Shown in pieces: positions 1 through 57,763 of a DNA stretch of 57,763 bases. How positions within the stretch are numbered: position 1 is the first letter of the stretch; every line of letters starts with the position of its first letter. Made by a program: the position numbers and the translations under genes. A model generated the notes under the pieces. It was not told where the DNA came from. It was given only the letters and a program-made list of their open reading frames with translations, and ran no database searches. The stretch is from Ignavibacteria bacterium (GTDB taxonomy: Bacteria > Bacteroidota > Ignavibacteria > Tepidaquicellales > Tepidaquicellaceae), in NCBI GenBank assembly GCA_016783945.1, contig JADHVP010000006.1, forward strand, positions 1-57,763. The letters are read 5' to 3'.

Positions 1-110
1 AGTTCGAACTCAGTTTCCCAGTATCTCAGTACGTACTGTTCGAGTTCTGTTATTTTGCTTACTTCACTAATTGAATAGTAAAGTTTTTTCATTGAGAAAT
101 TTTTTTTCAT
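1..110 (-). CDS. MerR-family transcriptional regulator, N-terminal part (runs off left edge)
   Basis: The first 36 codons are present. Reading from 110 leftward gives a short leader, then MKKLYYSISEVSKI and a segment ending VLRYWETEFE. The pattern (K)LYYSIxEVxxI followed by LRYWExEF is the typical start of the winged-helix DNA-binding domain of MerR-like regulators in Bacteroidota-type genomes. Either the Met at 110 or the one 18 bases further in could be the start. The gene is divergent from the amidohydrolase at 314, so the AT-rich 200 bases between them should hold both promoters. No effector domain is visible, so its target is unknown. Confidence 0.75.
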   Translation of the reverse strand, partial: MKKNFSMKKLYYSISEVSKITELEQYVLRYWETEFE

Positions 111-313
111 GTTCAATGTTTTACTTTCGATAAAGATATATATATACTAATTATATTTCAATACATTTGTTAAAAAAATTAGTATAACTTATAAATTAAT
201 AAGACAGTTAAATTAATCTATTTAAGGTCGGTTTTACGGTAAAAATGCATTTCTAAAGAGTGCATATTTTGTTATGTTAATTTACTTTTTATAAAATTAA
301 TTTTCTAATAAAA

Positions 314-2047
314 ATGTTCACTAAATCAATTTTTCTGCGGAATTTTATCTCTCTTTTAAGAAATTACATGTTACTGAATATAATGATGATACTGACATTT
401 AGTTTGTTTATGATGTCATGTTCGAAATCACCCGATACTATTTATACGAATGGGAAAATTTATACATTTGATGAAAACAATGCAGTGGTAGAAGCCGTTG
501 CTGTTTTAGATGGAAAAATAATAGACGTTGGATCGTCTGTTGATTTCAAGGAAAAGTATGATATTGAAAATGTAATAGACCTTGAAGGTAAGGTTGTGCT
601 GCCGGGATTTATAGATTCTGAGGGTTCTCTTATAGAGTTTTCTAAGAATCTTAATTTTTTAAATTTAGCATTTATTAAAAGTCTGAAAGAAGTACTGGAT
701 CTTATCTCTCAAAAAATTGAATCTTCAAAGGATGGTAATTGGATTGGAGGTTATGGATGGAGCGAACTCAATTTACCGGAAGAAGAACTGATTGCAATGG
801 ATAGAACCACTCTCGATGAAGTTGCTCCGAATCACAATGTTTATCTAATCAATATTGCAGCGAATACAGTTTGGTGTAATACAAAATTACTTGAGACATT
901 GCAAATCAATAAGGATACACCATCACCTGAAGGTGGTGAGATTGAAAAAGATGAAAACGGAGTGCCAACTGGAATGTTATACGATTCTGCAGTAAATCTT
1001 GTAAAAGAAAAAGTACCTGAATTATCTAAGGAAGAATTGATGCAATTTGTCGAGCAAGGTTCAGCGGAATTATTGAAATATGGAATTACAGAAGTTCATG
1101 ACAGGACCGTTGGAGGTAATGCAATCGATCTGTTTAAAGAAATGATTGATAATAATAAACTCCCGATAAGAGTCTATGCAGTGCTAACCGGCAATGAAAA
1201 AACATTCGATGAGTATTTACAGAAAGGGATAGAGGTTGATTATAAAAATAAGCTAACAGTAAGAGCCGTATCTCTTGATTACGACGGTGCATTTTTAATA
1301 CAGGATGCTGCAATGAGAGACGACTATAATGAAGAACCTCTAAGGAAAATTCCTTACAGCGATGAATTTGACATTGAGGAAATATTCAGGAAAGCTTATG
1401 ATAAGAATTTTCAATTCATGGTAAAAGCAGTAGGCGACCGTGCAGTGAAATCATCGCTTAATGCAATAGAAAAAGTTCTGAAAGAAAAGAATGCAAGCGA
1501 TCACAGGACTGTGCTCGAACATGTTGAGTTTGTTGAACAACCAGACCTCGAAAGATTGAAGTCATTAAAAATAATTCCTTCAGTAAGACCTGACATCTGT
1601 ATGGAAGATATGTTCATAATAAATGAGAGGATTGCTGCCAAAAATATAAGTGATTTTGCTTTGTGGAATTCTTTAATACAATCAGCAGGGATGATTACAA
1701 CCGGTTCGGATTTTCCTTTTCATCAGATCAACCCTTTTATTCAGATTTATTATCTGACAACAAGACAATTCACAGACACTTCTTTCACAGATGTTCCGAA
1801 TATAGATCAAAAGATATCGTTGATAGAAGCGATTAAATCTTATACGGTCTGGGCTGCATATTCTTCTTTTGAAGAGAACACGAAAGGCAGTCTGGAAATC
1901 GGAAAATTTGCGGACATGATTGTAATATCGAACGATATTTTTAACTCTGACAGTAAAGGATTACTTAAAACGAAAGTTCTGAAAACAATTATAAATGGGG
2001 AAGTTGTATATGAGCTTGCTAATGAAAAACTACCTGCTGGAAAATAA
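314..2047 (+). CDS. Amidohydrolase (YtcJ-like) lipoprotein with degenerate metal site
   Basis: Amidohydrolase-3/YtcJ-type fold of 577 residues. The N-terminus has a hydrophobic stretch ending in a lipobox (LFMMSC, Cys36), so the protein is probably membrane anchored outside the cytoplasm. The true start may be the Met at 368 (residue 19). The family frame is clear: TNGKIYTFD, the PGFID strand near residue 97, GDRAV near 374, LEHVEF, TGSDFP, and a late GKFADMIVI. The metal ligands are not: the HxH normally after PGFID reads E-G-S (103-105), and the His normally before AxGDRA is Lys371. The EH and TGSD elements remain. A catalytic deacylase/deformylase role is therefore doubtful. It sits 17 bases upstream of prmC and may share its transcript. 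Confidence 0.8.
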   Translation: MFTKSIFLRNFISLLRNYMLLNIMMILTFSLFMMSCSKSPDTIYTNGKIYTFDENNAVVEAVAVLDGKIIDVGSSVDFKEKYDIENVIDLEGKVVLPGFIDSEGSLIEFSKNLNFLNLAFIKSLKEVLDLISQKIESSKDGNWIGGYGWSELNLPEEELIAMDRTTLDEVAPNHNVYLINIAANTVWCNTKLLETLQINKDTPSPEGGEIEKDENGVPTGMLYDSAVNLVKEKVPELSKEELMQFVEQGSAELLKYGITEVHDRTVGGNAIDLFKEMIDNNKLPIRVYAVLTGNEKTFDEYLQKGIEVDYKNKLTVRAVSLDYDGAFLIQDAAMRDDYNEEPLRKIPYSDEFDIEEIFRKAYDKNFQFMVKAVGDRAVKSSLNAIEKVLKEKNASDHRTVLEHVEFVEQPDLERLKSLKIIPSVRPDICMEDMFIINERIAAKNISDFALWNSLIQSAGMITTGSDFPFHQINPFIQIYYLTTRQFTDTSFTDVPNIDQKISLIEAIKSYTVWAAYSSFEENTKGSLEIGKFADMIVISNDIFNSDSKGLLKTKVLKTIINGEVVYELANEKLPAGK

Positions 2048-2064
2048 AGTAAATTTGAAAATAA

Positions 2065-2946
2065 ATGCCCGAGAAGACACTTAAGACGTTGTTAGAAATT
2101 TTAAACTTTTCTTCTGAGCTTTTAGAAAAAGAAAATGTAAGCGATGCAAGATTGAATGTTGAATTAATGTTGTCTGAAGCGTTGAAGTGCGATAGAGTTC
2201 GTTTATATATGGATTTTGATAGACCGCTGTTAAAAGATGAAGTAGATTCTTTTAAAGTATTATTGAAAAGACGTCTTAATAAAGAACCGTTACAGTATAT
2301 TTTAGGTAAGACGAATTTTTATGGATATGATTTTGTAGTGAATAAAAATGTTCTGATACCACGACCTGACACGGAAATATTAGTCGAAAAAGTTCTCGAT
2401 GATATTAAAGAATCGGGAAAGAAGCATGTAAATATTTTTGAAATAGGAACGGGTTCCGGGTGTATATCTATTGCTTTATCTAAAGAGTTAAGTAAAAAAG
2501 GTATTGAGCATCTAATAAAAGCAATTGATATTTCCGATGCAGTTATTAACGTTGCTAAAGGTAATAAAGAATTAAATGGTGTTGATGATAGCAATGTTAT
2601 TTTTCAGAAGAGCAACCTGTTTGATATTGAATCCTTGAATGAGAAATATGATTACATAGTATCTAATCCTCCTTATATTTCAAAAGAGGAGTACGATAAA
2701 CTTGACGATGAGATAAGACACTTCGAACCAAAAGTTTCTTTATCAGATGATGAGGATGGTTTTAAATTTTTCAAAAAGTTATTTGATTTACTTTCTAACG
2801 GCAATAAAGGTACAAAAGCATTTTTTGAAATTGGATATGACCAAAAGCATGAACTTGAATCACTATTGGAAAAAATGAGTTTTAATGATTTTAAATTTTA
2901 TGAAGATTACAGTAAAATATACAGGGTATTAAAGATTAATTTATGA
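2065..2946 (+). CDS. prmC: Peptide chain release factor N5-glutamine methyltransferase PrmC
   Basis: Uses S-adenosylmethionine to methylate the glutamine of the GGQ motif in release factors RF1/RF2. The 293 residues match the usual length. The N-terminal helical substrate-binding domain is followed by IPRPDTE (98-104), the SAM-binding motif EIGTGSGCI (126-134) and the catalytic NPPYIS (201-206) of glutamine N-methyltransferases. The stop overlaps the start of dtd by four bases (ATGA), so the two are translationally coupled. No oddities seen. Confidence 0.95.
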   Translation: MPEKTLKTLLEILNFSSELLEKENVSDARLNVELMLSEALKCDRVRLYMDFDRPLLKDEVDSFKVLLKRRLNKEPLQYILGKTNFYGYDFVVNKNVLIPRPDTEILVEKVLDDIKESGKKHVNIFEIGTGSGCISIALSKELSKKGIEHLIKAIDISDAVINVAKGNKELNGVDDSNVIFQKSNLFDIESLNEKYDYIVSNPPYISKEEYDKLDDEIRHFEPKVSLSDDEDGFKFFKKLFDLLSNGNKGTKAFFEIGYDQKHELESLLEKMSFNDFKFYEDYSKIYRVLKINL

Positions 2947-3392
2947 TAGCAGTTGTACAAAGGGTTTCCGAAGCAAGTGTCACTATTGAGGATAAGATTC
3001 ATAATAAAATTGGCAGGGGATTTCTCGTTTTACTCGGAATTAGAAAAGGAGATACGGTAACAACTCTCAAGACATTAGCAAAGAAGGTAATTGATTTGAG
3101 AATATTTCCAGACGAGAATGATAAAATGAATTTAAGTCTTAAAGATGTTGATGGGGAGGTTCTTGTGATATCCCAGTTTACTCTTTGCTCAGATATTGAA
3201 AAGAGCGGTAACAGACCGAGTTTTATATTTGCGGAGGAACCGGAAAAAGCCTCTGCTCTTTATGAAAAATTCATAGATGAATTGCGAGAGTATTACAAAA
3301 GTGATAAAGTATTTGGAGGAGTATTCGCTGCTTATATGAAAATCAAACTTGAAAATGACGGACCTGTTACAATCATACTCGAAAGAAATTAA
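2943..3392 (+). CDS. dtd: D-aminoacyl-tRNA deacylase
   Basis: Cytoplasmic proofreading enzyme that removes D-amino acids (and glycine mischarged on tRNA-Ala) from tRNA. The 149 residues equal the family length. Both signature elements are present: SQFTL (77-81) with NRPSF (90-94), and NDGPVT (138-143), which holds the Gly-cisPro pair that excludes L-amino acids. One small variation is GVFAAYM where GxFGAxM is usual. It overlaps prmC by four bases and is ten bases ahead of the next gene, so it is the middle of a small operon. Confidence 0.94.
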   Translation: MIAVVQRVSEASVTIEDKIHNKIGRGFLVLLGIRKGDTVTTLKTLAKKVIDLRIFPDENDKMNLSLKDVDGEVLVISQFTLCSDIEKSGNRPSFIFAEEPEKASALYEKFIDELREYYKSDKVFGGVFAAYMKIKLENDGPVTIILERN

Positions 3393-3401
3393 TTTAGAAT
3401 A

Positions 3402-4295
3402 ATGGACAAAAGATCAGTTTGCATAATAGGTGTCGGTAAGGTTGGTTCTGCTTTAGCTTTTGAATTTATTGAAGCAGACTTTCAAAATGTATTTCTCATT
3501 GATAAAAACCTTGCAAGAGTTAGTCGAATTGCAAAACGTTCAAAAAAGTTTAAATACTCAACAAGGTATAAAAATGAATTCATCAATGGGTCTGACATCA
3601 TAATAATTTCTGTCCAGGATAGTATCCTAGGAAGTGTTATTAAAAAATTGCAAACATTAAAGATTGATTACAGCAGTAAGATTCTTTTACATACAAGCGG
3701 TGCGATTAACTCAGATGTTTTTAATCTTCTAAAAATAAGTAAGAACCAGGTTGGTTCTTTTCACCCAATACAGACATTTAATAGGTTTCAGTATAGCAGG
3801 AGCAAAGTTCTCGAAGGTATATATTTTGGAATTGAAGGTGGAATAAAAGCAAGGAAGTTCCAAAAGGAATTGTGTAAAAAATTTAAATCTTATTATATTG
3901 AAATTCCAAAAGAAAAAAAGCTAATTTACCATACAGCATGTGTAATAGCATCAAATTTTCTTGTTACTTATATTAATATACTTTCGGATATAATTAAGAT
4001 GATAGGATTAAAAGAAGATAAAACTTATAAAATATTTGAACCAATTATTATCGAGACTTTGTTAAATATATCAAGGCACGGTCATGTGAAGTCATTAACA
4101 GGTCCTTACGAAAGATATGATTTGGTCACTATTAAAGGGCATTTGCAATCAATGGTGGAAGAAAACCCTTTGTTGATTCCATTTTATGTATCGTTAGCTA
4201 AAGAGACAATAGGTGTGGCTTTAAAGAAAAAAAGTATTACTAAAACTGAAGCAGTAGAGTTAAAAAAAGTACTGGACAAATTTAATAAATCATAA
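3402..4295 (+). CDS. Rossmann-fold/DUF2520 dehydrogenase-like protein
   Basis: The N-terminus has a dinucleotide-binding strand-turn-helix (CIIGVGKVGSALA, residues 7-19) and a following acidic residue in FLIDKN that would suit NAD(H) binding. The middle carries SFHPIQTF, the hallmark of the DUF2520 family, followed by a helical C-terminal half like that of 6-phosphogluconate/ketopantoate-reductase-type dimers. Known members are annotated only as F420/NADP-dependent-oxidoreductase-like; the substrate is unknown. It is ten bases after dtd and probably the third gene of the prmC-dtd unit. Confidence 0.85.
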   Translation: MDKRSVCIIGVGKVGSALAFEFIEADFQNVFLIDKNLARVSRIAKRSKKFKYSTRYKNEFINGSDIIIISVQDSILGSVIKKLQTLKIDYSSKILLHTSGAINSDVFNLLKISKNQVGSFHPIQTFNRFQYSRSKVLEGIYFGIEGGIKARKFQKELCKKFKSYYIEIPKEKKLIYHTACVIASNFLVTYINILSDIIKMIGLKEDKTYKIFEPIIIETLLNISRHGHVKSLTGPYERYDLVTIKGHLQSMVEENPLLIPFYVSLAKETIGVALKKKSITKTEAVELKKVLDKFNKS

Positions 4296-4321
4296 ATTTA
4301 AACAAGAAGTAAACAAAGAAA

Positions 4322-4978
4322 ATGTTTAGAAAAAAAAACCTTTGCGTATTTGTTATCTTGTTCCTTCAAAGTTCATTCATATATCCACAGGTTAATCATT
4401 ACGATGTTTTGAAGAAATCCGAGATACTATCCTTACGAAGCATTAGCCCGATTGATCTGTCAGCGAGTAAAAGTGCTGGAGGTCTTTTTGTATCACCATT
4501 GGTTGGATTAGAATTCCCATTTCGTGAATTTAGCAATACTGCTACAACAGGTTTAACATACGGAGTCAAATTAGAGTTTGCATCGAAAGATATTTATCCG
4601 TTTGTAATAGGTGGTATGTTTCAGCAACAACTAAATAAAGGTGATGTGGAATTTAAAACAGTTAATCGTTTGGATATTTTGGAAACTACTATAAACTCGT
4701 TTGGACTTAGTCTGGATATGATTTTGAATAAATATATAAAATCGGAATTCACGATACCCTTTGTAACACTTGAAGCAAAGTATTTAACAATTCAAAGAGA
4801 AATCTCACCGCCTTTAAATACATTAGGGCTTGAAACATCCGAAAATGTTTTTGGTATTACAGGGGGATTAGGTTTTACTTTATATATTTTCGATTTATAT
4901 GGTACATATACTTATGCACAGAATTACAGCTCCTTTGCTGTAAAGGCACGTTTTCACTTTCCTCTAATTAAATTCTAA
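4322..4978 (+). CDS. Exported outer-membrane barrel-like protein, function unknown
   Basis: The 218 residues start with a basic n-region and a hydrophobic core ending near IYPQ, a plausible Sec signal. The rest alternates polar and hydrophobic residues with many aromatic and Gly turns (FVSPLVGLEF, GLTYGVKLEF, FGITGGLGFTLYIF) and ends in an aromatic-terminated strand (ARFHFPLIKF), the usual end of outer-membrane beta-barrels. No named family is recognised. Its stop overlaps the stop of the convergent glycosyltransferase gene by four bases. It is 26 bases after the DUF2520 gene and probably in the same transcript. Confidence 0.7.
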   Translation: MFRKKNLCVFVILFLQSSFIYPQVNHYDVLKKSEILSLRSISPIDLSASKSAGGLFVSPLVGLEFPFREFSNTATTGLTYGVKLEFASKDIYPFVIGGMFQQQLNKGDVEFKTVNRLDILETTINSFGLSLDMILNKYIKSEFTIPFVTLEAKYLTIQREISPPLNTLGLETSENVFGITGGLGFTLYIFDLYGTYTYAQNYSSFAVKARFHFPLIKF

Positions 4979-6078
4979 AATTTTCTTTCTTTCCAGTTAA
5001 TTCTTTTACCGAAAACAAAACTCAATGGTAATAGTAATCCGTATATTGCAAAGTATATTTGAAATAGTGGATAATACTTAAACAGATTTTTTATTTTTAA
5101 TTTTTTGTAAACAGGGACAGTGATGAGGAGTTCGGAGAGAATTTTAATTAATACAAAAAGTAAATATGCAAAAGGGTCAATAAATAGAAAACCGAAGAGT
5201 AGTACAAAGTTCATTGCATAGAGTTCGAAGCCAAGTATGTATCCAAGGTAATTGATGTCGGTACCTCCTCTGAACCATCTCCTCTTTTGGTTATATAATT
5301 CTTTCAAACTATTACAAGGCTCTGTCATAACAATTGCCCGATGATTTAACGGGTACTTTAAATCGTATGTTTTATCAGCATCAATCGTTCTCATTAATGC
5401 AAGGTCTTCGGTAACTGAAAAGCCAACATTACTGTAACCTCCTATTTCATTGTAAACGTTTCTGGTAAAAGTAAGGTTGTTACCAAGACAACTTAAAATC
5501 ATTTTTATTCCGGAACTGCACGAAGCTATTGATAGTAAGTAAATCCAGTCAAGTGATTGCATTTTTGCAAATAAGGATTTGTGAGCTTTTATCAAAGTAA
5601 AACCGCAGACCATAGAAGTTCTGTCGTCATAATATTTTACTGTTTCTTCTATCCAATTCTCAGGTACTTCACAATCTGCATCTGTTGTGAATATTATAGT
5701 ACCGTTCGCTTTTTGAATTGCCGTGTCGATTGCATTAGCTTTTCCTTTAAGGCTCGTTGTTTCTAGGTCGTTCGAATCAATAACTTTAAACTGTTTGTAT
5801 CCAATTGTTTCAGTTATCATTATATCTTTAGTTTTATCTGTGGATTTGTCATTCACTAAGATGATTTCGAGTAAATTCTTATCATATTTTAAATTTTTTA
5901 AGAACTTAATGCAGTTTGCAATAATTGCTTCTTCGTTGCGAGCTGCTACGATGACCGATACACTTAGTTTGTTTGCACGGGTTTGCTTTTTTAGAAAGCT
6001 TGATCTAACATATCCATACAAAAATAATGAATGTAGTATTAGGTAAATCAAAGAAATTATAAGGAAGAGTAAATCCAT
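4975..6078 (-). CDS. Membrane family 2 glycosyltransferase
   Basis: One N-terminal membrane segment (residues 2-22) is followed by a GT-A domain: VSVIVAARNEE, then ILVNDKSTDKT, the metal-binding DADCE, a TEDLAL segment, and QKRRW, the acceptor-site Q(R/Q)xRW motif of processive GT2 enzymes. About three hydrophobic segments close the C-terminus. The 367-residue size and layout fit enzymes that extend cell-surface or lipid-linked glycans at the cytoplasmic face. The acceptor cannot be told from the sequence. It converges with the barrel-like gene at 4322. Confidence 0.88.
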   Translation of the reverse strand: MDLLFLIISLIYLILHSLFLYGYVRSSFLKKQTRANKLSVSVIVAARNEEAIIANCIKFLKNLKYDKNLLEIILVNDKSTDKTKDIMITETIGYKQFKVIDSNDLETTSLKGKANAIDTAIQKANGTIIFTTDADCEVPENWIEETVKYYDDRTSMVCGFTLIKAHKSLFAKMQSLDWIYLLSIASCSSGIKMILSCLGNNLTFTRNVYNEIGGYSNVGFSVTEDLALMRTIDADKTYDLKYPLNHRAIVMTEPCNSLKELYNQKRRWFRGGTDINYLGYILGFELYAMNFVLLFGFLFIDPFAYLLFVLIKILSELLITVPVYKKLKIKNLFKYYPLFQIYFAIYGLLLPLSFVFGKRINWKERKF

Positions 6079-6106
6079 AGAATAAAACTTAATTTTGGAA
6101 TTTAAA

Positions 6107-6146
6107 ATAAAAAAGGTGAATTATCTATTAAGAAGATAATTCACCT
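6107..6146 (-). terminator. Rho-independent terminator after the M6-like gene
   Basis: A perfect 13-bp stem (AGGTGAATTATCT with its complement, 6114-6126 and 6134-6146) has a 7-base loop and is followed on the minus strand by a run of T. It lies 24 bases after the stop of the secreted M6-like gene and separates it from the glycosyltransferase. Confidence 0.85.
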
Positions 6147-6170
6147 CAACTTGTGTATTAACCATGCAAT

Positions 6171-9100
6171 TTATTTTACAACTGCAATTTTAATAATTCT
6201 TGTTACCGTGGCACCATCTATGGTAGCTTCAACAACTCCGTAATATATTCCGCTCTGAACATCAGCTACGTTCCAGATAATCTCATTCTCGGAATTTGAG
6301 AAAGCTGTTCCCTGAAGTGATGTAACCAGTTCCCCTGATAAGTCAAGTATTTTAACTGTTACAGCAGTTGCATTTCCGTTCAAGAAGTATCTTATATAAG
6401 TCTGGTTATCATAAACAGGGTTAGGCCAATTGTACACTTTACTTTCAGGCAGTTTATCTGAAAAAGTCTGAGGGGAAAGAATTGATTTGAAGTTATTATT
6501 TGAATGATACTTGTCTTTTAAATAATTCTTCCACAAAACATTATTATCACTATAGACATAATTTGTTTTGAAGGCATATAAATATCCATCACCACTATAC
6601 ACAACGATGCCTGTTGTATCATTTATGTTTGCTATTGCGGGTGTGGAGCTTGTATTTGGTCCTATCTTAATAGGGAAGCCGGATAGTATTTTCCCGTTAA
6701 TTCCATAAGCGTACAAATCTCCTTCGTATGTTGCGAAAAGCAAATCGAAAACATTATCACTGTTAATGTCTGCTACAGAAACACCGGAAGATATATTGCT
6801 ATTAAAATTCACAGGGAAGTTATCGAGTAAAGCACCGTTAGAATTTAACACATATATTTTATTATCAGCAGTTAAAATAATCTCCTGCTTACCATCTTTA
6901 TTGACATCTGCAAGAACAGGGGAGTGCGATATATTATTTATCGAATAGTTGTCGACGAGTTTGTTACCGTTGATAATAATTTCATTACTGTTGTTTACAA
7001 TTAGCGTGTCGATTGAATTACTGTTGAGAATATTTCCAACAACAACAAATTTGTTTTGTGTAGTAATTCTAGCGAAGTTCGTATCCTGTGTTCTTGAAAA
7101 TAACTTTATGCTGTTATTTAAAGAATCGATATTTATAAAACTTGTTGTAGAAAAGAAAAACTCACTTATTAGTCCATTAGCAAATCCCAGTACAACACCA
7201 TTTGTTGTATCATTCATAAGAGGAGGAGAACTAGGCACTCTTCCAACTGCAAAGCTGTAAAAAGATTGAACTCCTAAATTACTGAGATAAGCAATTGAGT
7301 TATGGTTTAATGAAACTAAAAGTGGTTGCGACGTTTGTTGTTGAAAAAGAAAACCAGGAATAAACATGCCATTACTATCTAATACAACTCCTACACTATC
7401 TACGAATATACCATTGCCATTATATTTGTAACCATAGGTTTTGTTCAAAGAATTAACAAAGATTTCTTCACCTGGATCCGAAGTAAAATCAAATGCTATA
7501 GCATGAGAGTTACCGCTTGTATCGATTCCAACAAATTTAGGGAATCCGGCAAGGGGCTTTATTTCATCACCACCCACTCTTACTCTTAACTTCATAATAG
7601 ATGTAATTGTATCGAATTGCGTGATGAAGATATTATTATTGGCTAATGAATAGCTTAGAGAATTCGGGAAAGATGTCGGAGTGAATTCATTCTTGTAAAT
7701 ATTTGTTGGAACATAATGGTTTCCGTTATACCAGTAATCAACAAACGTGCCATCTCCGGTAATTGCTCCGAAAGGAGTATTGATAGTTATACCTATATCC
7801 TGAGAACCTTTTGCCTCTTCAAGGTCTACTCCTTTGTGGTCAATATTATTATTGATAGTGTTCGATGAGAAATTAGCATCAATTACATTTTCATCAATAT
7901 GCCAGATTAATATGCCGCCTCGGTAATTTGCAGTGTCATCAATAAATCCGGGTAAACTCCAATCAAGTATTTCCACATTAACGATATTTCCGCTTACATT
8001 AGAAATATCATAATAAATAAATCCCTCAACATCTTTTGTATAAACTGTGGAATCAAAAAATGCTCTGTTTCTTGTATAGACTTTTTGTCCGTTATAGTTT
8101 GCATCTCTGTTTCGGTTTTCAATCAAAAAATATTCTTTCGAATTGATTAATACTTTATAAATTGTTGAGTCTGGATATGAATGTGTCGAGGAAGTTTTAA
8201 GACGGTATTCAGCATCTCCCGATGAGATTACTATTGGGTCTACCCAACCGAGGTATGTCTTTTCCCAGGCTGAAGGTTCAGGTGGAAAAATACCGTTAAA
8301 ACTGAATATTGATTGTCCATCCATTAATCCAAACCTGCCGATAGCGGTCTTACCCGTTTCAGTGTTGAACAAATCAGGTAAACCAAGATAGCTTCCGAAG
8401 CTTGCTGTTAAAATACCGTTGATTCCTAATTCCAACAAGAAATTTCCAGATATAAGACTCAATTCTCTTAACTCAGTCGAAGGAATAATTAATGTGTTCT
8501 TGATAGGGAATCCTGAGCTTGAAATATAACCATTATAAGAACTTCCAAAAAATTCCTGAAGATTCTTTAATCCTAAATAAACGGATGGTAAGTCATAAGG
8601 AGTTGGATCATAGCCAAATATGGACGTGAGATCGACATCCCTTCCAACACCGGCATGAAATATGACAAATGCTGTTTTAAGAGAATCAAACCCGGATAGA
8701 TTTATAAAACTGTCTGCTCTTGCCCATGAATCATTGAACAAATCTCCGAGCTTATTCAATGGTTCGTTTTTTAAGGGAGAATATTCTCTCATTTGCTTAG
8801 GGAGAGTTATTATTCTTCCATATAATTCGTAATTAATTATAACTTTTCCATTCGAAGACTTCTGATAATAATTTTTCAAAAACTCCAGGTGATCAATAAA
8901 ATACGCACTATCATACGGTGGAGCATCAATTACTGTATCACGTTGTGTGCCTGGATTGAAGTACTTGTTCGAAAGGTCGAATTTCCCGTTCCCAGATGAA
9001 TTGGGATCATTATCTTCCTGAAACTGAACCATTATAGCAACAACTTTGAATGTATCAGTTGATGAACTTAAATCTACTTGATTGGTAAAACGATTTTCGT

Positions 9101-9221
9101 TTCCAAATTTTAAAGGATGTGATAATGAATATGTATTGTTTCTAATTTGCTGTGAGAATAAAAAATGGCTTGTCGATATAACTAACAACAAACCAATAAG
9201 AATTCTATGAAAAATCATCAA
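6171..9221 (-). CDS. Secreted M6-like metallopeptidase-fold protein, catalytic motif lost, T9SS cargo
   Basis: 1016 residues with a signal peptide ending near LFSQ. Residues about 55-450 follow the immune-inhibitor-A/M6 peptidase layout: VVAIMVQFQED, a YYQKSSNGKV segment, LGLPDLF (279-285), FGLMDG, and AWEKTYLGWVDP. The zinc motif that should precede GLPDL as HExxH reads A273-S-F-G-S277, so both His and the catalytic Glu are gone. The C-terminal half has FG-GAP/VCBS-like repeats with calcium-type loops (DVNKDGKQE, DINSDNVFD). The end is a type A sorting domain (NWPNPVYDNQTYIRY ... GIYYGVVEA). It is probably a secreted surface-bound binding protein rather than an active protease. It lies downstream of porV behind a hairpin. 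Confidence 0.8.
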   Translation of the reverse strand: MMIFHRILIGLLLVISTSHFLFSQQIRNNTYSLSHPLKFGNENRFTNQVDLSSSTDTFKVVAIMVQFQEDNDPNSSGNGKFDLSNKYFNPGTQRDTVIDAPPYDSAYFIDHLEFLKNYYQKSSNGKVIINYELYGRIITLPKQMREYSPLKNEPLNKLGDLFNDSWARADSFINLSGFDSLKTAFVIFHAGVGRDVDLTSIFGYDPTPYDLPSVYLGLKNLQEFFGSSYNGYISSSGFPIKNTLIIPSTELRELSLISGNFLLELGINGILTASFGSYLGLPDLFNTETGKTAIGRFGLMDGQSIFSFNGIFPPEPSAWEKTYLGWVDPIVISSGDAEYRLKTSSTHSYPDSTIYKVLINSKEYFLIENRNRDANYNGQKVYTRNRAFFDSTVYTKDVEGFIYYDISNVSGNIVNVEILDWSLPGFIDDTANYRGGILIWHIDENVIDANFSSNTINNNIDHKGVDLEEAKGSQDIGITINTPFGAITGDGTFVDYWYNGNHYVPTNIYKNEFTPTSFPNSLSYSLANNNIFITQFDTITSIMKLRVRVGGDEIKPLAGFPKFVGIDTSGNSHAIAFDFTSDPGEEIFVNSLNKTYGYKYNGNGIFVDSVGVVLDSNGMFIPGFLFQQQTSQPLLVSLNHNSIAYLSNLGVQSFYSFAVGRVPSSPPLMNDTTNGVVLGFANGLISEFFFSTTSFINIDSLNNSIKLFSRTQDTNFARITTQNKFVVVGNILNSNSIDTLIVNNSNEIIINGNKLVDNYSINNISHSPVLADVNKDGKQEIILTADNKIYVLNSNGALLDNFPVNFNSNISSGVSVADINSDNVFDLLFATYEGDLYAYGINGKILSGFPIKIGPNTSSTPAIANINDTTGIVVYSGDGYLYAFKTNYVYSDNNVLWKNYLKDKYHSNNNFKSILSPQTFSDKLPESKVYNWPNPVYDNQTYIRYFLNGNATAVTVKILDLSGELVTSLQGTAFSNSENEIIWNVADVQSGIYYGVVEATIDGATVTRIIKIAVVK

Positions 9222-9250
9222 TTATTATTTTTATAGGTTATGTCAATAAA

Positions 9251-9295
9251 AGAGTAATCCACAGTTCTTAATAAGGTTAAAAAACTGTGGATTAC
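9251..9295 (-). terminator. Hairpin after porV, probable terminator
   Basis: A perfect 13-bp stem (GTAATCCACAGTT, 9254-9266, with its complement 9283-9295) is followed on the minus strand by a loose T-rich tract. It lies between the porV stop and the start of the M6-like gene, so it may end or attenuate the porU-porV transcript. Confidence 0.7.
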
Positions 9296-9319
9296 ATAAT
9301 TTCTTTTTAATAGTATTAC

Positions 9320-10465
9320 TTAAAATCTTATTATTAATCCAAATCTTAAAGTATTTGCAAGTGGATGGTTCTCTTCTATTGCATCGATATAACTAAAATC
9401 AAAGCCATATAAGCTGTATCTGATTCCTGCACCTAATGTTATATACTTTCTGTTACCATTTGTTGGATCTTCATAAAAAAATCCTGCTCTTAAAGCAATA
9501 AGTCTTGGACTACCGTACCAGTATTCAGCACCAATTGATGTTTGAATAGAGTTTGCAACACTACCACTCCACGATGTGAAAATAGCTTCATAAAAAGGAT
9601 CCGACCTTGATACACTATCCTCATCCAAATATCTATGAACGAGAAGTTTTGAAAAATCCGCAGCTAAGGTCAACTCGTTTCCTTCGTTTTTAAATATTGT
9701 ATAAGCAATCCCTAATCTAAGCTGTGTAGGTATTGGATCTGCCTGAGCTGCATCTACATAAGAAATTTTTGGACCCAAGTTAGATAGGTTCAATCCGATT
9801 GATAATCTATCTTTTATGAATTTTGGTCCGCTTTTTGGTCTATACATAGCAGCTAAATCAAAGCTGGTTGAAAAAGCCGTACCCGTTCCTAATTCTCCGC
9901 CAACTTTGGTCTCGTTAGGTGATAACCTGCTGTAGATAAATCTTGTTACAACTCCAACCCCAAGGTCTTCACGCAATTTTGTTGCATAAGCTAATGCAAT
10001 TGCAAATTCGTAAGCTTTATAATCCCTTTCCGGGGTTGCGTTTCCAAATTCATCTGTAGTTATAATTTCACCTATATTGAGATAAGTGATACTTGCGCCA
10101 ACAGTACCATTTATGCTTTTTATATATTTTCTTGCTGCTAAGTAATCATAGAAAAGATCAGATATTCCTAAACCGGCTAACCAGGGTGAATGTGTAAAGT
10201 TCAATTCAGTACCTTCTGTCTGAAAAGCAAGACCGGATGGATTCCAGTGCATTGCTGTTGCATCATCGGAAATTGCAGTTCCTGTTTCACCCATACCTGA
10301 AAATCTGGAATTTGGTCCTATTAACAAGAATGGAACTCCAGTTGATATAGTGTTTTGAGCGTTTGCGTTGTTAGAGTATCCTAATGATATTATCAGAATT
10401 AAAAGAAAAATTGCACTAATTATCTTTTCTGTTCCTCTCTTTTGCATTAATTTTTTCGCCTCCAT
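9320..10465 (-). CDS. porV: Type IX secretion outer-membrane protein PorV
   Basis: PorV is the outer-membrane shuttle that collects sorting-domain cargo from the T9SS translocon and delivers it to the PorU sortase. The 381-residue protein has a signal peptide ending at ANAQ, then the family start GVPFLLIGPNSRFSGMGE, AISDDATAMHWNPSGL, and repeated barrel strands ending in NTLRFGLIIRF, an aromatic C-terminus. Both the PorV-type opening and its position 20 bases downstream of porU support this assignment over other PorV/PorQ-family members. The SD-like GGAGG lies just upstream of the start. Confidence 0.92.
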   Translation of the reverse strand: MEAKKLMQKRGTEKIISAIFLLILIISLGYSNNANAQNTISTGVPFLLIGPNSRFSGMGETGTAISDDATAMHWNPSGLAFQTEGTELNFTHSPWLAGLGISDLFYDYLAARKYIKSINGTVGASITYLNIGEIITTDEFGNATPERDYKAYEFAIALAYATKLREDLGVGVVTRFIYSRLSPNETKVGGELGTGTAFSTSFDLAAMYRPKSGPKFIKDRLSIGLNLSNLGPKISYVDAAQADPIPTQLRLGIAYTIFKNEGNELTLAADFSKLLVHRYLDEDSVSRSDPFYEAIFTSWSGSVANSIQTSIGAEYWYGSPRLIALRAGFFYEDPTNGNRKYITLGAGIRYSLYGFDFSYIDAIEENHPLANTLRFGLIIRF

Positions 10466-10485
10466 AAAGTTTTTATTGATATTTA

Positions 10486-13400
10486 TTATTTTAATTTTGC
10501 TAATTTCCCAGTTTGGTTTTTTGAAAAGTTACCGTCTTCAGTTTTTATAATGATTTTATAAATATATGTACCATTTGCAATGAAATCTCCATCTGCATCC
10601 TTACCATCCCAATCAATTTTAACGAATTTATCTGTAATATTAGTTTTAGTCAATTCTTTTATTAGTCTGCCACTCACCGTATATATTTTAATATTTGTTG
10701 TCAAAGGCATATCGAAATTGTGCTGAAATAGAAAGCTTGTGTTATCAGACATAGGATTCGGGTAATTGTATACATTCTCAACTTTTAGTTCACTATTGCT
10801 CATTACTGTAAAATCAACAGAAGTTATATTAAAATTATTGTATGTATCCCATGCTTTTAATTTTAGATTGTGCTTTCCTTCTGATATGCTTTCTATAGGA
10901 TGCTCGAGTGTACCATTTTGATATCCCGACGTTGAATTATAATATGGTGTTAGGTCAATCTTGTTGTTTTCATTGTTATCTAAAATAGCTTCTATTTTAT
11001 GTCCAATTGTTCCAGTTAGGTTTATTCCACTAAAATCATAGAAATCTGCAATTATTTTTGAATTCTGATTAATGAGATCACCGGTTCTAAAATTTCTATT
11101 ATCCAAATAAACAGTTATCTCTGGTCCTGTAGTATCTATTGCAGCTGAAGAATCGATTCCATTTAATTTAAATCTTGTTGTGTATCCTGAACCTTCGGAA
11201 GTACTGTTTGAAAAATAAGCAATCAATTTTCCATGTCCGGTATTATAAGAAATATCCCTTGGTACGATGAATTCGATTGACCATCTTCCGTTTTGAACTA
11301 CTGTTCTGCCAATGAATATAGTTCCTCCATCACGTCTGAAGTTAAAAGTATATCCAAAATCAATAAAAGTTACATTCTTTTCTACATCGAATATTTTCAC
11401 AATGATGTCACCATGGTAATTTTCCCAGAAAGATAGATCCGGTCTTAAGATACTTCCATATATTTTAACTTTTTGCAATGCTTTTATATAAGCTGTATCT
11501 GTACCTGGTATGCTGTTAATACTGTCAATTCTGGTAATATGCTGAGGTATACTGACTCTCAATGTAGGATCAGATAACAAACAGAACTTAGTATCGTTGT
11601 CGGTTATGGGGCTTAGTTGATTTTTAACAAAATACATCGCTTTTCCAATTCTTATCGGTAAATGCAAAGTATCCTTAACATACATAAAATTTTGCCACAA
11701 TTTATTATTAAATCTTGCATTGCTTGAACTATAAACAGGTCTTACAGCAGCAATAACACCAATTGCTCCTTTATCTTTTTCGTTAACTAATTTTTCGGCA
11801 GCACTAAAAAGAAATGGATCATCCCATCTGGCAAGATCGCAGCTTGCTATTGTAACAAGTGGATATAAGCCTTTATTATTCATTTGGGGAATGCTTTCAT
11901 CTTTTACAAATACATGTTCATGTGCCCAAAGATCGGAACTTCCATGTCCGACATAATTTATAACTAGTCTACCGTCATTCCATCCGTTAATGATGTCTAC
12001 ATTTGCACCGGGTTTTCTTCGTCCTTGAGGAGTGATTATAGCAGGATAGGTTACTATATAGATCTTTTCTTTTTCGAAATCCAACGGTGTAAAACCTTCT
12101 GCAATATCTTCGCTCTGATAAGTGTGAATAGTGTTTTCCTGACCTTGATTCTGTTCAGTTGTCCAGCCGTCATCAGCAACGTACATAATTTTCTTTTTCC
12201 AAATACCATTATTTAAAGGTGATTCATATTGTAGAATCTTATCAACTATTATATTAGCTTCCTCTTCAGAATTCACGCAGACTCTACCAGTTGCAAACTC
12301 CGGTCGACATGCTGTTGGGGTATAAAAATATTCATTTATATCTGTTATAAAGTCATCGCTTTGATAACTTGTTATTTCGTCTATATTATCAGTAGATTTC
12401 TCAATAGGGGGAAGGAAATTATTAACACTCAAATTATATTTGTTTTTATAATCATAACTACCATCACCCATGAACATTACATATACAGGTCTTTCATTCC
12501 AATTCCAATAAGCACGTTTAAGAAAATTCCTAACAGCTAAAGGATCAAGTAAGCCACCCGAATATTCATTATAAATTTTATCTATTTCAACTACTAATGT
12601 TTTAAGATAATTTGGTCCGGGAATTTCTCTTTGAGCTTTAAGTCTGTTTGCTGCTGATAAGAATTCCTTTGGAGTAACAATTATAAAACTCACCCCTTCG
12701 GTGATTCCGTGTAGGTTCTGATTTGGAATTTTTTGTGAAATCGAAACTGGAGCTTTGTAATTATCTCCTCCTACTATGTAATATTCATTAGGAATACCTT
12801 TGACATGATTATCCTGAAACCTTACAATTCCATTCGAATATGATATTGGTATAATAAAATTAACATCTAATCCATTCGTGACATTGAATATTTTTACATC
12901 GGGTGTATTAAAACTCGATACCTTGTATTCAAGGGTACCGTTAGTATCGAATGAGTTAAATCTTAACTGATTGTTGTATGCAGTGCTAAAACTTCTATTA
13001 TATTTAATTTCATAATAATCATAATAACCGGATATATTAATGTTGTTATATTGCGTTGGCAGTGAAAGCCTTAAATCAATATTTTTGTTCCCGGGAAGGA
13101 GAGGGTAATTTGTTTCATAAGTGTCTAAATTAATGTGGGCGAAACTCCCTGAAACAGGTCCTACATTTTTTAAAATTGAGAAATTTGAATTGTTATCCTG
13201 AATCAAAAAATTAGCTGCTTGAGAAGAAGCATTTCCATATCTTATTTTTAATTGTACATCTGAACCAGCAATATAGCCCATTAGTTCTTTGTTAAACACA
13301 AAACTTTCACCCGCTCCAATTCTTTGACTTAACCAAAGCGTTCCAGTTGAACCTAAATTGTTTACTTCCGGTTCTTCAAAAAATCTGTCGATAAAATATG

Positions 13401-14556
13401 ATAACGGTGTTAGGTTAGAGATGTTAGGTGACTCTATTGATTCAATTCTTAAACCATTTGCTCCACCGTATGTTATCCAATAATAATTAGACTCTGAATA
13501 ATGATTTATGTAATGATTAAATTTTGTATTTGTTGAATCATATACCCAATCGTGAGGACTTATTCCGTAAAAAAGTATGTAATCGTTATCGTCGAAGATG
13601 TGATCATCTTCTCCGTGAATGTATATTTTATTTTCGATAAGATCGGTTGTGTATGGCAAGCCGTTATTATATGGTAATTCTTTTCCACCGTTTCCATAAA
13701 TTTTGATGGTCTTTGGATCAATACTGTTTACATTAATACCAGCTCCCTGAAGAAAATTTTTATCGATTTTAAAAATTCCCGATTCTTTAACTTCTATTTT
13801 ATAAAAATCTCCACTTGCGAGTACGCTATTCTGAACAGGAGGATTTTCTTTTATTGCATTAAATTCAATTGTGGACCAGTTTTTAGCAGCATCTGAATTA
13901 ACTGCAATATCTCTTAAAAAATCCTTTTCTTGTATGCTTAAACTTTTATTTATTATTATTGGATTTCCCCCAAAAGTAACCTGGAATTTTATGTAACTAT
14001 ATTTTTTAATTGTTCTCGTCACGGGGTTGAATAATACGGGGTTTACTATTACTGATCCGAAATAGTAATGTCTTACCATTCCGTCATTTTGAACAGTGGC
14101 TATGTCCTTTGGGAAAAACGAATTGTTACCATAAATATTGTTATCTTTTATGTAATCATAGAGTACTTCATATTTATTGTTTGCTCTTTTCGGAGTCGGA
14201 ATAGGTTTGATATCTTCATTGAATGATTCAGTGTATTTGTAATCTAAAACTTCGATACGGTTATTCTGTACTGTTGGTAATATAACAGGAAATAACCTGA
14301 AGCCAACTTCCGGTTCACCGAATTTACTGGAGTTCAATAAAGCATTTTGAAAATCTAAACTACCATCTGTGTATTTCGGGTAAAATTCTATTTCCAGATA
14401 GGAGTTGTTGGATGCAGTTATTTTATAGTCTAACTTATTTTCATCACTCCTATTCTGAATATTCACTTTGTTGATATGTTCTCTCTGCTGTGAATATAAA
14501 CTGAAGTTTATAATGAGAACTAAAGATGCTATTGTGATTTTTTTTAGAAAACTCAT
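10486..14556 (-). CDS. porU: Type IX secretion system sortase PorU (C25 gingipain-like)
   Basis: PorU is the surface cysteine peptidase that removes cargo sorting domains and attaches the proteins to lipopolysaccharide. The 1356 residues start with a signal ending YSQQ. The gingipain-type catalytic pair is visible: His871 in NYVGHGSSDLW and Cys906 in TIASCDLARWDDP, 35 residues apart as in C25 peptidases. Before them are MFMGDGSYDY and a SDDFI/TGR segment usual for the fold. The C-terminus carries its own sorting-type domain (NYPNPMSDNTSF ... GTYIYKI), as known for PorU, which is not cleaved from itself. porV follows at 20 bases. The 250 bases upstream hold its promoter region. Confidence 0.95.
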   Translation of the reverse strand: MSFLKKITIASLVLIINFSLYSQQREHINKVNIQNRSDENKLDYKITASNNSYLEIEFYPKYTDGSLDFQNALLNSSKFGEPEVGFRLFPVILPTVQNNRIEVLDYKYTESFNEDIKPIPTPKRANNKYEVLYDYIKDNNIYGNNSFFPKDIATVQNDGMVRHYYFGSVIVNPVLFNPVTRTIKKYSYIKFQVTFGGNPIIINKSLSIQEKDFLRDIAVNSDAAKNWSTIEFNAIKENPPVQNSVLASGDFYKIEVKESGIFKIDKNFLQGAGINVNSIDPKTIKIYGNGGKELPYNNGLPYTTDLIENKIYIHGEDDHIFDDNDYILFYGISPHDWVYDSTNTKFNHYINHYSESNYYWITYGGANGLRIESIESPNISNLTPLSYFIDRFFEEPEVNNLGSTGTLWLSQRIGAGESFVFNKELMGYIAGSDVQLKIRYGNASSQAANFLIQDNNSNFSILKNVGPVSGSFAHINLDTYETNYPLLPGNKNIDLRLSLPTQYNNINISGYYDYYEIKYNRSFSTAYNNQLRFNSFDTNGTLEYKVSSFNTPDVKIFNVTNGLDVNFIIPISYSNGIVRFQDNHVKGIPNEYYIVGGDNYKAPVSISQKIPNQNLHGITEGVSFIIVTPKEFLSAANRLKAQREIPGPNYLKTLVVEIDKIYNEYSGGLLDPLAVRNFLKRAYWNWNERPVYVMFMGDGSYDYKNKYNLSVNNFLPPIEKSTDNIDEITSYQSDDFITDINEYFYTPTACRPEFATGRVCVNSEEEANIIVDKILQYESPLNNGIWKKKIMYVADDGWTTEQNQGQENTIHTYQSEDIAEGFTPLDFEKEKIYIVTYPAIITPQGRRKPGANVDIINGWNDGRLVINYVGHGSSDLWAHEHVFVKDESIPQMNNKGLYPLVTIASCDLARWDDPFLFSAAEKLVNEKDKGAIGVIAAVRPVYSSSNARFNNKLWQNFMYVKDTLHLPIRIGKAMYFVKNQLSPITDNDTKFCLLSDPTLRVSIPQHITRIDSINSIPGTDTAYIKALQKVKIYGSILRPDLSFWENYHGDIIVKIFDVEKNVTFIDFGYTFNFRRDGGTIFIGRTVVQNGRWSIEFIVPRDISYNTGHGKLIAYFSNSTSEGSGYTTRFKLNGIDSSAAIDTTGPEITVYLDNRNFRTGDLINQNSKIIADFYDFSGINLTGTIGHKIEAILDNNENNKIDLTPYYNSTSGYQNGTLEHPIESISEGKHNLKLKAWDTYNNFNITSVDFTVMSNSELKVENVYNYPNPMSDNTSFLFQHNFDMPLTTNIKIYTVSGRLIKELTKTNITDKFVKIDWDGKDADGDFIANGTYIYKIIIKTEDGNFSKNQTGKLAKLK

Positions 14557-14708
14557 ACTGGTTTTTGTTTTTTTTATCTTTCTAAATTAAAATAAAAAAC
14601 CACTTATTAAAGTTCACTTTTTTTTAAGCTTTAATAAATGGTCAAAAAAAATAATTGCATTAATTATTAAAAAATTAATAAATCCGAATTATTATCAATA
14701 ATCTATAA

Positions 14709-14787
14709 GCTCTTCCTTTCTTTTTAAGGTACAAATATATTATTACTCATTTCTAATGTCAAGCCTTAAACTCTTTGAAGGAAGAGC
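14709..14787. repeat. Imperfect inverted repeat between rnc and porU
   Basis: GCTCTTCCTT (14709-14718) is the exact reverse complement of AAGGAAGAGC (14778-14787). An inner TTTAAGG/CCTTAAA pairing extends the arms. It lies in the 252-base gap between the rnc stop and the porU start, next to other AT-rich hairpins (near 14620-14660). It could end the acpP-fabF-rnc transcript or shape the porU leader. There is no T-tract clear enough to call a standard terminator. Confidence 0.5.
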
Positions 14788-14808
14788 GACGTAAGTATTA
14801 CTGCATTC

Positions 14809-15630
14809 TCACCTTTTGCTTTTTTTAATTCCCATCTTTTCAATCACATCTAAGTTTTGCAATGCATTCTTAGCTGCCGCTTGTTCAGCTTTCTTTTTAG
14901 ATTTTCCTTTTCCAATACCTAAACAGTTATTTGCTAGATAAACCTCGACAGTAAATAGTTTATTATGCTCCGGTCCTTTTTCATCTATTACAGCATATTC
15001 CGGAATGTAATCTGTGTGAGCCTGAGCATATTCAAGAAATTTACTCTTGTGATTATCATCAAATTGATTCAACCATTTTACATCTAACTTGGCAAATATT
15101 TCTTTGTTAAGAAATTTCTTTGCTGCTTCATAACCAGAATCCAGAAAGATAGCACCGATCACAGCTTCGTATGCATCAGCCAGAATCGAATCGTATCCTT
15201 GTTCAATGGATTTTAATGCAGTGTTTGATGCAAGTAAATAATCTTGAAGGTCCATATATTTTGCTCGTTCTGCCAGAAATCTTTTATTAACAAGTATAGA
15301 CCTGAACTTTGTCAGGTCACCTTCTTCATTTAAAGGGAAATTTTTATACAGGAATTCAGCAACAATCAAATCTAAAACAGAATCACCAAAGAATTCAAGT
15401 CTTTCGTTTGATATCAAACCAGCTTTTACATTATTTTGACGCATCTTAAGGAAGGAGCGGTGAGTGAGGGCAGTTACAAAATAATTTTTATCAATTATTT
15501 TATAATGAATAGCTTTTTGGAATTTATCAAAATCAATCCTTTCGATTGCTTTTAATAGTGTAACTTCGCTTTCATCATCCTTTCTTACAAAGGGAATGAA
15601 TTTCTTAATACTTTTGAAAATCTCAAACAT
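14809..15630 (-). CDS. rnc: Ribonuclease III
   Basis: Endonuclease that cleaves double-stranded RNA in rRNA and mRNA processing. The 273 residues hold the RNase III signature ERLEFFGDSVL (76-86) with the acidic ligands Glu79 and Asp83, the second acidic cluster DAYEAVIGA (142-150), and a C-terminal double-stranded-RNA-binding domain from about residue 195, ending in KKKAEQAAAKNAL. The N-terminus is about 30 residues longer than in E. coli, as is usual in Bacteroidota relatives. It is 29 bases downstream of fabF, in the common acpP-fabF-rnc order. Confidence 0.96.
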   Translation of the reverse strand: MFEIFKSIKKFIPFVRKDDESEVTLLKAIERIDFDKFQKAIHYKIIDKNYFVTALTHRSFLKMRQNNVKAGLISNERLEFFGDSVLDLIVAEFLYKNFPLNEEGDLTKFRSILVNKRFLAERAKYMDLQDYLLASNTALKSIEQGYDSILADAYEAVIGAIFLDSGYEAAKKFLNKEIFAKLDVKWLNQFDDNHKSKFLEYAQAHTDYIPEYAVIDEKGPEHNKLFTVEVYLANNCLGIGKGKSKKKAEQAAAKNALQNLDVIEKMGIKKSKR

Positions 15631-15659
15631 ATAATCGAAGCATTATCATAAAACAAAAA

Positions 15660-16907
15660 TTATGATTCATATTTCTTGAATACGATAGCCGTATTATGAC
15701 CTCCGAAACCGGAATTATCGGTTATTACTGTGCTAACATCTTTTTTAATTGCAGTGTTTGGTACATAGAAGAGATCACATTCCTCATCTTTCACTTCATA
15801 ATTAATTGTAGGCGGGACTATACCGTCTCTAATTGTCAGAACTGCTGCGATAGCTTCGATAGCTCCGGCAGCTCCTAATTGATGACCTATCATTGATTTT
15901 ATCGAATGCACCGGGATATCGTAAGCTCTTTCCCCAAAGACAGTTTTTATAGCTGCAGTTTCGTTTCTGTCATTTGTAGGTGTTGAAGTTCCGTGTGCAT
16001 TTATTACATCGATATCTTTTTTATCTAAACCGGAATCTTTTATAGACAGCTCAATTGCACTTGCAACACCTGCACCGTTAGGTGCCGGATCGGTAATATG
16101 ATGAGCATCACCCGTAAGACCGAAACCTGTTAATTCAGCATAGATTCTTGCGTCTCTTGCTAATGCATGTTCCAATTCTTCTAAAATTATTGTAGCTCCT
16201 CCTTCTCCCATAACGAAACCATCTCTTTCTTTGTCGAAAGGTCTGGAAGCTTTCTGAGGAGCATCATTGCGTGTTGATATTGCTTTCATGGCATTAAAAC
16301 CTCCAATACCCATAGGACAAATAACGGCTTCAGAGCCGCCTGTTACCATCACGTCAGCATTACCCCGTTGTATAAGCATAACCGAATCGATTATGGAGTG
16401 TGCAGAAGTTGTACAGGCTGATATGGTAGCATAATTAGGACCTTTGAATCCATATTTCATAGAAATTCTTCCCGCAGTGATATCGGCAATTAACATCGGG
16501 ATGAAGAAAGGACTTATTCTATCCGGATTTCCACCACGCTTGATGAGATTATTTTGCTGTTTATCATAAGTCCACATACCCCCAATACCCGAGCCGTAAA
16601 CAACACCCACTCTATCTTTATCGATCTTATCCAGATTTATTTCAGAATCTGCTACTGCCATATCGGTTGCAACAAGTGCGTATTGTGTAAAAGGATCTGT
16701 TCTTTGTGAAAGCTTTCTATCCATATAATTCAATGGATCAAAACCTTTAAGCTCAGCAGCAAATTTTGTGTCGAAATTTTCTGTATCAAAATAAGTTATG
16801 TAATCAACACCACTTTTACCTGATATTAATGCTGACCAGGATTCTTCAACCGTTAAACCAATAGGGGTAACTGCACCGATGCCTGTAACTACAACTCGTT
16901 TTTTCAT
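15660..16907 (-). CDS. fabF: 3-oxoacyl-ACP synthase II
   Basis: Condenses malonyl-ACP with acyl-ACP in the fatty-acid elongation cycle. The 415 residues show the thiolase-fold active site: Cys165 in TISACTTSAH, His305 in NAHGTSTP and His342 in SMIGHQLGAAG, with Lys337 before it and a closing NSGFGGHN. Length and all three catalytic residues agree with active KAS II. It is 16 bases after acpP, so the carrier and its condensing enzyme are co-expressed. Confidence 0.97.
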   Translation of the reverse strand: MKKRVVVTGIGAVTPIGLTVEESWSALISGKSGVDYITYFDTENFDTKFAAELKGFDPLNYMDRKLSQRTDPFTQYALVATDMAVADSEINLDKIDKDRVGVVYGSGIGGMWTYDKQQNNLIKRGGNPDRISPFFIPMLIADITAGRISMKYGFKGPNYATISACTTSAHSIIDSVMLIQRGNADVMVTGGSEAVICPMGIGGFNAMKAISTRNDAPQKASRPFDKERDGFVMGEGGATIILEELEHALARDARIYAELTGFGLTGDAHHITDPAPNGAGVASAIELSIKDSGLDKKDIDVINAHGTSTPTNDRNETAAIKTVFGERAYDIPVHSIKSMIGHQLGAAGAIEAIAAVLTIRDGIVPPTINYEVKDEECDLFYVPNTAIKKDVSTVITDNSGFGGHNTAIVFKKYES

Positions 16908-16923
16908 TAATAATTATTAAAAA

Positions 16924-17169
16924 TTAACTTCCAAGTTTCGAATTAATATATTCAATTGCATTACCAACGGTTTGAATTTTTTCAGCATCTTCATCAGGGA
17001 TTTTTATATCGAAATCTTCTTCAAATTTCATCACTAATTCTACGGTATCTAAAGAATCTGCTCCGAGATCATTAATAAAAGATGCTTCGGGCGTTACTTT
17101 CGATTCTTCGACACCAAGTTTGTCTACAATTGCTTGTTTTACTTTGTTTTCAATTTCTGAGTTTGACAT
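16924..17169 (-). CDS. acpP: Acyl carrier protein
   Basis: Small acidic helical carrier (81 residues) with the phosphopantetheine attachment serine in [12 protein letters not shown]. It carries the growing acyl chain for fatty-acid synthesis in the cytoplasm. A strong Shine-Dalgarno sequence (AAGGAG) precedes the start, in keeping with the high expression usual for this gene. It heads the acpP-fabF-rnc unit. Confidence 0.97.
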
Positions 17170-17313
17170 AAAATTTTACTCCTTGAAAAGTTTTTTTAAG
17201 TTAAAAAAATTAAGCGTAAAGATAATTATATTTATGAATAATATAAAGTGAAATTACTAAAAAAGAAAACAGGAAAATAGACACTTATATAATATAATTT
17301 CAGGTGTTTCGTA

Positions 17314-17916
17314 TTATTTTTTTATAGGTCTCCGGACTATGTAATTACCTTTCAAAGGATACTTGCCATACTTCACATTGTTAATTACATTATCATTATT
17401 ATCTTCCTGACTTGTCCCGGACCACCATGCCTGTGCATAAATTTTATTCTTTTTCTTTACTAAATAATCGAAGATTATAACATGACCATACCAGGCTATA
17501 AGATCGCCTTTTATAATCTCTTCAGGGTCAGAAATATTAATAATTGGTAGGACATCAGTAAACTTTGTTTTATCCATTAAATCTCGAGTCAGTGCATTTA
17601 CCGTTGGAGTTTTAAATCCTGCCTTAAAGAGTGTATTTAGTGCAAAAATATTACACTTTGTTGAATTCTTTATAACTAATAACTGGTTATCCAGCCAATA
17701 TAAGTATACCGAATCTTTCTTGGGAGAATACATTTCATTTTGCTGTTCTACTGCTGCGGTTTGAATGATAAGAGCTCCTTGACCTTCAACGGGTATTATA
17801 ACCTCCTCTTCTTCAATCTCTTCTTCCTTTTCGTACTTTGATGATGTACACCCGACTAATAAACTCAAGAAGAACAATAATAAATAAATTGTTTTGCTAT
17901 GGATTCTTATCATCAT
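17314..17916 (-). CDS. Lipoprotein with CHAP/NlpC-P60-like cysteine amidase features
   Basis: 200 residues with a clear lipobox (LLVGC, Cys23), followed by an acidic linker rich in Glu. The C-terminal half has a Cys near the start of a helix (TKCNIFALNTLF, Cys88), then IKGDLIAW and GHVIIFD (His145), then a strand segment IYAQAWWSG. This Cys-GD-GH order is that of papain-like amidases (CHAP, NlpC/P60) that cut peptidoglycan peptides. The assignment is by motif order only. It may act on the cell wall from the membrane. It stands alone downstream of acpP's promoter region. Confidence 0.55.
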   Translation of the reverse strand: MMIRIHSKTIYLLLFFLSLLVGCTSSKYEKEEEIEEEEVIIPVEGQGALIIQTAAVEQQNEMYSPKKDSVYLYWLDNQLLVIKNSTKCNIFALNTLFKAGFKTPTVNALTRDLMDKTKFTDVLPIINISDPEEIIKGDLIAWYGHVIIFDYLVKKKNKIYAQAWWSGTSQEDNNDNVINNVKYGKYPLKGNYIVRRPIKK

Positions 17917-18347
17917 ATATTCAAAACATCATTGATTTACAATTTTTAATTTACAATGAATTTACAATTTCTAATTTTCAATTTAAAATGAACAATCAAT
18001 TTAGGATTTATAATAGCTTATTAATAGAATGTTCGTTAAGCATAAATACACGGACTAAAATCATAATTTTTTTCTAGTAACTGGTTTTTTTAATCCCATC
18101 TACCAATCCTGATCATATAATACCTCGTACCAAAGTAATCCCGACAAAAAAATGACTGAACAGGTGCATGCCCCCAAAGAATTCGCTGCTGTGGGCAGAT
18201 ATGTTGCTTGAAAGATAATATCTGTGACAAGAGAATTAAATAGTAATTGAAAATTGTATCTTTAAAATTGATTGAAAATTAAAAATTGGAAATTATATAT
18301 CAAAACTTTATTTTTAACAGTAAGCTTTAATTAATTTATTCTTTGTA
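17917..18347. other. Gene-poor gap with AT repeats and a decayed RHS-like fragment
   Basis: No intact gene is seen in these 431 bases. Both ends are made of degenerate repeats of the type AATTTACAATTT and GAAAATTAAAAATTGG. Between them is a less AT-rich block. On the minus strand from about 18172 to 18090 it reads ...DYFGTRYYMIRIGRW then stop, which looks like the conserved RHS-repeat core motif (ARYYDxRxGRW). A CAGATAT/ATATCTG inverted pair lies at about 18196-18224. Confidence 0.5.
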
Positions 18348-19409
18348 TTATTTTTCTTCAATTAAATTAAGTTTCTTTTCAAGCTCTTCAAGTTTTTTTC
18401 TAAGTTCATCAAGTTGTCTTTCTCTTTCATCGATTTCTTTTTCTTTCTGTAGAATTCGTGATTCTCTTTTGTCAACATCTTTTTCAAATTCGGATTTATC
18501 CCAGTAACCAAGATCTTCAAAATATCCTTTAAATAAGAAATTATGTTTCAAAGCTTCCATGTTTTGATAAAAACCAAAAGAACCTCTCTCTAAGTTTGCT
18601 GTAGTTTGATTAGTGTTTTTAATAGTTTGTTTTATATGATTTGCGAACACTGTATCAGTCAAGAGCGTTCCTATAAGACTTTCACTTGAGTTTATTTTAT
18701 GTGTTATATCCTTAATATCGTTGGTAATTAATCTAACCTGGTGAGTGAAGTCAGTAATATCTTCTGAGACCTGGTCAACCGCGTTCGAAGTTTTGTACAA
18801 TAATTGATTTATCGTACCTGTATAGCTTGCAAAACTTCTCATTGTGGAATCAATTGTGTAATAAAGACTCGAATTGTTTACTAACTGTCCTAAAGTACCC
18901 TTTCCATCGTTAACTTTAGTTACGATGTCAGTGATTTCTTTCGCTATTTTTTCTGTCTCTTTAGTCGATTCATTTAGAGTATTTAAAATATCACCGATGT
19001 CCACCGGTTTGATTGATTTTAGATAATCAGCATCATCTACAGCAGATTGAGAAACTGTTCCGCCCGATATTGCTATTATTTTATTACCAACTAATCCCTC
19101 AGAACCTATAGTAACCTCTGAATCTTTTTTGATGAAACGTTGTACATTACTTTCGATTGTCATTGTTACAATAACCTTGTTGCTTCCCTGTATTTCGATC
19201 TTATCTACGGTACCAACATCTATCCCTGCAAATCTTACAGAGTTGCCTTCTTTTAGACCGCTTACGGTTTCGAACTCAGTATGCAAAGTGAAAGTATCAG
19301 TGAACAAGTTTTCTTTACTTCCAATAATAAATATAGCTATAATGAATAAAGCCGCTCCAACAACAATAAACAATCCAAGTATAATTTTTCTAAATTTGTC
19401 TAATTGCAT
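18348..19409 (-). CDS. mlaD: MCE-family lipid-transport protein MlaD
   Basis: Periplasmic substrate-binding part of an Mla-type phospholipid/lipid ABC transporter. An N-terminal membrane anchor (residues 8-27) is followed by an MCE domain (about 40-120) with the family pattern TEFETVSGLKEGNSVRFAGIDVGTV. A long helical region follows, and the end is a charged coiled coil (EKEIDERERQLDELRKKLEE). It is 15 bases after mlaF and is the last gene of the mlaE-mlaF-mlaD set. The coiled-coil end is longer than in E. coli MlaD and could help bridge the periplasm; this is inference. Confidence 0.9.
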   Translation of the reverse strand: MQLDKFRKIILGLFIVVGAALFIIAIFIIGSKENLFTDTFTLHTEFETVSGLKEGNSVRFAGIDVGTVDKIEIQGSNKVIVTMTIESNVQRFIKKDSEVTIGSEGLVGNKIIAISGGTVSQSAVDDADYLKSIKPVDIGDILNTLNESTKETEKIAKEITDIVTKVNDGKGTLGQLVNNSSLYYTIDSTMRSFASYTGTINQLLYKTSNAVDQVSEDITDFTHQVRLITNDIKDITHKINSSESLIGTLLTDTVFANHIKQTIKNTNQTTANLERGSFGFYQNMEALKHNFLFKGYFEDLGYWDKSEFEKDVDKRESRILQKEKEIDERERQLDELRKKLEELEKKLNLIEEK

Positions 19410-19424
19410 TTTTTATAAAATTAA

Positions 19425-20159
19425 TTATTCAAAAAATGATTTTATAAATTCATCCGTCGACCTTTCAAATTCATCGTATGTTCCATCCATATAACAGACA
19501 CCGTCTTTAAGAACCACAATTCTATTTGCAGTCAATTTTACGCATGCCATGTCATGCGTTACTATAATTGATGTATCGTGATATTTTTTCTGTAAATCCA
19601 TGATATAGTGACTAATCTCTCTGGACGTTGCCGGGTCGAGACCGGTAGTGGGTTCATCATAAAGCATTATCTCTGGATTTACAATTAGGGTTCTTGCAAG
19701 TCCGATTCTTTTTTTCATTCCACCGGATAATTCGGATGGCGTTTTATCGATTGCATTCAATAAACCAACATCGTCTAATGCTTCTTCAACTTTGGCTTTT
19801 AATTCACTCTTGTCCAATTTAAAATACCTAACGAGAGGGAATTCCAGGTTTTCTTTTACAGTCATTGAGTCATAAAGTGCTCCACTCTGGAATAAGAAAC
19901 CAACCCTTCTTCTAACTTTCTGTAGTTTATTATATGTAAGTTTGCAAATATCTTCATTAAATAGTAATACTTCCCCAGCATCCGGTGTTATCAATCCAAT
20001 TATACATTTTAGAATAACCGATTTACCGGTTCCGGATTTACCGAGCACTACAACATTCTCACCTTTACTGACATTTAAATTAATATCTTTTAATACTTCA
20101 TGTCCATCAAAAGATTTTTTAACGTGTTTTAAGTCAATAATATAATCATCCACAACCAT
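19425..20159 (-). CDS. mlaF: Mla-type ABC transporter ATPase
   Basis: 244-residue ATP-binding subunit. Walker A is GKSGTGKS (40-47), the ABC signature LSGGM starts at 144, and Walker B with the catalytic Glu is MLYDEPTTGLDP (165-176). A late VTHDM holds the switch His. The sequence type (KSFDGHEVLKDINL, GGMKKRIGLARTL) is that of the MlaF family, which powers lipid movement between the membranes. Its neighbours mlaE and mlaD complete the complex. Confidence 0.93.
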   Translation of the reverse strand: MVVDDYIIDLKHVKKSFDGHEVLKDINLNVSKGENVVVLGKSGTGKSVILKCIIGLITPDAGEVLLFNEDICKLTYNKLQKVRRRVGFLFQSGALYDSMTVKENLEFPLVRYFKLDKSELKAKVEEALDDVGLLNAIDKTPSELSGGMKKRIGLARTLIVNPEIMLYDEPTTGLDPATSREISHYIMDLQKKYHDTSIIVTHDMACVKLTANRIVVLKDGVCYMDGTYDEFERSTDEFIKSFFE

Positions 20160-20190
20160 CGAATTTTTATTTAAAACAATTTTTTAAAAA

Positions 20191-21003
20191 TTAAAACAAC
20201 AATGTAGTTATTTGAACAACGATCATATCTTCAATAATTACTAATAAAGATGCCAACACAACAGTAGAGATTGTAGCTTTACCAACTCCTGTTGTACCTC
20301 CGGTTGCATTGTAACCTTCGTGACAACCGATCAATGCTATTGTAAATCCAAATACAAAAGTTTTAATAGTAGCAGGTACAATATCTACAAATGACAAGCT
20401 TGAGAAAACATTTGCAAAAAATAATTGTATACTCATACCTCCCATGACATTTACTGCAATGTAAGAACCAAGAAGAGCTATAGCGTCACTATAAAAAACT
20501 AAAATGGGAAGCATAAGAGTTGATGCATTAACTCTTGTTACAACAAGATACGAAAAAGGATTAGTCCCGGATACTTCCATAGCATCTATTTGTTCTGTTA
20601 CTCTCATCGAGCCAAGCTCTGCACCAATTCCGGAACCAATCTTACCGGCAAAGATTAAAGCTGTTATAACCGGTCCTATCTCACGTATGAAGGAAATAGC
20701 AACCATAGAAGGTACCAGGGATTCGGCTCCAAATTTTCCAAGGGTGGGATAGGTCTGCAAAGTCAGTGTAAAACCTAAAATAAATGCAACAAGACCGAGC
20801 AGCGATAGTGATTTATAACCGATTTCGAATAATTGTCTAACGAACTCTTTAACATCATACGGCGGGACAAAAACCTCTTTAAAATACCTGTATGCAAAAT
20901 CTGCTAAACCCCAGACTTTTATTAAGGCTTCTTCATAAAACTTCATAACATCAAAACTAAATATTTTGCTGAAAAAATTTGGTCCCGTGCTAACGTCTTT
21001 CAA
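20191..21003 (-). CDS. mlaE: Mla-type ABC transporter permease
   Basis: 270 residues with five or six membrane segments and the MlaE-family central motif: FIREIGPVITALIFAGKIGSGIGAELGSM, then VTEQIDAMEVSGTNP, then CHEGYNATGGTTGVGKAT. It forms the inner-membrane channel of the lipid transporter with MlaF and MlaD. It follows the barrel-like gene at 21019 by 15 bases, so the outer-membrane-like protein may belong to the same machine. Confidence 0.93.
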   Translation of the reverse strand: MKDVSTGPNFFSKIFSFDVMKFYEEALIKVWGLADFAYRYFKEVFVPPYDVKEFVRQLFEIGYKSLSLLGLVAFILGFTLTLQTYPTLGKFGAESLVPSMVAISFIREIGPVITALIFAGKIGSGIGAELGSMRVTEQIDAMEVSGTNPFSYLVVTRVNASTLMLPILVFYSDAIALLGSYIAVNVMGGMSIQLFFANVFSSLSFVDIVPATIKTFVFGFTIALIGCHEGYNATGGTTGVGKATISTVVLASLLVIIEDMIVVQITTLLF

Positions 21004-21018
21004 CTTTTATATTTTAAT

Positions 21019-21672
21019 TTAATGTTTTTGTCTAATTTTTAAATCAATAAAAGGATTAGCAAAACCAATTACTATTCCAAAAGAAACATCAGTAATATTA
21101 GATTTACTTTTCTCTGTCATAACCGTGTACCGAACTTTTAGATGGGGATAGAAAAGTAATTTATCGTTACGTATCGAATAACCGTAAGAAATTTCAGGAA
21201 AGAATCCATGACCTTCAAAATCAGTAAAGTATCCTCCTCCAATTGAAAGGACGGATGTTTCTTGCAACATGTTAGATGGTTCAATATTATCTATAAGATT
21301 GTCATATTTAACTGATAGTCTGATGTGACTTTTTTGATAACTTCTGAATATAAGTGAATATTCAAACCCTATTCTGTACTCACCGAAATTACCAAAGCCT
21401 AATGATAGTTCTTTCGTGAGTCCTGCAGAAACTTTTTCATCTTCATACAATATTATTGGATTCACAAAATAAAAAATTGATAATATACCGATAGCTAATG
21501 GAAGTGTTGGATTTGCGATTTCACTTTTGTGTAAAAGGATCTTGGAAGGTTCAACTTGATTTGAATATTCAGATCTAATTTTTGAATTATAAATAACCTG
21601 GGGAATAATATCATCAATAATGAATGTAGTAATTAACACGATAAGAATAATTTTCAACAGATAAGTCTTCAT
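21019..21672 (-). CDS. Exported barrel-like protein in the mla operon, function unknown
   Basis: 217 residues beginning with a basic hydrophobic leader (MKTYLLKIILIVLITTF). The body is strand-rich with glycines and aromatics (LSLGFGNFGEYRIGFEYSLIF, ISYGYSI, VSFGIVIGFANPFIDLKIRQKH), suggesting an outer-membrane barrel or periplasmic beta protein. No known family is recognised. It lies between purL and mlaE with gaps of 37 and 15 bases. By position it could be an outer-membrane partner of the Mla-type transporter; no sequence motif proves this. Confidence 0.65.
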   Translation of the reverse strand: MKTYLLKIILIVLITTFIIDDIIPQVIYNSKIRSEYSNQVEPSKILLHKSEIANPTLPLAIGILSIFYFVNPIILYEDEKVSAGLTKELSLGFGNFGEYRIGFEYSLIFRSYQKSHIRLSVKYDNLIDNIEPSNMLQETSVLSIGGGYFTDFEGHGFFPEISYGYSIRNDKLLFYPHLKVRYTVMTEKSKSNITDVSFGIVIGFANPFIDLKIRQKH

Positions 21673-21709
21673 TCCTTATTTGAATTTCATAATTTTTCTA
21701 AATGATATT

Positions 21710-23968
21710 TTACTTGTTATTTTCCATTATTCTGTTAATAGAATTAAAGTACCCATCGATTAAAATCCTCAGGTTAACATTGATCTCATCATTAATAACT
21801 AAATTTTCACCCCCGGTAAATCCAATATTCATTATTTTAGTATTATGCTTTTTACAAATATCGAAGATTTCGTGAGCGTTCGACTCATTAGCTGAGATAA
21901 TTATTCTACTTTGTGTTTCTCCAAATAATTCGAAATCTTTCCTATTAATATAGTCAAATTTGATTTTACATCCAATTGGTTTGTATACATCCGTAAAGCA
22001 GCATTCGGATAATGCAACCGCTAATCCACCTTCGGATATATCATGTGCTGAATTAATTAACCGGCTATCTATTAATTCCAGAACTGTTTCCTGAAGTCTC
22101 TTTTCTACATCGAGGTTTAGTTCGGGAGCATCACCTTTAATTTGATTATGAATTTTTTCAAGATATTCGCTTCCACCAATCTCATTTGCAGAAACGTTTC
22201 CCAATAAATAAATTGAGTCTCCGGTATTTTTGAAATGACTGGTCATTGTTTTATTTACATCTTCAAGTAATCCGAGCATCCCGATAACCGGGGTAGGGTA
22301 GACGGCATAATCTTGTGACTGATTATAGAAACTTACGTTACCACCGGTAACGGGTGTGTTAAGTTTTCTGCAAGCATCCCCAATTCCTCTAACTGCTTCT
22401 GAAAATTGATAATAGACTTCAGGGTTATATGGATTTCCAAAATTCAAGCAATTTGTTATAGCAAGCGGCTTGGCTCCTGTACAGGCAACATTCCTGGCGC
22501 TCTCGCATACAGCTATTAAACCACCTTTATAAGGATTCAGGTAAACGTATTTCCCGTTGCAGTCTACTTTTACAGACAGAGCTTTATTTGTTTTCTTAAT
22601 TCTAATTACAGAGGCATCACCTCCCGGAAGTATTACTGTGTTTGTTCTTACCTGTGTGTCGTATTGTTTATATACCCAATTTTTATTTGAAATATTGGGT
22701 GCAGATAATAATTGCAGTAGAACTCTATTGTAATCTTCCGGTTCTTTTAATTCCTCTGGATTGAACTCTCGTGTTTCTTTAAAGTATTCCGGTTCTTTTG
22801 TGTCTCTTTCATAAACGGGAGCACCTCCACCAAGAACCAACTCGAAAGCTGGTACATCAGCAACAAGTTCATTTTTATGATAAATTTCTAATTTATCTTC
22901 TTCGATAACCTTCCCGACCTGAACACAGTTTAAATCCCATTTTTTGAAAATTTCATTTGCAATATTTTCTTTACCTTTATCAATCACAACGAGCATCCTT
23001 TCCTGTGATTCGGAGAGCATTATTTCATAAGACGACATGGTTTCATCTCTCAAAGGAACAAGGTCAAGATTAATTTCCATTCCGCATTTTCCTTTCGCAC
23101 TCATTTCACTCGTAGAGCATGTAATTCCTGCAGCGCCCATATCTTGTATACCGACTACTACACCCGACCTGATAGCTTCGAGCGTAGCTTCCAATAAAAG
23201 TTTTTCTGTAAAAGGGTCTCCAACCTGTACGCTTGGTCTTTTCGATTCGGATTCTTCTGAAATTTCTTCTGAAGCAAAAGTCGCTCCGTGTATACCATCT
23301 TTTCCGGTTGAAGAACCTACGATAAATACGGGATTCCCGATTCCTGCTGCCGTTGCAGAAGCAGTTTTATTATGTTTAACAATTCCTACCGCCATAGCGT
23401 TGACAAGGGGATTATCCTGATAACAGTCTTCGAAATAAACTTCCCCGCTAATAGTGGGTACTCCGAAGCAGTTTCCATAATCGCCGATGCCTTTTACAAC
23501 ATTTTTAAATAAATATTTTGTTCTTTTAACTTGTTCCTCACTGGATTTTCCATTCTTTGTAATTAAACCAAACCTTAATGAATTCAATGCAGCGATTGGT
23601 CTGGCTCCCATTGTAAAAATATCTCTTAGAATGCCACCAACTCCGGTAGCTGCTCCCTGGTAAGGTTCCACTGCTGATGGGTGATTGTGTGATTCAATTT
23701 TAAAAGCAACTGCTAAATTATCACCAATGTCTACTAAACCTGCATTTTCCTCACCCGCAGCAACAAGTAATCTCCCTCCGCTTCTCGGAAGTGTCTTTAC
23801 TTGAATAATTGAGTTTTTATAAGAACAATGTTCACTCCACATTACTGAGAAGATCCCGAGTTCTGTGTACGTTGGGACTCTTCCAAGTATTTTTAAAATC
23901 CTGTTGTATTCTTCTTCGATTAATCCAAGTTCTTTTGCGAGTTCAAAATTTACTTCAGGTTCTTTCAT
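21710..23968 (-). CDS. purL: Phosphoribosylformylglycinamidine synthase subunit PurL
   Basis: ATP-dependent amidation of FGAR in purine synthesis. The 752 residues are the small PurL form, which needs separate PurQ (glutaminase) and PurS subunits; neither is in this window. Visible signatures are WSEHCSYK (44-51), [23 protein letters not shown] (from about 90), [14 protein letters not shown] and [11 protein letters not shown]. It lies in the metK-to-mlaD gene run, 16 bases after the small peptidase gene. Confidence 0.96.
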
Positions 23969-23984
23969 TTAACTTTAGAATAAT

Positions 23985-24551
23985 TTAATTTAATAGTTTA
24001 ATAAAATGGTCATAATTTTTGCAAATATCAATAAGTGCCATAGAAACTTTATCGACAGACTTTATTTTGCATCTAACAGCTTCCAGATTATAGTCTCCTC
24101 CTTCACATGGAAGTCCAAGGGAAAAATAATGCTTAGTTTTATTTTTATAGATTTCTACTTCATCCAAATTTGAAACAGGGTCGGGACAGTCTCCATAAAG
24201 ATCATACTCATAATTCTTTAAAACATCTTTTATAAAATGTTGTACAATGGGTGATACACATTTTTCAATGACAAAATCTTTTTTCGTAGGAGTAGCTGTA
24301 ACATCTACAACGATAACAAGATCGTTATGTTCAATTTCTTCTGCAACTTCAAGCGCTCCTTCAAAATCTGTTTCTTCTCCATAAGTCAACTCAATCCTGA
24401 CGTGTTTATGACCTAGTTCTCCGCTGAAATAAGCTTTCATCACTGAATATACACCAACATAATTATCAAGGTGACCGATGTAAAACTCATTATCCTTTTT
24501 TAATTTTACATGTTTATAATTCGTGTCTGAATGAGCAGATATGAAAACCAT
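23985..24551 (-). CDS. Small M20/M28-like metallopeptidase-fold protein
   Basis: 188 residues, short for a co-catalytic zinc peptidase. Likely ligands appear in the right order: SAHSDT (His7, Asp9), GHLDN (Asp29), YGEET (Glu59-Glu60) and VVDVT (Asp83), with a closing GLPCEGGDYNLEA where peptidases of this clan usually have a His. The His usually seen in the last motif is not obvious, so activity is uncertain. There is no signal peptide. It is eight bases after the EI24 gene and 16 before purL. The function is unknown beyond the clan. Confidence 0.55.
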   Translation of the reverse strand: MVFISAHSDTNYKHVKLKKDNEFYIGHLDNYVGVYSVMKAYFSGELGHKHVRIELTYGEETDFEGALEVAEEIEHNDLVIVVDVTATPTKKDFVIEKCVSPIVQHFIKDVLKNYEYDLYGDCPDPVSNLDEVEIYKNKTKHYFSLGLPCEGGDYNLEAVRCKIKSVDKVSMALIDICKNYDHFIKLLN

Positions 24552-24559
24552 TTATTATT

Positions 24560-25321
24560 TTATTTAATAAAATCTACAATTTGTTTATCAAAACCTTTTT
24601 CATAAAATAATGAAGTACCAGCTACTACTAAAACGGGTTTGAAGAAAACATTCACTACTGGCAGAAATAGCATTAGAAAAGCCATACATCCGAATCCATA
24701 AGACAAAAGACCGCCTGTATGCGTTACCTTGATTTTCTTTTTTAAACAATAAAACCTTCTTGTCATCGGGTAGTCTAAATAATCGAGTGCATTATAGAAA
24801 AAAGAGAATAATGTACCCAATATGGTTGCCAAAACACTTCCAATCATCGGGATAAAGCCAACAAAAAATAAAGGAATAATGATAGAAAAATAAAATAGTA
24901 ACTTAAAAGACTCAGCTTTAATACTGTACCATGCGTCTTGCAGGAAGTTTAGTTTACTGTCATACTTTGTCTTAGTAATGATTTCTTCTACCATTTGTGA
25001 AATGTGCTCTTCAAATGGTGAGATAATTATTCCTCCTATGGTAATAAACAAAAAATAACAAACGAGGAGTAGCAGCAGGAATGAAAATATCAATATAAAA
25101 AAGTGAAAGACCTCCTGAAACCATGTTGCTCCAAGACTGTTTGCACCTGTTAATTCTCCAGATGTTCCGATTATCCAACTATAACTTAAGTAGAAGATTG
25201 TTCCATATATGATCAGGTTAATGAACATTGGTATCATGGAATATAAAATTATCTTCGGTTGTTTAAAGAAGAAGCTTAGACTTCTTATTGGATAAAAAAA
25301 TCCGAAGAAAAAATCATTCAT
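24560..25321 (-). CDS. EI24/CysZ-like integral membrane protein
   Basis: 253 residues with about five hydrophobic segments and the family pattern FFYPIRSLSFFFKQPKIILYSMIPMFINL at the N-terminus, later FIPMIGSVLATILGTLF and LDYPMTRR. This is the EI24 (DUF540) family that includes the sulfate transporter CysZ. Many members have no known substrate, and no sulfate-assimilation gene is nearby. It begins three bases after metK, so it is almost certainly co-transcribed and perhaps translationally coupled. Confidence 0.82.
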   Translation of the reverse strand: MNDFFFGFFYPIRSLSFFFKQPKIILYSMIPMFINLIIYGTIFYLSYSWIIGTSGELTGANSLGATWFQEVFHFFILIFSFLLLLLVCYFLFITIGGIIISPFEEHISQMVEEIITKTKYDSKLNFLQDAWYSIKAESFKLLFYFSIIIPLFFVGFIPMIGSVLATILGTLFSFFYNALDYLDYPMTRRFYCLKKKIKVTHTGGLLSYGFGCMAFLMLFLPVVNVFFKPVLVVAGTSLFYEKGFDKQIVDFIK

Positions 25322-25324
25322 ATA

Positions 25325-26470
25325 TTATTTAACAGATTTTAGCAAAAGATCTTTTAGGTCTAATTTCTCCCAGGTAAAATCTTTATCGTTACGCCCGAAG
25401 TGACCATAATTTGAAGTCTTCCTAAATATAGGTCTCCTTAAATTCAATTTGTGAATAATACCTTTTGGTGTTAGGTCTATTTCTTTTTTGATAATCTTTG
25501 CCAGCTCCGTATCCGGTATTTTCCCTGTACCGTTAGTATTAATATAAATAGAAACAGGTTCTGCAATACCGATTGCGTAAGATATTTGTATTAAGCATTC
25601 ATCGGCAAGTTTTGCTCCGACTATGTTTTTAGCAATGTGCCTGGCGGCATAAGTTGCACTTCTATCAACCTTCGAAGGGTCTTTACCTGAGAATGCTCCT
25701 CCGCCGTGAGGTGCTTTACCTCCGTAAGTGTCGACTATTATTTTTCTGCCGGTAAGACCGGTATCCCCGTGCGGACCACCAATTTCAAACATTCCTGTCG
25801 GATTAACGTATATCTTTGTTTTCTTATCGAGAAGTCTTTCGGGAATTATTTTTTTTATGACATTCTCAATTACGTCGTGTTTTATCTGAGATTGCCTAAC
25901 TCCGGGATCATGCTGCGTGGATACAACAACTGCTTCAATTCTGACAGGTTTGTTTTTATCGTTGTATTCTACTGTAACCTGTGATTTCGAGTCAGGTCTT
26001 AGGTAAGGCATAAGACTATTATTTTTTTTGCGAATATCTGCAAGTTTCTTGACAAGTTTATGAGCGTACATTATTGGCATAGGCATAAGTTCGGGTGTTT
26101 CATTGTTAGCATAACCGAACATCATTCCCTGGTCACCGGCTCCTCCTTTATCGACACCTCTTGCAATATCGGGAGATTGTTTGTTTATTGCTGACATTAC
26201 GCTTATCGAATGTGAATCGAATCTATATTCACCTTCAGTATAACCGATATCCGTAACAACATTTCTTACTAATTGAGGAACATCTACATAGTGACTTGTG
26301 GTGATCTCTCCACCAACAAGCACCATTCCTGTTGCACAAAAAGTTTCACAGGCAACCCTGCCGTATTTGTCGTATGTAAAAATATCATCAAGAATTGCGT
26401 CAGAGATCTGATCGCAAATTTTATCCGGATGTCCTTCGCTTACTGACTCCGATGTGAAAAGATATGACAT
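25325..26470 (-). CDS. metK: S-adenosylmethionine synthetase
   Basis: Makes S-adenosylmethionine from methionine and ATP. The 381 residues carry the expected signatures: [20 protein letters not shown] near the start, [12 protein letters not shown] (the methionine-loop region), [13 protein letters not shown], and [19 protein letters not shown] (the P-loop-like motif). It is the first gene of a gap-poor run down to mlaD. The 95-base leader is too short for, and shows no sign of, a SAM riboswitch. Confidence 0.97.
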
Positions 26471-26565
26471 AGTTTTATGATTAAAGTTTAAAGTTAATAA
26501 TTAAATATATAAATATTGTTTTTAAAAATTGTATTAATAAATTATTCGAATAAATTTAAATGACT

Positions 26566-28578
26566 CTAAAGGCTTTCAAGTACAATTTCTGCTAAATCTT
26601 TTATTTTTACTTCTTCGCCTTTCTCTTTATCCTTAACTCCATCAGTCAGCATAGTCATACAGAATGGACATGCAGAAGCAATTGTTTCAGCTCCTGTTTC
26701 TAAAGCTTCTTCTGTTCGTTCCAGATAGACTTTTTTACCTTTAGCTTCTTCAAGGAACATTCTTCCTCCGCCTGCACCACAGCAAAAGCCCTTATCCTTT
26801 GATCTCTTCATTTCAACAGTATCTAATCCGGGTACTTTAGATAAGATTTCTCTCGGTGCTTTGTAAATGCTGTTGTATCTTCCGAGGTAACAGGAATCAT
26901 GATATGTTATTTTTTTCTTGTTCTCTTTCTTAGGAACAATTCTCTTATCTTTTATCAGATTGCAAATATAATCTGTATGATGATTTACTTCAAGCTCTAA
27001 ACCGAATTGTGAATATTCATTTTTAAGAGCATGGAAGCAGTGAGGACATGCAGTTACAACTTTTTTTATGTTATATTTTTTGAACGTCTCTACGTTTTGT
27101 TGAATGAACTGCTGTGCTAAAAATTCATTCCCAAGCCTTCTTGCAGGGTCACCGTTACATTTCTCTTCATTCCCGAGCACACCGAATTTTACGCCTGCTT
27201 CGTTTAGTATTTTTGCAAATGATTTAGTAACATTTATGTATCTGCTATCGAATGCTCCTGCACAACCAACCCAGAAAAGAACATCTACTTCATCTGCTGA
27301 ACCGATGTTACTAAGTTTTTTAAGATTGTTCGTTTTGCCTTCTTTACTGAGTTCGTCATTTAGCTCATCGACCCAGTCATTTCTTTGTTCAGCACCGAAT
27401 GCCCAGGGTGACTCGTTATTCTCAAGGTTCTTAAATATAGTATTCAACTCAGGAGGGAAGGATGATTCCATCATCGCAAGGTCTCTTCTCATTTCTACAA
27501 TCGGTGTTACATGGTCAATTAAAACAGGGCACTCTTCAACACAGGCAGCACAGGTTGTACATGCCCATAGTTCTTCTTCAGAAATATAGATGCCTGTTAG
27601 AGGTGTCTCTAATATTTTATCGCTTTCGATTTTCTTTACAACAAGCGGACCCTTATCGTGTGTTCGTTTTCTTATCTGTGTAATAATTTTCTTGGGATTA
27701 AGAGCTTTACCTGTAATGTTAGCAGGGCAGACATCTGTACATCTTCCGCATTCTGTACAGGTATACCCGTCTAATAATTCTTTCCAAGTTAAGTCTTCGA
27801 TGTCTTTTGCTCCATACTGTTCTAAACTTTCATCTTCAAAGTCAATCGGCTTGAGAACCCCATTCTGCTTTATACCAATGTTCGAAAAATAAGTATTTGG
27901 CATCGAGGACATTATATGGAAATGTTTTGAATAGGGGAGATAGTTTAGAAATCCTAATATTATTATATTATGTGCCCACCAGAAAATCATATAGCCAGTG
28001 TGAGAACCTTTTATTTGAAGTAAACTCGCAAGGAATTCAGATACAGGTCTGTAACCTTCCGAATGACCGGTAAGGATTCTTTCTATATTTGCACCAATCA
28101 TTGTGAACATAACGAAGAGTATCAGCGTCAGTATTAAAGTAGCATCTAACCTCGAAGACAATTCCACACGAAGTCTCTTTGGTGTAAAAATAAATCGTCT
28201 CAGTATAGAGAAAAGAACAATCACAAAAACTACTGCTCCGAAAATATCTGTTATGCACGTTATCACTGAATAAAAACCACCAAGAAATGCAAAGGAGAAA
28301 TCAGGAAAGAATCCCTCGATAAATCCTTCTAAAATAACAATAAGAAGAACAAGGAATCCCCAATAAATTGATGCATGAAGTATACCTGCAAATTTTTGTC
28401 TTAATAGTTTTTTTTGAAATAGAGCATAGACAATGGTGTTTTTTATTCTTTTGCCAACGTTATCGAACCTGTTTTCGGGTTTACCGATTTTAAGATATGA
28501 TAGAAATTTCTTTATTGAATATATGAAAAAAACTATTGCGGATATAAAAACAATTGCGAAGATTATTGTGTTCAGCAT
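26566..28578 (-). CDS. Membrane-bound (Fe-S) oxidoreductase, heterodisulfide-reductase-like
   Basis: 670 residues. About five to six N-terminal membrane helices resemble the nitrate-reductase-gamma/HdrE cytochrome b type. Two 4Fe-4S ferredoxin motifs follow (CTECGRCTDVCP near 273, CTTCAACVEECP near 339). Two CCG-type cysteine-rich domains complete it (VTACPHCFHALKNEY, SCYLGRYN, and FCCGAGGGRMF near 596). Enzymes of this build pass electrons between electron-transfer flavoprotein or other soluble donors and membrane quinones. etfBA, at 38065-39891, may be its partner, though they are not adjacent. It is a single gene with its own leader. Confidence 0.88.
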   Translation of the reverse strand: MLNTIIFAIVFISAIVFFIYSIKKFLSYLKIGKPENRFDNVGKRIKNTIVYALFQKKLLRQKFAGILHASIYWGFLVLLIVILEGFIEGFFPDFSFAFLGGFYSVITCITDIFGAVVFVIVLFSILRRFIFTPKRLRVELSSRLDATLILTLILFVMFTMIGANIERILTGHSEGYRPVSEFLASLLQIKGSHTGYMIFWWAHNIIILGFLNYLPYSKHFHIMSSMPNTYFSNIGIKQNGVLKPIDFEDESLEQYGAKDIEDLTWKELLDGYTCTECGRCTDVCPANITGKALNPKKIITQIRKRTHDKGPLVVKKIESDKILETPLTGIYISEEELWACTTCAACVEECPVLIDHVTPIVEMRRDLAMMESSFPPELNTIFKNLENNESPWAFGAEQRNDWVDELNDELSKEGKTNNLKKLSNIGSADEVDVLFWVGCAGAFDSRYINVTKSFAKILNEAGVKFGVLGNEEKCNGDPARRLGNEFLAQQFIQQNVETFKKYNIKKVVTACPHCFHALKNEYSQFGLELEVNHHTDYICNLIKDKRIVPKKENKKKITYHDSCYLGRYNSIYKAPREILSKVPGLDTVEMKRSKDKGFCCGAGGGRMFLEEAKGKKVYLERTEEALETGAETIASACPFCMTMLTDGVKDKEKGEEVKIKDLAEIVLESL

Positions 28579-28693
28579 ATGTAGTAGTTATTTGAGTTCA
28601 TATGTTGAGGGGTTATTGAAAGTGAAAATTACTCAATAACATTTTAAGAAAAAAGTTATTAAAAAGATGAATGAGGTTGGTCTAAGGAAGTAA

Positions 28694-28730
28694 TCTCACG
28701 CAAAGTCGCAGAGAGGCAAAGACGCTGAGA
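28694..28730. repeat. CTCACGCAAAG-type dispersed repeat, copy 1
   Basis: CTCACGCAAAGTCGCAGAG and the following GGCAAAGACGCTGAG form a low-complexity repeat unlike the AT-rich surroundings. A related copy lies in opposite orientation at 32964-32988. Such CACGCAAAG repeats are scattered in many FCB-group and other genomes; function unknown. Confidence 0.6.
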
Positions 28731-28749
28731 ATGTGTAAAAAGATATATT

Positions 28750-29991
28750 TTATTTCAGTACTACCATCTTTCTCGTTTCAACAAAATCTCCTGCTTTCAA
28801 TCTATAAAAATACACACCACTCGGCAGGGAAGAGGCATAGAATACTACTTCGTACGTGCCGGGTGTTTGGCTTTCGTTTACAAGCGTAGTAATCTCACGA
28901 CCGAGCAAATCGAAAACTTTCAACTCGACGTAGCCTTTTGATTTTATATCATATCTAATGGTTGTCGTTGGGTTGAAAGGGTTGGGGTAGTTTTGAAAGA
29001 GTGAAAATTTATTTGGAATATTTGGAGTAATTGCTTCCATACCTGTTATTCCACCGTTTGTTGTTTTCATTATCAGTCCGCTATCGCCGCAAAGCCAGCC
29101 TGTCATAGAATTTGTAAAACATATTTCATTCGCTTTTACATTCATTAATACACTCCAATTTTCTCCTCCATTTGTTGTATAACGCGTATCGATATTTTCT
29201 GAAATAAATCCCTTGTATTCATCTATAAAAAAAATTGAAGATAAAAATGGGAAAGTCCCGGTTTGGTAGATAGTCCAAGCGCCTCCTCCATTAGTGGTTT
29301 TTCTTATTTCCTGCCACTGACCGACAAAACCTGTTTGACTGTTTATAAAAAATATTCTACTAAACAAGGGTTGTCCTTGTGTCATTAGATTCACTATTTG
29401 AATCCAGCTTTGACCTCCATTTGATGTTTTCTGTATCCAGTTAAAAATATAATCCTGATAAGGAAAGGTACCAAGATAAGCTCCATATGTATATCCGGTT
29501 AACGAATCACCAAAACTCATGCCTAAAGCACCTCGATTATTATACAGCGTGTAATAAATCCATGAATACCCAAAATCGGTTGATGTAAAAACCTTATTGC
29601 TTGAGGTATACCAGATGTTGCTGCCAGCTATGCAAATCCCGTTAACTGCTCCTCCTCCATAACTTGCTACAGTCCAATTTGTACCGAAATTTGTTGTTCT
29701 ATAAAGATTTCCGTTTGCACCTCCTGTCAAAGCAATGTAAGCTGTAAGCAATTTTATGTGTCTCAATTCCCCTGGCGGAGAGATTGAACAGACTGTCCAA
29801 TTTTCACCACCGTTTGATGTTTTAATAATAGTATTACTATATCCACAAGCAATACCGGTATTATCATTAATAAAATGAATGGAATAGAGATTTGCTGTCA
29901 CTCCACTATTTTGCTGATACCACTGCGAGTATGAAATGTTTGAAACGAAAAGTAAAGCAATAACAAGAAATGAAAGTATGAGTTTTCTCAT
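28750..29991 (-). CDS. Secreted Ycf48-like repeat protein, T9SS cargo (paralogue 1)
   Basis: 413 residues: a signal peptide ending SYSQ, then repeated beta-propeller-type blades with the Ycf48/BNR pattern (IHFINDNTGIACG, IKTSNGGENWT, FFINSQTGFVGQ, TTNGGGAWT, CFTNSMTGWLCGDSG), and a type A sorting domain (NYPNPFNPTTTIRYD ... LPSGVYFYRLKAGDFVETRKM). It is therefore exported by T9SS and surface attached or released. The ligand is unknown. It is a tandem duplicate of the gene at 30058. The two share leader DNA, signal peptide and sorting domain, while the blade region has diverged and shortened in the other copy. Confidence 0.88.
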   Translation of the reverse strand: MRKLILSFLVIALLFVSNISYSQWYQQNSGVTANLYSIHFINDNTGIACGYSNTIIKTSNGGENWTVCSISPPGELRHIKLLTAYIALTGGANGNLYRTTNFGTNWTVASYGGGAVNGICIAGSNIWYTSSNKVFTSTDFGYSWIYYTLYNNRGALGMSFGDSLTGYTYGAYLGTFPYQDYIFNWIQKTSNGGQSWIQIVNLMTQGQPLFSRIFFINSQTGFVGQWQEIRKTTNGGGAWTIYQTGTFPFLSSIFFIDEYKGFISENIDTRYTTNGGENWSVLMNVKANEICFTNSMTGWLCGDSGLIMKTTNGGITGMEAITPNIPNKFSLFQNYPNPFNPTTTIRYDIKSKGYVELKVFDLLGREITTLVNESQTPGTYEVVFYASSLPSGVYFYRLKAGDFVETRKMVVLK

Positions 29992-29994
29992 GAT

Positions 29995-30041
29995 GAACCC
30001 TCCTGTCTTTTATTAATCTTGAAGTAAATTAAGCGTTAAAG
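29995..30041 (-). promoter_or_regulatory. Duplicated leader upstream of Ycf48-like paralogue 1
   Basis: This 47-base leader is repeated at 30676-30722 with a single mismatch. It carries a strong Shine-Dalgarno sequence (AGGAGGG on the minus strand) just ahead of the start. Conservation up to but not far beyond 47 bases shows the two genes were copied with their leader, and suggests shared expression. Confidence 0.75.
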
Positions 30042-30057
30042 ATTTTAATTCTATAAT

Positions 30058-30672
30058 TTATTTCACTACGACCATCTTTTTTGTCTCAACGAAATCTCCA
30101 GCTTTTAATTGATAGAAATACACACCACTCGGCAGGGAAGCGGCATCGAATACAATTTCGTATGTTCCGGGTGTTTGGCTTTCGTTAACGAGCATAGTTA
30201 TCTCACGACCGAGTAAATCGAAAACTTTCAATTCAATATTGCCTTTTGTTTTTATATCGTATCTTATGGTTGTTGTTGGATTGAAAGGATTGGGGTAGTT
30301 TTGAGAAAGTGAAAATATTTTCGGTATAATGTTTTCAATTTTGTTTACGAAAACCGTTCCACCGTTAGTGGTCTTTAGAATTGTACCATATTCTCCGACA
30401 ACCCATCCGGTATTTGAATTGGTAAAAAATACAGAGTATAAAGTCCTTGATGTAATTCTTGGTTGAACGAACCAATTATCTCCTCCATTAGTAGTCTTTA
30501 ATATTCTACTTAAATATCCCACAGCCCAACCTGTAAGTTCATTAATAAAATATACATCAAAAAAGGTTTTGTTTACACTACTGTTTTGGGGAAACCATCC
30601 GGGTGACGAATATGAATTGCTTGAAATGAAAAGTAAAGCAATAACAAGAAATGATAGTTTGAGTGTTTTCAC
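30058..30672 (-). CDS. Short secreted Ycf48-like protein, T9SS cargo (paralogue 2)
   Basis: 204 residues. The signal peptide (LSFLVIALLFISSNSYS) and the type A sorting domain (NYPNPFNPTTTIRYDIKTKG ... LPSGVYFYQLKAGDFVETKKM) are close copies of those of paralogue 1. Only two blade repeats remain in between (VYFINELTGWAVGY, VFFTNSNTGWVVGEYG, each followed by LKTTNGG). Two blades are too few for a closed propeller, so it either assembles with others or is an internal-deletion product. An intact reading frame and leader argue that it is expressed. Confidence 0.85.
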   Translation of the reverse strand: MKTLKLSFLVIALLFISSNSYSSPGWFPQNSSVNKTFFDVYFINELTGWAVGYLSRILKTTNGGDNWFVQPRITSRTLYSVFFTNSNTGWVVGEYGTILKTTNGGTVFVNKIENIIPKIFSLSQNYPNPFNPTTTIRYDIKTKGNIELKVFDLLGREITMLVNESQTPGTYEIVFDAASLPSGVYFYQLKAGDFVETKKMVVVK

Positions 30673-30675
30673 GTT

Positions 30676-30722
30676 GAACCCTCCTGTCTTTTATTAATCT
30701 TGAAGTAAATTAAGCATTAAAG
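30676..30722 (-). promoter_or_regulatory. Duplicated leader upstream of Ycf48-like paralogue 2
   Basis: Second copy of the 47-base leader (one mismatch with 29995-30041), with the same AGGAGGG ribosome-binding site. It shows that the tandem duplication included the control region. Confidence 0.75.
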
Positions 30723-30873
30723 TATTTAATTTGCAAGAGAAATATTTATGCTTAGTGTTTTTGATGTTGCCTGTGTGTATTTGAACGAAGTATTTCAGTT
30801 TGAGTTATTTTAGAGTAGTATATCGATGAATTTGCTTCTGTTTAATCTAAAATAGTCGTTGCTCATCTGATTA

Positions 30874-31116
30874 TATCTAAGTATATTTGATAAATATACA
30901 CGCATAAAATTAAATTATACATATATAAAGTTAAATTATACACGTATAATAAATAAATATATACGTATAATTATAATTTATATATGTATATTAATAAATT
31001 ATAATAGTATAATAGTATATTATACATGTATATAATATAAATATACATATATAAAATTAATATATACTTGTATAAAAAAGAAATATACACGTATATTTTA
31101 TAAATATACCTTGCAT
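30874..31116. repeat. 21-bp-phased array of palindromic sites (consensus TATACAYGTATA)
   Basis: Ten 12-base cores start at 30895, 30916, 30937, 30958, 30979, 31000, 31021, 31042, 31063 and 31084, exactly 21 bases apart. Examples are TATACACGTATA (30937 and 31084), TATACATGTATA (31021, a perfect palindrome) and TATATACGTATA (30958). Degenerate half-sites continue the phase at 30874 and 31105. Nearly every G or C of the array falls in core positions 5-9, whereas the 9-base spacers are almost pure A/T. Two helical turns per unit would put all sites on one face of the DNA. It lies in the intergenic region between divergent genes (30672 and 31248). No protein was identified that binds it. Confidence 0.85.
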
Positions 31117-31144
31117 TTAAAACAAAATTACAGTATATTTTGTT

Positions 31145-31172
31145 GTAGAGAAACAAGATTTTGCGTCTCTAC
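31145..31172. repeat. GTAGAGA...TCTCTAC hairpin repeat
   Basis: Imperfect 12-bp stem with a 4-base loop: GTAGAGAAACAA, GATT, then TTGCGTCTCTAC. It is a variant of a GTAGAGACGCAA-type hairpin that I recognise as scattered in many bacterial genomes. It sits just outside the 21-bp array. Confidence 0.55.
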
Positions 31173-31247
31173 GTTGATGTTACTATATAACCGAAGCGTA
31201 AAATATTTCGTTTTTAAGGTATTTTTTCATAATAAAAACAAAAAGGT

Positions 31248-31874
31248 ATGGTCAAAGTTAAATTAGGATTAAAAAACCTTTCTGTACTGAAAAAAATCAC
31301 GAAGGCTAACGCAATAGTCAACCAGATGACGGGAAATCCGAATTTTACGAATCCAAATCCATCACTTGCAAACATGAGTGCTAAGATTAGCGAATTGGAA
31401 TCGGCAAAAGTACAGACGGAAGTTATTAAGAAGCAGTATCATACACAGGTTAATCTGCAAAAAAAGGTTCAGACAGAATTGGATTCGATGATAAAACAAC
31501 TTGCAAGCTATGTTAATAATGCCTCAACAGGTGATTCAAAAAAAATTCTTAGCTCAGGGTTTGCAGTTGCTGCAAAACCGGGGATGGTAAGAGAACTGTA
31601 TCCACCTGAAGATTTTATCGCAAAGACAGGCGATGAAGAAGGGGAGGTCAATTTGTCATGGAAGAAACTCAGGAGAGTCGGCAATCATACTTACCATGCA
31701 TTCGGAAGAAAATATGGTTCACAGGAAAAGTTTAAACTGTTGGCTGGAACTGACCAGAAAAAGGTTGCTATCAAAGGTCTCGAGAGCAGCGGGAAGTATG
31801 AGTTGTATGTGCTGGGTGTGAAGGAAAATGTTCCCGGACCTCCAAGCGAAACGGTTGTTGTGAAGGCAGGGTAG
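31248..31874 (+). CDS. Coiled-coil plus fibronectin-III-like protein, function unknown
   Basis: 208 residues without a signal peptide. The N-terminal 110 residues are helical and probably coiled coil (MSAKISELESAKVQTEVIKKQY, QKKVQTELDSMIKQL). The C-terminal 75 form a fibronectin type III-like domain ending LYVLGVKENVPGPPSETVVVKAG. A second, truncated copy of that end lies at 44637-44870, so this is a small gene family in this genome. Family members elsewhere are known to me only as hypothetical proteins. The 21-bp dyad array lies 130 bases upstream and might control it. Confidence 0.75.
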   Translation: MVKVKLGLKNLSVLKKITKANAIVNQMTGNPNFTNPNPSLANMSAKISELESAKVQTEVIKKQYHTQVNLQKKVQTELDSMIKQLASYVNNASTGDSKKILSSGFAVAAKPGMVRELYPPEDFIAKTGDEEGEVNLSWKKLRRVGNHTYHAFGRKYGSQEKFKLLAGTDQKKVAIKGLESSGKYELYVLGVKENVPGPPSETVVVKAG

Positions 31875-31952
31875 GGGGTTGAGTTAAACTATCTATCTTG
31901 CTTTTGATTTTTTGATAAAGCAATTTTATGATAATAATTAAACTGCTGCGGA

Positions 31953-32960
31953 ATGAAAAATGTACAATCTTTTCTATTCAGAATAATCACAATTTCAATT
32001 TTCTTTTTTATTATTATCAATTCTTCTTATGCACAGAAAGACTCTCTTCTCATAGGCAGAGAGTATAAGATAACTCTCTTTAGCGGTTTTGAAATGACAG
32101 GTACAGTAAGAAGTGTTACACCCGATACCGTAAAGATAAAGACGAAATACAAAACGTTCAACGTTCCGCAGGAGCAAATCGCAACGATTGAAGATTTGCA
32201 ATTAATTAGAACCTCAGGTGACAGTACTCACGTAATCTTTAAACCTGACCCGAACGAATCGCGATTATTTTTAGGATCAACTGGGAAGACATTAAAAGCA
32301 GGGCATGGTTATGTGTCGACGGCATTGTTAATTCCGTGGGTTGCTGTTCTGGCTTTCCCGTTTGCAAATATTGGAATTACTGATTATATAAATTTTGGAG
32401 TTGGTTCTAATATTAGTGCTGGTGCTTTTATAAAAACCTATCCCGACTTAATATTTTTCACTCCCAAAGTCCGACCATTTCATTCTAAGAATGTCAATAT
32501 CTCTTTAGGTTTTGCTCATGTTATTCAATTTAGGCAAACTACTTATGATAATGATAATCATTTCGGATTTCTCTATGGTGTTTCGAGCTTTGACATACAA
32601 AACACTACTCTGTCATGCGGTAGTGGGATTTTTTATGGCTTTGACAACAAAAAGTTAGCTGTACTACCCCATCCACTTTTTATGTTTGCATTTGAATATA
32701 GAAAGGAAAAGGATACTAAACTAATTTCAGAAAATTGGGTGGTTTTTTATGGTGACAACGGTGACGATAGTGACATTGGTTATGTATCTATTTTATCGTT
32801 CGGTATCAGACAGATAAAAGGAAACTTTGCTTTTGATTTATCGGTCCTTGGTTTATTGACAAATGACTTTAGCTTCGATCCCGGTGGAGGTAGCGGAAAG
32901 GAGAGTACAATCTTTGTTCCTATTCTCTGGGGAAGCGTTGCGTATAATTTTGAGTTGTGA
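31953..32960 (+). CDS. Exported protein with SH3/Sm-like N-terminal domain, function unknown
   Basis: 335 residues with a signal peptide ending at YAQ. Directly after it is a small beta domain (GREYKITLFSGFEMTGTVRSVTPDTVKIKTKYKTFNVPQEQIATIED), the pattern of SH3/Sm-like barrels in many exported Bacteroidota proteins. The remaining 230 residues are strand-rich with aromatic and glycine turns and an aromatic end (VAYNFEL), suggesting an outer-membrane barrel. It has no obvious operon partner. No named family is recognised. Confidence 0.7.
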   Translation: MKNVQSFLFRIITISIFFFIIINSSYAQKDSLLIGREYKITLFSGFEMTGTVRSVTPDTVKIKTKYKTFNVPQEQIATIEDLQLIRTSGDSTHVIFKPDPNESRLFLGSTGKTLKAGHGYVSTALLIPWVAVLAFPFANIGITDYINFGVGSNISAGAFIKTYPDLIFFTPKVRPFHSKNVNISLGFAHVIQFRQTTYDNDNHFGFLYGVSSFDIQNTTLSCGSGIFYGFDNKKLAVLPHPLFMFAFEYRKEKDTKLISENWVVFYGDNGDDSDIGYVSILSFGIRQIKGNFAFDLSVLGLLTNDFSFDPGGGSGKESTIFVPILWGSVAYNFEL

Positions 32961-32963
32961 AAT

Positions 32964-32988
32964 TATCTTTGCGGCTTTGCGTGAGAAT
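32964..32988. repeat. CTCACGCAAAG-type dispersed repeat, copy 2
   Basis: Reverse-orientation relative of the repeat at 28694: the minus strand reads TATTCTCACGCAAAGCCGCA. It lies in the 45-base gap between convergent genes. Confidence 0.55.
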
Positions 32989-33005
32989 AAATACTAATTC
33001 AGAAA

Positions 33006-34502
33006 CTATCGCCTCTTATAATACTCCACCTTCACCTTCACCTTATCCGGTATTAAAGAAAAGACCTTCGTGCTTTCGAGTTCAAACCCTAATGAACTCA
33101 TTTTAGAAGAAACCTCATCATAACCGGTTTTATTCAACGCACTGTAATCTGTTATGAACCATAAACTTTTAATCTCAGGCTTTTGAGAAAGTGAATCGTA
33201 TTTTGTGCTGAGTCTCCAGCCGAGGTTCATTGGTGGTTTTAATACTGTCTCGTTATGAGAACAATAATAATCGAACACCCATCCATTGTAATGAGGGTCG
33301 ACCGTAATAACATCGCCATCATCGTAAGACTTTTCTACGTAAGAAATGATACCTCTGTAATCGTTGTTCTTGAAATCGTGCGAAAAGGTTATTGTGGTCC
33401 CAACAATACTCGAGAGTGTGAATATAACAACGATAGCATAAGTAATGTAATTTTTACGGATGCTGAATGAAAAGAAAATAAGTATGATGAGATAATAAGG
33501 AACAATGATGCTTAAATATCTCGAAAGTAGAATGTAGTTCTTAAATGAAATAATGATTCCGATTGCGAGCGGGATAACAAAAAACAATAAAACATAAAAA
33601 GCTATATTGTTATTTGAAACGGGGGAGTTGCTTTTAGATTTAAATGTTTGTATGACGAGTCTTAATCCGAGAACAACGAAGAATATAAATGTAAATAGAG
33701 TAACGTATTTTACTAATGCAAATATAATACTTCCTTCGTAATAGAAATAATATCCAAAGAAAGTTTCTTTAAAGAAAGCAAATGTATTGAGCAAAAACTG
33801 ATAAGTTTCCTGCGGCAATCTCCATGGCTGACCTTTGTTAACCTGATAAAGAAATTTTCCGAACCAGGGTATGTATAAAATCATAACTCCAAGATAGTAT
33901 GGTAAAAAATTCCTAATGAAAGGGAAGTCTACTTCTTTCTTTATAAATATTATTAATAATATTACAGCTTGTGTAAAAAAGATTAAGAAAGCAAAATAGT
34001 GTGTATAAAACGCAAGTACAGTAAAAGCTGAATAGAATAACCCGTTTCGTACATTTGGTTTGCTTAGATAATTAATGAAAAAATAAACAGAACCCAGACA
34101 AAGAAAAAGATTCAGATTGAACATTCTTACTTCCTGTGAATAGTAGATGTTCAGGGGTGATACAGCGTACAATAAAAGAACGAAAAATATTTCGAGGTCT
34201 GTCTTAAAAATTTTCCTGCAGATCATGTAGATAAAAAACATGCCCGTTAAACTAACTATTACACTCAGCATTCTTAAGGAGAACACACTATCGGAAAAGA
34301 GCAACGTCCAGAATTTTAAAACGATGTAATAAAAGGGAGGGTGTATATCTCCCGCAGCCATTTCTATTATTACTTTTAGGTTTGCTTGTGATACATTCCA
34401 CGAATATATTTCATCGAACCAGAGATTTTTTTGTTCAATGAAAATTATCCTTAATACTAAAGCAATTACAAATGGTATTATTATGAGAATTCTATTTTTC
34501 AA
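33006..34502 (-). CDS. Family 39-type membrane glycosyltransferase
   Basis: 498 residues with about eleven hydrophobic segments. The first periplasmic loop has LWFDEIYSWNVS with the acidic pair Asp30-Glu31, and then GDIHPPFYYIVLKFW, the usual pattern of GT39/PMT/ArnT-type enzymes that use polyprenyl-phosphate sugars outside the inner membrane. The acceptor is unknown. It begins two bases after the yjbQ-like gene and is the last gene of the coaX operon. Confidence 0.88.
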   Translation of the reverse strand: MKNRILIIIPFVIALVLRIIFIEQKNLWFDEIYSWNVSQANLKVIIEMAAGDIHPPFYYIVLKFWTLLFSDSVFSLRMLSVIVSLTGMFFIYMICRKIFKTDLEIFFVLLLYAVSPLNIYYSQEVRMFNLNLFLCLGSVYFFINYLSKPNVRNGLFYSAFTVLAFYTHYFAFLIFFTQAVILLIIFIKKEVDFPFIRNFLPYYLGVMILYIPWFGKFLYQVNKGQPWRLPQETYQFLLNTFAFFKETFFGYYFYYEGSIIFALVKYVTLFTFIFFVVLGLRLVIQTFKSKSNSPVSNNNIAFYVLLFFVIPLAIGIIISFKNYILLSRYLSIIVPYYLIILIFFSFSIRKNYITYAIVVIFTLSSIVGTTITFSHDFKNNDYRGIISYVEKSYDDGDVITVDPHYNGWVFDYYCSHNETVLKPPMNLGWRLSTKYDSLSQKPEIKSLWFITDYSALNKTGYDEVSSKMSSLGFELESTKVFSLIPDKVKVKVEYYKRR

Positions 34503-34504
34503 AA

Positions 34505-34924
34505 CTATTCGCCCATGACTTGAACAACTATCCTTCGTGTTCTATTGCGGTTATCAAAATCAATTAGTACTATTTGCTGCCACGTACCGAGTGTCAAATC
34601 CCCATTTACAACCGGAACACTGAGTGATGTTTTAAAGAGTGCTGAACGCAAATGAGAATGACCGTTTCCATCACCCCAGGTGTCATCGTGATGATATCTT
34701 ACAGCAGAAGGGATTAATTTATCCATTAGCTTCGGTATATCTCTTAACAAACCAGGTTCGTACTCTATTGTTGTTATTCCTGCTGTGGAGCCAATTGAAA
34801 AGACAGTGCAAAGACCATTCTTTATTTTGAATCTTTTTAATATTCCAATAACATCATCTGTTATATCTATAATATCACAATTGCCTTTGGAGGATTTGAT
34901 GATTTCTTCGGATAGAGATTTCAT
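34505..34924 (-). CDS. YjbQ/UPF0047 family protein
   Basis: 139 residues, the full family length. The C-terminal half has RYHHDDTWGDGNGHSHLRSALFKTS and LGTWQQIVLIDFDNRNRTR, the conserved His-rich pocket of UPF0047. Members have weak thiamine-phosphate-synthase activity in complementation tests, but their true role is not settled. It lies 19 bases after the PQQ-like gene, in the coaX operon. Confidence 0.92.
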   Translation of the reverse strand: MKSLSEEIIKSSKGNCDIIDITDDVIGILKRFKIKNGLCTVFSIGSTAGITTIEYEPGLLRDIPKLMDKLIPSAVRYHHDDTWGDGNGHSHLRSALFKTSLSVPVVNGDLTLGTWQQIVLIDFDNRNRTRRIVVQVMGE

Positions 34925-34943
34925 AAATTAATTATTTTGAATA

Positions 34944-35825
34944 TTATTTATGCTTTAAGTTTATCGCGATTAATTCTTTTTTTTCTTTAAGATAATAAAC
35001 GTTGTCATCTTTTACAAAAAAGTTATCGGGTACATTGTACGATGAACTTTTATTCATCATATCGTCATACAATTTTTCACCACTGAAAATATTGTATACG
35101 CAAAATCTATTAGTGAATGTTTTTTTTGATCCGCTATCGGGTAATGAAATTGGTTCATAATAGTTGAACATTAGATAATCATCTTTGATAACATACTCGA
35201 TCTTACCTTCTGAGTTTGTGTTGATAATTTCTTTTTCGAAAATCTTTGGTATATCCTCAGGTGTTTCTTCTTTTGAAAATGGAATAGGGTAATTATATCT
35301 TTCAGACGATTGTTCGCCGTATGTGTCATTTCGGATGTTATAAATCTCAGCATGTTCATTTTCATCGAATGTTTTTAAAACCATTCCGTTATTTATGTTA
35401 AGTTTGACAATATCTTTTGTCTCAAATTTTTCTTTGTAAGCATATAGAGTATGGTCTGTATTAAAAAAATACAGGTACTCATTATTCTCCCAGAGTTTTT
35501 TACCAGAGAAAATATCTAATGCTATTATACTTTTATGCTGGGGTAGATCGGGTTTTTCAAAACGATGTAAGAAACAAATTCTTTCATTTAATCCTTCAAT
35601 CGAAATCCAATAGTCTTCATTTTTCAGTTTGTGATTCTTCAGGAATGTTTTCCCGGTCTTAACATTTAATGAAAAGAAATAAACAATCTTTGCTTCATTG
35701 TCTCTTGTTTCACCAACAATAGTATTTTTACCCGCGAAGAAAAACCTCCAGAGATTTCCTTTTTGTGAAAATTTCCAAAGTGGCTTCAGTGTATTTGTAT
35801 TTTTTCTTTTTCCGAAGAGTTTCAT
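34944..35825 (-). CDS. PQQ/WD-like repeat protein, cytoplasmic, function unknown
   Basis: 293 residues without a signal peptide. Several blades with the PQQ-type pattern are visible, for example ALDIFSGKKLWENNEYLYF, VKLNINNGMVLKTF and VYNIFSGEKLYDD, suggesting a beta-propeller. Its start overlaps the coaX stop by four bases. A membrane-anchored protein of similar style lies at 54021. No specific role can be assigned. Confidence 0.7.
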   Translation of the reverse strand: MKLFGKRKNTNTLKPLWKFSQKGNLWRFFFAGKNTIVGETRDNEAKIVYFFSLNVKTGKTFLKNHKLKNEDYWISIEGLNERICFLHRFEKPDLPQHKSIIALDIFSGKKLWENNEYLYFFNTDHTLYAYKEKFETKDIVKLNINNGMVLKTFDENEHAEIYNIRNDTYGEQSSERYNYPIPFSKEETPEDIPKIFEKEIINTNSEGKIEYVIKDDYLMFNYYEPISLPDSGSKKTFTNRFCVYNIFSGEKLYDDMMNKSSSYNVPDNFFVKDDNVYYLKEKKELIAINLKHK

Positions 35826-36580
35826 TCTTGATCTAAGATATAATTAATTCCTTCCAGTACTAAGTTTTTCTCAAGTTTGTTAATCAATTCAGTTTTATCG
35901 TAAATTAAATGTGACAAACCTCCTGTTGCAATGACAAACAAATTCTTGTGCTTCTTTTTTATTTCCTGAATAATTCTTTCAACAGTAAACAAGTTTTGAA
36001 ACCATATACCGGATTTAATATTGTTTACTGTATCATTCGTAATCAATTTAACTTTTGAATCTATTTTTACTTTTGGAAGTGATGTTTTATTGATAAGTGA
36101 TTGAAGTGAAGTTTCTACACCGGGTGTGATCATGCCTCCTTCAAACACACCATTGATTAACAGATTATAAGTTGTAGCAGTACCGAAATCTATTATTAAT
36201 ATTTTTTTTCTTTTTCTATATTTGTAATAAGCTCCCACTGTCGAGCAAATCCTGTCGCTGCCAAGTGTAGAGCTGTATTTTATTTTTATAGGAAGTTTGA
36301 TTTTTTTATTTATAAAAACTGGTGAAGAGCTGAAATATATCTTTACTAAATCGATTATTGCAGATCTTATTTTTAAATCCAATAAAGATATTCCAACCTT
36401 TGTTATCTTATAAATGTCTTTATTTTTATTAACAAAGGTGGATATAATGTCGTTTAATTTTTCAGATTGATACTCCTTTTCGTATTCAATTTTTTTTATA
36501 TTTTTTAAAGAAGCATCTCTTAAACCTATTGCGGCTTTAATGTGTGAGTTGCCGATGTCAATAAGTAAATTATTTTGCAT
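35822..36580 (-). CDS. coaX: Type III pantothenate kinase
   Basis: First step of coenzyme A synthesis. The 252 residues show the ASKHA-fold motifs of CoaX: DIGNSHIK (8-15, phosphate 1), GSDR (107-110, catalytic Asp109), and DFGTATTYN (131-139, phosphate 2) followed by GGMITPG. Length is normal. It heads an operon with the PQQ-like, YjbQ-like and GT39 genes. Confidence 0.95.
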   Translation of the reverse strand: MQNNLLIDIGNSHIKAAIGLRDASLKNIKKIEYEKEYQSEKLNDIISTFVNKNKDIYKITKVGISLLDLKIRSAIIDLVKIYFSSSPVFINKKIKLPIKIKYSSTLGSDRICSTVGAYYKYRKRKKILIIDFGTATTYNLLINGVFEGGMITPGVETSLQSLINKTSLPKVKIDSKVKLITNDTVNNIKSGIWFQNLFTVERIIQEIKKKHKNLFVIATGGLSHLIYDKTELINKLEKNLVLEGINYILDQE

Positions 36581-36597
36581 ATATAAATTATGAAAAT

Positions 36598-36629
36598 AAA
36601 AAAAGCGTAAAAGAATTTTCTTCTACGCT
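36598..36629 (-). terminator. Terminator after the barrel-like gene at 36656
   Basis: A 12-bp stem with one mismatch (AGCGTAGAAGAA against TTCTTTTACGCT on the minus strand) is followed by seven T. It ends the 36656-37234 gene and separates it from the coaX operon. Confidence 0.8.
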
Positions 36630-36655
36630 AATAAAATAGTTTTACATTTTAAAAT

Positions 36656-37234
36656 CTATAAGGGAAATTTTAGACCACCTGTAACAACGAAGCCTTTAAT
36701 ATTTCCGGGATCGTTAATTATTATTTTATATTTCACATCGAGCAAAATAGTATAAGACGTACTAAAATTTTTAAGCTCAAGACCACCACCAACATCAAGC
36801 CCGAGTTTAGTCACATTATCGTTAATTTCGTTGCCATTTATATCAATTGCATCATCATTGTAAAAATTGATTCCTATTCCTCCATCAACATAAGGCTCTA
36901 TTCCAACAGATTCAAATCTTAATCTCATAAGACCTGCTATCTCGAAGTTATTTGCTTTATTAACTTTCCAGTAATTGGCTTGCGGTACAAACGAGAAACT
37001 TTCCGCTTTAACTTCAGCGAACATTCCGACAGCTAAACCTGTATTATCATTCATTACAGCTATGCCGGCGTTAAAACCAAGGCTTACCCGTCCATCAGTA
37101 ACACCCAGATCTAGTTTGCTAAGTTTATTATGTTGTAATGAAATATTTCTTTGAGGATCAGATGTAAATTGTGAATAACTTATGTTAAAGATTATGACAA
37201 TTAATGTGAATGCTAAAAGAATGATTTTTTTCAC
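36656..37234 (-). CDS. Exported porin-like beta-barrel protein, function unknown
   Basis: 192 residues with a Sec signal ending SYSQF. The rest is alternating strands of the outer-membrane-protein beta-barrel kind (VSLGFNAGIAVM, FSFVPQANYWKV, IEPYVDGGIGINFY, LGLDVGGGLELKNF, VVTGGLKFPL), with an aromatic/hydrophobic end. It is a single gene with its own terminator. The role is unknown. Confidence 0.7.
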   Translation of the reverse strand: MKKIILLAFTLIVIIFNISYSQFTSDPQRNISLQHNKLSKLDLGVTDGRVSLGFNAGIAVMNDNTGLAVGMFAEVKAESFSFVPQANYWKVNKANNFEIAGLMRLRFESVGIEPYVDGGIGINFYNDDAIDINGNEINDNVTKLGLDVGGGLELKNFSTSYTILLDVKYKIIINDPGNIKGFVVTGGLKFPL

Positions 37235-37275
37235 GAAGTTTTATTTAGTTTATTTAATGTGATTAAAGCGTATTG

Positions 37276-37932
37276 TTAATTCAAATTTGAGATTTCCATT
37301 TTATTTATTTCGTCTCTTAATTGTGCTGCTTTTTCGTAGTCTTCTTTTGTTACTGCTTCATCTAATTCTATTTTCAATTTTTTTAGTTTCTTTTCTTTGA
37401 CGGATAGATTGGAAGTATCAGATATTTTTGCCTCTTCTTCAAATGATTCCTTGCCCGATAAGATATCACTTTCTTCTTTACCTTCTTCCTTTTTTGAAGC
37501 ATGTTCTTCATATTCGGGGATAAAGCCTATTTCATCCATAATTGCGGATGATACATAAATGGGAGCAGAGAATTTAAGAGCCAGTGCTATTGCATCAGAA
37601 GGTCTTGCATCAATTTCACCGATGCTTTCGGCATCGAATTTTATCCTTGAATAGAAAGTAGAATCTTTTAATTCATTTATCGTAACAGTTTCAACCCGGT
37701 ATCCAAATGTTTCGATTAATGTTCTTAGTAAATCGTGCGTGAGTGGTCTTGGTGGTTTCATTCCTTCGAGTTCGAATGCTATTGCCTGTGCCTCAAACTG
37801 ACCTATAATTATAGGAAGCCTTCTCTCACCGCCAATTTCTTTAAGTATTATTGCATATCCACCACCACTAATTTGTGATGAGAGCGATAAACCAAAAATA
37901 TCAACCTGTATTACATCAACTGAATTTTCCAT
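37276..37932 (-). CDS. Bifunctional-nuclease (DUF151) domain protein with UVR motif
   Basis: 218 residues. The N-terminal 135 residues are the BFN/DUF151 domain: VDIFGLSLSSQ, LPIIIGQFEAQAIAFELEG, RPLTHDLL, and DARPSDAIALALKF. An acidic linker is followed by a C-terminal UVR motif (LDEAVTKEDYEKAAQLRDEI), the short helix pair by which UvrB/UvrC and some regulators bind partners. BFN plus UVR is a known fusion in Bacteroidota and Chlorobi; its role (DNA/RNA cleavage or stress-related binding) is not established. Confidence 0.9.
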   Translation of the reverse strand: MENSVDVIQVDIFGLSLSSQISGGGYAIILKEIGGERRLPIIIGQFEAQAIAFELEGMKPPRPLTHDLLRTLIETFGYRVETVTINELKDSTFYSRIKFDAESIGEIDARPSDAIALALKFSAPIYVSSAIMDEIGFIPEYEEHASKKEEGKEESDILSGKESFEEEAKISDTSNLSVKEKKLKKLKIELDEAVTKEDYEKAAQLRDEINKMEISNLN

Positions 37933-38064
37933 CGAATAATATAAATTGTTAATCTGTTATTTAGTATTTTTTACAAGAAAATGATAATTAAAGTTTCATT
38001 TTCAAAATCAATATAATAAGAATATTATTTAATTTAAAAGGTATTTCTAAAAAAGTAATTTATA

Positions 38065-39078
38065 TTAGTTTGACAATACCTTTTTAAACTCTTCCGTTAA
38101 TGCCGGAAGTATTTCGAAAAGATCTCCGACAATTCCGTAATCAGCAACCTGGAAGATTGGTGCATCTTTATCTTTATTAATTGCAACTATACATTTTGAA
38201 GATGACATTCCTGCAAGGTGCTGAATCGCTCCACTAATCCCGCATGCAATATACAAATTTGGTGAGACCGTTTTTCCTGTTTGACCAACTTGCTCTGAAT
38301 GAGATCTCCATTCTGCATCTACAACAGCCCGTGATGCACCCGTTGCAGCTCCCAGAACATTAGCTAATTCTTCTATTAAATGAAAATTACTTGCTTCCCG
38401 TAAACCTCTTCCCCCTGATACTATCTTATCTGCTTCGCTTACATCGAGCTTTTCATTCGATACGACTACTTCTTTTATGTTGATCTTGAAATCACCTTCA
38501 TTAATGTTTAGAGAACCTGTGTCTATCTTTTCAATTTCAACATCTTCACCATTTAGCTTTTCAGGTTTAAATACGTTTGGTCTGAGAGTAAGAACAACGT
38601 TGTCTGAAATAAACTTTACATCGATTATACTTTTACCGGCATAAACAGGTCTTCTTGCGGTAATCTTACCATCGTTGACTATAACATCAATGCAATCCGG
38701 ACTTATTGCTGAGTCTGTTTTAATTGCTACCCTTGGTGCTAAATCTTTGCCCATAGCAGTTGCAGATATTAATACGATGTTAGCTCCTTTTAATTTTGAA
38801 ACCTCACTAATTGCTTTGGCAAACGCAGTATTCGAGTAAATACTATTGCTGTTTGGATTTTTTGAGTTCAACTCTTCTGAATCAACGAGTATGACTTTCT
38901 TCGCACCATAAGCTCCTAACTTTTTTATTTCATCATCATTGTTAGAGCTTATCGTTAAAACATCGAACTCGCATCCCAAATCACCGGCTAATTTTTTTGC
39001 AACAGATACCACTTCAAATGCTGAATTCTTAAACTTGTTTTCTTTTGCTTCGACGAATGCTAATATTTTGTTAGCCAT
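38065..39078 (-). CDS. etfA: Electron transfer flavoprotein alpha subunit
   Basis: 337 residues. The C-terminal FAD-binding domain is unmistakable: EWRSHSEQVGQTGKTVSPNLYIACGISGAIQH, AINKDKDAPIF, ADYGIVGDLFE. Paired with EtfB it takes electrons from acyl-CoA and other dehydrogenases and passes them to a membrane quinone oxidoreductase. The Fe-S protein at 26566 is a possible acceptor. It lies 63 bases after etfB. Confidence 0.95.
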   Translation of the reverse strand: MANKILAFVEAKENKFKNSAFEVVSVAKKLAGDLGCEFDVLTISSNNDDEIKKLGAYGAKKVILVDSEELNSKNPNSNSIYSNTAFAKAISEVSKLKGANIVLISATAMGKDLAPRVAIKTDSAISPDCIDVIVNDGKITARRPVYAGKSIIDVKFISDNVVLTLRPNVFKPEKLNGEDVEIEKIDTGSLNINEGDFKINIKEVVVSNEKLDVSEADKIVSGGRGLREASNFHLIEELANVLGAATGASRAVVDAEWRSHSEQVGQTGKTVSPNLYIACGISGAIQHLAGMSSSKCIVAINKDKDAPIFQVADYGIVGDLFEILPALTEEFKKVLSN

Positions 39079-39141
39079 ATTATTTATTTTTATAATATTA
39101 TTTATTTAAACTTTAGTCTTTTTAATTTAATGGATTATTGT

Positions 39142-39891
39142 TTAGATTACTTTTGCTTCTTCCCTCAATAGCCTGACAAGCTCGGAAACATTCTCGACAC
39201 CCTCTTCAAAAATCTTACCCTGTGATTTTGTCGGTGGAAGATTCATAACGGATACTACAGTTCTATTACCGGAGTAGGTGGGTTCTTTTTCTTCGATCGG
39301 TTTTGATTTTGATGCCATGATACTCTTAAGGTTTGGATATCGAGGTTCATTTAAACCTTTCTGAGTACCAATGATTACGGGCATGTTTGCTTCGACGATT
39401 TCCTTTCCACCTTCTATTTCAGTTTCTGCGATAACTTTGTTATCCTGAATGTCTAATTTTACAACAACGTTTATCGAAGGGAGATCTAAAAGCTCACCAA
39501 CCATATTCGGGACAAGGAGACCATCAAAATCTATTGACTGCTTACCGAAGAAAATAATATCTGCATTCTGTTCTTTAAGAACATCTGCAAGATTTTTTGC
39601 AACAGTAAAAGAGTCAAAATCATTAGAATCTGTTTTTATTAGTATACCTTTATCAGCACCCATTTGAAATGCTTTCTTAATAGCTTCTTTTGATTTTTCA
39701 GTACCGTATGAAATGGCAATCACTTCACCACCATTTTTTTCTTTTAATTGAACAGCTTCTTCAACGGCATATTCATCAAAAGGATTTAGTACATAACTTA
39801 CACCGGAGTCGTCTATTGATATCTTTGTATCAGAGACTTTTACTTTTGTTGTACTATCCGGAACTAAAGATACGCATACAATAATTTTCAT
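39142..39891 (-). CDS. etfB: Electron transfer flavoprotein beta subunit
   Basis: 249 residues with the beta-subunit order: IIVCVSLVPDS, LNPFDEYAVEEAVQLKE, ADIIFFGKQSIDFDG, ASKSKPIEE. It binds AMP and supports the alpha-subunit FAD. It is the first gene of the etfBA pair. Confidence 0.95.
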   Translation of the reverse strand: MKIIVCVSLVPDSTTKVKVSDTKISIDDSGVSYVLNPFDEYAVEEAVQLKEKNGGEVIAISYGTEKSKEAIKKAFQMGADKGILIKTDSNDFDSFTVAKNLADVLKEQNADIIFFGKQSIDFDGLLVPNMVGELLDLPSINVVVKLDIQDNKVIAETEIEGGKEIVEANMPVIIGTQKGLNEPRYPNLKSIMASKSKPIEEKEPTYSGNRTVVSVMNLPPTKSQGKIFEEGVENVSELVRLLREEAKVI

Positions 39892-40057
39892 TTGAGATAT
39901 TATAATTATGAGTTAAAAAATTGAAAACACAATTTACGAATATAATCTTAAAAAATAAATTTAGAAATTAGTAAAACACTACTCTCGCATATTTTTCACA
40001 AAAGTGATTTCCCTTAACATTGAATAAGTTATTTAAATTATCTATATTGCTAAACAT

Positions 40058-40130
<73 letters not shown>

Positions 40131-40136
40131 CTAAAA

Positions 40137-40165
40137 GACCGGATTTATCAAGTCCGGTTTTTTTA
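40137..40165 (+). terminator. Terminator after initiator tRNA
   Basis: Stem ACCGGA (40138-40143) with TCCGGT (40153-40158), 9-base loop, followed by seven T and then AT-rich DNA. Confidence 0.88.
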
Positions 40166-40275
40166 TTTTGCTCCTTCTGTATTAGACTATCTCGAAGTAA
40201 ATCCTCTTACGTTAAATAGTACAAATTAATTTTCATACATTATTTTATTTTAGTCTTGATACTTATTATAAATAT

Positions 40276-40311
40276 CATAATATTGTTGTAGAATGATTAA
40301 ACAACAATATT
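40276..40311. promoter_or_regulatory. Distal operator-like inverted repeat for the TrmB-type gene
   Basis: AATATTGTTGT (40279-40289) and its exact reverse complement ACAACAATATT (40301-40311) are separated by 11 bases. The 18 bases CATAATATTGTTGTAGAA (40276-40293) are repeated exactly at 40490-40507, next to the gene's start. This suggests two binding sites for the same regulator. Confidence 0.7.
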
Positions 40312-40489
40312 ATTACTTAAGAATAGATCTCAAATATGTATGCGTTCTTTTAATCAACAGAATATTTATTAACAGATTTAGGATAACAATTAATAATATA
40401 ACATAATTAGAATTAGTTTTCTAATTTTAATTAAAGCCTGGAATTGATTGACTTTAAAAAATTTTTTCATTGACAATAAAAATTTAATT

Positions 40490-40520
40490 CATAATATTGT
40501 TGTAGAACCGTACAACAACA
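40490..40520. promoter_or_regulatory. Proximal operator-like repeat overlapping the TrmB-type gene start
   Basis: Second copy of CATAATATTGTTGTAGAA, with TTGTTGT (40497-40503) facing ACAACAA (40512-40518). It ends six bases before the ATG at 40526. This is strong reason to take that ATG as the start, because the longer TTG-started frame from 40448 would place the operator inside the gene. It probably mediates autoregulation. The spacing between half-sites is three bases shorter than in the distal copy. Confidence 0.7.
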
Positions 40521-40525
40521 CACAA

Positions 40526-41395
40526 ATGAAGCCCAAAGACCTGCAAGATAAACTTAAGCAATTAGGATTCACAGAAAAAGAATCGAAAGTATTCTTCGCT
40601 CTTTTGCCTGGCGAACAGATGAGCGCCTCAGAAGTCGCAAAAGAAGCAGGTATTCGAAGAACGGATGTTTATGATATATTAAAAGCATTCGTTACTAAAG
40701 GATACATTAATGAAATTGAAACAAGCTCTGTGCTTAAGTTTGAGATTATCAATCCACGTGTTGTATCAGACAAGATTCAAAATGATCTAAGAGTCAATCT
40801 CAACAAAGCTCTTAGAAATACTCAAAATCTGTTTACTGATATCCAACCATTATACAAAACAAAGACTATTGAAAGAAGTAAAACAAGTAATATTGAATTA
40901 ATCAGAGGGTACAACAGGCACAGGCATATCAGATTTTTTGAACTTATTACGAATTCTAGTAAAGAAATTTTAATGATGAATCGTTTAGAAGGACACATTT
41001 CTAAACAAGCTGATGAAGTTACTCAGGAGTTTTTGAAGCGGGGAGGTATTTATAAATCAATTTACGAAGTTAGTTTAAATTTTAAACTCGAAAAAGAAGA
41101 AAAGTGGTCTTCTGTTACATTAGAAGATTTTATCGATTTATGTAATTATTATGAAAAATGTGGAGAGCAAATTAAGTTAACGAAGATGCTTATTGCGAAC
41201 TTTACAGTTTTTGATAGGGAAATAGTTTTTTTGAATGTTCACGATAAGACAGTACCTAAACACAATAAGACAGATATTATTGTAAGGAATAAAGATTTTG
41301 CACAATTTATTGTAAATATTTTTGAACTTTGCTGGACGCAGTCATTCACAGTAGGTGAATTTGCTGAGATTTCGAATTTAAAAAAGAAGAAATAA
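40526..41395 (+). CDS. TrmB-type transcriptional regulator
   Basis: 289 residues from the ATG at 40526, chosen because the N-terminal sequence MKPKDLQDKLKQLGFTEKESKVFFALL starts the winged-helix domain and a repeat operator lies directly upstream. The first 85 residues are a TrmB-type winged helix (LGFTEKESKVFFALLPGEQMSASEVAKEAGIRRTDVYDILKAF). The C-terminal region has a possible ligand-binding domain of the PLD-like kind (LIRGYNRHRHIRFFELITNSSKEILMMN), usual for TrmB. The effector is unknown; sugars are known for archaeal relatives. The next gene downstream is the PIIPT peptide, 94 bases away. Confidence 0.82.
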   Translation: MKPKDLQDKLKQLGFTEKESKVFFALLPGEQMSASEVAKEAGIRRTDVYDILKAFVTKGYINEIETSSVLKFEIINPRVVSDKIQNDLRVNLNKALRNTQNLFTDIQPLYKTKTIERSKTSNIELIRGYNRHRHIRFFELITNSSKEILMMNRLEGHISKQADEVTQEFLKRGGIYKSIYEVSLNFKLEKEEKWSSVTLEDFIDLCNYYEKCGEQIKLTKMLIANFTVFDREIVFLNVHDKTVPKHNKTDIIVRNKDFAQFIVNIFELCWTQSFTVGEFAEISNLKKKK

Positions 41396-41489
41396 TTTTA
41401 AAAGAATTTAGTTTATTAAAACATTATAACCTCTATAAATAAAATAACTTAAACACATTTTCTTAAATAAACAAATAGGAGAAATTAAA

Positions 41490-41627
41490 ATGAAGACTTC
41501 TCAACAAAGAAAGCCAATAATTCCGACACATTGTAAACCGATTATACCGACTTACGATTGTCCGATTATTCCAACTTATGACGGTCCAATAATTCCGACT
41601 AACAATAGTCCGATTATTCCGACTTAA
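41490..41627 (+). CDS. Small peptide of five PIIPT octapeptide repeats
   Basis: 45 residues with a good Shine-Dalgarno sequence (AGGAG, 41477-41481). PIIPT occurs at residues 9, 17, 25, 33 and 41, exactly every eight residues, with variable triplets HCK, YDC, YDG and NNS between. All base differences among the five PIIPT copies (CCA/CCG, ATA/ATT, ACA/ACT) are at third codon positions and silent, so the amino acids are under selection and the frame is real. There is no signal peptide and no membrane segment. The N-terminal eight residues (MKTSQQRK) are a short basic leader. It follows the TrmB-type regulator and precedes the T9SS gene by 62 bases without a terminator. The T9SS protein itself contains PIIPSFNS. 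Function unknown. Confidence 0.8.
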   Translation: MKTSQQRKPIIPTHCKPIIPTYDCPIIPTYDGPIIPTNNSPIIPT

Positions 41628-41689
41628 GTATACCAAGAAGAAAACACTTTTAAAAATTCTTAAAAATTATTTTATAAAGGAAAATCAAA

Positions 41690-42667
41690 ATGATAGCAAG
41701 AAATATTAATTATTTATTAAAAAGCTTTTTAGCAATTATAGTCGTTCTCTTCTTTTTTAATAACGGCTATTCAACTGTCATAAGCGGAACAGCAATGTAT
41801 TCAAATACAAATGAACCTGTACCTAGTGGTTATGTTGAAATATTATATATTGATGATATAACAGGGGAAACAGTATTATTGGGAGCTTATGTAATACAGA
41901 CTGATGGTCAATTTAATTTTACAGTAAATACAACAGATTCAATTTTTGCAATAATTTATCCAAGTGATCCTGAAGAAGAATTAGATTTTATTCCTACCTA
42001 TTTTCCGAATAAAATCAATTGGGAACTAGCAAATTTCATAATTCCTAACGGAAGTACAATGGATATTGAAATATTTTGCGAATACAGAGGTGAAGCTCCA
42101 ATAATTCCATCGTTCAATTCATACACTGTTACGGGTAAAGTAACTTCCAGTAATTTTGATGAAGTTTCAAGAGCCACGGTTATAGTTATGCAGGATGGTA
42201 ATGCATTCACATGCGGAATAACAGATGAAGATGGAAATTACACTGTAAACGTACCCCCCGGAGAATTTGACATATACGTTGATAAATTAGGATATGTCAG
42301 CGATACTAAATCAATTTCAGCAGCAGGTTCGAACGATGCACCAATCAATGTAGATTTTTCAATAAGAAAACCAGGTGAAGATAACTTTAAAAATACAACA
42401 CCTGTGAACTTTAAGTTATCTCAGAACTACCCGAATCCGTTTAACCCAGCAACTACTATAAATTTTGACATTCCTGTGAACGGTAATGTAACATTGCAGG
42501 TCTTCGACCTTTCTGGTAGGGAAGTCGATGTTTTGATAAATGAATTCAGAACCGAAGGTACATACAGCGTCAACTTTAACGGAGAAAGTTATTCGAGTGG
42601 TGTTTACTTCTATAGACTGACAGTAAACAATTTCACTGATACAAAGAAAATGTTACTAATAAAATAA
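41690..42667 (+). CDS. T9SS cargo with carboxypeptidase-regulatory-like domain
   Basis: 325 residues: a signal peptide ending NNGYS, an N-terminal beta domain (GTAMYSNTNEPVPSGYVEILYID), a linker containing PIIPSFNS, a CarboxypepD-reg/carbohydrate-binding-like domain (VTGKVTSSNFDEVSRATVIV ... GNYTVNVPPGEFDIYVDKLGY), and a type A sorting domain (NYPNPFNPATTINFD ... SSGVYFYRLTVNN). It probably adheres to or coats the cell surface. It has a Shine-Dalgarno AAAGGA and lies 62 bases after the PIIPT peptide, so the two are likely co-transcribed. A GC-richer hairpin (42685-42705) follows. Confidence 0.85.
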   Translation: MIARNINYLLKSFLAIIVVLFFFNNGYSTVISGTAMYSNTNEPVPSGYVEILYIDDITGETVLLGAYVIQTDGQFNFTVNTTDSIFAIIYPSDPEEELDFIPTYFPNKINWELANFIIPNGSTMDIEIFCEYRGEAPIIPSFNSYTVTGKVTSSNFDEVSRATVIVMQDGNAFTCGITDEDGNYTVNVPPGEFDIYVDKLGYVSDTKSISAAGSNDAPINVDFSIRKPGEDNFKNTTPVNFKLSQNYPNPFNPATTINFDIPVNGNVTLQVFDLSGREVDVLINEFRTEGTYSVNFNGESYSSGVYFYRLTVNNFTDTKKMLLIK

Positions 42668-42684
42668 TTTATTAGTTTAATAGT

Positions 42685-42705
42685 AATCCGCCTATGGCGT
42701 GGATT
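42685..42705 (+). terminator. Weak hairpin after the T9SS gene
   Basis: AATCC-GCC-TAT-GGC-GT-GGATT forms an 8-bp stem with a two-base bulge, 18 bases after the stop. There is no good T-run, so it may only partly end transcription into the DUF4160-like genes. Confidence 0.4.
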
Positions 42706-42748
42706 CTCGTAAAATAATTTTATTTAATTAAACTTAAATTCATTTGCT

Positions 42749-43009
42749 ATGAATTACATAAGCCAACATAAGGATATAAAAATATTGATGAAAGACGGAC
42801 GGATATGCGAAACAAATTATCCGCACTTTCAAGTTGATTATCGAGGGCTTATAGCAAAATTCTCTTTTGATTTAAGTTTGGTAGAAGGAAGATTACCCGT
42901 CGATGTTATGTTGTATGTCCTTGACTGGACACAAAGACATCAGGATGAATTAAGCGATAATTGGAAGCGTCTGCAAAAAAAAGAGCTGTTAATGGAAATT
43001 AATTGTTAA
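42749..43009 (+). CDS. DUF4160-like small protein, copy 1
   Basis: 86 residues. The pattern HKDIKILM, YPHFQVDYRG (25-34), FSFDLSLVEGRLPVDVMLYVLDWTQRHQDELSDNWKRL matches the DUF4160 layout (DIKIxM, PHFHxxY, GxLP, W at the end). DUF4160 genes are often next to DUF2442 and are thought to be toxin-antitoxin-like, but no DUF2442 partner is seen here. It is the first of three tandem paralogues. There is no clear Shine-Dalgarno sequence. Confidence 0.72.
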   Translation: MNYISQHKDIKILMKDGRICETNYPHFQVDYRGLIAKFSFDLSLVEGRLPVDVMLYVLDWTQRHQDELSDNWKRLQKKELLMEINC

Positions 43010-43018
43010 TCAATTAGT

Positions 43019-43267
43019 ATGTGCTTAAATGAATACCAGGACATAAAGATCTCTATTAAAGGTGAAAAGTTTCACTCAACCTATTATCCTCATTTCGAAG
43101 TTGATTACAGGGGGATGATAAAAGCGAAATTTTCATTCGACTTGAGTATTATTGAGGGCAGACTTCCGGTTGATGTTATATTGTACGTTCTTGATTGGGC
43201 AAGTCATAATCAAGATGTATTAGAAAGTAATTGGAAATCTTTAGTAAACGGTAATACCATACACTAA
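43019..43267 (+). CDS. DUF4160-like small protein, copy 2
   Basis: 82 residues, clearly a paralogue of copy 1: YQDIKISI, YYPHFEVDYRG, KFSFDLSIIEGRLPVDVILYVLDWASHNQDVLESNW. The start is nine bases after the copy 1 stop. It begins MCLNEY, unlike copy 1 but like copy 3, so copies 2 and 3 share the same N-terminal start. Confidence 0.72.
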   Translation: MCLNEYQDIKISIKGEKFHSTYYPHFEVDYRGMIKAKFSFDLSIIEGRLPVDVILYVLDWASHNQDVLESNWKSLVNGNTIH

Positions 43268-43297
43268 AGATTCACAAAATTTATAATGTAAGATTCA

Positions 43298-43552
43298 ATG
43301 TGCTTAAAAGAATATAAAGACATAAAAATTTTCATGAAGGTAGATAATAAAATTTACAACATTATTCATCCTCATATCATTGTAGATTACAAAGGGGTGA
43401 TTTCAAAAATATCACTCGATTTTTCGATGATACAAGGTCACCTTCCTATCGAAGTGAAGCTTTATGTTCTTGACTGGACGCTAAACAATAAAAAGGATTT
43501 GATGGACAAGTGGAAGATTTTAACAAATCTAAGAAATAACAAAGCAGCGTAA
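43298..43552 (+). CDS. DUF4160-like small protein, copy 3
   Basis: 84 residues, the most diverged paralogue: YKDIKIFM, HPHIIVDYKG where the family His-Phe becomes His-Ile, ISLDFSMIQGHLPIEVKLYVLDWTLNNKKDLMDKW. The conserved LYVLDW and terminal W are kept. It closes the tandem set and is followed after 114 bases by a terminator. Confidence 0.72.
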   Translation: MCLKEYKDIKIFMKVDNKIYNIIHPHIIVDYKGVISKISLDFSMIQGHLPIEVKLYVLDWTLNNKKDLMDKWKILTNLRNNKAA

Positions 43553-43666
43553 AGAGAGGGTAATTTCTAAATTTAGTTCTTTAATCTTGAGTATCTAACG
43601 AGTATACATAGACAACGAATTGTTATTTTCATTTCATTTCTTTTCCTTTCGATTAAAGGAAAAACG

Positions 43667-43703
43667 AAACCCTCTTTCAGTGTAGTGTCAGAGGGTTTTT
43701 GTT
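43667..43703 (+). terminator. Terminator after the DUF4160-like set
   Basis: AAACCCTC (43667-43674) pairs with GAGGGTTT (43691-43698) around a 16-base loop and is followed by a T-rich run. It probably ends the peptide, T9SS and DUF4160 transcript. Confidence 0.8.
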
Positions 43704-43730
43704 TTTAATTGAGTTTTATAAAGAATTAAA

Positions 43731-43835
43731 ATGGATAAGAAAAATAAAATATCAATCATAAAGCAATACTTAAAATATTTACAAACTGGTTTCTTTGAAC
43801 CAGAAACCCATATATTAATCTTAAAATCTTACTGA
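43731..43835 (+). CDS. Possible 34-residue leader ORF
   Basis: An ATG frame of 34 codons (starts MDKKNKISIIKQYLKYL) ends two bases before the ATG of the next gene, an arrangement that fits translational coupling. It contains GFFEPETHILILKSY at its end. No family is recognised and no Shine-Dalgarno sequence is clear. It could be a leader peptide, a small protein, or chance. Confidence 0.35.
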   Translation: MDKKNKISIIKQYLKYLQTGFFEPETHILILKSY

Positions 43836-43837
43836 AA

Positions 43838-44155
43838 ATGGGAGTAATTCTTAAAGGAAAAAGCGGTAAACAATATATTTTCGAAGGTCCATATAAAATG
43901 AAGTCTCATTTATATAACGAACCGGGCGTTTTGGCATTTATTTGTGAAAACGGAAAAGGAACTAATTTAAAATACCTAAGCAAAGCCGATAGAGTCTATG
44001 AAAGTCTATTCAAAGAAGAAGAGATCGAGATCAAGTTAAGACAGAGTTACAATGATTTCAACTATGCCGTTTTTTATACAACAAATGAAAATGTTCTTTC
44101 GCGGGAGCAAATAATCAAAGATATTAAAGAGCATTATGACCTGATGATGGAATAA
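43838..44155 (+). CDS. Small protein, possible degenerate GIY-YIG-like family member
   Basis: 105 residues. YIFEGPYKMKSHLYNEPGVLAFICENGK followed by YAVFYTTNENVLSREQIIKDIKEHYD resembles in order a group of GIY-YIG-type hypothetical proteins (GPxxxxxxLxxxxGVYxIxC ... YAVxYTxxxxxxxRxxIExxIRxxYD). The catalytic tyrosines and the later Arg of GIY-YIG are not obvious, so activity is uncertain. It is 42 bases ahead of the HNH nuclease gene, which may be its partner. Function unknown. Confidence 0.5.
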   Translation: MGVILKGKSGKQYIFEGPYKMKSHLYNEPGVLAFICENGKGTNLKYLSKADRVYESLFKEEEIEIKLRQSYNDFNYAVFYTTNENVLSREQIIKDIKEHYDLMME

Positions 44156-44197
44156 AGTTTTTCTAAAAATATATTTTTAATTCAGGAGGATATAAAT

Positions 44198-44575
44198 ATG
44201 ATTTGGGAATTCAAATGTCCGGTTTGTAAAGAGTGGAAGGAAATTGATTGGGATAGAAAAGACATAAAACATACCTGCCATAAGATGCGTGAATCGTATT
44301 ATCCACCTAATCCAGCAAAACAGCATGATGCATACCTTGATACACACAACTGGACAATCGAGATGGAAGAAATCGTCGTGAAGTTGAGGGGTGAATGCTG
44401 TGTAGTACCGGGGTGTATCAAACGATACCAGACTCTTGACCACAGGATACCGTACTCAGAAGGAGGTAGAACAAGTGTCGAGAATTTTTTCCCGATGTGT
44501 TACGAGCACAACGATGCAAAGGGCGACATGGATTATGACGACTGGCTTGCGGAATACTACCGCAAGATTAATTAG
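44198..44575 (+). CDS. HNH endonuclease
   Basis: 125 residues with a strong ribosome-binding site (CAGGAGG). The C-terminal part is a zinc-supported HNH motif: ECCVVPGC (Cys67, Cys68, Cys73), DHRIPYSEGG (catalytic His82), VENFFPMCYEHNDAKGD (Asn96, Cys101, His104). An N-terminal zinc-ribbon-like pair (CPVC at 7-10, CH near 27-28) may help bind DNA. It probably cuts or nicks DNA and could be mobile or part of a defence locus. A truncated host-type gene follows at 44637. Confidence 0.85.
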   Translation: MIWEFKCPVCKEWKEIDWDRKDIKHTCHKMRESYYPPNPAKQHDAYLDTHNWTIEMEEIVVKLRGECCVVPGCIKRYQTLDHRIPYSEGGRTSVENFFPMCYEHNDAKGDMDYDDWLAEYYRKIN

Positions 44576-44636
44576 GTAATACAGGAATTCTTAAGAAAAT
44601 TCGCAGATATTGTGATTTTACAGACGAAAATCGTCA

Positions 44637-44870
44637 TTGTATAGAAGGAGAAAATTATTTTACTCTTGGATGAGACGGCAAAATACGTACAACGTCTTTG
44701 GCAGGAAGTATGCTTCGGGTAGTGATTTTGCGTTGATGGCGGGTACAGATCAGTCGAAGGTGGACATAAAAGGACTCGACCCGGGTGTTAAGTATGATTT
44801 CTATGTTGTAGGCGTAAAAGAGAACCAACCCGGTCCGCCAAGCGAGACTATTGTCGTGAAAGCTGGATGA
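44637..44870 (+). pseudogene. Truncated 3' remnant of a fibronectin-III-like gene
   Basis: About 66 residues correspond to the C-terminal end of the protein at 31248: FGRKYASGSDFALMAGTDQ, IKGLDPGVKYDFYVVGVKENQPGPPSET. The helical N-terminal two thirds are missing. The frame opens only with a TTG and has no proper ribosome-binding site. It lies 61 bases after the HNH nuclease gene, so a rearrangement linked to that gene may have removed the 5' part. Confidence 0.7.
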
Positions 44871-44889
44871 TGATGAATTAGTAATCTCT

Positions 44890-44930
44890 CTTGCTCCCCG
44901 CTTCGGCGGGGCGTGGGGGAGGGGATTTAG
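44890..44930. repeat. GC-rich hairpin element with TTCG loop
   Basis: CCCCGC-TTCG-GCGGGG (44896-44911) is a perfect stem with a stable UUCG-type tetraloop, followed by a G-rich tail (GTGGGGGAGGGG). It stands out in AT-rich DNA and resembles scattered intergenic GC hairpins of this bacterial group. It could also stop transcription after the pseudogene. Confidence 0.6.
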
Positions 44931-44983
44931 GTGTATTATGTTTTGGGCAAAGATAGTAATTTTATAAAATTAAAAGATAAGTT

Positions 44984-45805
44984 ATGGGAATACAATATAA
45001 ATGTGACAAAAGAAACACAGTTCATATTAAATCAGACAGCAAATATTATGCATTAGGATTTGATTTATATCGTATTGAAAAAGAAGGTATAAAAATACCT
45101 TTAATTAATAATGCACCAAATATCATTGCTTTATTATTAAATATATCTGATAGAGCTTTAGAGCGTGCAGTGAAAATCTATGATAAAGATTTGTTACCAA
45201 CATTAAGTTTAGCAGGTGAAGATTTTGAGAAACATTATTCTTTTACACACAAGAAACACACAGAACTTGAATTTGATCTGTATGAGAATTTGTTTGTTTC
45301 AATTGTATTTGCTTATTCTGCTGTTGAAGCATTTGTAAATAATTTGATTCCAAAAGATTTTAAATACAAAGCGGATTATAAAAGAGGAGGTACGTCTGCT
45401 ACTCTAATTTGCGATACGGAATATATCGGAAAAAATTATTCTGTAGAAGAAAAGATAAATGCAATCCTACCCTTATTATATAGATATGATATCAATTCCT
45501 TTAAGAAAGATAAATCTGAGGAAAAGATTTGTTGGGAAAAGTTTAAAAGGTTAATTGAATACAGACATAAAATTATACACCCTAAAACAAAAATATCTAA
45601 GTTAAAGAAGTTTTCTCAAATTAGATTTATAGCAGATATCTTTATTGATGGTATAAATAAAGAAATCACAAAACCAGCTAGAGATTTAATAAAAATTTTA
45701 TGTAAAAAAGTCTATAATTCACCTGAGGAAGTAATAAAATCTCCTCACATTCCATATGAATTCGCAGAGGAACTACCAAAATTTCAGAATTACGAACTGT
45801 TTTAA
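44984..45805 (+). CDS. HEPN-like domain protein
   Basis: 273 residues, all helical in character. The middle has a hydrophobic helix FVSIVFAYSAVEAFVNNLI with Glu115, and later FKRLIEYRHKIIHPKT, which contains the R-x4-H motif (Arg194, His199) of HEPN ribonucleases. A missing signal peptide places it in the cytoplasm. HEPN proteins often serve as RNA-cutting toxins or abortive-infection effectors. The next gene, 48 bases on, encodes a membrane-anchored protein. The toxin role is inference. Confidence 0.6.
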   Translation: MGIQYKCDKRNTVHIKSDSKYYALGFDLYRIEKEGIKIPLINNAPNIIALLLNISDRALERAVKIYDKDLLPTLSLAGEDFEKHYSFTHKKHTELEFDLYENLFVSIVFAYSAVEAFVNNLIPKDFKYKADYKRGGTSATLICDTEYIGKNYSVEEKINAILPLLYRYDINSFKKDKSEEKICWEKFKRLIEYRHKIIHPKTKISKLKKFSQIRFIADIFIDGINKEITKPARDLIKILCKKVYNSPEEVIKSPHIPYEFAEELPKFQNYELF

Positions 45806-45853
45806 ACTTTATTTTATTAAAAAAATATTTAATGAATATTAAAATTATTTATA

Positions 45854-46735
45854 ATGGATACGTTAATCATAAAGGAAGTTTCTGATAAATATTCTTTTTA
45901 TGGAGTATCTCCAGATACAATATTCACGGTTATCATAACGCTCAGTATTTTTTTATTGGGATTTGTAATTAAAGGATTCTATGAATGGTTAATGGAGAAT
46001 ATGAAGTTAAAAAAAACAGAATTATTTTTTTATAGTTTACTTGATTCATTAATAAAAACTATTGATGAACAGATCGAAATTGATGAAAATCTATCAAGAA
46101 ATATAATGAATGAAGAAGTGCGGGATTTTTTTTACGATGAAAAATTATTTGCATTAACAAAAAGTTTTAATTCATTAGAATATCTTGATCTATTCAAAAT
46201 TTTCATTTTAAAAAAGAAGAAGCTTAATCTGGATGAAAAAAATATTGTATTTATTCGAATAATAAAAATAATAGAATATATCAAAGAACATTCAAAGTCT
46301 TCTGAGAAAATTTTCTATCAATTTTTAAATGATGCAAAAAGATTTGAAAGGGATTGGGGTATTAATATTAGTTTTATAAATAATACATTTAATTCTTTCA
46401 GATCAGATGCTAAAAGATTAGATATTGGACCAAGTAAAGATCCTTTTTTAAAAGAAATGGATATTATTTTCCATAATTTGGGTAAACAGAAAAATTATAG
46501 ATTTGTATCTATTGCGAACAATAATCTTATTAAACCTCTTAAAATCCTATGTGATAAAATGATTGAAGATGAAAAAGCTAAGAAAATACTTCCTGCTGTA
46601 ATGAATTGTTGGGAAGCTCATGATAATGTTTTTAAAACTAAAAATTTATACTCTGATTTTTTATTAAAGGAATCAAATGATTTGAAAGATAAGAAAGAAC
46701 TTCTAGAGAAAGCAATCATATTTTTCAAAAATTAA
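45854..46735 (+). CDS. Membrane-anchored helical protein next to the HEPN-like gene, unknown
   Basis: 293 residues. One transmembrane segment (FTVIITLSIFLLGFVIKGFY, about residues 24-43) is followed by a long charged helical region with many Lys, Glu and Ile. No family is recognised. Its tight spacing to the HEPN-like gene and high A/T content suggest a shared, possibly acquired, two-gene unit. Confidence 0.65.
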   Translation: MDTLIIKEVSDKYSFYGVSPDTIFTVIITLSIFLLGFVIKGFYEWLMENMKLKKTELFFYSLLDSLIKTIDEQIEIDENLSRNIMNEEVRDFFYDEKLFALTKSFNSLEYLDLFKIFILKKKKLNLDEKNIVFIRIIKIIEYIKEHSKSSEKIFYQFLNDAKRFERDWGINISFINNTFNSFRSDAKRLDIGPSKDPFLKEMDIIFHNLGKQKNYRFVSIANNNLIKPLKILCDKMIEDEKAKKILPAVMNCWEAHDNVFKTKNLYSDFLLKESNDLKDKKELLEKAIIFFKN

Positions 46736-46778
46736 ATAGAAAAGTATTAATCAAATGACCACTGGTGTTCTCTTCGAC

Positions 46779-46860
46779 AACACATTAAGCTCAAAGAAAA
46801 GTAACCACCGACGAAATAAAAATCCTTCTCGAAAAAAACCCGGATGATGCGGGGCTGTGG
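46779..46860 (+). pseudogene. Gene-start fragment, copy A
   Basis: Reads TTDEIKILLEKNPDDAGLWF then stop, with GTAACC where copy B has ATGACC. The frame has lost its start and ends almost at once. It is homologous to copy B at 46974. Confidence 0.55.
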
Positions 46861-46865
46861 TTTTG

Positions 46866-46926
46866 AACTCAACCCCCTGACCCCCTTCTCTTACTAAGAG
46901 AAGGGGGAATTAAAGGGGGATGAGTT
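46866..46926. repeat. Large imperfect palindrome with a 27-base perfect core
   Basis: The core CCCCCTTCTCTTA (46881-46893), one C, and its exact complement TAAGAGAAGGGGG (46895-46907) are extended by CCCCCT/AGGGGG and AACTCA/TGAGTT arms. GC-rich stem elements of this size between gene fragments resemble small non-autonomous mobile elements or dispersed hairpins. No transposase is nearby. Confidence 0.7.
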
Positions 46927-46973
46927 GACTTGGATTATAAATCAATTTAATTTTTATAATGTTGTATTAACCA

Positions 46974-47054
46974 ACAATAACATTAAGCAAGAAAATGACC
47001 ACCAACGAAATAAAAACCCTACTCGAAAAAAACCCGAATGATGCGGGGCTGTAG
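46974..47054 (+). pseudogene. Gene-start fragment, copy B
   Basis: A 19-residue frame (MTTNEIKTLLEKNPNDAGL) ends in TAG. The same sequence, one frame-altering change apart, is in copy A. The opening looks like the start of a repeat-type helical protein that was cut off. Confidence 0.5.
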
Positions 47055-47195
47055 TATCATTAATGTCTTGTCAAATTAGGTAACTCTGTCACAACATAAT
47101 ATTTGCCCCTATATCGAATTAGCTCGTTTTCATTTGTTGTTGAAAGAAAAAATGTATTTCCTTATTATTAACAATTCACAAAATGAATCCTAAGT

Positions 47196-47672
47196 ATGAA
47201 AGTTGATTTGCCTTTAATTCTTGACGAGTTTATATGTCTTGAGTTGAAAGTTGCAGAAATATATAATTTCTTTCACGAAACCTTTTCGGAAGATAAAAAT
47301 ATTTGGTGGGGATTATGTCAGGAGGAAAGAAACCATGCTGCGTTAATAAAGTCAACAAAAGATGTTTTCGTACCACTTGGTAAATATCCATCAGTGGTTC
47401 TATCTATCTCATTAAATGATTTGCGGGAATCGAATAAAGAATTATATAATATTCTTAACAAATATAAGAAAGCTCATATATTAAGAGAAGATGCTTTTAA
47501 AATTGCTCTCCAGCTTGAGAACCTAAAAGCAGAAAAACATTACCAGAGATTTATGGAAAAGAAAACCTCTTCAAAGCTAGATGAACTTTTTCAAACTTTG
47601 AACAACGGAGAGAAGGACCATGCTAAAAGGCTTACAAATTATATGAAGCAACACGGTATTGATATAGCTTAA
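47196..47672 (+). CDS. Ferritin-like diiron domain protein
   Basis: 158 residues with four helices and the expected ligand order: Glu16/Glu21 in ELKVAEIY, ExxH in EERNHAAL (Glu44, His47), Glu108/Glu113 in LENLKAEKHY, and ExxH in GEKDHAKRL (Glu139, His142). This is the rubrerythrin-like ferritin fold without a rubredoxin domain. It may reduce peroxide or sense oxidation/iron; the substrate is unknown. It is a single gene. Confidence 0.8.
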   Translation: MKVDLPLILDEFICLELKVAEIYNFFHETFSEDKNIWWGLCQEERNHAALIKSTKDVFVPLGKYPSVVLSISLNDLRESNKELYNILNKYKKAHILREDAFKIALQLENLKAEKHYQRFMEKKTSSKLDELFQTLNNGEKDHAKRLTNYMKQHGIDIA

Positions 47673-47802
47673 TAGAAACATTTATGAAATAAATTCTTTT
47701 AATATGAAAAAAAATATACTTACTTTTAATTTTAAATTTCAATAAATAACAATTAAAATATAACAGGAAGGTTAATGCATTCCTGTTTCTAATAAATCAA
47801 TT

Positions 47803-49335
47803 ATGAGCTTAAAAGAAAAATTCTTAAAAAGTATCGAAGAAGGTTATACGTATAAAGGTGATAGTCTTTTGCTGGGAACAGCGATGTTCGATAAGACCGC
47901 TATACCGAATGCACAGATAAAGATACCTTTAAAGACTATTAACAGGCATGGCTTGATAGCCGGTGCAACCGGAACGGGTAAGACAAAAACACTTCAGAAC
48001 ATCGTTGAAAGGTTATCTGAAAATGGCATTAGCGTTTTGCTCATGGATGTAAAAGGTGACCTGAGCGGTTTGGCTAAACCAGGCAATGACCATCCGAAGA
48101 TACAGGAACGTCATGCTTTAATAGGTGCCCCATGGAAAGCAAGAAATTACCCTGTCGAACTGCTCTCTTTATCAGGTGAGAAGGGAGCAAGGTTAAGAGC
48201 GACTATATCGGAGTTCGGTCCGGTTTTGCTCTCGAAGATACTCGACCTTAATGAGAACCAGGCAGGTACCGTTGCGCTTGTTTTTAAATATTGTGATGAC
48301 AATAAACTTCCATTGCTTGATATAAAAGACTTTAGAAAAGCACTTCATTTTCTTAGCAATGAAGGTAAAGATAAAATAGCAGAAACATACGGAACAATTA
48401 GCACTGCATCTGCCGGTGTAATTCTGCGGAAGATTATCGAAATTGAAGAACAGGGAGCTGATCTTTTTTTCGGGGAGACATCTTTTGATGTAGACGACCT
48501 CACAAGAATAGACGAAAAAGGTAACGGTTATGTTAACATTATTCGGTTAACTGATATTCAGGATAAGCCAAAGCTTTTTTCCACTTTTATGCTGTGCCTT
48601 CTTGCGGAAATATATGAAAAGTTTCCTGAAGTCGGAGACCAGGATACACCTGAGTTCGTTATCTTCATTGACGAAGCTCATTTAATATTCGATGAAGCCT
48701 CGAAGCCGCTTCTGAGTCAGATAGAAAGTATTATCAAACTCATACGCTCGAAAGGAGTAGGAATCTTTTTCTGCACACAATCAACATCGGACGTTCCTGA
48801 TTCAGTACTTGCACAATTAGGTTTAAAAGTTCAGTATGCACTAAGGGCTTTCACAGCAAAAGACAGGAAGGATATTAAATCAGCATCGGAAAACTTTCCC
48901 GAAACGGAGTACTACGAAACCGATAAAATAATCACGGAGATGGGGATAGGGGAGGCACTTGTTACTGCTCTCAATGAGAAAGGAATACCTACACCGCTTG
49001 TGCATACACTTTTAACAGCACCGAGTTCACGAATGGATATTTTAACTCCAACTGAGATAGACGAATTGATATCTACATCAAAGCTAATCAGTAAATACAA
49101 CGAAACGATCGATAGGGAAAGTGCTTATGAGTTGCTAAAGAAAAAAATAGAAGAAGCTGCTATTGAGGAGAGCAAAAAAGAAGAAGAAAAAAAAGAATCA
49201 TCAGGAAGAAGAGAAAAATCTACGATTGAAAAAGTATCCAGTAATCCTATAGTTAAGACAGTATTCAGGGAAGTTGCAAGAGGGTTATTTGGGGTACTCG
49301 GATTATCGGGCAGTAGAAGAAGAAAGAAGCGATAG
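47803..49335 (+). CDS. HerA-like/DUF853 ATPase
   Basis: 510 residues. Walker A GATGTGKT (54-61) lies in HGLIAGATGTGKTKTLQNIVERL, followed by LLMDVKGDLSGLAKPG, and Walker B in FVIFIDEAHLIFD. This is the HerA/VirB4-related family known as DUF853 (helicase HerA-like, C-terminal). The C-terminus is charged and basic (SGRREKS ... GSRRRKKR). HerA itself pairs with NurA in end resection, but no nurA is here, so the role is open. No signal peptide or operon partner is seen. Confidence 0.88.
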   Translation: MSLKEKFLKSIEEGYTYKGDSLLLGTAMFDKTAIPNAQIKIPLKTINRHGLIAGATGTGKTKTLQNIVERLSENGISVLLMDVKGDLSGLAKPGNDHPKIQERHALIGAPWKARNYPVELLSLSGEKGARLRATISEFGPVLLSKILDLNENQAGTVALVFKYCDDNKLPLLDIKDFRKALHFLSNEGKDKIAETYGTISTASAGVILRKIIEIEEQGADLFFGETSFDVDDLTRIDEKGNGYVNIIRLTDIQDKPKLFSTFMLCLLAEIYEKFPEVGDQDTPEFVIFIDEAHLIFDEASKPLLSQIESIIKLIRSKGVGIFFCTQSTSDVPDSVLAQLGLKVQYALRAFTAKDRKDIKSASENFPETEYYETDKIITEMGIGEALVTALNEKGIPTPLVHTLLTAPSSRMDILTPTEIDELISTSKLISKYNETIDRESAYELLKKKIEEAAIEESKKEEEKKESSGRREKSTIEKVSSNPIVKTVFREVARGLFGVLGLSGSRRRKKR

Positions 49336-49592
49336 GTAAGCCTTTTTTATAATATTTTTTGAACGTTTGATTCTACTTTTTACTAATGCATGCCATATAT
49401 TATAAATAGTTTATTCCTTTTTGTATTTTGTTATTCTTAACTTCTATTTAATTTTGAATTAAGAAATTAAATATTAAGATATTTAGAAAACATTCCTATT
49501 CTGCAAATAGTCTTATGATTTTAAATGAACAAATTTAAGAATGATGGTTAATTTAAATTTTTTATTTTATTAACATTTAATCTTATAGTTAT

Positions 49593-51593
49593 ATGAAAAA
49601 GACAATTACAATTTCAATTCTCTTATGTTGTACATTATTTATTGCTTTCACGTTTTCAGGTGACCCAGGTGGTAGGCAAATGATGAATAACGTAGTAGTA
49701 CAGTTCATCACAACGAATGGTAATGGTAACAACATATATCTGGATAACTTTTCTATCGGTTCACAATACAACAGCGACCTTACTATATCCAGCTACAGTC
49801 TTGAAGATAAGAATTATTTTTTACCCGGTCAAACGTCTACTTCTATAACACCGCAGGCAGTGGTATTCAACCAGGGGAGGAACACAGCTTCTAGTGGAAC
49901 AATCACGATGGTTGTTACAAATCCTGCATATACTTCAACAAAGACAATTCCTTCTCTTATCAGCGGGCAGTCAGCGACCATAACTTTTGATGCTCTTACT
50001 TTTAATGTAAATGTCACCAAGGATGTGAAAGTTTACATCAACTGGTCGCAGGATCAAAACCACAGCAACGATTCATTGTTTCAGCAAACTGTATTTCTTC
50101 CGGGTGTTAAGAGAAAAGTTCTGTTCGAAGCATACACTAACACATCATGCGGTCCATGTGCTTCACAGAATCCAGCACTCGATGCATTCATTCAATCAAA
50201 ATTTGATTCTGTTGTTGCAATCAAACATCATACATGGTGGCCCGGATCGACTGACCCGATGTATACTGCAAACATTAATCAAAACAACGTCAGGACTTAT
50301 TATTACGGGATAAGAGCAGTTCCAACAATGATGGCTGACGGAGTTATAAAGCAGGTTAGTGGTTATACACAATCTACACTGCAAGGTCATCTGAATACAA
50401 GACTCGCGAAAGCTTCACCGCTTTCACTGACAGTAACCGATACAAGGCTTCCTGGTGATACTATTAAAGCGTCCGTTACATTGCAGGTTGTTTCACCGCT
50501 CCCGACAAAAGGTGTTTTCAGGCTGAGGGTTTATTCCATAGAGAGGAAGATTACTTATTCATCTCCTCCCGGATCAAATGGAGAAACAATTTTCTACGAT
50601 GTTTTCAGGGAGGGTTACCCAACAACCGAAGGATTGATAGTTCCAAAAACTGCTGGCACGTACAATTATGAATTTAAGTACAAACGGCAGACAAACTGGG
50701 TTGACAGCATGATGTACACTTCAGTATTTGTTCAGAACGATAACACAAAAGAAGTTCTTAACTGTGCAAAAGCAAGAAACTGGTACGCAGACAGAATTGC
50801 ATTCACAAATTATATAAACAACAATGAAGTATGTTATGAGCCGGGCGAAGAACCGAAACAATTAGATGCAGGATTTTATACGGAAGGATTTGAGACATAC
50901 TTACCACCGTTTGGTTGGCAGATAATTAATCCAGACGATGGAATTACGTTTTCCCCATATGATAACATAAACGGACCATCATTCCCCGGTAATAATGGTA
51001 TCATGTTAAGACTTTATAGGTATTACACAACAGGGCAGGTTGATTATTTAGTAACGAAAGTATACAATAACATTGATCCCTCTGATTCGATCATATTCGA
51101 TTGGGCACACGCTAACAGACCCGGATTTACAGACCGTGTGCAGGTAAAATTATCTACGGATGGTGGAACGACTTTTCCGTACACGGTTTTTGACAAATCA
51201 GGTGCTAATCTTGCAACAGCAGGTTCACTTTCTTCAAATTTCACACCTACATCAACGAGTCAATGGGGAAGGTATGCTGTAATGATAGGGAACGTAACCT
51301 CACTGAAACCCAATGTAATATCTACGCCTTTAAATTATAGTTTAGAACAAAATATCCCAAATCCGTTTAATCCATCGACAGTTATTAAGTTTTCCATTCC
51401 TGTGAAAGGTTTTGTTAAGTTAGTCGTACATGATGTTTTAGGAAAAGAGATTGAAGTGTTGGAGAACTCGAGTAAAGAAGCTGGGAAATATGAATATGAA
51501 TTTATAACGGATAATTTACCGAGTGGAATATACTTTTATACTTTAATCGCTGGAGATTTCAAAGCTACACGAAAGATGCTGCTAATAAAATAA
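49593..51593 (+). CDS. Secreted Omp28/thioredoxin-like protein, T9SS cargo
   Basis: 666 residues: a signal peptide (LLCCTLFIAFTFSG), an N-terminal beta domain of about 140 residues, a thioredoxin-like segment with CxxC (TNTSCGPCASQNPAL, Cys186/Cys189) and FDSVVAIKHHTWWPG typical of Omp28-related proteins, a lectin-like/choice-of-anchor domain with FETYLPPFGWQIIN, and a type A sorting domain (NIPNPFNPSTVIKFS ... GIYFYTLIAGDFKATRKM). It is probably a surface or released thiol-containing protein of unknown substrate. A bidirectional terminator follows. Confidence 0.88.
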   Translation: MKKTITISILLCCTLFIAFTFSGDPGGRQMMNNVVVQFITTNGNGNNIYLDNFSIGSQYNSDLTISSYSLEDKNYFLPGQTSTSITPQAVVFNQGRNTASSGTITMVVTNPAYTSTKTIPSLISGQSATITFDALTFNVNVTKDVKVYINWSQDQNHSNDSLFQQTVFLPGVKRKVLFEAYTNTSCGPCASQNPALDAFIQSKFDSVVAIKHHTWWPGSTDPMYTANINQNNVRTYYYGIRAVPTMMADGVIKQVSGYTQSTLQGHLNTRLAKASPLSLTVTDTRLPGDTIKASVTLQVVSPLPTKGVFRLRVYSIERKITYSSPPGSNGETIFYDVFREGYPTTEGLIVPKTAGTYNYEFKYKRQTNWVDSMMYTSVFVQNDNTKEVLNCAKARNWYADRIAFTNYINNNEVCYEPGEEPKQLDAGFYTEGFETYLPPFGWQIINPDDGITFSPYDNINGPSFPGNNGIMLRLYRYYTTGQVDYLVTKVYNNIDPSDSIIFDWAHANRPGFTDRVQVKLSTDGGTTFPYTVFDKSGANLATAGSLSSNFTPTSTSQWGRYAVMIGNVTSLKPNVISTPLNYSLEQNIPNPFNPSTVIKFSIPVKGFVKLVVHDVLGKEIEVLENSSKEAGKYEYEFITDNLPSGIYFYTLIAGDFKATRKMLLIK

Positions 51594-51643
51594 TCTATTA
51601 GTAGATGTTTTAATCTTATTTGATTTTAAAAATTAAGGTAGCA

Positions 51644-51676
51644 AAAAGCCTTCACCTAATCGTGAAGGCTTTTGTA
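51644..51676. terminator. Bidirectional terminator between two T9SS cargo genes
   Basis: Perfect 12-bp stem AAAAGCCTTCAC (51644-51655) with GTGAAGGCTTTT (51662-51673) and a 6-base loop. It has A/T tracts on both sides and serves the convergent genes at 49593 and 51713. Confidence 0.9.
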
Positions 51677-51712
51677 TTTCTTAATTAGAATAGTGTATGT
51701 TTTAAGATGTAA

Positions 51713-53716
51713 CTATTTTAGTAAAATCATTTTCTTAACGTCAGTAAAATCTCCTGCTGTTAGTCTGTAATAATATATTCCTGCAGAGAGGTTTGCAGCA
51801 TTAAATACTACGAACTGTTTACCGGGTGCTTGTTTGCCAAGTTTCATTTCTGATACTGCTTTACCGAGTATATCATAAACAGTTAAACTGACTTCGGATT
51901 CTTTCATTAAATTATAATCGATTCGTGTCGTTGGATTGAATGGATTAGGATAATTCTGAAAGAGTTCGTATTTGTTTATTATTTGTGAAGAATTGGGAAT
52001 GCCGATAACAGATGGCTGAGTATACAACGTTATAAATCTCCGATGAACAGGTGTTCCGTTCGGACCGCTCGCAGTTAATACTGCGTTGTAAGTTCCGGGT
52101 TTAACATTGTTTGCAGTTATTATTGCAGTTCTGGAACCAGGGAATGAATTTAAAGTACTACCTGATGGATATATGACATCATAGTGCCCGTAAGGTGGAG
52201 TTGGGTCAAATTGTGTAACGAAAGTTACAGCAGGACCCCATCTCTTTACCGCAGGGATATTGAGATCAATCGATATTGAACCATTCGTACTATTTATACT
52301 GTCAGATGATGGACTTACTGTAAAAGCAAAATCCGGGAAATAAGCTGCATAGCTTCCAAAATTTCCATTTCTGAAATCGGTCCAGGTTAACATAGATGTG
52401 TATTCGTTTGATGTAATTCCATTATAGTCGCCCTGATACCTTGGAGTACCTCCACCCCCGCATGTTGAACAATCAATTTTCATCTTTTTGTTTGATATAC
52501 GCTGGTTTGGCACAAATGATACTCCGCCATTGACTGAAGCTGTCGCATAAATCAAAGCACTATCACTTGTTGGTGTATCTCTTGTATCCATCCACTGAAC
52601 ATATAGTCTCCCTGTTTGTTTATCACACCAGATTGCCGGATGCCACTGGTTATTATTTTGAGTGCTTGCATCATCGTTAACTTTTACACCACCCGACCAT
52701 GTTGCGCCCTGGTCGTTAGAATATCTGCAAAAGATATCTGGTTTGTTTCCATCACCCGGAGGATCATTAGTAGCATAAACGCAATACAATCTGCCGCGGT
52801 AAGTTCCATAACTGTTGTCTGCTGCGATAAATGGGTATGGTCTTGTTCGCATGTTATCAACAGAATTCCTGCCGTTAACATTCGTTCCTACATATCCAAC
52901 CCAGTTCTGAGAGGATTTTAACGTAAAAGAAATTCCTCCGTTGAGAGATACATGGAAAATATATGTAGATGCGAATGTGAATCCTGAATTTATAACAACA
53001 TAAACTGCACCACCAGATGTACTACCATTAGGTCCCACACATGGCATTGAACCGGGCAACGGATTAAATGCGAATGAAGATGTGTTTGTGAAACTTGCGC
53101 CACGGTTTGTGCTTCTTATGAAATTAACACCGTTGAATGATGTGTTAGTCATTGTCCCGTATACATAATTTGTATAGGGTCCTGCTGTTTGGTCAGCAGC
53201 CATCCAGTTCTTATCTCCACCTGAATTTCCATCAACAGCCGTATACCAAGTAAGACTGTTGTTATCTGAACTAATGATTTTGGTCCCCAGGATTGATGAA
53301 CCATACATATTTTCATAATATAACCTGCCAAGACTATCGTAAGCTGTAACAGGATCACCCCTCATAGTAAAACCAAAATTCGGATTGCTTGTCGCCCAGG
53401 CATGACCGCTCGTCGAGTAATGCGTTCCATTAATATTAAACGCTGTAAAAAATGCAAGCGGGTTTGTTGGATTAGTGGATATATGACCTTCAGCAATATC
53501 AACACCCATATCGAAGTTATCGTAACCATCAACTGTTACAACAGTTGGCAAGGGTGTTATAGTAGGAGTGTTTTGATCTAAAACATCACGGGGGACGTGA
53601 TCTACTAATGGATTGTCGAAATCACTTAAGATGTTTGAATTGAATATCAAGAATAAAAAAGTACTGAAAATAAAAATTGGAATGCTAAGTTTAAAAAAAA
53701 GTGGTCGTATTTCCAT
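51713..53716 (-). CDS. Secreted sialidase/BNR-like beta-propeller protein, T9SS cargo
   Basis: 667 residues from the ATG at 53716. That start is chosen because a Shine-Dalgarno sequence (AAGGAG) lies eight bases upstream, and MEIRPLFFKLSIPIFIFSTFLF gives a good signal sequence; an upstream ATG at 53776 would put 20 charged residues before it. BNR/Asp-box-like turns are visible (RSTNRGASFT, VSLNGGISFT, SNDQGATWSG, ASVNGGVSFV). The end is a type A sorting domain (NYPNPFNPTTRIDYN ... GIYYYRLTAGDFTDVKKM). The set of catalytic residues of true sialidases is not evident, so it may bind rather than cut glycans. Confidence 0.85.
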   Translation of the reverse strand: MEIRPLFFKLSIPIFIFSTFLFLIFNSNILSDFDNPLVDHVPRDVLDQNTPTITPLPTVVTVDGYDNFDMGVDIAEGHISTNPTNPLAFFTAFNINGTHYSTSGHAWATSNPNFGFTMRGDPVTAYDSLGRLYYENMYGSSILGTKIISSDNNSLTWYTAVDGNSGGDKNWMAADQTAGPYTNYVYGTMTNTSFNGVNFIRSTNRGASFTNTSSFAFNPLPGSMPCVGPNGSTSGGAVYVVINSGFTFASTYIFHVSLNGGISFTLKSSQNWVGYVGTNVNGRNSVDNMRTRPYPFIAADNSYGTYRGRLYCVYATNDPPGDGNKPDIFCRYSNDQGATWSGGVKVNDDASTQNNNQWHPAIWCDKQTGRLYVQWMDTRDTPTSDSALIYATASVNGGVSFVPNQRISNKKMKIDCSTCGGGGTPRYQGDYNGITSNEYTSMLTWTDFRNGNFGSYAAYFPDFAFTVSPSSDSINSTNGSISIDLNIPAVKRWGPAVTFVTQFDPTPPYGHYDVIYPSGSTLNSFPGSRTAIITANNVKPGTYNAVLTASGPNGTPVHRRFITLYTQPSVIGIPNSSQIINKYELFQNYPNPFNPTTRIDYNLMKESEVSLTVYDILGKAVSEMKLGKQAPGKQFVVFNAANLSAGIYYYRLTAGDFTDVKKMILLK

Positions 53717-54020
53717 AATGAGTCTCCTTTTAATTTTATATATACTTATTTTAATATTTTTATCATTGAAATGCAATTGTTTATTTTTATTTTAAGAAAA
53801 ATAATTATTTAAAATATAGAAGTCGCTAATACGTTTTTAACTACTTCTAATTCGGAAAATATTTATATTATAACCGAATTCTAAAATATAGTTTTTAATT
53901 TCATCTTTTATAAGTTAGTAATTGCTGACTAAATCTAATTAGTATAAAACAGCTATCTTGTATTCTATATATTAATTAAAAATTTTCATATATTTGTTAT
54001 TAAATAAATATTGATACAAT
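53717..54020. other. Divergent AT-rich promoter region
   Basis: These 304 bases between divergent starts (53716 and 54021) hold only A/T-rich DNA, apart from the ribosome-binding site of the sialidase-like gene. No gene, hairpin or repeat of note was seen. Confidence 0.5.
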
Positions 54021-55250
54021 ATGAATTCAGACTCGTCAACTCCAACAGGTGCACCGCAAAATCATACTCCATACACACAATTGGGAAAGAAAGATAAGAA
54101 GGCAGGATGTATTATAGCAATATTAATCTTATTACTGGTGATTTTTATTATAGGGACAATAGTGTTCAGTTATCATCTTTTAACAAAATCTGATGACAAC
54201 GATGATTCTCTAACAGAGATTGAGTTGCGAGATACAATTTCAAAAACAGTCTCACCAAAAATTGAAGAAGATACAATAACAACCTCTGATAAAATAACCG
54301 GTGATATTATTGCTGTAACAGAAACACTGTCTGAAGAAAATAAAATTCAATTGTGGATTCTTGCTAAGGGCAGCAAAACGGGGAGAACTGTTTCACCAGC
54401 GTTAAATACAATTTATATCTATGAACCGCTCGAAAAGAAAATTCTAAAAACTATTTCTGGTAAGTTTATGGGAAGTGGACAGAATTTCAGATTCTATTGT
54501 TATGATGATAAAGTCTGGTTTGTAAAGTCTATCGATTCATGGAAAGATGATTCGGATAATCCTTTAAATGTATTTGACTCTAAAACTATGAATGAAATTT
54601 TAAACACGAAGTCTTTCGTTGAAAAATATGATGAGCTAAGTGTTGGAATTCAATCTATTACATTCGATAATCGGTTAACAGGTTTTAATATCACAACAAA
54701 GGATGGCAAAAAGTATGTTTATAAAATTAAAGACGATAAGCTATTGACGGAAAAGGAATGGTACGATGAAAAAAATTATACAAATGAAAAGATAAAAGTT
54801 TATTACTATTCATTAATGCCCGAACCACATACCGAAGGAAGGATGCTGCTTTACAGGTTGTATGTTCCAAAGTCGAAAATAGCGGAAAGTGATTTTAACG
54901 ATTCTTATTTCTGGGATACATTTCTTCAGAACTTTTATAGAAAAGGTGCAAAAGAAATCGCACCTGATAAGGTATACTTCAGAGGTAATATTTTATACCA
55001 GGACAAAGATGTTATTTTGATTTTACACAACAATGAGGCAGACCCGAATTCAGAAATAAAATTAACATGTTTAGACACAGATGGTGAGGAACTCTGGGTG
55101 AAACTGCAGTCAGAATTATTTGATGTCAAATTAAATTCAAAACACAAAGTTCGTAGAATTGATAACACAATAATCTTCAAAGCGAAGGATATGGGTATCA
55201 TCGCATTTGATTTTAAAACCGGAGAAAAGCTCTGGACATTCGACTATTAA
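54021..55250 (+). CDS. Membrane-anchored PQQ-like repeat protein, function unknown
   Basis: 409 residues: about 28 cytoplasmic residues rich in Ser, Thr and Pro, one membrane segment (GCIIAILILLLVIFIIGTIVF, about 29-49), a linker, then an extracytoplasmic domain ending in a PQQ-type blade (LTCLDTDGEELWVKL, IIAFDFKTGEKLWTF). Such blades are shared with the cytoplasmic protein at 34944, but the rest is not alike. No catalytic motif is seen. Confidence 0.7.
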   Translation: MNSDSSTPTGAPQNHTPYTQLGKKDKKAGCIIAILILLLVIFIIGTIVFSYHLLTKSDDNDDSLTEIELRDTISKTVSPKIEEDTITTSDKITGDIIAVTETLSEENKIQLWILAKGSKTGRTVSPALNTIYIYEPLEKKILKTISGKFMGSGQNFRFYCYDDKVWFVKSIDSWKDDSDNPLNVFDSKTMNEILNTKSFVEKYDELSVGIQSITFDNRLTGFNITTKDGKKYVYKIKDDKLLTEKEWYDEKNYTNEKIKVYYYSLMPEPHTEGRMLLYRLYVPKSKIAESDFNDSYFWDTFLQNFYRKGAKEIAPDKVYFRGNILYQDKDVILILHNNEADPNSEIKLTCLDTDGEELWVKLQSELFDVKLNSKHKVRRIDNTIIFKAKDMGIIAFDFKTGEKLWTFDY

Positions 55251-55393
55251 TTTATTTTATTGAAAATATTAGCTGAATCCACTTTTGTTATTTAAAATAT
55301 ATTTAATAAATTCAAACTACAATCTTTGCAATGGAACATTTATTAAAACATTCGCATTGAATTACTAAATCTTTCAAAACAAATTCTTATATA

Positions 55394-55972
55394 ATGAAAA
55401 AATCATTTCTTCTTGTAACACTCATCCTGTGTATAGTAAGCTCGAATATTATTGCCCAGGAAAGTAAGTTTACAGAAATAAACACAAGATTCTCAGGCGA
55501 TGATGCATGGAAGGACTGGAATATTAGAATGAATGGAGAATATGGAAGCATGAGTACAACTTTTTCAGGTGATGATGCCTGGAAAGACTGGAGGATAGAT
55601 CTCCCAAGTATTGATGGTTCTATATCAACGACATTTTCAGGCGATGATGCATGGAAAAACTGGGGTTTTGATTTTGGTGAAAGCGATGGCTCGATGAGTA
55701 CAGTATTCTCAGGCGATGAGGCTTGGAAGGACTGGACGGTTTCAAATGGTTCCAATACTTTAAGTATCAGCACTGTTTTTTCCGGAAGCGATGCATGGAA
55801 AAGCTGGAGAATTACTGGACCGGAAGGTGATATGGAAGTAAGCACTGTCTTTTCGGGTGATGATGCCTGGAAGAACTGGAGGATTTCTGATAATATGCCA
55901 TCTGAAGAAGTTGCTTTAAAAATGGCTGCGATATTTGTTTGTGTTTTTTCAGGAGCAATTTTGAATAAATGA
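55394..55972 (+). CDS. Exported protein with six exact 24-residue FSGDDAWKxW repeats
   Basis: 192 residues with a signal peptide ending IIAQ. FSGxxAWKxW begins at residues 33, 57, 81, 105, 129 and 153: six copies exactly 24 apart, with almost invariant AWK and final W and with (S/I)ST before each. The DNA copies differ mostly in silent positions (for example TTC/TTT TCA/TCC/TCG), so the protein sequence is constrained. After the repeats is a short hydrophobic tail (ALKMAAIFVCVFSGAILN). The period and the aromatic/Gly/Asp pattern suggest a stacked beta-solenoid or amyloid-like fibre; this is inference. No known family is recognised. Confidence 0.75.
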   Translation: MKKSFLLVTLILCIVSSNIIAQESKFTEINTRFSGDDAWKDWNIRMNGEYGSMSTTFSGDDAWKDWRIDLPSIDGSISTTFSGDDAWKNWGFDFGESDGSMSTVFSGDEAWKDWTVSNGSNTLSISTVFSGSDAWKSWRITGPEGDMEVSTVFSGDDAWKNWRISDNMPSEEVALKMAAIFVCVFSGAILNK

Positions 55973-56358
55973 TTAACTATATTTTCCACTAAGATTTTAT
56001 TTCAAAATTATTTTTAAAAAACATAACTTTTCTAATATATCTACGTAAACATAATCGTTAGCATTTCATCCTTTGTTTTCTCGAATCCATCTTTCTAATT
56101 CTTAGGAAGGTGGATTCCTTATTATTACCTCATTAATAATCACAATTTACATGTATTTAATAGGGGATTTCTGTATAGCTATTTGACTACATTAATTGAA
56201 TTTCCCTGTACTTATTTAGTGCATAATTTATTCTCTTTCATTTTATAATAAAAATAACAATTATTTATCTAGGAATTATGTTTATAGCATTGTAACTATG
56301 ATTTATATGAGGAATCACATTTAAAATCTTTTTTAAAAATTTCATAAGAGGAAGTCAT
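55973..56358. other. AT-rich gap with one strong hairpin
   Basis: No gene is seen in these 386 bases. The only structure is the hairpin at 56083-56117. The remaining sequence is A/T-rich and holds the promoter of the gene at 56359. Confidence 0.5.
56083..56117 (+). terminator. Hairpin, likely terminator of the 24-residue-repeat gene
   Basis: GAATCCATCTTTCTAA faces TTAGGAAGGTGGATTC across a three-base loop: a 16-bp stem with two G-U pairs if transcribed. It is 110 bases after the stop and is followed only by a loose T-rich stretch, so termination is likely but not certain. Confidence 0.6.
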
Positions 56359-56898
56359 ATGAAAAAGATTAAAATAATAATATTGTGCACATATCTCATT
56401 CCGATGTTAATGCTATCCGGTACAGCCTCCGCACAGGAATTAGAAACAAGTGTAAAGAAATGTGAAACCGCAAACGAGCTTGCCTTAGCAATATTTATTG
56501 CCTTAAAAACTGATAACTATCCCGAATTCTATAAATATGTTGCTGATAAAGAAGAAATGGAAAAAATCTTAAGCATTAAAGAATACGAAAATCCAGCTCA
56601 AAAAGAACAAGTGCTGGCAATGGTTGATGATTACCTGTATACACTAAGAAAGGAGGCGAAAGAAAGTTTTGAAAAGGTTTATAATAGAGGTGTGGACAGA
56701 AACATCAATTGGGAAGAAGCAATCTTTGACGAAGCTGAATACAGGTTATTAAGAGAAGAAAAGATAACAAGAACGGATGTTACCGTCTATTTTGAATACA
56801 AAGAAGATACTTATTACAAATTCGAGATAACCGGCTGCATGAGTACTCACCGCGGATGGAAGTTGTTCGGCAAGTTAAAATGGTTAGGGGAAGATTAA
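56359..56898 (+). CDS. Small exported protein, function unknown
   Basis: 179 residues with a clear signal peptide (IILCTYLIPMLMLSGTASA, cut before QE) and a ribosome-binding site (AGAGGAAG). The mature part is helical and charged at first (CETANELALAIFIALKTDNYPEFYKYV), ending in a strand-rich segment (RTDVTVYFEYKEDTYYKFEITGC ... GWKLFGKLKW), which resembles the NTF2-like/DUF4878-type fold in outline only. No motif gives a function. Confidence 0.65.
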   Translation: MKKIKIIILCTYLIPMLMLSGTASAQELETSVKKCETANELALAIFIALKTDNYPEFYKYVADKEEMEKILSIKEYENPAQKEQVLAMVDDYLYTLRKEAKESFEKVYNRGVDRNINWEEAIFDEAEYRLLREEKITRTDVTVYFEYKEDTYYKFEITGCMSTHRGWKLFGKLKWLGED

Positions 56899-56995
56899 TT
56901 AAGGAGTAACATCGTTGATTTATTTATCAGCGTTATTAAACCAATCTCAGAAGTTCATTGTCTAACAATAAATTTCTTAATTTAATATTCAGACA

Positions 56996-57397
56996 ATGTT
57001 CAAAAAAACTTACCTCATACTTACACTTATCATTATCGCTTTATTATTCTTTTCAGTAAACTCTTTTTCTCAAAATGACGAAAAGGCTCCGAAGAAAACT
57101 CCCGAAGAGCTCGCAAGAAAAATTGCCGACACGCTAAGAACAGAGCTTCAGCTTTCCGACACTCAGTACGACCAGGTTTATGATATATTCCTGAACCACA
57201 TCAACAGAGTGAGAGAGGACAGGCAGAAGTACGGCAAAGAGGATACCGAAGGAAGGCAAACTGCGAGAAAGGATAGGAGAAAAAATCTGAAAGCCGAACT
57301 CGACAATGTTTTATCGGACGAGCAGATGGCAAAGCTAAAAGAGCTGCACAAAGAGCGGAAGAACCGGAAACATAAAACAGGTGCTAAGAATAAATAA
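56996..57397 (+). CDS. Spy/CpxP-like exported protein
   Basis: 133 residues with a signal peptide ending SFSQ. The mature part is a helical, highly charged segment with two LTxxQ-like elements: LQLSDTQYDQVYDIF and VLSDEQMAKLKEL, then a Lys/Arg-rich tail. That resembles periplasmic Spy/CpxP-type chaperones or metal-linked stress proteins. It is 97 bases after the previous gene and is followed by a terminator. Confidence 0.68.
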   Translation: MFKKTYLILTLIIIALLFFSVNSFSQNDEKAPKKTPEELARKIADTLRTELQLSDTQYDQVYDIFLNHINRVREDRQKYGKEDTEGRQTARKDRRKNLKAELDNVLSDEQMAKLKELHKERKNRKHKTGAKNK

Positions 57398-57444
57398 AAA
57401 CGAAGAGCAAAAGTTTTATCCCTCAATTCCCTCCACAACCCCTT

Positions 57445-57478
57445 ACACCTGGATCGAGTTTGATTCAGGTGTTTTTTT
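57445..57478 (+). terminator. Terminator after the Spy-like gene
   Basis: ACACCTGGATC (57445-57455) pairs with GATTCAGGTGT (57462-57472) with one G-U pair, around a 6-base loop, followed by a run of seven T. Confidence 0.9.
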
Positions 57479-57638
57479 ATGTGGTAGCCTTAGCAGTGCT
57501 GTCGTTGCATGAGTCTACTTCCCGCTTGCGGTATGAACCTGTGGCGTGTTATGCCTTACATTTATGCCTTTCTTTATACCTTGAATCACAATGTTAATTA
57601 AGCAAAAATGAAGTAACTGTGAACTAAACATTCTAATC

Positions 57639-57763
57639 ATGAAAAAGTTTATAAAGATTACAGTCCTACTCTTAATCATTAACTCTACATTTCAAATTCA
57701 TTCTTCCTTTTCCCAGGGCGGCTGGATTAGCCAGAATAGCGGAACAACAAATTTCTTAAATAG
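57639..57763 (+). CDS. Ycf48-like secreted protein, start only (runs off right edge)
   Basis: 41 codons are visible: a basic hydrophobic leader (MKKFIKITVLLLIINSTF) ending at SFSQ, then GGWISQNSGTTNFLN, the opening shared with the Ycf48-like proteins at 28750 and 30058 (WYQQNSGVTANLY, WFPQNSSVNKTFF). It is probably another T9SS cargo protein; the sorting domain would be beyond the window. Confidence 0.75.
   Translation, partial: MKKFIKITVLLLIINSTFQIHSSFSQGGWISQNSGTTNFLN

Follow-up and report, generated by a model that had tools for sequence, protein, structure and literature searches.

A PIIPT-repeat peptide gene inside a TrmB-T9SS module of an Ignavibacteria bacterium, possibly encoding a docking-motif microprotein

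A short open reading frame (ORF) lying between a TrmB-type regulator and a T9SS-tailed exported protein encodes a 45-residue peptide with five identical PIIPT cores, whose DNA differs from unit to unit by silent changes only. The explanation we favour, with a probability of about 0.35, is that the ORF is translated into a disordered cytoplasmic microprotein, in which the five PIIPT cores form a multivalent docking ligand for a co-encoded partner. In detail, a TrmB-T9SS module would have acquired the peptide gene between its two members, the regulator and the exported protein; the peptide gene would be co-transcribed from the operator-controlled TrmB promoter, and its intrinsically disordered product would remain in the cytoplasm. 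The feature under selection would be the PIIPT short linear motifs, held eight residues apart by tolerant spacers, and the five motifs would act as a multivalent ligand of one binding pocket. The pocket would most plausibly belong to the TrmB regulator encoded with the peptide or, before export, to the neighbouring exported protein; this choice of partner is a guess. Such an array would account for the invariant cores, the tolerant spacers, the lack of a fold and the operon position. If the peptide is translated, this would be a case of tandem-repeat gene birth caught early, with selection already visible within one array, and of a component added to a regulator-cargo module.

The features of the locus are reported in Table 1. 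The window, i.e. the whole stretch of 57,763 nucleotides analysed here, is contig 89 of a 2.73 Mb genome assembled in 139 contigs and 78% complete.

Table 1. Features of the regulator, repeat peptide and exported protein locus (positions in the window).
Feature	Position	Strand	Description or evidence
Upstream promoter-like site (TTGATA) and first palindrome, AATATTGTTGT-N11-ACAACAATATT	40256..40311	+	Sequence, promoter scan
Promoter TTGACA, 16-17 nt, TAATAT/AATATT	40470..40518	+	Overlapped by putative operator TTGTTGTA-N6-TACAACAA at 40497-40518
TrmB-type winged-helix regulator, 289 aa	40526..41395	+	Pfam TrmB 1.3e-15; multi-copy family in the order
Ribosome-binding site AGGAG of the repeat peptide	41478..41482	+	Sequence
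Repeat peptide gene, 45 aa	41490..41627	+	MKTSQQRK, then five PIIPT cores with spacers HCK, YDC, YDG and NNS
Exported protein, 325 aa	41690..42667	+	Hydrophobic N-terminus, carboxypeptidase-regulatory-like domain, T9SS C-terminal sorting domain (Pfam, NCBIfam TIGR04183)

The encoded peptide has the layout MKTSQQRK-(PIIPTxxx)4-PIIPT, and the full reading of the ORF is MKTSQQRKPIIPTHCKPIIPTYDCPIIPTYDGPIIPTNNSPIIPT. The cores start at residues 9, 17, 25, 33 and 41, with a period of eight, and 20 of the 45 residues are Pro (10) or Ile (10); the corresponding 24-nt array was also detected by Tandem Repeats Finder. An earlier note, made from the sequence alone, had given the same coordinates, peptide sequence and eight-residue period, all of which proved exact on re-reading, and had pointed out Cys in two of the four spacers (HCK and YDC), as we also find. 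Its good ribosome-binding site corresponds to the AGGAG placed ~8 nt before the ATG, and our inspection agrees with it that the peptide has no signal peptide or membrane segment. The AlphaFold model, obtained from single-sequence input, is without secondary structure and of low confidence (pLDDT 58, pTM 0.13), which fits the predicted disorder of the chain.

Selection on the peptide is supported by the substitutions inside the array. When the five cores of 15 nt are compared, every one of the five third codon positions varies, against none of the ten first and second positions (p = 1/3003, 3.3e-4), and the spacers, unlike the cores, vary mostly at the residue level. The simulated chance of silent-only changes was 1e-4 on a star tree and 1.7e-3 when the changes common to units 1 and 4 are counted once; these array p values do not take into account that this array was picked from the tandem repeats of the window. 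That the differences among units are all silent, and that this speaks for selection on the peptide, had already been proposed in the earlier note, and both points are borne out, within one array and on seven substitutions. Silent changes exceed amino acid changes in the conserved part, as expected for a coding gene, again within this one array. Coherently, the codon score of the forward frame (+3.2) is the sole positive one of the six, the other frames ranging from -13 to -29. An origin of the array as an 8-nt satellite was ruled out, as positions 8 nt apart agree no more often than by chance and the array has no 8-nt sub-repeat, which would generate octapeptides by its mechanism alone. RNA structure was also considered as the selected feature and rejected: 5.9% of the synonymous permutations fold with an energy as low as that of the array, which is not significant.

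Then, we searched for relatives of the peptide. No homologue was found in the 44 genomes of the order, nor in a sample of 396 genomes of the phylum, where the weak matches inspected (e.g. SPNHPIIQ and HHPIIPSP arrays) are low-complexity repeats. The pattern P[IV][IV]PT-x3-P[IV][IV]PT retrieved no homologue from 84,980 species genomes. Viral contigs gave none either, their seven matches being one sequence with PIIPT only in a 27-codon stop-to-stop frame, and the same holds for the phages and the solved structures searched. Taken together, whatever the searches returned was a proline-rich segment, a low-complexity or intergenic repeat or a match in another frame, and some returned nothing; the genome of the peptide itself has, outside the array, five further matches to the core pattern, each of them single and isolated. 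The genomes searched included none from the same genus. As no homologue was found, conservation between species was not observed in the order, the phylum sample, the species genomes or the viruses. The earlier note had expected relatives of the peptide at the equivalent locus that differ in the number of repeat units; none was found, and the 56 other TrmB loci lack such a peptide. In the full-text literature searched, we found no mention of PIIPT as a peptide. We also considered a derivation of the peptide from the adjacent exported protein, which holds DFIPTYFP and PIIPSFNS. DFIPT[YF] recurs in several TrmB-partner proteins but PIIPS does not, and the resemblance is therefore most likely a coincidence.

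The TrmB regulator and the exported protein form a conserved module of two genes. In the order, TrmB regulator homologues are present in 38 of the 44 genomes, with up to seven per genome. At the 56 other TrmB loci, where the downstream genes were taken considering the orientation of the locus, the next gene lies at a median distance of 28.5 nt. A sequence-motif test found a T9SS-like C-terminal tail in 46 of the 51 complete neighbours, while the remaining five, 140-146 residues long, have a hydrophobic N-terminus. None of the 56 loci holds a small ORF with a ribosome-binding site between the two genes, and the larger distances seen at four of them most likely reflect an internal start picked by the ATG-only rule. 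The window follows the same arrangement, with a TrmB-type gene closely before an exported, T9SS-tailed protein, except for the gap between them: it measures 294 nt, an exception among the loci, and holds the peptide gene. Compared with the other loci, the peptide gene is an addition to a module of two genes. Pfam agrees with the earlier note on both flanking genes, a TrmB-type regulator upstream and a secreted protein downstream, the latter carrying the T9SS tail and being homologous to the C-terminal regions of the proteins encoded after other TrmB copies.

The TrmB gene is preceded by a TTGACA promoter overlapped by a putative palindromic operator, which ends 7 nt before the TrmB ATG and has no other exact match in the genome. 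Its half-site TTGTTGTA occurs also at 40283, within the upstream promoter-like region, and a looser second palindrome is found ~215 nt further upstream of the operator. A TTGACA promoter with a palindrome in a comparable layout is present upstream of most TrmB homologues, and the regulator of the window is probably an autoregulator. It shares the winged-helix domain of the TrmB family (PF01978), well above the cut-off, but scores far below the NCBIfam equivalog cut-offs of the sugar-sensing TrmB/TrmBL1, from which it also differs in belonging to a multi-copy family paired with T9SS cargo. The TrmB-type regulators of this multi-copy family stand directly before exported, mostly T9SS-tailed proteins (loci L070-L085, L143-L182 and 40256-42667). 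This suggests that a TrmB family with palindromic operators could control T9SS cargo locally, in a dedicated and one-to-one manner. On TrmB together with type IX secretion, the full-text literature searched, which lacks most subscription papers, gave one unrelated paper. The regulator-cargo module may be a more useful finding than the peptide it surrounds.

The locus lies in a block beside a tRNA-Met gene. Most members of the family share the etfB-tRNA-Met neighbourhood; in the stretches of up to ~12 kb beyond it, 14 relatives have no match to the regulator, the three DUF4160 genes, the HNH gene or the HEPN gene. The matches of the exported protein in these relatives are short and fit the T9SS tail, and two other proteins of the window match the same places. 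The lack of counterparts beyond tRNA-Met places the peptide, on gene content, in a variable or accessory block. No attachment-site repeat of the tRNA-Met end of at least 14 nt was found in the window. The three tandem DUF4160 paralogues (42749-43552) are weakly similar to the DhiT toxin, below the cut-off, and no antitoxin was recognised beside them. Genes for an HNH endonuclease, a HEPN-like protein and a protein of unknown kind containing a hydrophobic segment (44198-46735) lie in the accessory block beside tRNA-Met.

As stated above, we favour a docking array, and among the alternatives raised in the earlier note a scaffold or binding module would fit best. The same-strand cluster behind a genome-unique operator, the AGGAG site and the absence of an 8-nt sub-repeat speak for it, while the 56 TrmB loci that manage without the peptide speak against it. 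Since all signs of constraint come from within a single array, a neutral origin is nearly as likely: a young 24-bp minisatellite, open by chance in one frame after an ATG, and either non-functional or translated without function. Coherently with this, the array is known from one genome only, it lies in the variable block beside tRNA-Met, a block that relatives lack at this position, the phylum commonly has intergenic tandem repeats that translate into octapeptide-like units (e.g. the SPNHPIIQ arrays), and VIPTERSE-type arrays occur elsewhere. These octad-like repeats of Bacteroidota and others resemble the array as tandem DNA translating into Pro/Ile-rich octapeptides. However, they were seen with no linked start, ribosome-binding site or gene context, whereas the window array has a ribosome-binding site and the best codon score of the six frames, it has no short sub-repeat such as an 8-nt sub-period, and it alone was noted for silent-only cores (p 1e-4 to 1.7e-3, uncorrected for the choice of the array). 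On balance, we consider the peptide more probably than not a real but very young gene. The boldest form of the docking array, a newly born gene whose PIIPT motifs bind TrmB or the export cargo as a new multivalent modulator and tune the TrmB-controlled T9SS module, appears unlikely.

Three further explanations involve the product or its translation. A leader peptide, whose Pro/Ile-rich repeat would set ribosome speed during translation and so control the expression of the exported protein, is improbable: the ORF does lie directly upstream of that gene, which starts 63 nt downstream, it has the 10 Pro and 10 Ile, and the fold of the 305-nt region is somewhat more stable than those of shuffled sequences (z -2.67), but the region has no terminator-like hairpin and no Rfam match, the folding energy of the array is not clearly below that of synonymous permutations (5.9% as low), the Pro-Pro stall motif is absent and the exported protein is not a biosynthetic gene. 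Slightly less probable is a signal or effector peptide for TrmB, made beside its receptor and with the repeat units cut out. Rap-Phr, PlcR-PapR and Rgg-SHP are regulator-peptide pairs of this kind, and the likeness lies in a small ORF directly behind a regulator, here probably autoregulated and with a single exact operator in the genome. Differently from those pairs, the regulator belongs to another family, the peptide has no export signal, no homologue of it accompanies the other 56 TrmB loci, and no processing site is conserved in the spacers.

The least probable explanation, and a very improbable one, is a multi-core precursor of a ribosomally made and modified peptide (RiPP), an analogy drawn in the earlier note that finds no support here. 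As in multi-core RiPP precursors (e.g. graspetides, PMC8939145), tandem short repeats with spacers follow a short basic N-terminus, and Thr and Cys are modifiable; however, the leader, MKTSQQRK, is far too short at eight residues, the core is perfectly invariant and the peptide has no relatives. The proteins encoded between 26.5 and 57.4 kb and scanned with Pfam include no maturase or other modifying enzyme, which extends the earlier note's remark that none is adjacent. The linked radical-SAM or YcaO genes it suggested looking for did not appear: neither YcaO nor a LanC-like protein is encoded in the genome, which is 78% complete, and one SPASM radical-SAM match, like the RimK-type matches, lies on other contigs.

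Other repeats and fragments were observed in the window. A small fibronectin-III-like ORF (44637-44870) resembles the C-terminal part of a 208-aa protein (31248-31874), of which it is probably a truncated copy. Tandem repeats of type STTFSGDDAWKDW, of ~27 residues each, occur in a protein at 55394-55972, and an AT-rich tandem array of TATACATGTATA-like palindromic units spans 30870-31109.
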